Shown here: piece after piece, positions 1 through 37,435 of the stretch | How the letters are laid out: each line of letters opens with the position of its first letter | Position numbering within the stretch: the stretch's first letter is position 1 | Source: Armatimonadota bacterium | GTDB lineage: Bacteria > Armatimonadota > Fimbriimonadia > Fimbriimonadales > GBS-DC | Direction: 5' to 3' | NCBI GenBank assembly: GCA_023511915.1 | Contig: JAIMAN010000022.1 | Coordinates: forward strand, 1 to 37,435 | Length of the DNA: 37,435 nucleotides | Position numbers and translations under genes: made by a program | The notes under the pieces: generated by a model | What the model was told of the DNA's origin: nothing | Seen by the model: the letters and a program-made list of their open reading frames with translations, nothing else | Database searches by the model: none

Positions 1-156
1 CAGGTGTTGGATTTCCAAATGCTGCGAAGTTTGGGGCGCGCCTTCCGCTTGTTGCTGGCACAGCGCCGTCTCCTCCTGCTGGAGAAGGCTCCGAAGGAGT
101 TGCAACTGCGTCTGGATTGCCCGAACCTGACTCTCTATAACAGCACGGTTGCTCAT
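1..156 (-). CDS. Hypothetical protein, N-terminal fragment cut by window edge
   Basis: The minus strand reads open from ATG at 156 to the left edge, giving 52 residues that begin MSNRAVIESQVRAIQTQLQ and are rich in Gln, Glu, Leu and Arg, like an amphipathic or coiled-coil helix. I do not recognise the family. A GGTATACT octamer lies 18 nt upstream of the start codon on the same strand, which supports a real gene start here. It is divergent from nothing visible and follows coaBC in the same direction. The plus-strand reading of this stretch is Leu/Arg-rich and looks like a shadow. Confidence 0.55.
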   Translation of the reverse strand, partial: MSNRAVIESQVRAIQTQLQLLRSLLQQEETALCQQQAEGAPQTSQHLEIQHL

Positions 157-174
157 CGCATCGACCCCAAGCGT

Positions 175-182
175 AGTATACC
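175..182 (-). promoter_or_regulatory. GGTATACT extended -10 promoter of the left-edge gene
   Basis: The octamer GGTATACT is read on the minus strand. The transcript would start about 7 nt downstream, leaving a 5' leader of roughly 10 nt before ATG at 156. The same octamer recurs upstream of many genes in this window. No convincing -35 box is seen. Confidence 0.6.
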
Positions 183-211
183 CCTTGTGAAGGCAAGGTT
201 TCCCAGTCAGT

Positions 212-1411
212 CTACGCGCCGCGCCGCTGGCGAAGATGCTCGGCGACCACTTCAATAATCCGCTCGGCGCAGGCGCGCTTGCTCATTAGAGGCAACTCCT
301 CGATGCGCCCGTCGGCATACAATAGCGTCAAGCGGTTGGTGTCCACCTCGAAGCCACTGCCAGGCTCCAGCACATTGTTGGCGGCGATTAAGTCCAGGTT
401 TTTGCCCGAAAGTTTCGCTTGCGCGTGCTGAAGCGCCTTGTCGGTTTCGGCGGCGAAGCCTACGACGAAGCGGTCGCCCTTGCGTGCAGCGACGCTGGCG
501 AGGATGTCAGGGTTCGGCACGAGGCGCAGCGTCCACGCTTCGCCCGTGCGCTTGCGCTTGCGGGGCAGGGCGCGTTCAGGGCGGTAGTCGGCGACGGCAG
601 CAGCGGCGATAAACACATCACATGCGTCGAAGTGCGCCTGCACCGCCTCGTACATCTGCTGTGCGGTCTGCACGCGGATTACCGTCGCGCCTGCAGGCGG
701 GGTCAGCGCGGTGGGTCCTGTAATCAGCGTGACGGTCGCGCCGTGCGCCAGTGCCGCTTCCGCCAGCGCGTAGCCCATCTTGCCACTGGAACGGTTGCCC
801 ACGAAACGCACGGGGTCTATCGGCTCGTAGGTCGGGCCCGCTGTGATAAGCACATGCACGCCCTGCAGGTCGCTGGCATGGCGCAGGTGCAACGCTACCG
901 CTTGCACAATCGTCGGCGTGTCGGCAAGTTTGCCCCAGCCCTCGTCGCCGCACGCCATAATCCCATAGGCAGGTTCGATGAACACCACGCCGCGCTCGCG
1001 CAGGGTCGCCACATGCGCTTGTGTGGCGGGATGGCTCCACATCGCGGGGTTCATCGCGGGGGCAATCAGGATGGGCGCGCGGGTCGCCAACGCCAGCGTG
1101 GTCAGCATGTCGTCCGCCAGCCCCAGCGCCAGCCGCGCGATTGTGTGCGCCGTCGCAGGCGCAATCAGCGCTAAGTCCGCCTCCTGCGCCAGTCGGATGT
1201 GCGCAATCTGCCCTGGCACAGGCTCGTCGAACACATCCACCACGACGGGGTTGCCCGTCAGCGCGGCGAAGGTGTCGGGGCTGATGAGGCGCGTCGCCGC
1301 GCGGGTCAGCACCGCCTGCACGGAGTGCCCTTCCCGCATCAACTCCCGCGCGATGTCGCATGCGCGGTACGCCGCGATGCTTCCCGTAACGCCCAGCAGA
1401 ATCTTCGCCAT
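212..1411 (-). CDS. coaBC: Bifunctional phosphopantothenoylcysteine decarboxylase / phosphopantothenate-cysteine ligase CoaBC
   Basis: The 399-residue protein has normal CoaBC length. It catalyses two cytosolic steps of coenzyme A synthesis: joining cysteine to 4'-phosphopantothenate, then decarboxylating the product to 4'-phosphopantetheine. The N-terminal CoaC flavoprotein half shows GVTGSIAAYRA (7-17), His71, the PAMNPAMW motif (118-125) and the catalytic-loop Cys154 in ACGDEGWGK. The C-terminal CoaB half starts near 185 with ITAGPTYEPIDPVRFVGNRS and carries a Lys/Arg-rich stretch before the PNPDILA motif. The start codon follows the upstream methyltransferase stop by 12 bp, so the two genes are probably co-transcribed from the promoter near 2520. 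Confidence 0.97.
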   Translation of the reverse strand: MAKILLGVTGSIAAYRACDIARELMREGHSVQAVLTRAATRLISPDTFAALTGNPVVVDVFDEPVPGQIAHIRLAQEADLALIAPATAHTIARLALGLADDMLTTLALATRAPILIAPAMNPAMWSHPATQAHVATLRERGVVFIEPAYGIMACGDEGWGKLADTPTIVQAVALHLRHASDLQGVHVLITAGPTYEPIDPVRFVGNRSSGKMGYALAEAALAHGATVTLITGPTALTPPAGATVIRVQTAQQMYEAVQAHFDACDVFIAAAAVADYRPERALPRKRKRTGEAWTLRLVPNPDILASVAARKGDRFVVGFAAETDKALQHAQAKLSGKNLDLIAANNVLEPGSGFEVDTNRLTLLYADGRIEELPLMSKRACAERIIEVVAEHLRQRRGA

Positions 1412-1423
1412 CGGTTGCCCTCG

Positions 1424-2488
1424 TCACCAAAGCGTCGGTTGCTCCGCGCCTGTTGCCTCCAGCGCGTCGGCAACCGCCTTGTATTTCGTCGCTACGAACA
1501 GCATCTCCTTGTTGCGCGTGTGGGAGACCTGCCCGACCTTCTCGCCGCGCGGGTTGTGGATGCCAATCAGCGCGCCCACATACCGCCGATAGGGTCGCTC
1601 GAAGCAACGCACATAGCCCCACTCGCTGAGTATCGCCTCCAACTCAGCGCGGGTGAGGTAGCCCTCGTTGTTAAAGGAGACCAGCAGGTGCTTCGCGCGG
1701 ATTTGGCTGACCAAGTGCGCCATCGCCGCGCGGGCTTGAGTACGCGCGTTGAAGGGGCTTTTGCGGTGCTTGACATCGATGCGCTTGCGGGCGACGCCGT
1801 AGGTTTCGGGGCAGTCCCACAGCACCAGCGTTTCCCACACATGGTAGTTCGCAAGGTACGAGTGCTGATTGTACGGCGGGTCTAAGTAGAACAGGTCTGC
1901 CTCCAGCGCGCCTGCGAGTTCCAGCGCGTCGGCGTGGTAGGCTTTGCCTGCGCCGTGCAGCAGCGGCGGGTAGCGCAACTGAAGCGGGTTGTAGGCGCGC
2001 GGCGCCCATTCCTTGAGATACGCCATCTGCAGCCCTGTCGTGGAGTCCACCTTGTCGGCGGCGAGCATCAGGCTGGTCAGCAGGATGGCTTGCAGGGTCG
2101 GGTCGTCGTAGCAGGCTATCGCGTTGCGGATGGCTTCGATGCGTGCGCCGTTGTCGGGGCGGAAGTAGCGCGCCTCGTCGCAGTAGGTGCGCGTGAACCA
2201 GCCGTGTTCGGGCAGCAGGCGCATCAGCGCGTCCAGAATCGGCTGGATGCGTTCAGGCGGATACTGGGCGCGGTCTGCCTCCACCAGCGCGCGGGCGAGC
2301 GTGTAGGCGTAGGCGGCGTAGTCGTTCGCATGCACGGAGTAGCCACGCGCTTTGAAGGCGTGTGCCACGCGCGCACTGCCCGAAAAGAGGTCTACCACTG
2401 TGCGGATGGGCACTTGGGCAGCCACCTGCTGCACAACGCCGACAATCCAGCCTACTAAACTGCGCTTAGAGCCGAGGTACTTAATCAT
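1424..2488 (-). CDS. D12-class (Dam-like) N6-adenine DNA methyltransferase
   Basis: This 354-residue protein resembles the D12 class of adenine-N6 methyltransferases. It has an N-terminal KYLGSKR (3-9), an AdoMet-binding motif DLFSGSARVAHAF (33-45) and the catalytic DPPY at 203-206, followed by NQHSYLANYHVWET. No restriction endonuclease lies next to it, so it is probably an orphan methyltransferase or half of a lost system; its target cannot be read from sequence. It precedes coaBC by 12 bp and starts at ATG 2488, about 28 nt below a GGTATAAT promoter. The ribosome binding site is weak (TACGGA). Confidence 0.9.
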   Translation of the reverse strand: MIKYLGSKRSLVGWIVGVVQQVAAQVPIRTVVDLFSGSARVAHAFKARGYSVHANDYAAYAYTLARALVEADRAQYPPERIQPILDALMRLLPEHGWFTRTYCDEARYFRPDNGARIEAIRNAIACYDDPTLQAILLTSLMLAADKVDSTTGLQMAYLKEWAPRAYNPLQLRYPPLLHGAGKAYHADALELAGALEADLFYLDPPYNQHSYLANYHVWETLVLWDCPETYGVARKRIDVKHRKSPFNARTQARAAMAHLVSQIRAKHLLVSFNNEGYLTRAELEAILSEWGYVRCFERPYRRYVGALIGIHNPRGEKVGQVSHTRNKEMLFVATKYKAVADALEATGAEQPTLW

Positions 2489-2515
2489 TCCGTATGTGTC
2501 GCCAGTTTCAGTAGG

Positions 2516-2523
2516 ATTATACC
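2516..2523 (-). promoter_or_regulatory. GGTATAAT promoter of methyltransferase-coaBC unit
   Basis: GGTATAAT on the minus strand, a variant of the window's GGTATACT octamer, lies 28 nt before ATG 2488 and predicts a leader of about 20 nt. It would drive the D12 methyltransferase and coaBC. Confidence 0.55.
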
Positions 2524-2757
2524 TGTGCGAGGCTACGGCTGCCTAATGTCGTTCTCATGTCTCACAGGAACAGCTTTGCTGCCATCGTGTGGGTGTAGCA
2601 GGCGCGCACGGTAACTATTCCGCCTGCCCCGCTGATAGCAGTATACCTGATGCGCCACGCAGTTCCAGCAGTCTAACCCCTGTCGTGCGGTGTAGGTCGC
2701 TACGCTTCGAACCTGCACTCGTGCGGGACGCAAGAACTGCATGCCCGCTGCCGTGCA
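2524..2757. other. Non-coding spacer with an extra minus-strand promoter octamer
   Basis: No convincing gene is seen in the roughly 285 bp between the methyltransferase and the toxin-antitoxin pair. A minus-strand GGTATACT octamer at 2640-2647 points towards the methyltransferase and may be a second, distal promoter. It could also make a short transcript: a possible 15-codon ORF beginning GTG and ending at a TGA lies below it, but nothing supports its translation. A tRNA-like GCTTCGAACC at 2704-2713 is not flanked by a T-stem. Confidence 0.4.
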
Positions 2758-2765
2758 GGTATACT
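2758..2765 (+). promoter_or_regulatory. GGTATACT promoter giving a leaderless mntA transcript
   Basis: The octamer ends 8 nt before ATG 2774. A normal start point 6-8 nt below a -10 box falls on or within about 3 nt of the start codon, so there is no room for a Shine-Dalgarno sequence. Confidence 0.65.
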
Positions 2766-2773
2766 TTGGTACG

Positions 2774-3100
2774 ATGACGGTGTTGCTGCAGCAGCGGATG
2801 GGCGCAATCGAGCAGTTATGTCGACGGTACGGGGTGGCGCGCTTAGCGCTCATCGGCTCGGCGACGGAGGAAGCCTCGTTCGACCCCGCACGCAGCGATG
2901 TCGACTTCCTTGTGGACTTCTCGGGCGAGGAGCAGCTCTTTGCGCGGTATATCGACCTCAAGGAGGCGTTGGAGTCTGTTTTAGGGCGCCCTGTGGATTT
3001 GATAATGGCGCGTGCGGTTCGCAACCCGTTCTTCTTGCGCGAGATTATGCGCAAGCAGGTGGTGGTGTATGAGGCGGCGTGTGGCGGGACTGCTGTATGA
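2774..3100 (+). CDS. mntA: MntA-type minimal nucleotidyltransferase antitoxin
   Basis: The 108-residue protein is a small polymerase-beta-fold nucleotidyltransferase. It shows LIGSATEEASFDPARSDVDF (26-45), that is Gly28-Ser29 followed by Asp42-x-Asp44, and a likely third acidic residue at Asp75 in PVDLIMA. In the HepT/MntA (type VII) systems the MntA protein AMPylates HepT to silence it. The ATG at 2774 is chosen over upstream in-frame starts because the promoter octamer ends 8 nt before it. The loop between GS and DxD is 12 residues, longer than the 10 usually quoted for MntA. It overlaps hepT by about 32 bp. Confidence 0.85.
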   Translation: MTVLLQQRMGAIEQLCRRYGVARLALIGSATEEASFDPARSDVDFLVDFSGEEQLFARYIDLKEALESVLGRPVDLIMARAVRNPFFLREIMRKQVVVYEAACGGTAV

Positions 3101-3434
3101 CATCCTCTTGGCAGGGGAGCGTATCCAGCAGTTCGTGGCTGGGGCGTCTCTTGAGACCTATACCGCCAATCCGCTCGTGCGCTCGGCGGTCGAGCGACAG
3201 TTTGAGATTATTGGCGAGGCGCTTGTACGGTTGCGCCGCCATGCGCCCGAAATCTTTGCCCAGATACCCGAAGCGCGTCGCATCGTTGGCTTTCGAAATG
3301 TGCTGGCGCACGGCTACGATGTTGTGGACGACACGGTTGTGTGGCAGGCAGTTCACGAACACCTGCCACAGCTGCTCGATGTTGTGCGTAGTCTTTTGGA
3401 AAATGACGCTACTACAGCTGAGTCGCCTGAGTAG
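3069..3434 (+). CDS. hepT: HepT-like HEPN-domain toxin (DUF86)
   Basis: A 121-residue all-helical HEPN protein. The active-site motif RX4HXY is intact as Arg76-NVLA-His81-G-Tyr83 (RNVLAHGYDVV), so the RNase site looks functional. The family cleaves RNA, often tRNA, and is neutralised by the adjacent nucleotidyltransferase. ATG 3069 (MRRRVAGLLYDILLAGERIQ) is preferred because family proteins begin close to this helix; GTG 3081 is an alternative. The reading frame upstream of 3069 belongs to mntA. The order antitoxin then toxin, overlapping, matches MntA/HepT loci. It may defend against phage or stabilise nearby DNA. Confidence 0.87.
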   Translation: MRRRVAGLLYDILLAGERIQQFVAGASLETYTANPLVRSAVERQFEIIGEALVRLRRHAPEIFAQIPEARRIVGFRNVLAHGYDVVDDTVVWQAVHEHLPQLLDVVRSLLENDATTAESPE

Positions 3435-3469
3435 AGAATGTCTGTTGGTCGGACAAAAGAGACATCAGA

Positions 3470-3583
3470 CTACTTGAGTGAGGCTAGTCCTCCTACAACA
3501 GGCAGCGACAGCCCCCACTGCCGTCGCAGTGCAACCCACTCCTCCAAGACTTCGCGCAGTTCCTGTCCATGCCTTACGGCCAC
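3470..3583 (-). CDS. Possible 37-residue ORF overlapping the end of the DUF6785-like gene
   Basis: A short minus-strand frame from GTG 3583 to TAG 3470 encodes a 37-residue amphipathic peptide containing HGQELREVLEEWVALRRQW. It overlaps the last 10 bp of the upstream membrane-protein gene in another frame. Its composition looks protein-like, but there is no visible Shine-Dalgarno and no recognised family. It could be a translationally coupled small protein, a C-terminal piece of the membrane protein lost by frameshift, or chance. Confidence 0.22.
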   Translation of the reverse strand: MAVRHGQELREVLEEWVALRRQWGLSLPVVGGLASLK

Positions 3584-5577
3584 GGGTACACGGGCGTATC
3601 CACGCCGTAGAGCAGGGCAAGCACCGCCCATACCGCCGCCGAGAAAAACTCGCCGAAAATCAGCCCCAGAAAGAACGGGCGCACCCGCCGATAGAGGGGC
3701 ATCCCGCCATAGCGCAGCAGCGGCGCCTTAATCAGCCACGCGACCAGCATCGAGAACCACAGCACAATCACGCCCCAAGTCGCGCTCATCGCGAAACCCA
3801 ACGGATGGAACGGAAAGCCTGGGAACACCGACCGCCCCCACGCCAGCAGCAGCGTCATCACGAACCCCAACGCGAAAAAGAGCGGGCGGAACGCAGGCAC
3901 GGGCGTATCGCCGCCCGATGGGGTCATAAACGGCGCGTTCTCACGGAAAAACTGCGTCGGCTGCCGCTCGTACACATACCCGTACAGGTTCAATGCGCCG
4001 TAGGTGTAGGGCAGCCACAACTGGAAGACGAACGCGACGGCAATCGCCGCAAGGATGCCCACCACCAGCGTGCCCAGCAGCGTGCGCTTGGCAAGGCGCG
4101 TCTCGTCGCTGAGCTTCTGCGCGTCCAGAAAGCCCGTTATCGGGATGCCGCGCAGATCGCGGAACAGCACGGCATCCTTGAGCGCCATCGCCGTCAGGTT
4201 GCGTGGCGACAGCAGCGAATACTTCTCCATCGTGATGACATCCATCGGCGTGAAACAGCCTTCGGTAATCAGCAGCCCGCCCTCCGCGGTGCAGCGCGCC
4301 ATCACCAGCCCCTGCACCATCAGGTATATCGCGAACACCAACGCAGCGACCCACCAGTCCATGCCCGCCCACTGCGCCCACAGCAGAATCACCACGAACG
4401 CGCCAATCAGCCCCCAGAACGCCCAGCGGTAGGACATCAACTCGCTGCCAGGCGGCGGGGGCGGCGCGTCGCCCTTGACCACCTGCCAAATATAGCGCAG
4501 ATGGCGCCGCGCCGAATACAGCACATACGCCGCCACCGCGAAAAACGCGCCCGAGCACAGCCACTTCACGAACCCCGCCGCCGCTGCGTGCTTCGCCTGC
4601 GTCTCAAAGCCGTAGGTCAGCCCCAGAAACTCAAAGCCCTTGCTCAGCAGATAGAAAAACCAGAAGCTGAACAGCAACTCGGTCGGGATGAGGAAGAAGA
4701 ACCCCACCGCCGCGAACGACAGATAGAGCGAGAACATCGTCATCTGGTCATACGGCGGCGCGCTGAAGTAGTCTTTGAGCGGGTACACGAGCGTGATTTC
4801 TGGGATGGTCGGGATATTGCGGTGCAGCCCGTTGAGCGTGAAGACGACGATGGGCACGAGCGCGCCGAGCCAAAACGCGCGGTTCCCGAAAAACTCGCCC
4901 CCGCGCATCAGCTCCAGCGGCAACTGCACCAGCGGGAACGAAAGCCGTTCGTTCTCCACCCACTGCTTGCGCAGCAGCACGCTGATACACAAAAACGCCA
5001 CGAACACCGCGCCGATGAGGATCAGCCAGCGCGCGGTCGAGGCAACCCACGCGCCCCAGGGGATCGGCTCGCCGAACGGGATGCGCTGGTAGAACCACTT
5101 GACCAGCGGTTCAGGCTGCGGCTGACTGGGATCCCAGGGGAACAGCGCGGGGTTCAGCAGGGGGAAGTAGAGCTGTTGCCAGTTGTTCGCCTCTGCGTAA
5201 TAGCTAACGCCGACCTGAACAGGGATGAGCCGCTCCATCACGCCGCGCGAGGCAATCATCGCGCTGAACAGCATCATCACGAACACCACGACGAGTTCGG
5301 GCGTGCGCAGCGCGGCATGCGGGCGCGCCCACGCGACCACGCGATTCGCCAGCACCACTACGAAAAACAGCGCAACGACCGCTGGGGGCAGCTGCATCAT
5401 CCCGATTTGGATGGTCTGCGACACCAGCTCGGCGGCGGCGACAATTATGGAGGTCGCCGCGCTGCCCAGAAGTCCCAGCAGTAGGGTGCGTCCGAACCGC
5501 ACGGGCGCGTGCGGGCGCGACTCCCGAATCGGCGGCTCCTGCAGAAGCGTCATCGGGAGCGGGGATTCGCCGCTCAC
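3574..5577 (-). CDS. Large polytopic membrane protein, DUF6785/DUF6784-like
   Basis: The 667-residue protein has a cytosolic-looking N-terminus and a dozen or more hydrophobic segments, beginning with TLLLGLLGSAATSIIVAAAE. Other landmarks are a segment ending VVVLANRVVAWARPH, a conserved-looking ENERLSFPLVQLPLEL and a C-terminal WAVLALLYGVDTPVYPWP. It resembles the uncharacterised DUF6785/DUF6784 integral membrane proteins frequent in Armatimonadota and Planctomycetota; the transport role sometimes assumed for them is not shown here. GTG 5577 is chosen because AGGAAAT lies 8 nt upstream; ATG 5553 (MTLLQEPP) is an alternative. It stands alone, convergent with hepT. The long plus-strand ORF over it is an Arg/His/Gln-rich shadow. 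Confidence 0.85.
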   Translation of the reverse strand: MSGESPLPMTLLQEPPIRESRPHAPVRFGRTLLLGLLGSAATSIIVAAAELVSQTIQIGMMQLPPAVVALFFVVVLANRVVAWARPHAALRTPELVVVFVMMLFSAMIASRGVMERLIPVQVGVSYYAEANNWQQLYFPLLNPALFPWDPSQPQPEPLVKWFYQRIPFGEPIPWGAWVASTARWLILIGAVFVAFLCISVLLRKQWVENERLSFPLVQLPLELMRGGEFFGNRAFWLGALVPIVVFTLNGLHRNIPTIPEITLVYPLKDYFSAPPYDQMTMFSLYLSFAAVGFFFLIPTELLFSFWFFYLLSKGFEFLGLTYGFETQAKHAAAAGFVKWLCSGAFFAVAAYVLYSARRHLRYIWQVVKGDAPPPPPGSELMSYRWAFWGLIGAFVVILLWAQWAGMDWWVAALVFAIYLMVQGLVMARCTAEGGLLITEGCFTPMDVITMEKYSLLSPRNLTAMALKDAVLFRDLRGIPITGFLDAQKLSDETRLAKRTLLGTLVVGILAAIAVAFVFQLWLPYTYGALNLYGYVYERQPTQFFRENAPFMTPSGGDTPVPAFRPLFFALGFVMTLLLAWGRSVFPGFPFHPLGFAMSATWGVIVLWFSMLVAWLIKAPLLRYGGMPLYRRVRPFFLGLIFGEFFSAAVWAVLALLYGVDTPVYPWP

Positions 5578-5633
5578 GATGGATTTCCTGCAAAACCACA
5601 GGTTGGCGAGGTTTTTGCACCTACGAAACAGCG

Positions 5634-5641
5634 GGTATACT
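5634..5641 (+). promoter_or_regulatory. GGTATACT promoter of UPF0175 antitoxin
   Basis: The octamer precedes a GGAGG ribosome binding site at 5649-5653 and GTG 5661. A TTGCAC about 15 bp upstream of the hexamer could act as a weak -35 box. Confidence 0.6.
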
Positions 5642-5660
5642 ACGCTGTGGAGGCTTCAGA

Positions 5661-5891
5661 GTGGCGAAGATAGAGCTGGAGCTACCGACAACGGTCTCTG
5701 CAGAGGAGGCGCGCCTGCTGTTGGCGGTCAAGTTGTACGAAACCGAGCGGCTCTCGCTGGGGAAAGCAGCGGAGCTGGCGGGATACTCGGTTCGCGCGTT
5801 CACGGAGATACTGGCGCACTACGGAGTTCCGCTCTATCGCTACGACCCCGATGAGTTGGAGCGTGAGGTTCAAGAGTGGGGCAGCGAGTAG
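5661..5891 (+). CDS. UPF0175-family antitoxin
   Basis: A 76-residue protein starting at GTG 5661 with GGAGG 7 nt upstream. It reads MAKIELELPTTVSAEEARLL, then LAVKLYETERLSLGKAAELAGYS, then a short C-terminal tail with LYRYDPDELEREV. This is the UPF0175 pattern: a helix-turn-helix-like DNA-binding segment (about residues 30-52) and an acidic tail that binds a PIN-like toxin of the DUF3368 type. Here the toxin frame downstream is truncated, so the antitoxin appears to have lost its partner. It could persist as a plain transcription regulator. Confidence 0.85.
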   Translation: MAKIELELPTTVSAEEARLLLAVKLYETERLSLGKAAELAGYSVRAFTEILAHYGVPLYRYDPDELEREVQEWGSE

Positions 5892-5996
5892 GGATTGTGG
5901 ACGCCAGTTGCCTGATCGGATTGTCAAAGGTGCAGATGGAAACTCTGCCGCTGCAACTGTATTCAAAGGTCATCATTCCACCTGCAGTTCAGGTTA
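5876..5996 (+). pseudogene. Truncated PIN-like (DUF3368) toxin remnant
   Basis: The frame opens at GTG 5876, overlapping the antitoxin stop by 16 bp. It encodes VGIVDASCLIGLSKVQ followed by LYSKVIIPPAVQ, the first beta strand with the catalytic-type Asp and the second strand typical of DUF3368 PIN toxins of about 150-170 residues. After about 5996 the similarity stops. The open frame runs through the hairpin at 6008-6032 into the 3' end of the convergent peroxidase gene and ends at 6160 with unrelated residues. Roughly three quarters of the toxin, including the remaining acidic residues, are gone. Confidence 0.75.
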
Positions 5997-6007
5997 GCAA
6001 AGCAAGC

Positions 6008-6032
6008 GGTGGGGTGTCCAGCGCACCCCACC
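6008..6032. terminator. 9-bp GC-rich hairpin between convergent genes
   Basis: GGTGGGGTG (6008-6016) pairs perfectly with CACCCCACC (6024-6032) around a 7-nt loop. It lies 12 bp beyond the stop of the minus-strand peroxidase gene and after the toxin remnant. The flanks are not strongly T-rich on either strand (GCTTGCTTTG on the minus side), so it may be a weak bidirectional terminator or a stabilising 3' stem. Confidence 0.5.
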
Positions 6033-6044
6033 ACATTTGCCAGA

Positions 6045-8411
6045 TTATGTGCCGCTCGGCAACGCGGGCGGGAATCGCGTCCCTTCGGGCTGGTTCCAAG
6101 TGTTGCCTTTGCCCGTCATGTCCCACAGCAGGTCTACGGGCGGGATACCGAACCGCTTGAGTCGCTCGTCGGGGTCTTTGCCGTTGTCGCGCAGAGTGTT
6201 GTTGTAGATGCGATTGCCGTCGGGGCTGGGGTCTACATCCAGCGGCGTCGGCGCAGGGAAAATCTGGCGCAGCCCAATTGTCATAATCCCAAAAGTGCCG
6301 TTGCCGACGATTTCGTTCTCGTACACTTCGGTGTTGTCCGCCGCCAGCAGCATGATGCCCGTGCCCTTCAGCACATTGCTCACGATGGCTTCGGGGTCAG
6401 CGAAGTTCGGCGTGTTGTTGTTGATGACGCGATTGCGCCGCACGATGCACCCGTCCTGCACTTTGGACGGGTTGAACGGCAGCAGGAAGACCAGAATACC
6501 GCCCGTATTGTTGTGGACATAGTTGTCTTCCACGATGGCGTTGACGCAGTTTTCGATTTCGATGCCCGTAACATTCTGGAAGGCTTCGTTGCGGCGCACG
6601 ACGATATTGCGTGACTGCCCGACATAGATGCCCGCGTCGCGCGTGCCCGACACCTTGCAGTCTTCCACCAGCACGCCGTCGCACTCGATGGGGTAGACGC
6701 CGTACAGCCCTGTGTTGTGCAGGATGAGGTTGCGGTAGACGACATTCCGCGCCTTATGCACCACGACGCCGTTGCCCTGATAGTTGCGGATTTCGAGGTT
6801 CATCACCTTGAAGTCGTTGCCCAGCCCAGAGATGGCGTCGGGCAGGAGGTTGCGCCCGTCCAGCACAGGTCGCTTGCCGTTGCGGATGACGCCCTCGATG
6901 GTCACGCCGTGATGGATGACCAGCACATTCTCGTGGTAGGTACCAGGGTAGATGCGCACGACGCCGTTGCGCCCCGCTTTGTCGACGGCTTCCTGGATGC
7001 TCTCGCCAGGGCGCACCTCCACGACGCGGGCGTGGGATGGTGAATCCCCCCTCACCCCCCTGCGCAAGGGGGGAGAGGGGGGATTCTGTTGTACGGCAAG
7101 AGTTTTGAGGCTGTGTGATTGTTTTCGTGGCGCAGGAGTGGTGGGCAGAGTGTTCTCCGCGCGGCGCTGCAGCTGTTGGATGCGGCGCAGTTCGGGGCTG
7201 TTGAGATTCAGGCGGGTGGGTTGACGGGGCACTTGTGGCTGCACGACAGGCAGCCCCGACGGCACGCGCTGGGGAATCTGGGGCAGCGCGGATTCGTCGG
7301 TCAGCGCAAGCAGGAACGCGATCAGGTCTGCCTTTTCCTGCGGGGTGAGGTTGAACTTGCGGATTTTGTCGTCCTGAAGAGGCACATCCAATCCCACCCC
7401 GCGCCCGCCGCCGCCCGCGTAGAAGTCCAGCACCTCCTCCAGCGTCTCGAACGCGCCGTTGTGCATGTAGGGCGCGGTGAGGGCGATATTGCGCAGGGTG
7501 GGGATTTTGAACGCGCCGTTGGGACCGCCGCCGCGCCCGCGTTCCGCCTCTGGCTTGGCGACATCGGCGGGTCCGTCTTTCGGGTCGGGCACGCCAATCA
7601 CTTTGAAGTTGCGGTCGGCAAACACGGGGATGCCGTGGCACTCGTTGCAGCGCGTCTTGGGCGAGAGGAACAGTTTCAGCCCGCGCTTCTCTTGGGGGCT
7701 CAGCGCGCTGCCGTCGCCCGCTGCGTAGCGGTCGAAGCGCGAGTTGAAACTGACCAGCGTGCGCTGGAACGCCGCAATCGCGTAGGTGATATTCTTAAAG
7801 GTAATTGCCTCGCCGTCCTTGCCGCCGAAGGCTTTATCGAAGAGGGCGCGGTACTCGGGGATGGCTTTCAGTTCGCGCACGAGCTCGGCGGGGTCGGCGT
7901 TCACCTCTTCGGGCGTGGTGATGACCATGCGCGCCTGCTCTTCGAGGTGCGCCGCGCGTCCGTCCCAGAACTGGCGGTGGTAGTAGACCGTGTTCCACAG
8001 GCTGGGCGCGCCCCGTGTGAGTTCGATTCCGCCTGTGCGCTCGCGCCCTGCGCCTTTGCCCCCGCGTCCGCGCGAACGCGGCAGCCCGTCCGAAAAGCCC
8101 AAGTGCGGATGGTGGCAGTGTGCGCACGAGAGCGTGTTGTCATCCGACAGAATGGGGTCGAAAAACAGCAGCTTGCCCAGTTCCACCTTTTCGGGAGTTG
8201 TGGGGTTGTCGGCGGGTTGCACGATTTCGGTCGGGAAGGCTTTCTGCAGTCCCGTGTCGGGGTTGTTGGGGTCGTAGGGCGGGGGATTGGGAACCAGCGC
8301 GCCGTTGTCGAGGCGCATGCCCACGAATCGCCCCTCCGAAATCGATGCGCTCACCAGCAGCAGCGGCAGCAACGCCGTCGTTAGTCCGAACATCCAGCGC
8401 GATTGAATCAT
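6045..8411 (-). CDS. Di-heme cytochrome c peroxidase (CcpA/MauG-type) fused to NosD-like beta-helix domain
   Basis: The 788-residue protein begins with an uncleaved anchor or signal peptide (about 7-23). Residues 60-372 form a di-heme peroxidase with heme motifs CAHCH (96-100) and CNECH (255-259), RGAPSLWNT (133-141), QFWDGRA (147-153) and APYMHNGAFETLEEVLDFY, where Met316 is a candidate distal ligand. A Pro/Gln-rich linker (373-460) follows, then a right-handed beta-helix (463-788) of NosD/pectate-lyase-like repeats such as GVTIEGV and GTRDAGIYVG. The family reduces peroxide or oxidises partner proteins in the periplasm. The beta-helix would bind or process a polymer or surface partner, which is inference. 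A GGAGGCG ribosome binding site precedes ATG 8411. A palindromic element lies in the linker. Confidence 0.9.
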   Translation of the reverse strand: MIQSRWMFGLTTALLPLLLVSASISEGRFVGMRLDNGALVPNPPPYDPNNPDTGLQKAFPTEIVQPADNPTTPEKVELGKLLFFDPILSDDNTLSCAHCHHPHLGFSDGLPRSRGRGGKGAGRERTGGIELTRGAPSLWNTVYYHRQFWDGRAAHLEEQARMVITTPEEVNADPAELVRELKAIPEYRALFDKAFGGKDGEAITFKNITYAIAAFQRTLVSFNSRFDRYAAGDGSALSPQEKRGLKLFLSPKTRCNECHGIPVFADRNFKVIGVPDPKDGPADVAKPEAERGRGGGPNGAFKIPTLRNIALTAPYMHNGAFETLEEVLDFYAGGGGRGVGLDVPLQDDKIRKFNLTPQEKADLIAFLLALTDESALPQIPQRVPSGLPVVQPQVPRQPTRLNLNSPELRRIQQLQRRAENTLPTTPAPRKQSHSLKTLAVQQNPPSPPLRRGVRGDSPSHARVVEVRPGESIQEAVDKAGRNGVVRIYPGTYHENVLVIHHGVTIEGVIRNGKRPVLDGRNLLPDAISGLGNDFKVMNLEIRNYQGNGVVVHKARNVVYRNLILHNTGLYGVYPIECDGVLVEDCKVSGTRDAGIYVGQSRNIVVRRNEAFQNVTGIEIENCVNAIVEDNYVHNNTGGILVFLLPFNPSKVQDGCIVRRNRVINNNTPNFADPEAIVSNVLKGTGIMLLAADNTEVYENEIVGNGTFGIMTIGLRQIFPAPTPLDVDPSPDGNRIYNNTLRDNGKDPDERLKRFGIPPVDLLWDMTGKGNTWNQPEGTRFPPALPSGT
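7042..7086. repeat. In-frame palindromic element A in peroxidase/beta-helix linker
   Basis: GAATCCCCCCTC (7042-7053) pairs perfectly with GAGGGGGGATTC (7075-7086). Inside it CCCCCC (7055-7060) pairs with GGGGGG (7068-7073) around TGCGCAA. The 45 bp are exactly 15 codons and encode NPPSPPLRRGVRGDSP at about residues 442-457. It adds low-complexity sequence without shifting the frame. Confidence 0.8.
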
Positions 8412-8509
8412 CGTTGACGCCTCCGCGCGTAATTTTCGACTGGGCGGTAGAAAATCCTGCCCATCGCACGCGGATCAGCGACTATTTGTTATGAGGGGCG
8501 AGTTGTACG

Positions 8510-8524
8510 GCGTTCGAGGAACGC
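8510..8524 (-). terminator. Small hairpin directly after csrA
   Basis: GCGTTC and GAACGC form a 6-bp stem with a 3-nt loop immediately below the csrA stop codon. No T tract follows on the minus strand, so terminator function is weakly supported. The rest of the 113-bp gap to the peroxidase gene shows no GGTATACT octamer. Confidence 0.25.
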
Positions 8525-8758
8525 TCAGGACGCGCTTTTGACCTTTTTGGTGGGGGCGGGCACATCTTCGGGTTGCGCCTGCGCTGCCATAATATTCTCT
8601 CGCTGGATGGCGTCGTAGATTTCGCGGCGATGGACGGTCACGGTGCGGGGCGCTTTGATGCCGAGGCGCACCTGCTCGCCGCGCACCTCCAGCACGATGA
8701 CCTCAATCTCATCGCCAATCATGATGCTCTGGTTGACCTTGCGCGTGAGTACTAACAT
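8525..8758 (-). CDS. csrA: Carbon storage regulator CsrA
   Basis: A 77-residue CsrA starting [19 protein letters not shown] and containing [19 protein letters not shown]. This is the full beta-strand core of the RNA-binding dimer, with the RNA-contacting N-terminal strand and the VHRREIY strand intact. The tail after residue 60 is longer than in E. coli CsrA and ends in Lys-rich KKVKSAS. It represses translation by binding GGA motifs at ribosome binding sites. It is the last gene of the flagellar operon, 27 bp after fliW, whose product antagonises it. AGGGAGGG precedes the start. A plausible target is the fliD leader at 15165-15176. Confidence 0.97.
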
Positions 8759-8785
8759 CGAATCTGCCCTCCCTGGCGTGAACGA

Positions 8786-9250
8786 TTAGCTCGCGGCTTC
8801 CACCGCTTGCATGCTGCGCCACATCTCCTGCAGTATCGGATGGCGCGTATGGTAGCGCTCGTCATCTAAAATCACCTGCCGTCCTATGCGCGACTCCGTG
8901 TTGATAACCAGCGGCGCAAGTAGGTTCGCCGTCATCGCATGCGGGTTGCCCGACGGGATGGTCACCGTCGTGAGCACCGCTTTCGGCGTCTCCTCGCGCA
9001 GCTGCAGCCGTTCCGCATCCGCATCCGACAGCACCACCTCGTAGTCCGCACAGAAGAACCACGGGTCAATCAGCAGCATCGCGAAGCTCGGCTCGTCCGC
9101 CGACTGCAGCCACCAGAACGGACCTTCGCTATCATGCCGTATGAGGACGAAACGACGATACTGACTAAGACCCACCAGCCCGTCCTCGAAGGTGATGATG
9201 TCGTCCGCGTCTATTCTAATTGTACCGAATCGCGTGGTTTCAAGTTCCAT
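8786..9250 (-). CDS. fliW: Flagellar assembly factor FliW
   Basis: The 154-residue protein begins MELETTRFGTIRIDADDIIT and carries FEDGLVGLSQYRRFVLI, then the PFWWLQS segment typical of FliW. In Firmicutes FliW binds either flagellin or CsrA. When flagellin is exported, free FliW sequesters CsrA and flagellin translation resumes. The flagellin gene is not in this window. FliW starts 3 bp after flgL stops, with GGAGGGT upstream of ATG, and precedes csrA, the conserved arrangement for this partner switch. Confidence 0.96.
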   Translation of the reverse strand: MELETTRFGTIRIDADDIITFEDGLVGLSQYRRFVLIRHDSEGPFWWLQSADEPSFAMLLIDPWFFCADYEVVLSDADAERLQLREETPKAVLTTVTIPSGNPHAMTANLLAPLVINTESRIGRQVILDDERYHTRHPILQEMWRSMQAVEAAS

Positions 9251-9253
9251 CGT

Positions 9254-10138
9254 TTACCCTCCGCGTAGGAAATCGAACAGGTTCACGCTCTGAATGCGCG
9301 TGAACACCTGCAGCGACGCCTGATATCGCAGCTCGGATTGTTTGAGTTGGCTAATCGCTTCGGCGAGGTCTATCTCCTCGATGGCAGCGAGGTTGCCTGT
9401 GAGTTGGTCGCGGCGGCTCAGGTGCAGCCGCTCGTAGTTGTCCAGCTCGCGCGTGCGCACGCCCACCTCGCCCCGATAGCGGTGGAACTCGCTCTGGAAC
9501 TGTTCGATGTCGTTGAGGTCGACCATCGAGAGTTGCGCCGAGTTGCCGCTGAGGAGGTTGTTCTCGATGTCGTTGAGTTTGTTGTGCAGGTCGGCGATGC
9601 GCGCGCCCGAAAAGTTCATCGTGATGACGCGGTCAGCGGCGATGTTGACCAGCAGTGGGTTGCCGTCGCCGACATAGCTGGCGACGCCGCCTGTTACGGT
9701 AATCGGTTCGGTATGCACGGTCTGCCCGCTGAACAGGTAGCGTTCGCCGTCGGGGCGCTGGTTGCCGATTTGCAGCAGGCGTCGCTTGAGTTCGCGAATC
9801 TCCTGAATCAGCGCTTCGCGGGCGTTGGCGTCGTTGGTGTCGTTCGCGCCCTGCGTGACGATTTGGCGCGTGCGGTGCAGCATGTCGCCAATGTCGGCGA
9901 ACGCCTGTTCCGTCGCTTGCAAAAACATGCGCGCCTCGCGGATGTTGCGCCCGTACTGGTCAATCTGTTGAACCTGCTCGCGCAGCGCGAGCGCGTGTAC
10001 CGAGCCGACGGGGTCGTCCGACGGCTGCTCGACGCGCCGACCCGTCGCCACGCGCTTTTGCCAAAGCGTCATCTGCCCGACGCTCTGCTCCGTCGCGCGT
10101 TCCATCCGATGAAACTGCCAGTAAGTGCTAATCCGCAT
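9254..10138 (-). CDS. flgL: Flagellar hook-associated protein 3, FlgL
   Basis: The 294-residue protein has the FlgL/flagellin N-terminal coiled coil (MRISTYWQFHRMERATEQSV, with SVGQMTLWQKRVATGRRVEQPSDDP) and a C-terminal helix ELRYQASLQVFTRIQSVNLFDFL. FlgL forms the hook-filament junction together with FlgK, outside the cell. The length and both coiled-coil ends are normal and the middle domain is short. It lies 13 bp after flgK in the same operon, with AGGGG before the ATG. Confidence 0.96.
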   Translation of the reverse strand: MRISTYWQFHRMERATEQSVGQMTLWQKRVATGRRVEQPSDDPVGSVHALALREQVQQIDQYGRNIREARMFLQATEQAFADIGDMLHRTRQIVTQGANDTNDANAREALIQEIRELKRRLLQIGNQRPDGERYLFSGQTVHTEPITVTGGVASYVGDGNPLLVNIAADRVITMNFSGARIADLHNKLNDIENNLLSGNSAQLSMVDLNDIEQFQSEFHRYRGEVGVRTRELDNYERLHLSRRDQLTGNLAAIEEIDLAEAISQLKQSELRYQASLQVFTRIQSVNLFDFLRGG

Positions 10139-10151
10139 AGCCTATCTACCC

Positions 10152-11513
10152 CTAACGCGGCGCAACGAACTGCAGCACATCTTGGATTAGCGAATCGAAG
10201 GCGCCGATCACCTTCGCCGCCGCTTGGTAGCTGCGCTGGAACTTCACCAGGTTCGCCGCCTCCTCGTCCAGCGACACACCCGACACCGATTCGCGAATCT
10301 GGTGCAGATGCTCCAGCGTTAATTGTTGCGATTCGGCGCGATTTCTGGAGACCCGTGCGTCGTTGCCGACCTGCCCGACGAGGTTGTTATAGTATTGGCT
10401 GAGGGTCATGCCGCCGAGTGCGCCTTGCGGCTGGTTGCGCAGGTTCACCAGCGCCATCGCGATGCCGTTGTTGCCGGGCGCGCCTGCGACGCCGCTGGCG
10501 GCGATTCGGCGCGGGTCGCTGATGTCGCTATGCAGCGCAATATCGGAAGCGTCCGTCCCGTCGAAAAACAGCCAGCCCGTGTTGCCGTCCAGGTCGAAGC
10601 CCGTCTGGTGCAGCGTGTTCACCTGCGTAATCAGCGTGTTGGTGAACAGGTTCAGGCGATTCTGGTAGTCCTGCAGGTTGGCGGAGGCGTCCATCAGCCC
10701 GCGCAGTTGCCCGTTCTGAATGCGGATGTCGACGGGCGTGCTGTTCAGGTCGCGGTTCGGCACATCGATGCTGAGGGGCAGCGGGAACGACGCGCCGTCT
10801 TGCACCAGCGTGTGCCCGTCCACGAAGACCATCAGGCTGCCGTCGGTGTTGTAGTGGGCGCGTGCGCCGACCAGTTCGCTCAGGCGCGTCATCAGGCGGT
10901 CACGCTGGTCGAGCAGGTCGCTTGCTTCCGCGCCGCCCGAATGCGCCGCGCGGATTTGCTCGTTCAGGCGTCCGAGTTGCGTCGCGAGGTCGTTCGCCTC
11001 GCGTACGGTCTCGGTCATGCGCTGCTGGAGTTGGGTCTGCAGGGTGTTCCAGTTGTCGTGCAGGCTGCGGATGGTTCCGACCAGCGCGCTGGCAGCCTGC
11101 AGCACGCTTTGGCGGGCGGCGAGGCTATCGGGGCGCGTGGCGAGTTCGTCGAAGGCGTTGAACAGCGCGTTGAGACGCGCGCCGATGCCCTGCTCGCCAG
11201 GCTCCATCAGCAAGCCCTCGATGTTCTGCAGTTGCTGGCGCAGGGTGTCCAGCCGTGCGAAGTCACCCGTGTTGGAGTTGATGCGCTGCTCCAGCATCAT
11301 CTCGCGCACGCGCTGCACATGCTGCACGATCACGCCCGTGCCGATGCGGATGTTGGGGTTGAAGGCGTATTCGGGCGTGTTGGCGAAGTGGACGCGCCGT
11401 CGGCTGAAGCCTGGCGTGTTCACATTCGCGACATTGTGCCCCGTGACCTCCAGACCAATCTGGAAAGCTCGCATGGCGCGTGCGCCTAACTCGATGCCTT
11501 GAAAGCTGGGCAT
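10152..11513 (-). CDS. flgK: Flagellar hook-associated protein 1, FlgK
   Basis: The 453-residue protein begins MPSFQGIELGARAMRAFQIG and has the rod/hook motif TGHNVANVNTPGFSRRRV (29-46). It ends LVKFQRSYQAAAKVIGAFDS plus LIQDVLQFV, the signature C-terminus of FlgK. It caps the hook and joins it to the filament through FlgL. It starts 1 bp after the FlgN-like chaperone gene ends, so the two are translationally coupled. Length is at the low end for the family, consistent with a small variable D2 domain. Confidence 0.97.
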   Translation of the reverse strand: MPSFQGIELGARAMRAFQIGLEVTGHNVANVNTPGFSRRRVHFANTPEYAFNPNIRIGTGVIVQHVQRVREMMLEQRINSNTGDFARLDTLRQQLQNIEGLLMEPGEQGIGARLNALFNAFDELATRPDSLAARQSVLQAASALVGTIRSLHDNWNTLQTQLQQRMTETVREANDLATQLGRLNEQIRAAHSGGAEASDLLDQRDRLMTRLSELVGARAHYNTDGSLMVFVDGHTLVQDGASFPLPLSIDVPNRDLNSTPVDIRIQNGQLRGLMDASANLQDYQNRLNLFTNTLITQVNTLHQTGFDLDGNTGWLFFDGTDASDIALHSDISDPRRIAASGVAGAPGNNGIAMALVNLRNQPQGALGGMTLSQYYNNLVGQVGNDARVSRNRAESQQLTLEHLHQIRESVSGVSLDEEAANLVKFQRSYQAAAKVIGAFDSLIQDVLQFVAPR

Positions 11514-11514
11514 G

Positions 11515-11919
11515 CTACGCCTCCGTGTTCAGCAGCACATTTGTGCGGTTGGGCGCGGCGAGGGTGGGCGCGTAGTGGTCGGGTTCCGCCGCGCGGGTCA
11601 GAATCGCCATCATGCCGTGTGTGTAGTCCAGTTCGTCGCGGATGATGTCGTAGGCGGTCTGGGCGACGGCGTCGATGGCTTGTGCGGTCGCCATCGCCTG
11701 CTGCAGCAGGTCGGTCGGCAGGGCGTCGCGCTCTGGGATCTGGGCGACCGCTTGCCGCGCATGTTCCAGCCGCTCCAGTATCGGCGTCAGGCGGGCGTTC
11801 ACTGCATCGATGCGCGGCGCGTCGCGGGCAACCAGCGCGTCGAGCCACTCCTGCAGCAGCGGCAGAGCGCGCTTGCCCTCGTACAGCCATTCGCGAAGCC
11901 AATCGGCGTAGGTTCTCAT
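11515..11919 (-). CDS. flgN: FlgN-like export chaperone
   Basis: A 134-residue, mostly helical acidic protein (for example LLQEWLDALVARDAPRIDA) placed directly upstream of flgK. Size, helical composition and location fit FlgN, the chaperone that escorts FlgK and FlgL to the export gate. Sequence conservation in this family is low, so position is the main argument. It overlaps flgJ by 4 bp (ATGA). Confidence 0.75.
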   Translation of the reverse strand: MRTYADWLREWLYEGKRALPLLQEWLDALVARDAPRIDAVNARLTPILERLEHARQAVAQIPERDALPTDLLQQAMATAQAIDAVAQTAYDIIRDELDYTHGMMAILTRAAEPDHYAPTLAAPNRTNVLLNTEA

Positions 11920-12278
11920 CGTGCTTCCCCCGTATTCGGCAAGTGTCGGCTCAGTTGCTCGTAGAGTTGCTCTGCCAGACCGAAACGCCCCTGTCGGCTT
12001 AAATGGTCGGCAAATTGCACATCGAACATTTCGGTATAGTTGAGTGTTTTGCTCTGGGTGGGCACGGTGCGTTGCATCGCCCGCCAGAGTTGCAGCACAA
12101 ACAGCGATTCGAACTCCTTGCAGGCGCGCAGGAGGGCGGGATTAGCAGCACTGCGCGTAGTTTTGGAGTGCGGAGGCGGAGCTTCCGCTTGCTGAAGCCT
12201 GTCGGAGTGCGGAAGCGGGGCTTCCGCACTCCAAAAGGGTAGCGTGCTGGCGAACGACTGGATCCTTGTCTCCATCAC
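11916..12278 (-). CDS. flgJ: Rod-binding protein, FlgJ N-terminal domain type
   Basis: The 120-residue protein contains the rod-binding domain core LLRACKEFESLFVLQLWRAM (49-68), followed by KTLNYTEMFDVQFADHLSRQ. It lacks the C-terminal muramidase domain of proteobacterial FlgJ, as is common in other phyla. It helps assemble the rod in the periplasm. Residues 15-40 come from palindromic element B and contain a duplicated AEAPxPHS peptide. Without it the protein would be close to a bare rod-binding domain. It overlaps flgI and flgN by 4 bp each. Confidence 0.88.
   Translation of the reverse strand: MMETRIQSFASTLPFWSAEAPLPHSDRLQQAEAPPPHSKTTRSAANPALLRACKEFESLFVLQLWRAMQRTVPTQSKTLNYTEMFDVQFADHLSRQGRFGLAEQLYEQLSRHLPNTGEAR
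12161..12236. repeat. In-frame palindromic element B inside flgJ
   Basis: TTTTGGAGTGCGGA (12161-12174) pairs perfectly with TCCGCACTCCAAAA (12223-12236). The right half also forms a perfect 13-bp hairpin, GGAGTGCGGAAGC (12204-12216) with GCTTCCGCACTCC (12220-12232). Two near-copies of GGAGTGCGGRRGCGG are present. It encodes about residues 15-40 of FlgJ and leaves the frame open. Confidence 0.8.
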
Positions 12279-13543
12279 TGCACCTCGATTTCGGCATGCA
12301 GCGCGCCTGCCGCTTTGAGTGCCTGCAGAATCGCAATCAGGTCGCGCGGGCTGACTCCCAGCGCGTTGAGTGCCTTGACCAGCGATTCGACGGACGCGCC
12401 CTCGCGCAGGTAGACCATCCGCGCAGGCTCTTCGTTAGCGTCCACCTGCGTTTGGGGCACGACCTTCGTTTGTCCCTCGCTCAGCGGCGGCGGCTGCGAC
12501 ACTTCGAAGGTGGTTTGCACGCGTACGGTGATGCCCCCGTGCGCAATCGCGACGGGCGCGACGCGCACATCGCCGTTGACGACCACAGTGCCTGTGCGTT
12601 CGTTGACCACCACGCGCGCCGCAATATCGGGCAGCACGCTCAGTGTCTCCAGTTGCGCAATCAGCATCACGGGGTCGGTCGCATATTGGGCGTCCAGTGC
12701 AATCCGCACGGTGGAGGGGTCTACGGCGCGCGCGGTTAGGTTCGGGAACGCGCTGCGGATACTGCTGACCACGCGCGCGGCGGTGGTGAAGTCGGGCTTG
12801 TGGAGTTGGATGGTGAGGCTGTTGTCGCCCTGCAGGAAGTTGGCGGGCACTTCGCGTTCAATTAGTGCGCCGTTCGGGATGCGCCCAACGGTGGTGTGGT
12901 TGCGTTGCACGCGCGCGCCGCCCCCGCCGAAGTTGAACCCGCCGATGGACAGCGGTCCCTGCGCCACGGCGTAGACCTGCCCGTCCGCGCCGCGCAGGGG
13001 CGTCTGCAGCAGCGTGCCTCCCTGCAGCGAGCGCGCGTCGCCGATGCTGGAGACCACCACATCGATGGTGTTGCCCGCCCGCGCAAACGGAGGCAACTCG
13101 GCGGTCACCATCACCGCCGCGACATTTTTGACCTTCAGCGCGTTCGGCGGGACAGTAATCCCAAAGCGTTCCAGCATATTCGCGACCGACTGCACGGTAA
13201 ACAGCGCGCCGTTGCTGTCGCCTGTGCCTTCCAACCCGACCACGATGCCGTAGCCCACCAGCTGGTTAGTGCGCACGCCGCGGATTTGCGCGATGTCCTT
13301 CAGGCGCACGGTCGGCGCAGCGGGCTGCTGCGCGGGCAGTAAGGCAGGGAACACCAGCGCAAGCCCTACCGCCAGACTAAAGTTCACTAACCTGTGCGAG
13401 GTTGAAGACCCCCTCCTTGAGGTTCCCCCTGCAAGCAGGGGGAACCGAGTCTGAGCGGTTCCCCTCGCGAAGCGGGGGCAACCTGCAGGAGGAGGGGGGC
13501 AACTCATGAGCTCTGAATACGCCATCGGAACAGTGTCTCGCAT
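12275..13543 (-). CDS. flgI: Flagellar P-ring protein FlgI
   Basis: FlgI builds the P ring around the rod in the peptidoglycan layer. The core reads VRLKDIAQIRGVRTNQLVGY, GLEGTGDSNG and, near the end, VESLVKALNALGVSPRDLIAI, all diagnostic. The ORF is 422 residues, longer than the usual 360-380, because residues 15-45 derive from palindromic element C. The hydrophobic signal segment (LVNFSLAVGLALVFPALLPA) only begins at about residue 52. ATG 13543 has GGGGAGA just upstream and follows flgH by 12 bp. GTG 13387, directly before the signal segment, is a possible alternative start that would exclude the element. Confidence 0.93.
   Translation of the reverse strand: MRDTVPMAYSELMSCPPPPAGCPRFARGTAQTRFPLLAGGTSRRGSSTSHRLVNFSLAVGLALVFPALLPAQQPAAPTVRLKDIAQIRGVRTNQLVGYGIVVGLEGTGDSNGALFTVQSVANMLERFGITVPPNALKVKNVAAVMVTAELPPFARAGNTIDVVVSSIGDARSLQGGTLLQTPLRGADGQVYAVAQGPLSIGGFNFGGGGARVQRNHTTVGRIPNGALIEREVPANFLQGDNSLTIQLHKPDFTTAARVVSSIRSAFPNLTARAVDPSTVRIALDAQYATDPVMLIAQLETLSVLPDIAARVVVNERTGTVVVNGDVRVAPVAIAHGGITVRVQTTFEVSQPPPLSEGQTKVVPQTQVDANEEPARMVYLREGASVESLVKALNALGVSPRDLIAILQALKAAGALHAEIEVQ
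13409..13499. repeat. Cloverleaf-like palindromic element C at the 5' end of flgI
   Basis: An outer stem (CCCCCTCC at 13409-13416 with GGAGGGGG at 13491-13498) encloses two hairpins. GGTTCCCCCTGC (13421-13432) pairs perfectly with GCAGGGGGAACC (13435-13446). GGTTCCCCTCGC (13457-13468) pairs with GCGGGGGCAACC (13472-13483) with one mismatch. The flgI frame stays open through the element, which falls between an N-terminal MRDTVPMAYSELMS and the signal peptide. Confidence 0.8.
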
Positions 13544-13555
13544 ACCGTCTCCCCA

Positions 13556-14173
13556 CTAAAAAATAATCTTGAACAACCGCGTCAGAATCCCCTCGCGTTG
13601 GCGCGAGCCGACGATGCCCTTGCCCTCGAAGTAGATCTCGGCGTTGGCAATCGCGGTGGAGGGCACGGTGTTGTCGGCGCGGATGTCGCGGATGCGCACC
13701 AGCCCGCTGAACACCAGCGTCTGGGTCTCCTCGTTAATCTTCAGCGTGCGCTTGCCCTCGATGCGCAGCACGCCGTTCGGGAAGGTCTCTACCACCTGAA
13801 CGGTGATGCGCGTCTGCAGCGTGCCTGCGCGGGCGGTGTTGCCCTGCGCGTTCGACTCGGTTCTGCCCGACGCGCCCAGCTCGGGCCAGAGGAAGTTCAG
13901 CAAGGGTCCGACGCCCGCCGTTGTGGACGCCGACTCGGACTTCTGGACGGCGGTATTGGCGCGTGCAGAGGCGGTCGTGTTCTCGACGACTACGATGGTC
14001 ACCAAGTCGCCGACGCGCCGCGCTTTGAAATCGTCGTACAGGCTGCCCGCGCGGTCGTCCCACAGCGAGCCTGTTGCAGGGGGCACATCCGACACGACAG
14101 GATTAGGAGTGTCCTGCGGCGTTGACAATACCAGATATCCCGTTAGATACAGTGTCCAAATCGCGATACTCAT
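13556..14173 (-). CDS. flgH: Flagellar L-ring protein FlgH, lacking a lipobox cysteine
   Basis: FlgH forms the outer-membrane L ring. The 205-residue protein has the characteristic GSLWDDRAGSLYDDFKARRV and GDLVTIVVVENTTASARAN, plus GVLRIEGKRTLKINEETQTL and VRIRDI segments. The N-terminus (MSIAIWTLYLTGYLVLSTPQ) is a signal-like hydrophobic stretch without any Cys, so it cannot be lipidated in the usual way. The start is fixed by a 4-bp ATGA overlap with flgA. It is followed by flgI. Confidence 0.95.
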   Translation of the reverse strand: MSIAIWTLYLTGYLVLSTPQDTPNPVVSDVPPATGSLWDDRAGSLYDDFKARRVGDLVTIVVVENTTASARANTAVQKSESASTTAGVGPLLNFLWPELGASGRTESNAQGNTARAGTLQTRITVQVVETFPNGVLRIEGKRTLKINEETQTLVFSGLVRIRDIRADNTVPSTAIANAEIYFEGKGIVGSRQREGILTRLFKIIF

Positions 14174-15048
14174 AGCCTCACCTCCAGTATGCCCGTGTCC
14201 ACAATCTGGGCGCGGAGTGTCTTCTGCGTTTCGGGGATGTAGACGGGGATGGTCTCATCGAGGGCGCCTGTGGCGCGGGCGACGCCTTTGACTTCCAGCA
14301 CCACGCCATCAGCGACGACGCGCACTTGGACACTCTCGCCCGAGCGCACGGCGATTTGGCGCGCCTTGGCGGGCGCCTTGAAGCGCAGCAGGTAGCGGGC
14401 GCGGGGCTGGTTCTCCACTAATGCGACCACCTCCAGCGTCGCCGACTGGGACGCCACGCGCGGCTCGCCCTCCAGCCGAAAGCTCACCGCTCCGCTGGGG
14501 ATGGAGGGGGGCGCGGGCGGGTTCTCCAGCGTCCATTCGCCAGCCGACTCGCCCAGCACTGCCCGCAGCTGCTCGCGGGCGAACTGCTCCAGCTGCGTGG
14601 TATCCAGCGACTGCGCCCCGCGCGTGATGCGCACTGTGTGCGGCATCTCCAGTTGGGTGGCGCTGAGGTCTATCCCGTGCTGGCGCAGGCGCGTGATGAG
14701 TTGCTGGCGCGTGAACAGACGCGACTGTCCAGCCAGCGGCGACGCGCCCAGCTCAATCTGTCGAAGCGTTTGACAGAGCGTCTCGTCGCCCTCCACAAGG
14801 GCGATGTCGCCCAGTCGAAAGCGTGCTGTGCTGACCGTCACGCTTTCGGAAATGCGGATCGTGGCTTTGACAGCCTGTCTATCCGCGTTGACACTCGGCT
14901 CCGCACGGCTTGACAGGGCGTTGAATTGCGTGTCAAGGCGTGCGTAGCCGCTGTGCAACGGCGTTAGACAGTCTGTCTGCGTCTGTGGCTCCTCCGTAAG
15001 CCGCGCTGTGGCAATCCATAGCATGCCCAAAATCAGCACGGCGCACAT
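14170..15048 (-). CDS. flgA: FlgA-like P-ring assembly chaperone
   Basis: The protein ends with the SAF-type domain of FlgA (RSGESVQVRVVADGVVLEVK, then GVARATGALDETIPVYIPET and an end of TGILEVRL), preceded by an N-terminal beta domain. The longer open frame up to 15453 runs antisense into fliD. ATG 15048 is chosen because it gives a 292-residue protein with a signal peptide (MCAVLILGMLWIATA), has a GGGGGG ribosome binding site, and sits just below a sigma-28-like -10 box. FlgA is a periplasmic chaperone for FlgI. It opens the operon flgA-flgH-flgI-flgJ-flgN-flgK-flgL-fliW-csrA. Confidence 0.9.
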   Translation of the reverse strand: MCAVLILGMLWIATARLTEEPQTQTDCLTPLHSGYARLDTQFNALSSRAEPSVNADRQAVKATIRISESVTVSTARFRLGDIALVEGDETLCQTLRQIELGASPLAGQSRLFTRQQLITRLRQHGIDLSATQLEMPHTVRITRGAQSLDTTQLEQFAREQLRAVLGESAGEWTLENPPAPPSIPSGAVSFRLEGEPRVASQSATLEVVALVENQPRARYLLRFKAPAKARQIAVRSGESVQVRVVADGVVLEVKGVARATGALDETIPVYIPETQKTLRAQIVDTGILEVRL

Positions 15049-15057
15049 CACCCCCCG

Positions 15058-15118
15058 ATTATCGGCAGCGGAACCCGCATTTTTGAGAGTCCAGAATGCT
15101 GAACACGCTGCCGATAAT
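15058..15118. promoter_or_regulatory. Divergent sigma-28 (FliA/SigD)-type promoters between flgA and fliD
   Basis: A perfect 13-bp inverted repeat, ATTATCGGCAGCG (15058-15070) and CGCTGCCGATAAT (15106-15118), presents GCCGATAA on both strands, the -10 consensus of flagellar sigma-28. On the minus strand CAAA lies 15 bp upstream of its GCCGATAA, close to the TAAA -35 element. On the plus strand no clear TAAA is seen. The repeat would fire flgA leftward, with a leader of only a few nt, and fliD rightward. Confidence 0.6.
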
Positions 15119-15164
15119 GGCAACGACGGTGGAGTCGCATGGACGCGCGGCAGATGAGAAGGGC

Positions 15165-15176
15165 ATACCAGGAGGT
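15165..15176 (+). promoter_or_regulatory. CsrA-like binding site over the fliD ribosome binding site
   Basis: AUACCAGGAGGU agrees at 10 of 12 positions with the CsrA SELEX consensus RUACARGGAUGU and contains the AGGAGGU Shine-Dalgarno 8 nt before fliD ATG. csrA and fliW lie at the end of the divergent operon, so CsrA repression of the filament cap relieved by FliW is plausible. This is inference from sequence. Confidence 0.4.
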
Positions 15177-15184
15177 GGGTCAGA

Positions 15185-17464
15185 ATGATCAGCGGCAATG
15201 TGAGCGGAATCAACTTTGCAGGGTTAGCGACGGGGATTGACACCGAGTCGATCATCCAGAAGCTGACGGAGCTGCAGGCGCGCCCGATGCAGCGGCTCAT
15301 GGTGCGCAAATCGCAGTTGCAGAGCCGTATGAGCGCGTTCGACCAGTTTCGGGGGCTGGTCAATAGTCTGGCGTCTGCCGCAGGCGCGCTGTCGGTCAAC
15401 AGCGCGTTCAACTCCGTGCGTGGCAGCTCCAGCGATACGCAGGTGGCGACCATAACTTCCTCGACCCAAGCGCTGCCCGGAACTTACGAATTGAAGGTCA
15501 GCAAACTGGCGCAGGCGCACAAGATTGTCAGCGGCGCGCACACCTCGGCGACCGCCGAGCTGGGCGTCAACGGGCAGTTTATGGTCAACGGGAAAATTAT
15601 CACGCTCCAATCGACGGACACCTTACAGGGCGTCGCCCAGAAGATCAACGAAGCGGGCGCAGGGGTCACGGCCTCCCTGCTTAGCACGGACGGCGGCGTC
15701 TACCTCACGCTCACGGCGAACGAAACGGGCAAGAACAGCAAGATTCAGCTCACGGATGTGGACGGATGGCAGGTGCTTGCGCCGACGCTGAAACTCGTCT
15801 CATACGATGAGTTCGTCCGCAACCAGCAGAACAACGCCGCGCTCTCTGACCGATTCCGCGACGCGGGGCAGACGCTCGCGCAGGTGTTCGGGATGACGAA
15901 CCCGCCCAGCGGGACCATTCAAATCAACGGGCACAATATCGCCATCGACTTCGCGACCGACACGCTCGCCTCGCTGGTGGGCAAAATCAACAACGCGGGC
16001 GCGGGCGTCACGGCGTCTATCGTCAGCGAGACGGAGAATGGCGCGACCTTCTACCGACTCAAAATCGACGGCGGGAGCAACCTGCCGACCTTCGTGGACG
16101 ACAAGAACATCCTCAAGAACCTTGGCGTGCTGCAGAACGGCTACGAGAACGAACTGGTACAGGCGCAGGACGCCGAGTTCACCATCGATGGCTTCCAGTT
16201 CAAGCGCAGTCGCAATCAAGTGAACGATGCGATTCAGGGCGTGACGATTAATCTGCTCAGCGCGGACGCCAACAATCCCAAGACGGCGATTCTCACGCTC
16301 TCGCGCGACACAGAAGCCGCCAAAGGCGCGGTCAACAACTTTGTGAACGCCTTCAACAGTCTGGTGGATTTCCTCAAGCAGAACGCCTCTATCGATAAGA
16401 ACACCCTGCAGGCGGGCGTGCTGTTTGGCGACACGACTGTCGGCTCGGTCATGGACGGCATCATCAACCGCACGATTAGCGCGGTGCCGAACCTGCAGGA
16501 CAACCTGCGTGTGCTGGCGCAGGTGGGCGTGCAGCTGGGGCAGGACGGCAAGCTCAGCTTCGACGAGGGCAAGTTCACGCAGGCGTTGGCGCAGGATTTA
16601 GACGGCGTGATGCGCCTGTTCACGGCGTCGGGGCGAGCGACCGACCCGAACATCAGCTTCATCTCGTCGACCGACAAGACCAAAGCCTCGCCGCAGGCAG
16701 GCTACGAGGTGGTGATTACGCAAACGGCGACCCGCGCGGAGGCGATGGCGGGCGTCGCGCAAACCTCCGCCAGCACGACGACGGAGACGCTCACTTTCAG
16801 CGGCGCGCTCTTTGGCAGCGACCCTGTGAACCTCACGCTCGGCGCGGGCAACACGCTTCAGGACACCATCAACCAAATCAACAACGACCCGCGCCTGCGC
16901 AATCGGGTCGTCGCCAGCCAAGAGAACGGCAAGCTCGTCATTCGCGCGGTCAATCACGGCTCGGCAAGCAACTTCACGGTGGTCTCGAACCTCGCGGCGG
17001 CGTCCGACAACTCGGGGATTGGCACGACCGCCATCAACGCGGAGGGGCTCGATGTGCAAGGCACAATCAACGGCGAGGCGGCGACAGGGCGCGGGCAGTT
17101 CCTCACGGGCAACAGCGACAACCCGAACACGGCGGGGCTGCAAATCCGCGTGACGGCAACCGCGCCGGGAACCTACGGCAAGGTTCACTTCACGCGCGGC
17201 GTCGCCGACCAAGTGCGCCTGTTCGCGCGGCAAGCGACCGACATCGTGAACGGCGACATCCAGAACACCACGAACACCCTCCGCGACCAGATGAGCGCGA
17301 TTGACCGACAGATCGAGTCCATTCGCGAGGAGGTCAATCGTCGGCAACTGATGCTGCGCGAGCAGTTCGCGCGAATGGAACGCGCGATTAGCCAGATGCA
17401 GAGTCAAGGCGCGCGCCTGGCTGCGCTTACTGCAGGCATGCCGCGCATGGGTATTGGGATGTAA
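15185..17464 (+). CDS. fliD: Flagellar filament cap protein FliD
   Basis: The 759-residue protein is longer than most FliD. The N-terminus reads INFAGLATGIDTESIIQKLT with the coiled-coil LQARPMQRLMVRKSQLQSRM. Three flagellin hook IN-type repeats occur near 130-170, 245-290 and 550-590 (for example DTLASLVGKINNAGAGVTAS). The C-terminal coiled coil includes LRDQMSAIDRQIESIREEVN. FliD caps the growing filament and helps flagellin fold outside the cell. AGGAGGT lies 8 nt before ATG 15185. It leads the unit fliD-fliS-fliT. The extra length lies in the variable exposed domains. Confidence 0.97.
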   Translation: MISGNVSGINFAGLATGIDTESIIQKLTELQARPMQRLMVRKSQLQSRMSAFDQFRGLVNSLASAAGALSVNSAFNSVRGSSSDTQVATITSSTQALPGTYELKVSKLAQAHKIVSGAHTSATAELGVNGQFMVNGKIITLQSTDTLQGVAQKINEAGAGVTASLLSTDGGVYLTLTANETGKNSKIQLTDVDGWQVLAPTLKLVSYDEFVRNQQNNAALSDRFRDAGQTLAQVFGMTNPPSGTIQINGHNIAIDFATDTLASLVGKINNAGAGVTASIVSETENGATFYRLKIDGGSNLPTFVDDKNILKNLGVLQNGYENELVQAQDAEFTIDGFQFKRSRNQVNDAIQGVTINLLSADANNPKTAILTLSRDTEAAKGAVNNFVNAFNSLVDFLKQNASIDKNTLQAGVLFGDTTVGSVMDGIINRTISAVPNLQDNLRVLAQVGVQLGQDGKLSFDEGKFTQALAQDLDGVMRLFTASGRATDPNISFISSTDKTKASPQAGYEVVITQTATRAEAMAGVAQTSASTTTETLTFSGALFGSDPVNLTLGAGNTLQDTINQINNDPRLRNRVVASQENGKLVIRAVNHGSASNFTVVSNLAAASDNSGIGTTAINAEGLDVQGTINGEAATGRGQFLTGNSDNPNTAGLQIRVTATAPGTYGKVHFTRGVADQVRLFARQATDIVNGDIQNTTNTLRDQMSAIDRQIESIREEVNRRQLMLREQFARMERAISQMQSQGARLAALTAGMPRMGIGM

Positions 17465-17477
17465 TCGGAGGTCATTT

Positions 17478-17900
17478 ATGTATGGCGGTGCGAACGGACA
17501 CGAACGGTACTTGGAGACGGCGGTGGAGACCGCCAGCCCCGCGCGACTGATTGTGATGCTGTATGACGGGGCAATCCGATTCATCAACGAGGCTGCCTAC
17601 GCGATGCAGCAGCGCGACTACGAGACCCAGAACGCGAAACTGCAACGCGCCCAGAAAATCCTCGCCGAACTCATCAGCAGCCTCGACTTCGACAAGGGCG
17701 GCGAAATCGCCGAGAACCTGTTCCGCCTGTATACCTACATGTATAACCAGCTGGTGGAGGCGAACATCAACGACGACACAGCGCGGCTGGAGCATGTTGT
17801 GGGACTGCTGTGCGAGATCCGCGAGGCGTGGGAAACGATTGCCGCCGAGTCGGAAGCGCAGGTCGCGCTCCCCGCAGCGAAGGTGAGTCTGCATGGCTAA
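17478..17900 (+). CDS. fliS: Flagellin export chaperone FliS
   Basis: ATG 17478 is chosen over the in-frame start at 17454 because GGAGGT lies 7 nt upstream and the protein then begins MYGGANGHERYLETAVETAS as FliS proteins do. The 140-residue helical protein contains PARLIVMLYDGAIRFINEA, the family signature, and GGEIAENLFRLYTYMYNQLV. It binds the C-terminus of flagellin to stop premature polymerisation. It follows fliD by 13 bp and overlaps the next gene by 8 bp. Confidence 0.96.
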   Translation: MYGGANGHERYLETAVETASPARLIVMLYDGAIRFINEAAYAMQQRDYETQNAKLQRAQKILAELISSLDFDKGGEIAENLFRLYTYMYNQLVEANINDDTARLEHVVGLLCEIREAWETIAAESEAQVALPAAKVSLHG

Positions 17901-18228
17901 ATCGCTGGTGGAGACGCTGCTGCACGACTTCTGGATGCTCAGCCTCTGTCTGGAGGACGCCCTCGAAGATGAGCGCTGGGACGAGGTCACGGGGCTGCTG
18001 CAGCGGCGCGAGGAGACGCTGCGCACTTTGGAGCGTCTGGAGCCAGACCCGAACTGGCTCCCGTTGCTGCGCCGCGCGTTGGAGGCGGATGACCGCTGCC
18101 AGAGCCTGCTGCGTCGCAAGCGGCGCGCGCTGCTGACCGAGTTGGAGCAGGAGGAGCGGCAACGCGCGTGCCAAGAGACCTACGAGCCGCCCCCGCCACA
18201 CGACTGGAAGTTCGACGCGGAGGGGTAG
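17893..18228 (+). CDS. fliT: FliT-like flagellar chaperone
   Basis: A 111-residue helical, charged protein (MAKSLVETLLHDFWMLSLCL ... VTGLLQRREETLRTLERLEP) that overlaps fliS by 8 bp. Its position after fliD-fliS, its size and its ALEDERWDEVTGLLQRRE pattern resemble FliT, the FliD export chaperone. The family diverges quickly, so context carries most of the assignment. The C-terminus has a short Pro-rich stretch (EPPPPHDWKF). It is convergent with rarA, 11 bp apart. Confidence 0.65.
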   Translation: MAKSLVETLLHDFWMLSLCLEDALEDERWDEVTGLLQRREETLRTLERLEPDPNWLPLLRRALEADDRCQSLLRRKRRALLTELEQEERQRACQETYEPPPPHDWKFDAEG

Positions 18229-18239
18229 GAGATCTCCGC

Positions 18240-19544
18240 TCACTCGCCACGCGCCTTCCGAATAAACTCCAAGATTTTCCCCTCCGCGCCGTGCGTCGTC
18301 GGCTCGTAGTAGGGCAGGCTCCAGTCGCCGTCAGGCATGTACGCTTGCTCGACCCAGCCGCGCGGGTCATCGTGCGGGTACTGGTAGCCCTCCGCGTAGC
18401 CCAGTTCGCGCATGCCCGAATGCGGCGCATTCCGCAGGTGCAGCGGGATAGGAGGCAGCGGCTTCGTGCGGGCGTCTTCCAGCGCACGCTTGAGGGCGAC
18501 ATAGCTCGCGTTGCTCTTGGGCGAGCAGGCGAGATAGGTCGTCAGGTGTCCCAGAATAATCTGCGCTTCGGGCATGCCGACGCGCTCGACGGCTTGCGCG
18601 CCTGCCGCCGCAAGGATCAGCGCGGTCGGGTTCGCGTTGCCGATGTCCTCGCTGGCGAGAATCAGCAGCCGCCGCACGATGAAGCGCGGGTCTTCGCCTG
18701 CCAGCAGCATCCGCGCGAGGTAGTGCAGTGCAGCGTCGGGGTCGCTCCCGCGCACCGACTTGATGTACGCCGAAATCGTGTCGTAGTGGTAGTCGCCTTG
18801 CTGGTCGTAGCGTAGCATCGGCTTCTGCAGCAGTTGCTCAATCACGGGCAGCGCGATGGTTCCGCCGTCGGGGGTCTGCAGCGCGGCGGTCTCCAGCAGG
18901 TTCAGCGCAAGCCGCGCGTCGCCGTTGGCGCAGCGCACGAGGTGTTCCAGCGCGTCGGGCGCAATCTGCAGGCGGCGTGCGCCCAGCCCGCGCTCGGCGT
19001 CGTGCAGGGCGCGTTCGATCAGCAGGCGCACTTCCGCGTCGCTCAGCGGCTGCAAGGTCAGCACCCGCGCCCGCGACAGCAGCGCGTTGCTAAGCACCAG
19101 AAACGGGTTCTCGGTCGTCGCGCCGACCAGCGTGAATGTGCCGTCTTCCAAGTAGCCCAGCAGGGCGTCTTGTTGGGTGCGCGTGAAGTGATGGATCTCG
19201 TCCAGCAGGAGGAGCGTGGACTGCCCGGTGGTTTTGAGGCGTTGGCGGGCGCGTTCGGCAGCCTTGCGGATGTCGGCGACGCCCGCCGTGACCGCGCTGT
19301 GCGCCTCGACGCTGGCGTTCGTGTAGTGCGCAATCAGGTAGGCGAGGCTGGTCTTGCCGCAGCCCGGCGGCGCCCACAGGATGACCGACCCCAGCGCGCC
19401 CTGCGCAATTGCGCGGCGGATGGGCATCCCCTCGCCGAGCAGGTGCGCCTGCCCGACGAACTCGTCCAGCGTGCGCGGGCGCATGCGCGTCGCCAACGGC
19501 AACGGCGGGGTCTTTTCGGTCATTCCAAACAACTCGGATTGCAT
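18240..19544 (-). CDS. rarA: Replication-associated recombination ATPase RarA/MgsA
   Basis: The 434-residue protein has the full RarA layout. It starts with PLATRMRPRTLDEFVGQAHL (16-35), then Walker A WAPPGCGKTS (57-66), Walker B LLLLDEIHHF (111-120), sensor 1 VGATTENPF and SRARVLTLQPLSDAE. The C-terminal part holds YDTISAYIKSVRGSDPDAAL and ASEDIGNANP. This clamp-loader-like AAA+ ATPase acts at stalled replication forks. It is a single gene with its own GGTATCCT-type promoter about 11 nt above ATG 19544. ATG 19523 (MTEKTPP) is an alternative start. All catalytic motifs are intact. Confidence 0.96.
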   Translation of the reverse strand: MQSELFGMTEKTPPLPLATRMRPRTLDEFVGQAHLLGEGMPIRRAIAQGALGSVILWAPPGCGKTSLAYLIAHYTNASVEAHSAVTAGVADIRKAAERARQRLKTTGQSTLLLLDEIHHFTRTQQDALLGYLEDGTFTLVGATTENPFLVLSNALLSRARVLTLQPLSDAEVRLLIERALHDAERGLGARRLQIAPDALEHLVRCANGDARLALNLLETAALQTPDGGTIALPVIEQLLQKPMLRYDQQGDYHYDTISAYIKSVRGSDPDAALHYLARMLLAGEDPRFIVRRLLILASEDIGNANPTALILAAAGAQAVERVGMPEAQIILGHLTTYLACSPKSNASYVALKRALEDARTKPLPPIPLHLRNAPHSGMRELGYAEGYQYPHDDPRGWVEQAYMPDGDWSLPYYEPTTHGAEGKILEFIRKARGE

Positions 19545-19554
19545 CCCATACGAT

Positions 19555-19578
19555 AGGATACCCTTTATAAGGTATACT
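19555..19578. promoter_or_regulatory. Back-to-back promoters for rarA and the EcoRI-type methyltransferase
   Basis: GGTATACT on the plus strand (19571-19578) faces the methyltransferase. GGTATCCT on the minus strand (19562 to 19555) faces rarA. The two octamers are only 8 bp apart, so each occupies the -35 region of the other and the two promoters should compete. The rarA leader would be only a few nt. Confidence 0.55.
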
Positions 19579-19606
19579 CTGTGCGATTGCGAGGGACACA
19601 GCAGCG

Positions 19607-20785
19607 ATGCGCACAGCCGTACACGCGGGCAACCGAACGCTCTCGAACGCGAAGGCTGCCAAACAGGACGAGTTCTACACCCAGTACGACGACATCCAGA
19701 AAGAGATCGAGGCGTATCTGGAGTACGACCCCGACACCTTTCGCGGCAAGGTCGTCTACTGCAACTGCGACGACCCCTACGAGAGCAACTTCTTCAAGTA
19801 TTTCGCCGCCAACTTCAACAGGCTCGGTCTGAAACGGCTCATCACGACCAGCTATGACGGCTCGCCGATTGCGGGGCAGGGCGTGCTGTTCCCCGAATAC
19901 GACGCCGATAACGGCAACCGCCCGCGCCCTAAGGCGCTCGCCGTCGTCATCGACCGCGTGCAGGACGAAGACGGCGACGGCGCCGTGAGCATCGCCGATG
20001 TGGAGGTCTTCCTCAAAACCAACAACGCCGCGCGGATACCGCTCAAGGGCAACGCCGCCTACCCCGGCGGCGACTTCCGTAGCCCAGAGTGCATCGAGTT
20101 CCTGAAACAGGCGGACATCGTCGTCACCAACCCGCCCTTCTCCCTCTTCCGCGAGTATGTCGCCCAACTCGTGGAACACGGCAAAAAGTTCCTCATCATC
20201 GGCAACAAAAACGCCATCACCTACAAAGAGATTTTCCCCCTCATCAAGGAGAACAAGATATGGCTGGGCGTCACCCCGATGGGAACAGACCTACTGTTCG
20301 ATGTTCCGCCCCAAGTCGCAGAAGCCATGCTTCAGTCAGGGAAAGAGGGGAGCAATTACAAAATCGTGAACGGCAAGGTCATGGGACGGTCTACAGCAGT
20401 TTGGTTCACCAACCTTGACCATGGGCGTCGCCATCAGGAGTTGCAACTGATGACGATGGCGGATAACCTGCGCTACAACAAGAAGCTGCGCGGCACGATG
20501 GCGTACCAGCGGTACGACAACTACGACGCCATCGAAGTGCCCTTCACCGAGGCGATTCCCAGCGACTACGACGGCGCGATGGGCGTCCCCATCACCTTCC
20601 TTGACAAATACAACCCAGAGCAGTTTGAGATTCTGAATGCAAATGACTTCCGAACAAATCCGAATACGCCCATTAAGCCACACGGGCTTATCAAAGACAA
20701 GGATAGCGCGATAAATGGCAAGCCGACTTATGTTCGCATTCTCATCCGTCATCGTCGCAAGTCTGCTCAGGAGGGGGCGCGATGA
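19607..20785 (+). CDS. EcoRI-family adenine-specific DNA methyltransferase
   Basis: The 392-residue protein matches the EcoRI methylase family: KAAKQDEFYTQYDDIQKEIE (16-35), GKVVYCNCDDPYESNFFKYF (47-66), the catalytic-type NPPF in IVVTNPPFSLFREYV (171-185), then LIIGNKNAITYKEIFPLI. It would transfer a methyl group to adenine N6 at a specific, here unknown, DNA site. GAGGGA lies 10 nt before ATG 19607. The stop overlaps the start of the DUF262-HNH gene (ATGA), so the two are translated together. Codon use becomes visibly AT-richer near 20620-20770, hinting at recent transfer. Confidence 0.9.
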   Translation: MRTAVHAGNRTLSNAKAAKQDEFYTQYDDIQKEIEAYLEYDPDTFRGKVVYCNCDDPYESNFFKYFAANFNRLGLKRLITTSYDGSPIAGQGVLFPEYDADNGNRPRPKALAVVIDRVQDEDGDGAVSIADVEVFLKTNNAARIPLKGNAAYPGGDFRSPECIEFLKQADIVVTNPPFSLFREYVAQLVEHGKKFLIIGNKNAITYKEIFPLIKENKIWLGVTPMGTDLLFDVPPQVAEAMLQSGKEGSNYKIVNGKVMGRSTAVWFTNLDHGRRHQELQLMTMADNLRYNKKLRGTMAYQRYDNYDAIEVPFTEAIPSDYDGAMGVPITFLDKYNPEQFEILNANDFRTNPNTPIKPHGLIKDKDSAINGKPTYVRILIRHRRKSAQEGAR

Positions 20786-21948
20786 AGACCACGCTGCGCA
20801 CGGACATCACGGTCGCCGACATCTGCGACGGGTTTGTCTACAACGAGCTGGAGGGCAAGGGTCTGTTCGGGCTGGGCGGGCGGCTGGTCATCCAGCCCGA
20901 GTACCAGCGCAACTACTTCTATCAAGACCAAGGCGGCAAGCGCGAGCAGGCGGTCATCCACTCGCTGCTGCGCGGGTATCCGATTGGGCTGCTCTACTTC
21001 AACACAGTGGGGGAGGCGCGCTACGAGGTGCTGGACGGGCAGCAGCGCATCACGAGCATCGGGCGGTTCGTCACCAACAAGTTCGCCATCATGGTGGACG
21101 GCAAGCCAAAGATCTTCGACAGCCTGCCCGCCGACCAGAAGGCGCGCATTCTGGACACGAAGCTCCTCATATACATCTGCGAGGGCGCGGAGAGCGAGAT
21201 CAAGGAGTGGTTCCAGACCATCAACATCGCGGGCGTGCCGCTGAATGACCAAGAGCTGCTGAACGCCATCTATTCGGGACCGTTCGTGACGCTGGCGCGG
21301 GCGGAGTTCAGCAACAGCCAGAACGCGAACCTCCACAAGTGGCGGGCGTACATCAAGGGCAACCCGAACCGACAGGACTTCCTGGCGTGCGCGCTGGACT
21401 GGGTGAGCAAGGGCAACATCAGCGACTACATGAGCAAGCATCGCTACGACGACAACATCGACGAGCTGAAGACCTACTTCAACAGCGTGATTGATTGGGT
21501 CTCCACAGTGTTCCGCGAGGTGTACCCCGAGATGCAGGGCGTGGAATGGGGCAGGCTCTACGAGCAGTATCACCGCACGCCGTACAATCCCGACGAGGTT
21601 TCCCAGAAGGTGAAGCAGCTTCGCGAGGACCCGTATGTGCGCAACAGGCGCGGCATCTTCGAGTATGTGCTGGGCGGTTGCCAAGACCATCGGCTGCTGG
21701 ATGTGCGGGTTTTTGACGAGGCGGTCAAACAGGCGGTCTACGCGGCGCAGACCGCGGAGGCGCAGGCGGCGGGCGTCTCGAACTGCCCGCTTTGCGCGGT
21801 GGGGCACGGCGCGAACCGCAGCAGAATCTACAAGTACGCGGAGATGGAGGCAGACCATGTCACGGCGTGGATTAACGGGGGCGCAAGCACCGCCGCCAAC
21901 TGCCAGATGCTGTGCAAGACGCACAATCGCGCGAAGGGCAACAAGTGA
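20782..21948 (+). CDS. DUF262 (GmrS-like) domain plus HNH endonuclease
   Basis: The 388-residue protein has an N-terminal DUF262/ParB-like domain with QPEYQRNYFYQ (38-48), the signature DGQQRITS (85-92), and FQTINIAGVPLNDQELLNAI. In GmrSD and BrxU this fold handles a nucleotide to license cleavage. The C-terminus is an HNH nuclease with a zinc knuckle: CPLC (335-338), EADHVTAW (356-363), Asn373 and CKTHN (378-382). It lacks the DUF1524 nuclease of GmrD. Coupled by a 4-bp overlap to an adenine methyltransferase, it could cut DNA lacking, or carrying, that mark. No endonuclease of the EcoRI fold is present. Confidence 0.88.
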   Translation: MKTTLRTDITVADICDGFVYNELEGKGLFGLGGRLVIQPEYQRNYFYQDQGGKREQAVIHSLLRGYPIGLLYFNTVGEARYEVLDGQQRITSIGRFVTNKFAIMVDGKPKIFDSLPADQKARILDTKLLIYICEGAESEIKEWFQTINIAGVPLNDQELLNAIYSGPFVTLARAEFSNSQNANLHKWRAYIKGNPNRQDFLACALDWVSKGNISDYMSKHRYDDNIDELKTYFNSVIDWVSTVFREVYPEMQGVEWGRLYEQYHRTPYNPDEVSQKVKQLREDPYVRNRRGIFEYVLGGCQDHRLLDVRVFDEAVKQAVYAAQTAEAQAAGVSNCPLCAVGHGANRSRIYKYAEMEADHVTAWINGGASTAANCQMLCKTHNRAKGNK

Positions 21949-21953
21949 AGGAG

Positions 21954-21961
21954 GGTATACT
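21954..21961 (+). promoter_or_regulatory. GGTATACT promoter of the HAF-repeat gene
   Basis: The octamer lies 6 bp after the nuclease stop codon and 39 nt before ATG 22001. A GGGAGG ribosome binding site lies in the leader. Confidence 0.6.
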
Positions 21962-22000
21962 GTAGACACGCGCGTTGCACTCGCGCGGGAGGCGATTACG

Positions 22001-23232
22001 ATGAAAAGGCGACTATGCACTTGGGGCAGCATGACGGCGTTGATGGGCGCGTTCTGTGTCGCGCCGTGCTTTGCGCAGAGTTTGACCTGGCTGGGGACGC
22101 TGGACTACCGCTTCAGCATCGCGAACGATGTGTCGGACGATGGGTCGGTTGTGGTGGGAATCGCCTACACGCCGAACTTCGATTTTCGCGCGTTCTATTG
22201 GCGCAACGGTCGGATGGAGCCGATTGCGCCGCCCCGCTGGCAGGGCTGGAGTCAGGCGTATGGCGTTTCGGGTGACGGGAGTGTCGTGGTCGGCGATATG
22301 ATGGACTCGGTGGGCTACATGGCTGCCTTCCGCTGGACGCCGAGCGCGGGGGTAGAGTTTCTCGGCGCGCTTGGGGGCGTGAGTGGGCGCGCAAGCGCGG
22401 CGTCCTACGACGGCTCCACGATTGTCGGCTGGGCGGAGGCTCGTAATGAGGATCGGTTTGCGTTCCGTTGGCGTCAGGGGCAGGGCTGCAAACGCTGGGC
22501 ACGCCGAATGTGAGTGTGGCGACGGGCGTCTCCGCGGACGGCAATGTCGTGATTGGGTATGTCAATCAGGGGGGCACGGTGCGCGCCTTTTACTGGACGG
22601 AATCGACGGGCGCCCAGATGATGATGGGCTTCGGGGGTGCGAACATCGCGGCGAACGATATTAGCCCCGACGGGCGCGTTGTCGTCGGGTACGCGGATTA
22701 TCCCGACTATAGGCGCCACGCCTGCCGCTGGCTTGATCCGAACCAGCCGCCGCAGGACATTCACACGATGAGCAACAGCACGCTCAGTATCGCATGGGAT
22801 GTGAGCGCGAGCGGGGATATCGTAGTGGGACAATACCATCCTACGGGGGGCACGGTTTCGCTGGCGTTCCGCTGGACGCCGCAGCGTGGGATGGAAGACC
22901 TGAACACGGTGTACGCGGATCTGTTGCCCATCGGTTCGGTGCTATTCCATGCGTTGGCGATGTCGCCCGATGGACGCTTCATCGTCGGGTCGGGCATCAA
23001 CGGGTTGACCGGCAGGCGCGAGGCGTTCCTGCTGGATACGCGGGTTCCCTGCCGCGCGCACAGCGGCGATGTCGACGAGAACGGCTGTGTGGACGACGCC
23101 GACCTGCTGGCAGTGCTGTTCGCCTTCGGGCAGACGGGTCAGGACTTGGGGCGCGTCGATGTCAACTGCGACGAGACCGTCGATGACGCCGACCTGCTGA
23201 CGGTGCTGTTCGCCTTCGGGCAGGGGTGTTAG
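22001..23232 (+). pseudogene. Frameshifted HAF-repeat secreted protein with dockerin-like C-terminus
   Basis: From ATG 22001 a signal peptide (MTALMGAFCVAPCFAQ) leads into repeats of about 45-50 residues with the pattern VSxDGSVVVG (GVSGDGSVVVGD, DVSDDGSVVVGI), typical of HAF-repeat or propeller-like surface proteins. At 22477-22480 a run of four G breaks the frame, and it ends at 22513 after GCKRWARRM. The lost frame continues to 23232 with four more repeats and two EF-hand/dockerin-like motifs (DENGCVDDADLLAVLFAFG and a second copy). One extra G restores a single protein of about 410 residues. It may be a true pseudogene, a phase-variable gene or a sequencing error. The product's role is unknown. 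Confidence 0.8.
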
Positions 23233-23280
23233 CGGGCGATCCATCCCTGCAGCGAGCGTATTAGTCTTTGGGGGACGCTT

Positions 23281-23583
23281 ATGGAGACGAAGTGGCTTGT
23301 TGCGGGAGTGGTGCTGCTGCTGGGCGTGCTGGTGGTGGTCGTGATTGCGCTGAGTTCGGCGTCGTCGCCAAGCCGCCGTCGGCAAGAGGCGTTCGACGGC
23401 GACTGTGTCGTTGACGGCGTTGGCGCGTTCCGAGACAGCCGCAAAGACCCTGAGTCAGAGTCGGACGCCAGTGGGGTCGGCGCAGAGAAGGGCGGGTTCG
23501 ACGGCGGCGACGCGGGCGAAGCGGGCGGCGCAGACGGCGGTGGGGATGGCGGCGGGGGTGGTGGAGGTGGTGGGGGCGATTAG
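23281..23583 (+). CDS. Small membrane protein with Gly/Asp-rich tail
   Basis: The 100-residue protein has one N-terminal membrane helix (KWLVAGVVLLLGVLVVVVIA, residues 4-23). A hydrophilic, Ser/Asp/Glu-rich stretch follows, then a terminal run of Gly ending in Asp. GGGGGA lies before ATG 23281. I recognise no family; the low-complexity tail resembles other unannotated Gly-rich membrane anchors. Its stop codon overlaps the stop of the convergent GT9 gene. It could be co-transcribed with the HAF gene 48 bp upstream. Confidence 0.6.
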   Translation: METKWLVAGVVLLLGVLVVVVIALSSASSPSRRRQEAFDGDCVVDGVGAFRDSRKDPESESDASGVGAEKGGFDGGDAGEAGGADGGGDGGGGGGGGGGD

Positions 23584-24614
23584 CAGCGGGAAATCCTCTC
23601 GCCCTGCGCCAGCAGCGTGTCAACCGCGGCGATGACCTGCTCGACGCTAACGCCCCGCACGCAAGCGAGGTCCTTGAGGATGCAGGCGTGTTGCGTGCAG
23701 CCCTCGCAGTAATAGGGCGGGCTAACGGGGACAGTGGGCGTTTGCCACGCATACCAGTTTTCTGGGGGGTAGTCGCGCCGAAAGTGGAGGCTGATGCACG
23801 GCGTCCCGACGGCAGCCGCGAGGTGAACCACGCCCGTGTCCACGCTGACCAGCAACGCGGCGCGGCGTAGGATCTCCGCCATATCCAGAATGCTGGTCTG
23901 TCCCACGAGGTTCACGGCAGCCTGCCCAAAGAGGGCGGCAGGGTCGCTCTCGGCGGGCGCGTCGTCCGCGCTCCCTGTGAACACAGGCGTGTAGGCGTAT
24001 CGCTGCAGTAAATATTCACCGACGGCGGCGAACCGCTCCACTGCCCAGCGCGGTTGGACGCCGCCCGTGCTGAGGTGCAGCACGGCGTAGCGGGGGTGAG
24101 ACGCGAGGGTGTCGGGCAGGTTGCCGCGCGTGGCAGGCGCATAGTGCAGCGGGTATCGGGGCAACGGGCGTCCCAGCCATGTTTCTGCAACGGCGAGGTT
24201 CTTCTCCACTTGGTGGGCGCAGGGGTTCAACGCCGCGACATGCGTCAGCAGGCGCGCCACGCGCGGTCGGCGAACCACTGCCCCGACGCGCGCCTTGACC
24301 CCCGCAAGGCGCGCTATCTGCGCATACCGACGGGTGTCGGGACGCAGAATCAGCACGGCTTCGGGACGCTGTCGGCGCAAAGTAGACGCCAGCCGCCAGT
24401 ACGCACTAAGACGCGGGCGGTACGGCACGCCGCGCACAGCATCCAGCCACGGCGACGCTTCAATCACCGACCGCCACCTGTGCCCGACCCATGCCGCGAC
24501 CTTGAACTCCGGAAGCGTCTCCTTAATCGCCTGAAACACGGGCGTTGCCAGCAGCGTTTCGCCTAACTTATCGTCGGGGCGGATGACAACAATCCATCGC
24601 TCGGCTCGGTTCAT
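23580..24614 (-). CDS. Glycosyltransferase family 9 (heptosyltransferase-like)
   Basis: ATG 24614 gives a 344-residue protein with the usual GT9 N-terminus (MNRAERWIVVIRPDDKLGET). It shows the GT-B two-domain layout: N-domain VFQAIKETLPEFKVAAWVG, C-domain YAVLHLSTGGVQPRWAVERF and the nucleotide-sugar site LLVSVDTGVVHLAAAVGTPC. The family transfers ADP-heptose or related sugars to lipid or glycan acceptors. The Cys-rich YYCEGCTQHACILKDLACV segment near the C-terminus occurs in other GT9 proteins. The extended start at 24659 lacks a ribosome binding site. The gene stands alone. The acceptor is unknown; a cell-envelope glycan is the natural guess. Confidence 0.88.
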   Translation of the reverse strand: MNRAERWIVVIRPDDKLGETLLATPVFQAIKETLPEFKVAAWVGHRWRSVIEASPWLDAVRGVPYRPRLSAYWRLASTLRRQRPEAVLILRPDTRRYAQIARLAGVKARVGAVVRRPRVARLLTHVAALNPCAHQVEKNLAVAETWLGRPLPRYPLHYAPATRGNLPDTLASHPRYAVLHLSTGGVQPRWAVERFAAVGEYLLQRYAYTPVFTGSADDAPAESDPAALFGQAAVNLVGQTSILDMAEILRRAALLVSVDTGVVHLAAAVGTPCISLHFRRDYPPENWYAWQTPTVPVSPPYYCEGCTQHACILKDLACVRGVSVEQVIAAVDTLLAQGERISRC

Positions 24615-24739
24615 GCTACACACCAATAAGTTATGCGCCAGTGAGTGGGCAGTTATCAACCTGAATTCTACCCGACTGGGACGCCTCGCCCCGAAAAGTG
24701 GCAGGAGAATCGCGCCTTGCAGGGAACGAACACTGCGCC

Positions 24740-26929
24740 ATGCTTCTCACCCTAACACTCGCCACAGGACTGATCGCCATGCAACCAACAAGCGACCGAG
24801 TACCGACCTACCTACAGGATATAAGCACACAGTATACGACGGCGCACGGGCTGCCCGACGCGCCTGTGCAGACGCTGGCAATCGCGGGCGAAGCGCTCTA
24901 CGCGGGCACAGCGCAGGGCGTCTACCGCGCGTCGCTGCAGAAGCCCGACCGCTGGCAGAAGGTCGCCGACCAGCCCGCAGCGTATCTCATCCCCGACGGG
25001 ACAGGCGGCGTGGTGGGCATCGGCGGGCAGCGGCTGTTTCGTCTGGACGCGGGCGGGCAGACGCGCACGCTGTACGAGGGGGACGCCGAACTCATCGGGC
25101 TGCAAGCGGCGTCGCGCGGGGGCTACTGGACGCTGACCCGCGAGGCGTTGCTGCGCATTCACGACGGCAAGGTCGCCGAACGCCTGCCCGCGCCCACCAA
25201 CCGCCAGCTGCGCTGGTTCCACGAGGACACGCGCGGACGCCTCTACGCCCACGCCGAAGGCGAACTGGAACGCCGCTTCTACCGCTGGCGCGACGGCGCG
25301 TGGCAGCCTGTGCCTGTCAAAGACAATCGCGGGCGGTACTACGACGACCTGTGGCTGTGCGCCGTGAGCGACTCCATCGGACACTTGTGGATTGGCGCGC
25401 GGACGGGGCTGATTCTCAGCGACGGTGAGGGCTGGTACCTCTCGCGCGAGGTCTACAGCGAGACGCCCGCGCACCCCGTCGCCGAACTCATCCCGCCGTA
25501 TGGGATGATCCGCTGCTTGGCGTTCGCGCCGAACGGCGACCTGTGGGCAGGCACACCCGAAGGCGCATGTCGCCTGCGCGACGGCAGGTGGAGCTACTTC
25601 TGGGGCAGGCGGTGGCTGCCCGATAACCGCGTCTATGCCATCGCCGTAGACGCCCAGAACCGCGTATGGCTCGCTGCCGAGCGCGGCGTCGCCTGCATCG
25701 AATCGCGCCTGATGACCCTGCGCCAGAAAGCCGACCACTACGAGCGGCTAATCGCCCTGCGCCACAACCGCAACGGCTTCGTCACCAACTGCGACTGGGA
25801 CGACCCCAACGACCCCGACAGCTGGAAAATCGAAGCGAGCGACAACGACGGTCTGTGGACGGCACTCTATTGCGCCGCGCAGGTGTTCCAGTACGCCGCC
25901 ACGAAAGACCACGCCGCCCGCGAACGCGCCCGAAAATCCATGCACGCGCTGCTGGAGCTGGAACGGCTCACGGGCATCCCAGGCTTCCCCGCGCGGAGCA
26001 TCGTGCGCAAAGACGAGACCCGCTACTACCGCTCCACAGGCGAGTGGCACGAGTCGCCCGTGGACTCCAACTACACTTGGAAAGGCGACACCAGCTCCGA
26101 CGAGCTGGACGGGCACTACTTCATCTGGGCGGTCTACTACGATCTGTGCGCCGACGACGCCGAAAAAGAGCGCATTCGTGGCACGGTGCGACGGGTGACC
26201 GACCACCTAATGCACAACAACTGGCGGCTGATTGACAAGGACGGCAAGCCGACGCGCTGGGCGATCTTCAACCCCGAAGCCATCAACGACGACCCCATCT
26301 GGGAAGAGGAGCGTGGGCTGAACGCGCTGTCGATTCTGTCGCACCTGAAGGTCGCCTACAACATTACGGGCGACGCCAAGTACCAACAGGCGTATGAGCA
26401 GCTCATCCAGAAGCACCACTACCTGCTGAACGCCATTACGCAGAAGATACTCCCGCCCTACGACATCAATCACTCGGACGACCAGCTGGCGTTTCTGTGC
26501 TACTACCCGCTGCTGCTGTACGAGACGAACCCAGAGTATCGGCGGTTGTGGCTGATGAGTCTGAAGCGCAGTTGGCAGATTGAGCGACCTGAGCGCAGCG
26601 CACTGTTCAACTTCATCTACGGCGCGGTCACAGGTAAGCCGTGCGATGTGGAGGCAGCGGTGCAGACGCTGCAGGAGTGGCCGTGGGACTTGCGCAACTG
26701 GGCGTGTCGCAACAGTCATCGGCTGGACATCGTGTTAGACACTCGCAAGGGGCTACGCGAGCCGCAGTCGGTGCAGATTGTGCCCTACAGCGAGCGCGAG
26801 GTGATGCGCTGGAACGGCAACCCGTATCGGCTGGACGGGGGCGACCCACTTGGCAGGCGCGAGGACGACGGCACGGCGTTCCTGCTCCCCTACTGGATGG
26901 GCAGGTACCATCGGCTGATTGAGGAGTAG
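24740..26929 (+). CDS. Secreted two-domain protein: beta-propeller (Reg_prop-like) plus alpha/alpha-barrel-like domain
   Basis: ATG 24740 starts a signal peptide (MLLTLTLATGLIAMQP). About 330 residues of propeller repeats follow, of the kind found in two-component regulator propellers (TLAIAGEALYAGTAQGVYRA, LWIGARTGLILSDGEG, DLWAGTPEGACRLRDG, RVWLAAERGVACIES). From about residue 330 the protein becomes helical: RHNRNGFVTNCDWDDPNDP, SSDELDGHYFIWAVYYDLCA, INHSDDQLAFLCYYPLLLYE. That half resembles alpha/alpha-toroid glycosidase or lyase folds with several acidic residues. No histidine-kinase domain is present, so a sensor role is unlikely. A carbohydrate-active role is only a guess. The last 40 bp overlap the convergent dehydrogenase gene. 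Confidence 0.75.
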   Translation: MLLTLTLATGLIAMQPTSDRVPTYLQDISTQYTTAHGLPDAPVQTLAIAGEALYAGTAQGVYRASLQKPDRWQKVADQPAAYLIPDGTGGVVGIGGQRLFRLDAGGQTRTLYEGDAELIGLQAASRGGYWTLTREALLRIHDGKVAERLPAPTNRQLRWFHEDTRGRLYAHAEGELERRFYRWRDGAWQPVPVKDNRGRYYDDLWLCAVSDSIGHLWIGARTGLILSDGEGWYLSREVYSETPAHPVAELIPPYGMIRCLAFAPNGDLWAGTPEGACRLRDGRWSYFWGRRWLPDNRVYAIAVDAQNRVWLAAERGVACIESRLMTLRQKADHYERLIALRHNRNGFVTNCDWDDPNDPDSWKIEASDNDGLWTALYCAAQVFQYAATKDHAARERARKSMHALLELERLTGIPGFPARSIVRKDETRYYRSTGEWHESPVDSNYTWKGDTSSDELDGHYFIWAVYYDLCADDAEKERIRGTVRRVTDHLMHNNWRLIDKDGKPTRWAIFNPEAINDDPIWEEERGLNALSILSHLKVAYNITGDAKYQQAYEQLIQKHHYLLNAITQKILPPYDINHSDDQLAFLCYYPLLLYETNPEYRRLWLMSLKRSWQIERPERSALFNFIYGAVTGKPCDVEAAVQTLQEWPWDLRNWACRNSHRLDIVLDTRKGLREPQSVQIVPYSEREVMRWNGNPYRLDGGDPLGRREDDGTAFLLPYWMGRYHRLIEE

Positions 26930-28731
26930 CCCACATTAGAGCATACCCGATAGAGGGCGCGTTCGGCGTCGCGTGTCCAGTAGCGTCCCGCTTCCAAGTG
27001 CGCGGCGACTTCGGGCTGGCGTTCGTGCAGTTCGGTCAGCCCTATCAGCGGCAGGTCGGGCAGCTGCGGGAAGACGACCACCTTGCCCGGGTAGCGGTGG
27101 CTCTGCACGGCTTGGAGGGCTTCGGGCAGCGCGTTCAGCCCCGCGATTGCGCCGATAACTTTGCGGGCGGGCAACGCCCCCTCCGCCACCAGACGCAGGC
27201 ACTCGGCGATGTCGTCCATCGTGGAGCCGCTGCTGCCCAGCAAGCGCATGTGGCGCGACGCCAGTGGCGTGAGGTCTAACGGGACCTTCTGCCCCTTCGG
27301 GATGCCCGCGAACAGGTTCAGCACGCCCCCGTCGGTCAGCAGCGGGTAGGTCAGCGCGACCGCCTCCGCCGACGACGCCAGCAGCATGATGTGGTCGTAC
27401 CCGTGCGGGCACAGGGCGCGCAGGTGCGCCTGCTGCGCGTCGGGGTCGGCGTCGGCGTTGCAGTAGAACTGAAGCTCAATGCCCGCGTGCTGGGCGAGGG
27501 GGACGCCCATCTCGCGCAGGGGTTCCAGCCGTTCGGGGTGGCGGTCAACGACGACCACCTGCGCGGGCGGTTCGGGGCGGGTCAGCGCGTAGAACAGCTG
27601 CATCTGCCCCATCGCGCCCCCCGCGCCGAACAGCAGCAGGCGGTCGCCCTTGCGCAGGGCGGTGTCGCGCGTGTGGCGATAGGCGTCGGTGATGTCCCAG
27701 CTGCTCGTGCCCATCAGGAGCAGGCGGTCGTAGTGCAGCCTGCCGACATCGACGGGCACAGGAGGCATCTTGTGGTGGCAGGTGAAGCTGAGCGCGCCGC
27801 CGTAGATGAGGGCGTCCTGCGCGGCTTCCAGCACTTCGGGCGTCGGCTCGCCGAAAATCAGGATGTCGGTGAAGCCATCGGGCGCGTAGGCGTCGCGCAG
27901 CGTATGCACCTGCGCAGGGTCGTACAGCGCGTCGGCAGGCGCCTCGATGCGATGGGTTGCCATGCCCAGCGCGTGCGCCGCTTGCTCGAACGCCTCCGCC
28001 AGCAGGTTGCCGCGCGAGTCGGTGAAGAGCACGGCAGTTCCCCCCACCCCAACCCTCCCCGCCCGCGGGGAGGGCGTTCCTCCCCCGTCCACGGGGGAGG
28101 TTAGGTGGGGGGAATTGCCCGCATGCAACCCATCCACCCCCCCACACCGATACCGCACCATCGGCGCGTGTGGCAGGATGACCAGCCATCTACCGTTGGG
28201 CAGGGGCGTTGGGCGTGGCTGGATGCGGTAGCTGGCGACGACGCACGCCCACGGCTCCACCAGCGCGGCTTCTGCGTCGCTAAGATGGTCGGGACAGCGC
28301 AGCAGGTAGCAGCCCGCGTCGCCGTTCAGCACGGGCTCGCCGAAAACCGTGTATTGCGAGTAGCCGCCGTCCAGCGCGTAGCCGACCGCCTGCACCCGCC
28401 CGTTCACATACACATCTGCCTGCACGATATACCGCTCGCCGATCTGAAACCGCCCCTGCAGCGCATTGCCGACCTGCACGACCGTGCAGCAGATTTCGTG
28501 CCCCATCACAACGGGATGCTTGCGCAGATCGCGGGCGATTTTGGGATGCGCCTCGCCCAAGCGCAGGATCTTCAGGTCGCTGAAGCAGATGCCAACGGCG
28601 TCGATGCGCACGAGGATCTCGTTCGGCGCGGGCTGGGGCGTGGGCAGGCGTTCGGGCTTGCCGTCGCGTCCCAGATTCTCCAGCCCCGCGCCGTACAAGT
28701 TCCAGCGGAGGTGTGTTGCGGGCAACCTCAC
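26890..28731 (-). CDS. Zinc-type MDR alcohol/polyol dehydrogenase with tandem Rossmann-like domains
   Basis: The 613-residue protein starts with a GroES-like catalytic domain: ILVRIDAVGICFSDLKILR (Cys49 in the first zinc position), GHE (77-79) and EPWACVV (159-165). Two nucleotide-fold halves follow. The first (about 180-345) contains GFTDILIFGEPTPEVLEAAQ. The second has a clear dinucleotide motif LLLFGAGGAMGQMQLFYA (366-383) and an acidic strand end in VVVVDRHPER. Ordinary MDR enzymes have one such domain and about 350 residues. Family relatives reduce sugar phosphates or polyols; the substrate is unknown. Residues 205-233 come from palindromic element D. It overlaps htrA by 4 bp and is probably co-transcribed with it. 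Confidence 0.82.
   Translation of the reverse strand: MRLPATHLRWNLYGAGLENLGRDGKPERLPTPQPAPNEILVRIDAVGICFSDLKILRLGEAHPKIARDLRKHPVVMGHEICCTVVQVGNALQGRFQIGERYIVQADVYVNGRVQAVGYALDGGYSQYTVFGEPVLNGDAGCYLLRCPDHLSDAEAALVEPWACVVASYRIQPRPTPLPNGRWLVILPHAPMVRYRCGGVDGLHAGNSPHLTSPVDGGGTPSPRAGRVGVGGTAVLFTDSRGNLLAEAFEQAAHALGMATHRIEAPADALYDPAQVHTLRDAYAPDGFTDILIFGEPTPEVLEAAQDALIYGGALSFTCHHKMPPVPVDVGRLHYDRLLLMGTSSWDITDAYRHTRDTALRKGDRLLLFGAGGAMGQMQLFYALTRPEPPAQVVVVDRHPERLEPLREMGVPLAQHAGIELQFYCNADADPDAQQAHLRALCPHGYDHIMLLASSAEAVALTYPLLTDGGVLNLFAGIPKGQKVPLDLTPLASRHMRLLGSSGSTMDDIAECLRLVAEGALPARKVIGAIAGLNALPEALQAVQSHRYPGKVVVFPQLPDLPLIGLTELHERQPEVAAHLEAGRYWTRDAERALYRVCSNVGYSSISRWYLPIQ
28033..28119. repeat. Cloverleaf-like palindromic element D inside the dehydrogenase gene
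   Basis: A 16-bp outer stem, GGCAGTTCCCCCCACC (28033-28048) with GGTGGGGGGAATTGCC (28104-28119), encloses two perfect 10-bp hairpins. These are CCCTCCCCGC/GCGGGGAGGG (28053-28062/28065-28074) and CCTCCCCCGT/ACGGGGGAGG (28079-28088/28091-28100). The 87 bp are 29 codons and leave the frame intact. Confidence 0.85.
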
Positions 28732-29894
28732 GGCATATCCTCTGGACGCACCCCCAGCGTCACGGTCAGGTCAAAGGTGCGCCCATCGCGCCAGACGCGC
28801 AGGGTGACCTTCTGTCCGGGCTTCGCCGTGCGCATGTAGTTTTGCATCTGCTCGATGGAGCGCAGCGGGCGTCCGTTCAGCTCGATCAGCACATCGCCGG
28901 GCTGAATCCCTGCGCTGCGTGCGGGCGAGTTCGCCACAACGCCGTCGATGAACATCCCGTTGGCGGGGAAGCGCACCTCGGGCAGACGCTCCTGCAGGAA
29001 CCGTCGAATCTGCGGGTCGCTGATGTCGGCGTAGCTGATTCCGAGCCACGCTTGACCGACCGAGCCGTGTTCCAGAATCTCCTTGATGACCTGCTTCACG
29101 CGGTTGACAGGGATGGCGAAGCCGATGCCGACATTCGCGCCGACGGGCGAGTAGATGGCGGTATTGATGCCGATGAGTCGCCCGCGCGAGTCGGCGAGCG
29201 CGCCGCCCGAGTTGCCCTGATTAATCGCGGCGTCGGTCTGGATGAACCCGCTGGGCGCGCCTTGACCCTCCAGCGAGCGGTTGAGTGCGCTGACAATCCC
29301 CGCCGTCACGGTCGTGCCCAGCCCGAACGGATTGCCCACCGCGATGACCCAATCGCCCACCTGCAGCCTGTCGGAGTCGCCCAGCTGCGCGATGGGCAGG
29401 TTCTTGCCGTCGATTTTGAGCAGCGCGATGTCGTTTTGCGCGTCGGTGCCCAGCACAGTCGCGCGGAATCGGCGCCCGTCCTGCAAGGTCACGAAGATGT
29501 CGCGGGCGATTTGCCGTTGGATGCGCACCACATGGTTGTTCGTCACGACATAGCCGTCCGCGCTGATGATGACGCCTGAGCCGCGCCCGCCGACCTCGCG
29601 CCAGCCGCGCCAAGTGGCGATTTCGCCCGTGGTGTCCACATTCACCACGGCAGGCGCAATCCGCTGCGAGGCGGTGCGCAGCATCGTCTCGAAGTTCGTC
29701 GGCGCAGGCTCCGCCGTCGCGGGGCGCTGCTCCAACAGGTTGGTCGGCGCGGTGCGTTCGGCGTCGGTTTCGCCTGCAGGCGCAGCGACGACCCGTCGCA
29801 TGCCGTCCCGCTGCGGGAAGTAGGTGTTCAGCACATACGCGCCAGCCGCAAACCCCAGCGCAAACAGCGCCACAAATCCCAGAAACTTTCGCAT
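28728..29894 (-). CDS. htrA: HtrA/DegP-type periplasmic serine protease, membrane-anchored
   Basis: ATG 29894 gives 388 residues. An N-terminal membrane anchor (FLGFVALFALGFAAGAYVL) is followed by a trypsin-like domain with His121 (VVTNNHVV), Asp155 (AQNDIALLKI) and Ser229 (NQGNSGGAL), all intact. One C-terminal PDZ domain begins near GMFIDGVVANSPARSAGIQP. It degrades misfolded envelope proteins. GGAGGGA lies before the start, and a GGTACACT octamer about 17 nt above ATG fits its own promoter. The start 51 bp further upstream would cover that promoter. It overlaps the dehydrogenase gene by 4 bp. Confidence 0.95.
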   Translation of the reverse strand: MRKFLGFVALFALGFAAGAYVLNTYFPQRDGMRRVVAAPAGETDAERTAPTNLLEQRPATAEPAPTNFETMLRTASQRIAPAVVNVDTTGEIATWRGWREVGGRGSGVIISADGYVVTNNHVVRIQRQIARDIFVTLQDGRRFRATVLGTDAQNDIALLKIDGKNLPIAQLGDSDRLQVGDWVIAVGNPFGLGTTVTAGIVSALNRSLEGQGAPSGFIQTDAAINQGNSGGALADSRGRLIGINTAIYSPVGANVGIGFAIPVNRVKQVIKEILEHGSVGQAWLGISYADISDPQIRRFLQERLPEVRFPANGMFIDGVVANSPARSAGIQPGDVLIELNGRPLRSIEQMQNYMRTAKPGQKVTLRVWRDGRTFDLTVTLGVRPEDMP

Positions 29895-29911
29895 AGCGTG
29901 TCCCTCCGTAG

Positions 29912-29946
29912 AGTGTACCCAATCGTTAGACGCCCGAAGGTACACT
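29912..29946. promoter_or_regulatory. Divergent GGTACACT promoters for htrA and the TPR gene
   Basis: The same octamer GGTACACT is present on the minus strand (29919 to 29912) for htrA and on the plus strand (29939-29946) for the TPR gene. On the plus side only 6 nt separate the hexamer from GTG 29953, so that transcript should begin at the start codon. Confidence 0.6.
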
Positions 29947-29952
29947 TAGGGT

Positions 29953-30636
29953 GTGCGCTCGGCAGTTGAGATTGGGTACGAGCTGCTGCAGCAAGGTCGG
30001 TATGCGGACGCGCTGCCGTTTCTGCAGCGCGCGGTCGCCGAGCAGCCTCGCGAGGGGCGTGTACACTTGTACCTTGCGCTCGCCTACGCCCATCAGGGGG
30101 ACAACACGCACGCCGAGAAGCACTTCGCGCAGGCGATTGCGCTCAACCCGCACGACGGCTATGTGTTCTACAACTGGGGCGCGTACCTGCACCGCCAGAA
30201 TCGGCTGGCGGAAGCGCTGAAGGCATACGAGACGGCGTATCGGTTAGACCCGACGCTGGTGGGCGCGATGCAGGCGGCGAACGCCCTGCGTGGGCGCGCG
30301 CCTGCCTATATACCCGTTGCACCCCAGAGTCCTCACGCCCCGACGCCGACAGCCACGCCGCCGCCCGTGCAACCGACCGACCTCTACACGCCCGCTGCCA
30401 GCCGCTACCGCAACGCGCGGGGCTGCATCTCAGCGGGGGTGCTGCTGGCGCTGTTTGGGCTGTGCGTGCCGCCCATGGGGCTGGTCGGCGGGCTGATTTG
30501 CGGGGTGATTGCCCTCCTGCGCGGCTCGGTTGCAGGCGGGCTGGTGGTGATTGTGCTCACGATTGTGCTGAGCTGGATGGGAATGCAGGCGTGGGCGTTT
30601 CTCGGCGAACTCGCGCGAATGGCGGGGGAGATGTAG
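29953..30636 (+). CDS. TPR protein with C-terminal membrane segments
   Basis: GTG 29953 starts a 227-residue protein. About three tetratricopeptide repeats cover residues 1-100 (LLQQGRYADALPFLQRAVAE, LALAYAHQGDNTHAEKHFAQ, WGAYLHRQNRLAEALKAYET), a protein-interaction module. A Pro-rich linker (PHAPTPTATPPPVQP) follows, then two hydrophobic segments (ISAGVLLALFGLCVPPMGLV and GGLVVIVLTIVLSWMGMQAW) that resemble the DUF4190-type membrane tail. No Shine-Dalgarno is visible. The promoter position implies a leaderless mRNA. Confidence 0.85.
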   Translation: MRSAVEIGYELLQQGRYADALPFLQRAVAEQPREGRVHLYLALAYAHQGDNTHAEKHFAQAIALNPHDGYVFYNWGAYLHRQNRLAEALKAYETAYRLDPTLVGAMQAANALRGRAPAYIPVAPQSPHAPTPTATPPPVQPTDLYTPAASRYRNARGCISAGVLLALFGLCVPPMGLVGGLICGVIALLRGSVAGGLVVIVLTIVLSWMGMQAWAFLGELARMAGEM

Positions 30637-30637
30637 C

Positions 30638-30937
30638 CTAAAGTCGCACCCGCGTCTGCTCCTCCAGTTGCTGCTCCAGCATACGCACGCGCTCCTGAAG
30701 CGTCTCCAAAGTCATCTGCAGGCTCATATCGTACTGGGTGGAGGTGTCGCGCAGCTGCGCCAGCTCTTGACGAACCGCCTCAATCTGCGCAATCACCTCT
30801 TGGTTGCTGAGCCTGCGCCGCTCCAGCTCCATCTCCAGCATCTCTTTGCGATGCCGAAGCACCATCGCTGTGATGGGTATAAACAGCGCGGGTCCGAAAA
30901 TACACACAATCGCCGCTAACGGTATCAGCCCTTCCAT
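30638..30937 (-). CDS. Small membrane-anchored coiled-coil protein
   Basis: ATG 30937 gives 99 residues: a membrane segment (IPLAAIVCIFGPALFIPITA, 4-23) followed by a long charged coiled coil (LRHRKEMLEMELERRRLSNQ, then VRMLEQQLEEQTRVRL). An AGGGGACAGG ribosome binding site and a GGTATACT octamer precede this start; the longer frame from 30967 would begin inside the promoter. It looks like the PspB/PspC-style or DUF-type anchors with a coiled tail, but I cannot name it. It is convergent with the TPR gene, with 1 bp between stops. Confidence 0.7.
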   Translation of the reverse strand: MEGLIPLAAIVCIFGPALFIPITAMVLRHRKEMLEMELERRRLSNQEVIAQIEAVRQELAQLRDTSTQYDMSLQMTLETLQERVRMLEQQLEEQTRVRL

Positions 30938-30957
30938 TGTCCTGTCCCCTCTGATGA

Positions 30958-30982
30958 AGTATACCATGCCATGCGGTATACT
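30958..30982. promoter_or_regulatory. Perfectly symmetric back-to-back GGTATACT promoters
   Basis: Minus octamer 30965 to 30958 (for the coiled-coil gene) and plus octamer 30975-30982 (for the PDZ protease) form AAGTATACC and GGTATACTT arms 9 bp apart. The two -10 elements occupy each other's -35 regions, so the promoters cannot be bound at the same time and probably rely on the octamer alone. Confidence 0.6.
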
Positions 30983-31004
30983 TTGGGCGAGGTTGGTTTC
31001 GCCT

Positions 31005-33047
31005 ATGAGACGGCTGTTCGGGCTACTGATGGGGTTTGCGATTCTCTTTTCCTACAGCGTGCAGGCGCAGGGTCGCGCCGCGTTGGAAGACGCGCTGCGC
31101 CGCGATATTGAACGCGCCCGCGAGCGGGTCTTCCCCGCGCTGGTGAACATTCTGGTCGTAGACCGCTACTTTGACGGCGGGCGAGCGCAGTATTCGCTGG
31201 GGGGCGGCAGCGGGGTGATCGTGTCGCCTGATGGGCTGGTGTTGACGAATTACCATGTGGCGTCGGACGCTGTGCGCATCTTCTGCACGCTGAGCACGGG
31301 CGAGCGGTTGGAAGCGGAGGCGCTGCACCACGACGCGCTGACGGATCTCAGCGTGCTGCGCCTCAAACTGCCGCCGAACGCGCCCAAGCGCGAATTCCCG
31401 TATGCCCCGCTGGGCGACTCGGACACGCTGAAGACAGGCGACTATGTGCTGGCGATGGGCAACCCGCTGCTGCTGGCGTCTTCAGTGACGCTGGGGATTG
31501 TGTCGAACCCCAAGCGCGTGTTCCTGAACCCGTTCAACCAAGAGATTGAGGGCGCGGAGTTCGAGCGCGGCGACCGTTCGGGGATGCTCACCCGCTGGAT
31601 TCAGCACGACGCGCTGATTCTGCCGGGCAACTCTGGGGGTCCGTTGGTGAACCTGCAGGGCGAGGTGGTCGGCATCAATCAGCTGGGCGGTTCGGGGATT
31701 GGGTTCGCGATTCCGTCGCGGATTGCCCGCGCGGTGCTGGAGCAGGTGCGGCGCACGGGGCGCGTGGAGCGCGGCTGGCTGGGCTTCCGCGCGATGCCCG
31801 TCGAGAAGATGCGCCGCACAGACGGCGTGCTGGTCGCTGCCATCACGCCCGGTTCGCCCGCCGAGCAAGCGGGGCTGCAGCCGGGCGATATCGTGCTGCG
31901 CATCGACGGCAAGCCCACCAACGCCCGCTTCCCCGAAGAGATCCCGCTGGTCTACCTGCAGATTGCCGAGCTGCCCATCGGTAAGACGGTCGCGATCGAG
32001 TACCTGCGCAACGGCGAGCGCAAGACCGCGCAGGCGCAGGTCGAGCGCATGGAGCCGTACTACGGCGACGAGGACGAGTTCCGCACGCTGGGCTGCACGG
32101 CGCGGGACATCACGCGCCCGATGGCGCGCGCGAGCCGCCTGCCCGAAGCGGGCGTGCAGATCACGGGCATCCGCCCCGGCTACCCGCTGGACACCGCCGA
32201 GCCGAAGCTGAATGTGGGCGACGCGATTGTACGCTACGGCGAGCGCGCCATCCGCAACCTCCAAGACCTGCGCGAGGCAATCGACGCGCACAACGACCAA
32301 GAGAACATCCCCATCGTGTTCCAGCGGCGCACGGAGACGCTGATTACGGTCATCCGCAACCGCCCGCCGTCGCCGCCCAGCCCGAATGTGGAGCTGCCCA
32401 AAGCGTGGCTGGGCGTGCGCACGCAGGTCATCACGCAGCCCGTCGCGCAGGCGCTGGGCGACCCGAACTTGAAGGGCTTCCGCATTACGGAGGTGCTGCC
32501 TTACACAGAGGCGAGCAAGGCGGGGCTGCAAGTGGGCGATTTGATTGTCGCGCTGAACGGCGAGCCGCTGGAGGCGTTCCGCACGCAGGATGCCCGCGAC
32601 CTTGAGCGGCGCATCGAACGGCTGCCCATCGGCGAGACGGCGACGCTGACCATCGTGCGCAACGGCACGCGCCAAGAGGTGCGCGTCGTGATGGAGCCAA
32701 GCCCCGCCGCCGCCGAAGCCGCCCGCAGCGTGCGCCAAAACGAACTCGACTTCGCCGTGCGCGACATCACCCCCTTAGACCGCATGCGCAACCGCTGGCG
32801 CGAAGACCAGCAGGGCGTGCTGGTCACCGAAGTGCCCAACGGCAGCTGGGGGCAACTGGCAGGGCTGCGCAACGGCGACCTCATCCTCGCCATCAACGAG
32901 CAGCCCATCCAAACCGTACAAGATTTCCAGCAGGCGATGCAGACCGTCGTGCAGCAGCAGCCTCCCGTCGTTATCCTCTATGTGCTGCGCGACCGCGAGA
33001 CCTCGTTCGTCTTCATCGAACCCGACTGGAAGGAAATCACGCAATAG
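31005..33047 (+). CDS. Trypsin-like serine protease with multiple PDZ domains
   Basis: ATG 31005 gives 680 residues with a signal peptide (LFGLLMGFAILFSYSVQAQG). The protease domain has His84 (LTNYHVASD), Asp114 (ALTDLSVLRL) and Ser210 (LPGNSGGPLVNL), so it looks active. Three or four PDZ domains follow, starting near GVLVAAITPGSPAEQAGLQP, the later GFRITEVLPYTEASKAGLQV and GVLVTEVPNGSWGQLAGLRN, at about 265, 495 and 615. This exceeds the two PDZ domains of DegP. It probably acts in the periplasm on envelope proteins. It begins an operon with the pseudoprotease and lipB. The frame upstream of 31005 runs over the promoter and is not coding. Confidence 0.93.
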   Translation: MRRLFGLLMGFAILFSYSVQAQGRAALEDALRRDIERARERVFPALVNILVVDRYFDGGRAQYSLGGGSGVIVSPDGLVLTNYHVASDAVRIFCTLSTGERLEAEALHHDALTDLSVLRLKLPPNAPKREFPYAPLGDSDTLKTGDYVLAMGNPLLLASSVTLGIVSNPKRVFLNPFNQEIEGAEFERGDRSGMLTRWIQHDALILPGNSGGPLVNLQGEVVGINQLGGSGIGFAIPSRIARAVLEQVRRTGRVERGWLGFRAMPVEKMRRTDGVLVAAITPGSPAEQAGLQPGDIVLRIDGKPTNARFPEEIPLVYLQIAELPIGKTVAIEYLRNGERKTAQAQVERMEPYYGDEDEFRTLGCTARDITRPMARASRLPEAGVQITGIRPGYPLDTAEPKLNVGDAIVRYGERAIRNLQDLREAIDAHNDQENIPIVFQRRTETLITVIRNRPPSPPSPNVELPKAWLGVRTQVITQPVAQALGDPNLKGFRITEVLPYTEASKAGLQVGDLIVALNGEPLEAFRTQDARDLERRIERLPIGETATLTIVRNGTRQEVRVVMEPSPAAAEAARSVRQNELDFAVRDITPLDRMRNRWREDQQGVLVTEVPNGSWGQLAGLRNGDLILAINEQPIQTVQDFQQAMQTVVQQQPPVVILYVLRDRETSFVFIEPDWKEITQ

Positions 33048-33056
33048 GAGGACACT

Positions 33057-33860
33057 ATGCGACCACTGTGGCTATTAACGCTGTGCCTGCCGCTGTATGC
33101 CTGGACGCAGGCGACGCCCGAAACGGGCAACGCGTACAAACAAGTGCTGGAGAAGGTGCAACCGAACATCGTGACCGTGCGCGCGGTTATCAAGGTCGAT
33201 GTCAAAGCGGAAGACGAGAGCGAGTCCAGCGAGAGCAAGTTCACGATGCAAGGGGTGGTGCTGACCAGCGACGGACTGGTGATGGCGTCGGGCGTGCTGC
33301 TGTCGTCTGAGAGCTTCAAGCAACTCATCGGCGTCGAGGACGACGAGAGCGTGAGCTTCACCATCACCCCGCAGAGCTTCAAGGTCATCTTCGGTTCCGA
33401 GACCAAAGAGTATGAGGCGAAGCTGGTCGCCACCGATTCGCAGCTGGGCATCGCGTTCCTGAAAATCACGAACTTGGAGGGGCGCACCGTGACGCCGATT
33501 GCTTTCTCGAACGAGGAGCTTGCGGTCGGCAAGGAGGTGCTGTCCGTCTCGCGCTTGCCGAAGGGCTACGATTACGCGCCCTACTTCTCGACAGGGCGGA
33601 TTATCAGCGAGGTGAGCAAGCCGCGTAGGGCGTTCCTGATGGAAGGCAACATCAGCGAGTTGGGGCTGCCCGTCTACAACATGAAGGGCGAGGCGGTCGG
33701 CGTGCTGGTGATTTTGCAGCACGGGCTGAAGGACGAGGAGGTGGACTTCGGCTTTCGCTCGAACTTCGGCGACGACTCGCGCGCGGCGTTCCTGCTGCCT
33801 GCCGCAGCGCTGCGCCCGTTGATTGAGCAAGCGGTGCAGCGCGCTGCCAGCATCCAGTGA
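33057..33860 (+). CDS. Catalytically dead trypsin-like protease paralogue
   Basis: The 267-residue protein begins with a signal peptide (LWLLTLCLPLYAWTQA) and then follows the HtrA protease fold: VLEKVQPNIVTVRAVIKVD, GVVLTSDGLVMASGVLL, ATDSQLGIAFLKI, IISEVSKPRRAFLMEGNI and GLPVYNMKGEAVGVLVI. Aligned by eye with the protease 9 bp upstream, the catalytic His, Asp and Ser positions are occupied by other residues (MASGV, SQLGIAF, ELGLPV). No PDZ domain follows. It is best read as a non-catalytic partner or substrate-binding paralogue of the upstream protease. GGAGGA lies before ATG. Confidence 0.8.
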   Translation: MRPLWLLTLCLPLYAWTQATPETGNAYKQVLEKVQPNIVTVRAVIKVDVKAEDESESSESKFTMQGVVLTSDGLVMASGVLLSSESFKQLIGVEDDESVSFTITPQSFKVIFGSETKEYEAKLVATDSQLGIAFLKITNLEGRTVTPIAFSNEELAVGKEVLSVSRLPKGYDYAPYFSTGRIISEVSKPRRAFLMEGNISELGLPVYNMKGEAVGVLVILQHGLKDEEVDFGFRSNFGDDSRAAFLLPAAALRPLIEQAVQRAASIQ

Positions 33861-34558
33861 TGGCGCGTCGCCCCGCCCAACTGTGCGAGTTGGGGCTTGT
33901 GCCCTACGCCGACGCGCTGGCGCTGCAGCGCACCCTGCACGCCCAGCGCGTGGCGGGCGCAATCCCCGACACGCTGCTGCTGCTGGAACACCCGCCCGTG
34001 ATTACGCTGGGCAAGGCGTTCCACCCTGAACACCTGCGCTACGCCCGCGAGTTCTACGCCCAGCAAGGGATTGAACTCCACCCGACCGACCGCGGGGGCG
34101 ATGTGACCTGCCACAATCCGGGGCAGCTGGTCGGCTACCCGATTTTCGATGTCTCGAAGCACGGACGCGACCTGCACAAGTTCCTGCGCGACATCGAGCA
34201 GGCGATTATCGACGCGCTACGCGCGTTCGGCGTCGAGGCGCATCGCGAAGCGGGCTACACGGGCGTGTGGGTCGGCAACGCCAAAATCGCCGCGATTGGT
34301 GTCAAGGTCACCAAGTGGGTCAGCATGCACGGCTTCGCGCTGAATGTGAACAACGACCTGCGCCTGTTCCAGACGATTGTGCCCTGCGGGATTGCCGACC
34401 GCCCTGTGACCTCGCTGCAGCAGGTGCTGGGGCGCGCTGTCTCGATGGAGCGGGTCAAACACGAGATCGTTCGCGCTTTCGAGCAGGCGTTCAAGATAGC
34501 TTTCAGGTATACTTCACAGGACACGGAGGTTGAACCATGCGAACTCTCATCACTTTAG
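33860..34558 (+). CDS. lipB: Octanoyl-[acyl carrier protein]:protein octanoyltransferase LipB
   Basis: The 232-residue enzyme transfers octanoyl from ACP to lipoyl-dependent enzymes. It has the family motif RGGDVTCHNPGQLVGYPI (78-95), the essential Lys142 (AKIAAIGVKV) and catalytic Cys176 (VPCGIADR). The usual HGPGQ reads HNPGQ here. The start ATG shares one base with the stop of the pseudoprotease (TGATG), so it is translationally coupled. Its last 22 bp overlap the next gene, whose promoter and ribosome binding site also lie within lipB. No lipA is in view. Confidence 0.95.
   Translation: MARRPAQLCELGLVPYADALALQRTLHAQRVAGAIPDTLLLLEHPPVITLGKAFHPEHLRYAREFYAQQGIELHPTDRGGDVTCHNPGQLVGYPIFDVSKHGRDLHKFLRDIEQAIIDALRAFGVEAHREAGYTGVWVGNAKIAAIGVKVTKWVSMHGFALNVNNDLRLFQTIVPCGIADRPVTSLQQVLGRAVSMERVKHEIVRAFEQAFKIAFRYTSQDTEVEPCELSSL
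34506..34513 (+). promoter_or_regulatory. GGTATACT promoter inside the 3' end of lipB
   Basis: The octamer lies within lipB coding sequence, 23 nt before ATG 34537, with GGAGGT at 34525-34530 as ribosome binding site. It gives the outer-membrane-like gene its own promoter. Confidence 0.6.
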
Positions 34559-35196
34559 GAGCATTGCTGACGGCTTTAACGGTTGCATTAGGACAAGTGG
34601 AACCGCGTGGCGAGAATCCCGCGATTCGCGTCAACACGCTACTGGGTCCCACGGGATTGATTACCGTGCCGACTTCCACGACCACGCGCGTGGAGCGGTT
34701 CCAACTCGGAACGGCGTTCGGCAAGGACATCCGCACCGTCTCGCTGAACTGGGGCATTTTTGACAGCGTCGAAATCGGCGGCGCGGTCGTCGATCGCAAC
34801 AATCGGGATAACAAGGTCATCGCCACGGCGAAGGTGACCATCATCCCGCAGAACTTTGACTGGCTGGAGCTGGGCTTCGGCGCGATTGACCCCTTCGACG
34901 CCATCGACAACACCATCTACGGCGTGGCGAGCGTGAATGTGCGCGTGCCTACCCAAGCGCCTGAACCCGTCGTCGGCTTGCGCTTGCATATCGGCTATGG
35001 CACAGGCATCTATCGCGACAAGATCATCGGCGGCGGCGAGGTGTTTCTGGGCAATCGGTTCTCGGTTATCGCGGAGTATAACGGCGTAGACACCAACGCC
35101 GCGCTGCGCTATGTGCATGACGACGCGCTGCGCTTGCAGCTGGGCACGCAAGCGAAGGTCATCTACTTCAGCGCGACCTACGGGCTGAGTTTCTGA
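34537..35196 (+). CDS. Predicted outer-membrane beta-barrel protein, YjbH-like
   Basis: The 219-residue protein has a signal peptide (TLITLGALLTALTVALGQ), then GPTGLITVPTSTTTRVERFQ. Alternating beta strands follow (VSLNWGIFDSVEIGGAVVDR, DWLELGFGAIDPFD, VGLRLHIGYGTGIYRDKIIG), ending in YFSATYGLSF with the C-terminal Phe favoured by outer-membrane barrel assembly. The GLITVPT start resembles YjbH-type exopolysaccharide-associated proteins. It is much shorter than YjbH and could be a simple barrel. GGAGGT precedes ATG. Function unknown. Confidence 0.7.
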   Translation: MRTLITLGALLTALTVALGQVEPRGENPAIRVNTLLGPTGLITVPTSTTTRVERFQLGTAFGKDIRTVSLNWGIFDSVEIGGAVVDRNNRDNKVIATAKVTIIPQNFDWLELGFGAIDPFDAIDNTIYGVASVNVRVPTQAPEPVVGLRLHIGYGTGIYRDKIIGGGEVFLGNRFSVIAEYNGVDTNAALRYVHDDALRLQLGTQAKVIYFSATYGLSF

Positions 35197-35230
35197 CCTA
35201 ACTCGCAGGAACTTCGAACGCCGAGTCGAA

Positions 35231-35270
35231 AAACCTCCCTGTGCGAAGTGGCATCGCAACAGGGAGGTTT
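35231..35270 (+). promoter_or_regulatory. Strong leader hairpin that buries the Shine-Dalgarno of the acylase gene
   Basis: AAACCTCCCTG (35231-35241) pairs with CAGGGAGGTTT (35260-35270). An inner TGCGA/TCGCA stem (35242-35246/35254-35258) extends it to 16 bp with one bulged A and a 7-nt loop. AGGGAGGT, the only Shine-Dalgarno before ATG 35277, lies wholly in the 3' arm. It may control translation, or be a terminator of the preceding gene; no T tract follows on the plus strand. Confidence 0.6.
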
Positions 35271-35276
35271 GCTCAT

Positions 35277-37435
35277 ATGATGATTCGGACAGGACTTGCG
35301 TTCGTTTTAGGCGTGTGCGTCGGCTGGGCGGTCTGGAGCCAGCCAGTTGTTGAACTGAGTGTGCGCGGGGACACCGTGCGCATTACCCGCGATAGCTATG
35401 GCGTGCCCACCGTGCAAGCCAGCACCCAGTACGGACTGCTGTACGGCAACGGCTACGCGATTGCGCAGGACAGGCTGTGGCAGATGGAGCTGTATCGTCG
35501 CCAAGCGCGCGGCGAGATGGCAGAGGTGATGGGCAGCCGCGCCCTTGAGCAAGACCGCGCCGCCCGCACCGAAGGCTACACCGACGCCGAACTGCAAGCG
35601 CAGATCAGCCGCCTGCCGCGCGAATTGCAAGACGCGCTGGACGCCTTCGCCGCAGGCATCAACGCCTGGATGCAAGAGGCGCAGCGTACAGGCAAGCTGC
35701 CGAAGCAGTACGCCGAAAACGGCATCGAGCCGCGCCCGTGGCGGCAGACCGACACGGTCGCCATCGCCGTGATGATGCTGCGACGCTTCGGCGGGGTGAT
35801 GTCCGCAGGCGACTTGCGCAACTACGCCTTCTACCAACTCCTCAAGGCGCGCAACAAAGACCTCGCGGCGACTTGGGCGAACGACCTGCTGTGGATCCAA
35901 GACCCGACCTCGCCGACGACCGTGCCCCCAGAAGACGACTCGCGCAAGGCGCACCGCCGCGACCCACGCCAGACGCTGGAGCAGATGCGCAAGCATCTGG
36001 AGCTGCTGCCCGACATCGGGCTGAATGTGATTCTGCCCGCGTTGCGCCTCGCTTCAGGGCAGGCGCAAATCGAGTTCGCGCAGGAACACGGGCTGTATAC
36101 TCAATTCGGCAGCTACGCGATACTCATCGGACCCGAGAGGTCTGCAACTGGGCTGCCGATTCTGGTCGGCGCGCCGCAGATGGGCTTCAGCCTGCCGCAC
36201 ATCGCCGCCGAGATTCACCTCAGCGGTGCGGGCATCAACGCACGCGGGATGACCTTTCCCGGCGCGCCTGGCGTGCTGATTGGAACCAACGAGAACCTCG
36301 CGTGGACTTTCACTTCGGGCGTCGCCGACTTCGTGGACGCCTTCATCCTGAAACTGGATCCGCAGAACCCCGAACGCTACTGGTACAAGGGCACTTGGCG
36401 CACCCTTGAGAAGCGCACGGAGACCATCCGCGTCAAGGGCGGCGCGCCTGTGGAGCTGACCGTCTACCGCAGCGTGTACGGTCCCGTCGTCGCTGTAGAC
36501 GCCCGCAACGCCGTCGCCGTGAGCCTCAAGCTGAGCTACTGGAACAACGAGCTGGAGGCGTTTCAGGCGTACTACGGCTTCCTGACCGCGCGCACGGTGG
36601 CGGAGTTTGAACGCGCGGCGTCGCACATTCCCGCCTCGTTCAACGCCTTCTGTGCCACGCGCACGGGCGACATCGCCTACTTCTACTGCGGGCGCGCACC
36701 CATCCGCGCCGACGGGGTAGACCCGCGCTTGCCTGCGCTGGGCACGGGCGAGTACGATTGGAAGGGGATTATGCCGTTCTCCGAGATGCCGCGCGTGGTG
36801 AACCCCAAGCAAGGCTACATCGCGAACTGGAACAACAAGCCCGCCGTGTGGTGGGAGAACGCCGACACGCCCGTGTGGGGCATGATTTTCCGCGTCTACC
36901 GCCTGAACGAGCTGATTCGCAGCAAGCCGCGCCTGACGGTGGACGATGTGAAGGCGTACGTTCGCGATATTGCCGAGTACGACGAGGACGCAGGCAGGCT
37001 GCTGCCGATGATGCTGCGCATCGTCAAGCGCAACGAGCGCAACTTCAGCGACGAGCTGCGGGCGGCGGTGCGCCTGCTGGAATCGTGGGACTGCCACGAG
37101 CGCGAGGGCAGTGCGGCGAAAGCCCTCTGGGACGCTTGGCTGGACGCTGTGCGCACGCGCGTGTTCGCGGACGACCTCGGCAACTTCTTCAGCCCTGACC
37201 TGTTCCGCCTCGCGATCCAGCCCAGCTACATCGGCTACGCGCTGTTGGGCAGGCAAGCCGCTGTGCCGCGCCAGCACGACTACTTCAACGGCAAAAAGCC
37301 CGAAGAGCTGCTGACCATCGCGCTGGCGGAGGCCATCACGCAAATGAAGCGTCGGCATGGCGAGTCGATGAACTTGTGGCGCTACAGTGCGCCGCGCATG
37401 GGCTGGGGCGACACGATGCCCGGTGTGCCGTACAC
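35277..37435 (+). CDS. Penicillin acylase-family Ntn-hydrolase, cut by window edge
   Basis: The frame runs open from ATG 35277 (or ATG 35280) to the right edge, 719 codons without a stop. A signal peptide (GLAFVLGVCVGWAVWSQ) is followed by an alpha-chain region typical of the family: VRITRDSYGVPTVQASTQYG, GNGYAIAQDRLWQMELYRRQ and RGEMAEVMG. A linker then leads to the expected autocatalytic site QFGSYAILIG, where the Ser after Gly would become the N-terminal nucleophile. Further landmarks are GTNENLAWTFTSGVADFVDA and VNPKQGYIANWNNKP. Such periplasmic enzymes cleave amide bonds in beta-lactams, acyl-homoserine lactones or other N-acyl compounds; the substrate here is unknown. The usual Asn after the Ser is Tyr. 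Confidence 0.92.
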   Translation, partial: MMIRTGLAFVLGVCVGWAVWSQPVVELSVRGDTVRITRDSYGVPTVQASTQYGLLYGNGYAIAQDRLWQMELYRRQARGEMAEVMGSRALEQDRAARTEGYTDAELQAQISRLPRELQDALDAFAAGINAWMQEAQRTGKLPKQYAENGIEPRPWRQTDTVAIAVMMLRRFGGVMSAGDLRNYAFYQLLKARNKDLAATWANDLLWIQDPTSPTTVPPEDDSRKAHRRDPRQTLEQMRKHLELLPDIGLNVILPALRLASGQAQIEFAQEHGLYTQFGSYAILIGPERSATGLPILVGAPQMGFSLPHIAAEIHLSGAGINARGMTFPGAPGVLIGTNENLAWTFTSGVADFVDAFILKLDPQNPERYWYKGTWRTLEKRTETIRVKGGAPVELTVYRSVYGPVVAVDARNAVAVSLKLSYWNNELEAFQAYYGFLTARTVAEFERAASHIPASFNAFCATRTGDIAYFYCGRAPIRADGVDPRLPALGTGEYDWKGIMPFSEMPRVVNPKQGYIANWNNKPAVWWENADTPVWGMIFRVYRLNELIRSKPRLTVDDVKAYVRDIAEYDEDAGRLLPMMLRIVKRNERNFSDELRAAVRLLESWDCHEREGSAAKALWDAWLDAVRTRVFADDLGNFFSPDLFRLAIQPSYIGYALLGRQAAVPRQHDYFNGKKPEELLTIALAEAITQMKRRHGESMNLWRYSAPRMGWGDTMPGVPY

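Follow-up and report, generated by a model that had tools for sequence, protein, structure and literature searches.

The Shine-Dalgarno sequence of a penicillin-amidase-family acylase gene in a member of the Armatimonadota lies entirely within one arm of a 16-bp hairpin, and both this hairpin and a promoter-like two-box element just upstream of it are conserved in the acylase leaders of related genomes. The window is the whole stretch of DNA analysed, 37,435 nucleotides in length. We propose, regarding the proposal as about evenly balanced between right and wrong, that the hairpin serves as a read-through lock of the phage T4 gene e type. It most likely acts on read-through transcripts and not by sensing a signal within the acylase's own mRNA. 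The acylase would be transcribed from its own promoter, GCAGGA-N14-GTCGAA, and the transcript would begin about 7–14 nt after GTCGAA, leaving the 5' arm mostly or wholly as untranscribed promoter DNA. The mRNA, lacking the 5' arm, would then have a free Shine-Dalgarno sequence and be translatable; transcripts entering from the preceding gene would carry both arms, hide the Shine-Dalgarno sequence and give no acylase. The features concerned are listed in Table 1.

The acylase is a member of the Pfam family Penicil_amidase (PF01804, E 1.3e-145) and would be secreted, to judge from a signal-like N-terminal stretch read by eye. Residues 697–719 of the acylase are matched perfectly, over 23 residues, on another contig (G000:C93:57331-57399), probably by the continuation of the gene across a contig break. 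The acylase was found in 53 of the 61 genomes searched and in 11 of 12 same-genus relatives, and a Pfam search of the product of the upstream gene gave no match. The lineage is heat-loving and belongs to the Armatimonadota; the window's genus falls within the Fimbriimonadales, and the closest match that bears a name is the genome of Fimbriimonadales bacterium KatS3mg018.

Table 1. Features at the acylase leader and in the flanking genes.
Feature	Position	Strand	Remarks
Upstream gene, 219 aa	34537-35196	+	barrel-like by eye; co-directional with acylase
Two-box promoter-like element	35205-35230	+	GCAGGA 35205-35210, 14-nt spacer, GTCGAA 35225-35230
5' arm of hairpin	35231-35242	+	between GTCGAA and predicted transcription start
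Predicted transcription start zone	35237-35245	+	inferred from start-codon distances at other element copies
Loop-side block GTGCGAAGTnGCAT	35241-35254	+	conserved; opens with GTG
3' arm of hairpin	35259-35270	+	
Shine-Dalgarno sequence AGGGAGGT	35261-35268	+	8 nt 5' of ATG 35277
Penicillin-amidase-family acylase	35277-37435, runs off window	+	N-terminal signal-like stretch by eye

The hairpin and its conservation

The two arms (AAACCTCCCTGT and ACAGGGAGGTTT) form 12 contiguous pairs with 100% complementarity in an inverted-repeat scan, and the minimum-energy fold adds four inner pairs beside a one-base bulge, which brings the total to 16. The folding energy of the region 35200-35310 is -42.1 kcal/mol; 200 dinucleotide shuffles gave -28.9 +/- 3.6 kcal/mol (z -3.67), and none of them folded as well. 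The pattern ACCTCCC-N5..34-GGGAGGT occurs once in the window (0.00 expected), and the 2.73 Mb genome has AACCTCCCT-N5..34-AGGGAGGTT at a single place, which reads on both strands. A preliminary description of this DNA had reported a 16-bp hairpin with a fully paired Shine-Dalgarno sequence before the acylase gene, and the arms, the fold and the shuffles bear this out. It had also taken the ideally spaced Shine-Dalgarno sequence to be the functional site, and the GGAGG core is indeed kept in 12 of 12 aligned leaders. Other strong G/C-rich inverted repeats in the window lie at 7042-7086, 12161-12238 and 13421-13446. No Rfam family matched the hairpin when covariance models were run on window positions 34900-35600 with E up to 5. 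At the gathering threshold, 14 loci gave no leader or riboswitch match at the hairpin, the sole matches at that level being one SRP RNA and one tRNA, both elsewhere.

A covariance model of the hairpin was searched in 41 genomes. It located the structure at the acylase leader in 10 of the 13 genomes of the genus (the window's own and nine of 12 relatives) and also at that of G013, from the sister genus, making 11 leaders in all; this search did not find it in G001, G012 or G005, the last being without an acylase match. The hairpin has one place, the acylase leader, in each of the ten hairpin-bearing genus genomes (with a match on either strand), and its confinement to this place before a host gene led us to reject a dispersed repeat or mobile element. 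Further matches to the model in G022, G015, G016 and G013 were inspected: two in G022 and one in G015 resemble ordinary gene-end stems, the G016 match is short and in likely coding DNA, and the one further match in G013, a weak one (E 0.009), is an apparently intergenic stem.

Conservation of the pairing in relatives, which the preliminary description had proposed as a check, was found: across the distinct rows of the 11 leaders, 97.9% of the outer stem is paired. Two stem pairs are changed on both sides, at alignment columns 18/41 and 12/47. Only G000, G010, G008 and G011 have the C-G form at columns 18/41, and since these four group together on the acylase tree the change counts as one event; the double change at columns 12/47 comes from one genome. 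One compensatory change that holds the pairing is clear and a second is possible, so that covariation in the stem is genuine, though sparse. On the loop side, the block GTGCGAAGTnGCA hardly varies across the genus, including leaders in which the stem has decayed.

The two-box element and the start of transcription

The two-box element just 5' of the hairpin was not included in the preliminary description. GCAGGA-N13..15-GTCGAA occurs 21 times in the window's own genome, mostly before genes, and 21 times in G010, and the reversed pattern is found in neither; across nine family genomes the counts are 122 and 3, respectively. Of five genomes that belong to the order but not to the family, three show little or no excess over the reversed pattern (6 vs 5, 5 vs 6 and 6 vs 3) and two do show one (2 vs 0 and 9 vs 0). 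When the spacer is left free from 0 to 30 nt there are 44 matches in the own genome and 47 in G010; counted from listed coordinates, those at N14 and N15 number 14 and 6 in the former and 14 and 5 in the latter, and a spacer of 14–15 nt is special. A second copy in the window lies at 8435-8460 on the - strand. The genes preceded by the element are of varied function and include a dnaE-like gene, recognized by eye. At seven pairs of own and G010 sites before matching genes, ungapped identity is 0.30–0.41 upstream of GCAGGA and 0.57–0.63 downstream of GTCGAA. In addition, two elements in G010 (L188) stand back to back with their GCAGGA boxes 7 nt apart, so that hardly any space remains for each to have another promoter further upstream.

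The distances to start codons suggest where transcription may begin. They were counted between the last base of GTCGAA and the first open-frame ATG, in 97 stretches from eight genomes holding 98 element sites. Such an ATG lies within 60 nt at 76 of the 98 sites, compared with 15% of control positions. Five distances fall at 0–8 nt, 25 at 9–14, two at 15–20, 35 at 21–30, four at 31–45 and five at 46–59 nt, with none at the other 22 sites; control positions give 2–4% in each bin. Shine-Dalgarno cores precede 2 of the 25 ATGs at 9–14 nt and 33 of 37 at 21–31 nt. A fixed start about 7–14 nt after GTCGAA would account for both classes and for the gap between them, the nearer genes being leaderless, the farther ones led by a Shine-Dalgarno sequence, and none having a leader too short to hold one. 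These distances suggest promoter activity of the element, with transcripts beginning about 7–14 nt past GTCGAA, and it is likely a family-level promoter class with many leaderless genes. To our knowledge, 14–15 nt between hexamers fits no sigma-factor class, so that the promoter reading is drawn from position alone. Our literature search found no description of this promoter motif in Armatimonadetes or of GTCGAA as a promoter element.

A TATAAT-type promoter upstream of the element is unsupported as a general rule: 5-of-6 matches are present at 6 of 36 sites, against a mean of 3.1 in shuffles and 10 on the antisense strand. One TATAAT-like site is conserved between the own genome and G010 (L157/L182), and the element there would fall in a 5' UTR.

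Applied to the acylase, the same distance rule predicts a start inside or just past the 5' arm. In the fold model, transcripts from 35231 or earlier, which have both arms, leave the Shine-Dalgarno sequence 0–1% unpaired at 37–70 C, so that its sequestration in a long transcript, as in a lock of the T4 gene e type, is found here. Transcripts modelled from 35239-35245 leave it about 66% unpaired at 60 C, and intermediate starts at 35235 and 35237 give 25% and 52%. The opening of the site varies with the start position, and the exact start is therefore decisive; one at 35235 or earlier would, in the model, leave the gene's own mRNA largely locked. The preliminary description had held that its reading of the leader would fail if transcription began downstream of about 35241, and the predicted zone lies close to that position.

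The genes that carry the element do not support Shine-Dalgarno locking as a general property, mean pairing of the Shine-Dalgarno sequence being 0.43 in 34 element leaders against a background of 0.37. At L162 and L170 (the dnaE-like gene of the own genome and G010), L263 (G008) and L232 (G014), the Shine-Dalgarno sequence pairs with bases just past GTCGAA, and only 0–2 of 100 random replacements were paired as strongly. These four may, on the modelled pairing, be further locks of the same kind.

Neighbouring genes and competing explanations

The co-directional gene that ends upstream of the acylase is the presumed source of read-through. Its stop lies 8 nt 5' of the two-box element, and the same neighbour is present in nine of nine hairpin-bearing genus genomes with enough upstream sequence (own, G002, G003, G004, G006, G007, G009, G010 and G011; G008 was left out, as its contig ends). 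In six of these genomes its stop is 74–80 nt from the acylase ATG, a distance with almost no room for another terminator. In G001 a divergent acetyltransferase-like gene (by eye) takes the neighbour's place, and the leader keeps both boxes and the Shine-Dalgarno sequence with the pairing of the 5' arm lost. G012 lacks the upstream neighbour and its leader is replaced. G001 and G012 fall into one clade of the acylase tree (support 94/89), which reduces the association of hairpin and neighbour to one evolutionary contrast. Outside the genus the association is mixed. No lock is present in G017, where the neighbour is divergent. It is also absent from G014 and G016 despite their co-directional neighbours, which counts against the proposal, as does the retention of the hairpin in G013 after a co-directional pilin-like gene that bears its own terminator-like stem and T run. 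Nor does a lock account for the invariance of the loop block.

The main rival is a regulated cis-acting switch in the gene's own leader, in which transcription would start upstream of 35231, the stem would normally shut the Shine-Dalgarno sequence, and the loop GUGCGAAGUnGCA would be read by a protein, small RNA or ligand that opens or stabilizes the stem. The near invariance of the loop block agrees with such a switch, as does the maintenance of the stem through compensatory change, and a TATAAA-like stretch (GTATAAACT) immediately 5' of GCAGGA in the G010 acylase leader would place both arms in the mRNA. We nevertheless consider it unlikely: the element and the start-codon distances favour initiation within the 5' arm, the Rfam searches returned nothing comparable, and no other gene carries the hairpin. 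The switch-like layout of the preliminary description stands insofar as the structure that hides the Shine-Dalgarno sequence is conserved, with some evidence of selection for pairing.

The stem could instead function chiefly as an intrinsic terminator for the upstream gene, its 3' arm housing the Shine-Dalgarno sequence to save space and the translational lock being incidental. It is the only evident candidate for a terminator in the short interval between the upstream stop and the ATG in the six genomes mentioned above. Furthermore, five of the 11 hairpin-bearing leaders (G002, G004, G006, G007 and G009) have five or six U residues (TTTTT or TTTTTT) directly after the stem and an A-run 5' of it. 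The U tract is, however, missing from the own leader and from those of G010, G008, G011, G003 and G013, all six of which keep the Shine-Dalgarno pairing, and a terminator scan of the window did not flag the hairpin; this explanation therefore seems to us improbable. The lack of a U tract, cited in the preliminary description against a plain terminator, thus holds for the window's leader and fails for the five congeners. Under the read-through lock, the same stem would probably also terminate upstream transcripts in those relatives.

A leaderless start at the GTG at 35241, which would form the 5' end of the mRNA and make the hairpin region coding sequence or a leader peptide, is more doubtful still. 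This GTG, 10 nt after GTCGAA in the window, lies 9–11 nt past the second box in 12 of 12 aligned leaders, where other genes have leaderless ATGs, and is in frame with the acylase in the own genome and seven congeners. Single-nucleotide changes shift its frame or close it with a stop in G006, G008, G011 and G013, in which the Shine-Dalgarno sequence and ATG are kept, and a conserved N-terminal extension was rejected because the frame is broken in these four relatives. RNA thermometers include ROSE and fourU, and the acylase leader resembles them in that its ideally spaced Shine-Dalgarno sequence is wholly occluded by base pairing; this part of the preliminary reading can be dismissed as scarcely credible, since the stem is far too stable in the model, staying unmelted from 37 to 80 C, and matches no Rfam thermometer. 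The modelled site at 80 C is no more than 1% open in the leader of the window, and no more than 2.2% in five further intact leaders.

Relation to known systems

The ends of IS10/IS50-type insertion sequences hide the transposase Shine-Dalgarno sequence in read-through transcripts. The acylase hairpin would similarly insulate a gene from outside transcription; it differs in not being mobile. With intrinsic terminators it shares a GC-rich stem and, in the five congeners, the U tract, from which the window's genome and the five other leaders without one depart. The closest parallel is T4 gene e (lysozyme), one of several T4 genes, with soc, 49 and I-TevI, for which PMC3014915 describes leader hairpins sequestering the Shine-Dalgarno sequence. 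In the account of gene e given there, an inhibitory stem forms in long transcripts, whereas those initiated at promoters immediately upstream are missing the 5' part of the stem and are translated efficiently. The acylase leader is like gene e, as so described, in having the Shine-Dalgarno sequence in a stem with a putative promoter immediately upstream, whose transcripts would lack the 5' portion while longer ones would be locked. It is unlike gene e, on the same account, in lying on a bacterial chromosome, in having a predicted start site and no known promoter class or timing programme, and in the U tract added in some relatives. A literature search on read-through Shine-Dalgarno sequestration and dual terminators returned no paper.

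We tentatively suggest that the promoter class leaves 7–14 untranscribed bases after GTCGAA, which have here been reused for a hairpin arm. The same DNA would then serve as promoter, terminator and translational lock, and only mRNA born there would be translatable. If this is true, it points to a promoter class in a little-studied phylum, a class of which our literature search found no description, and an ordinary chromosomal gene of a bacterium would carry a read-through lock best known from phage T4, the presence of which follows the neighbouring gene.
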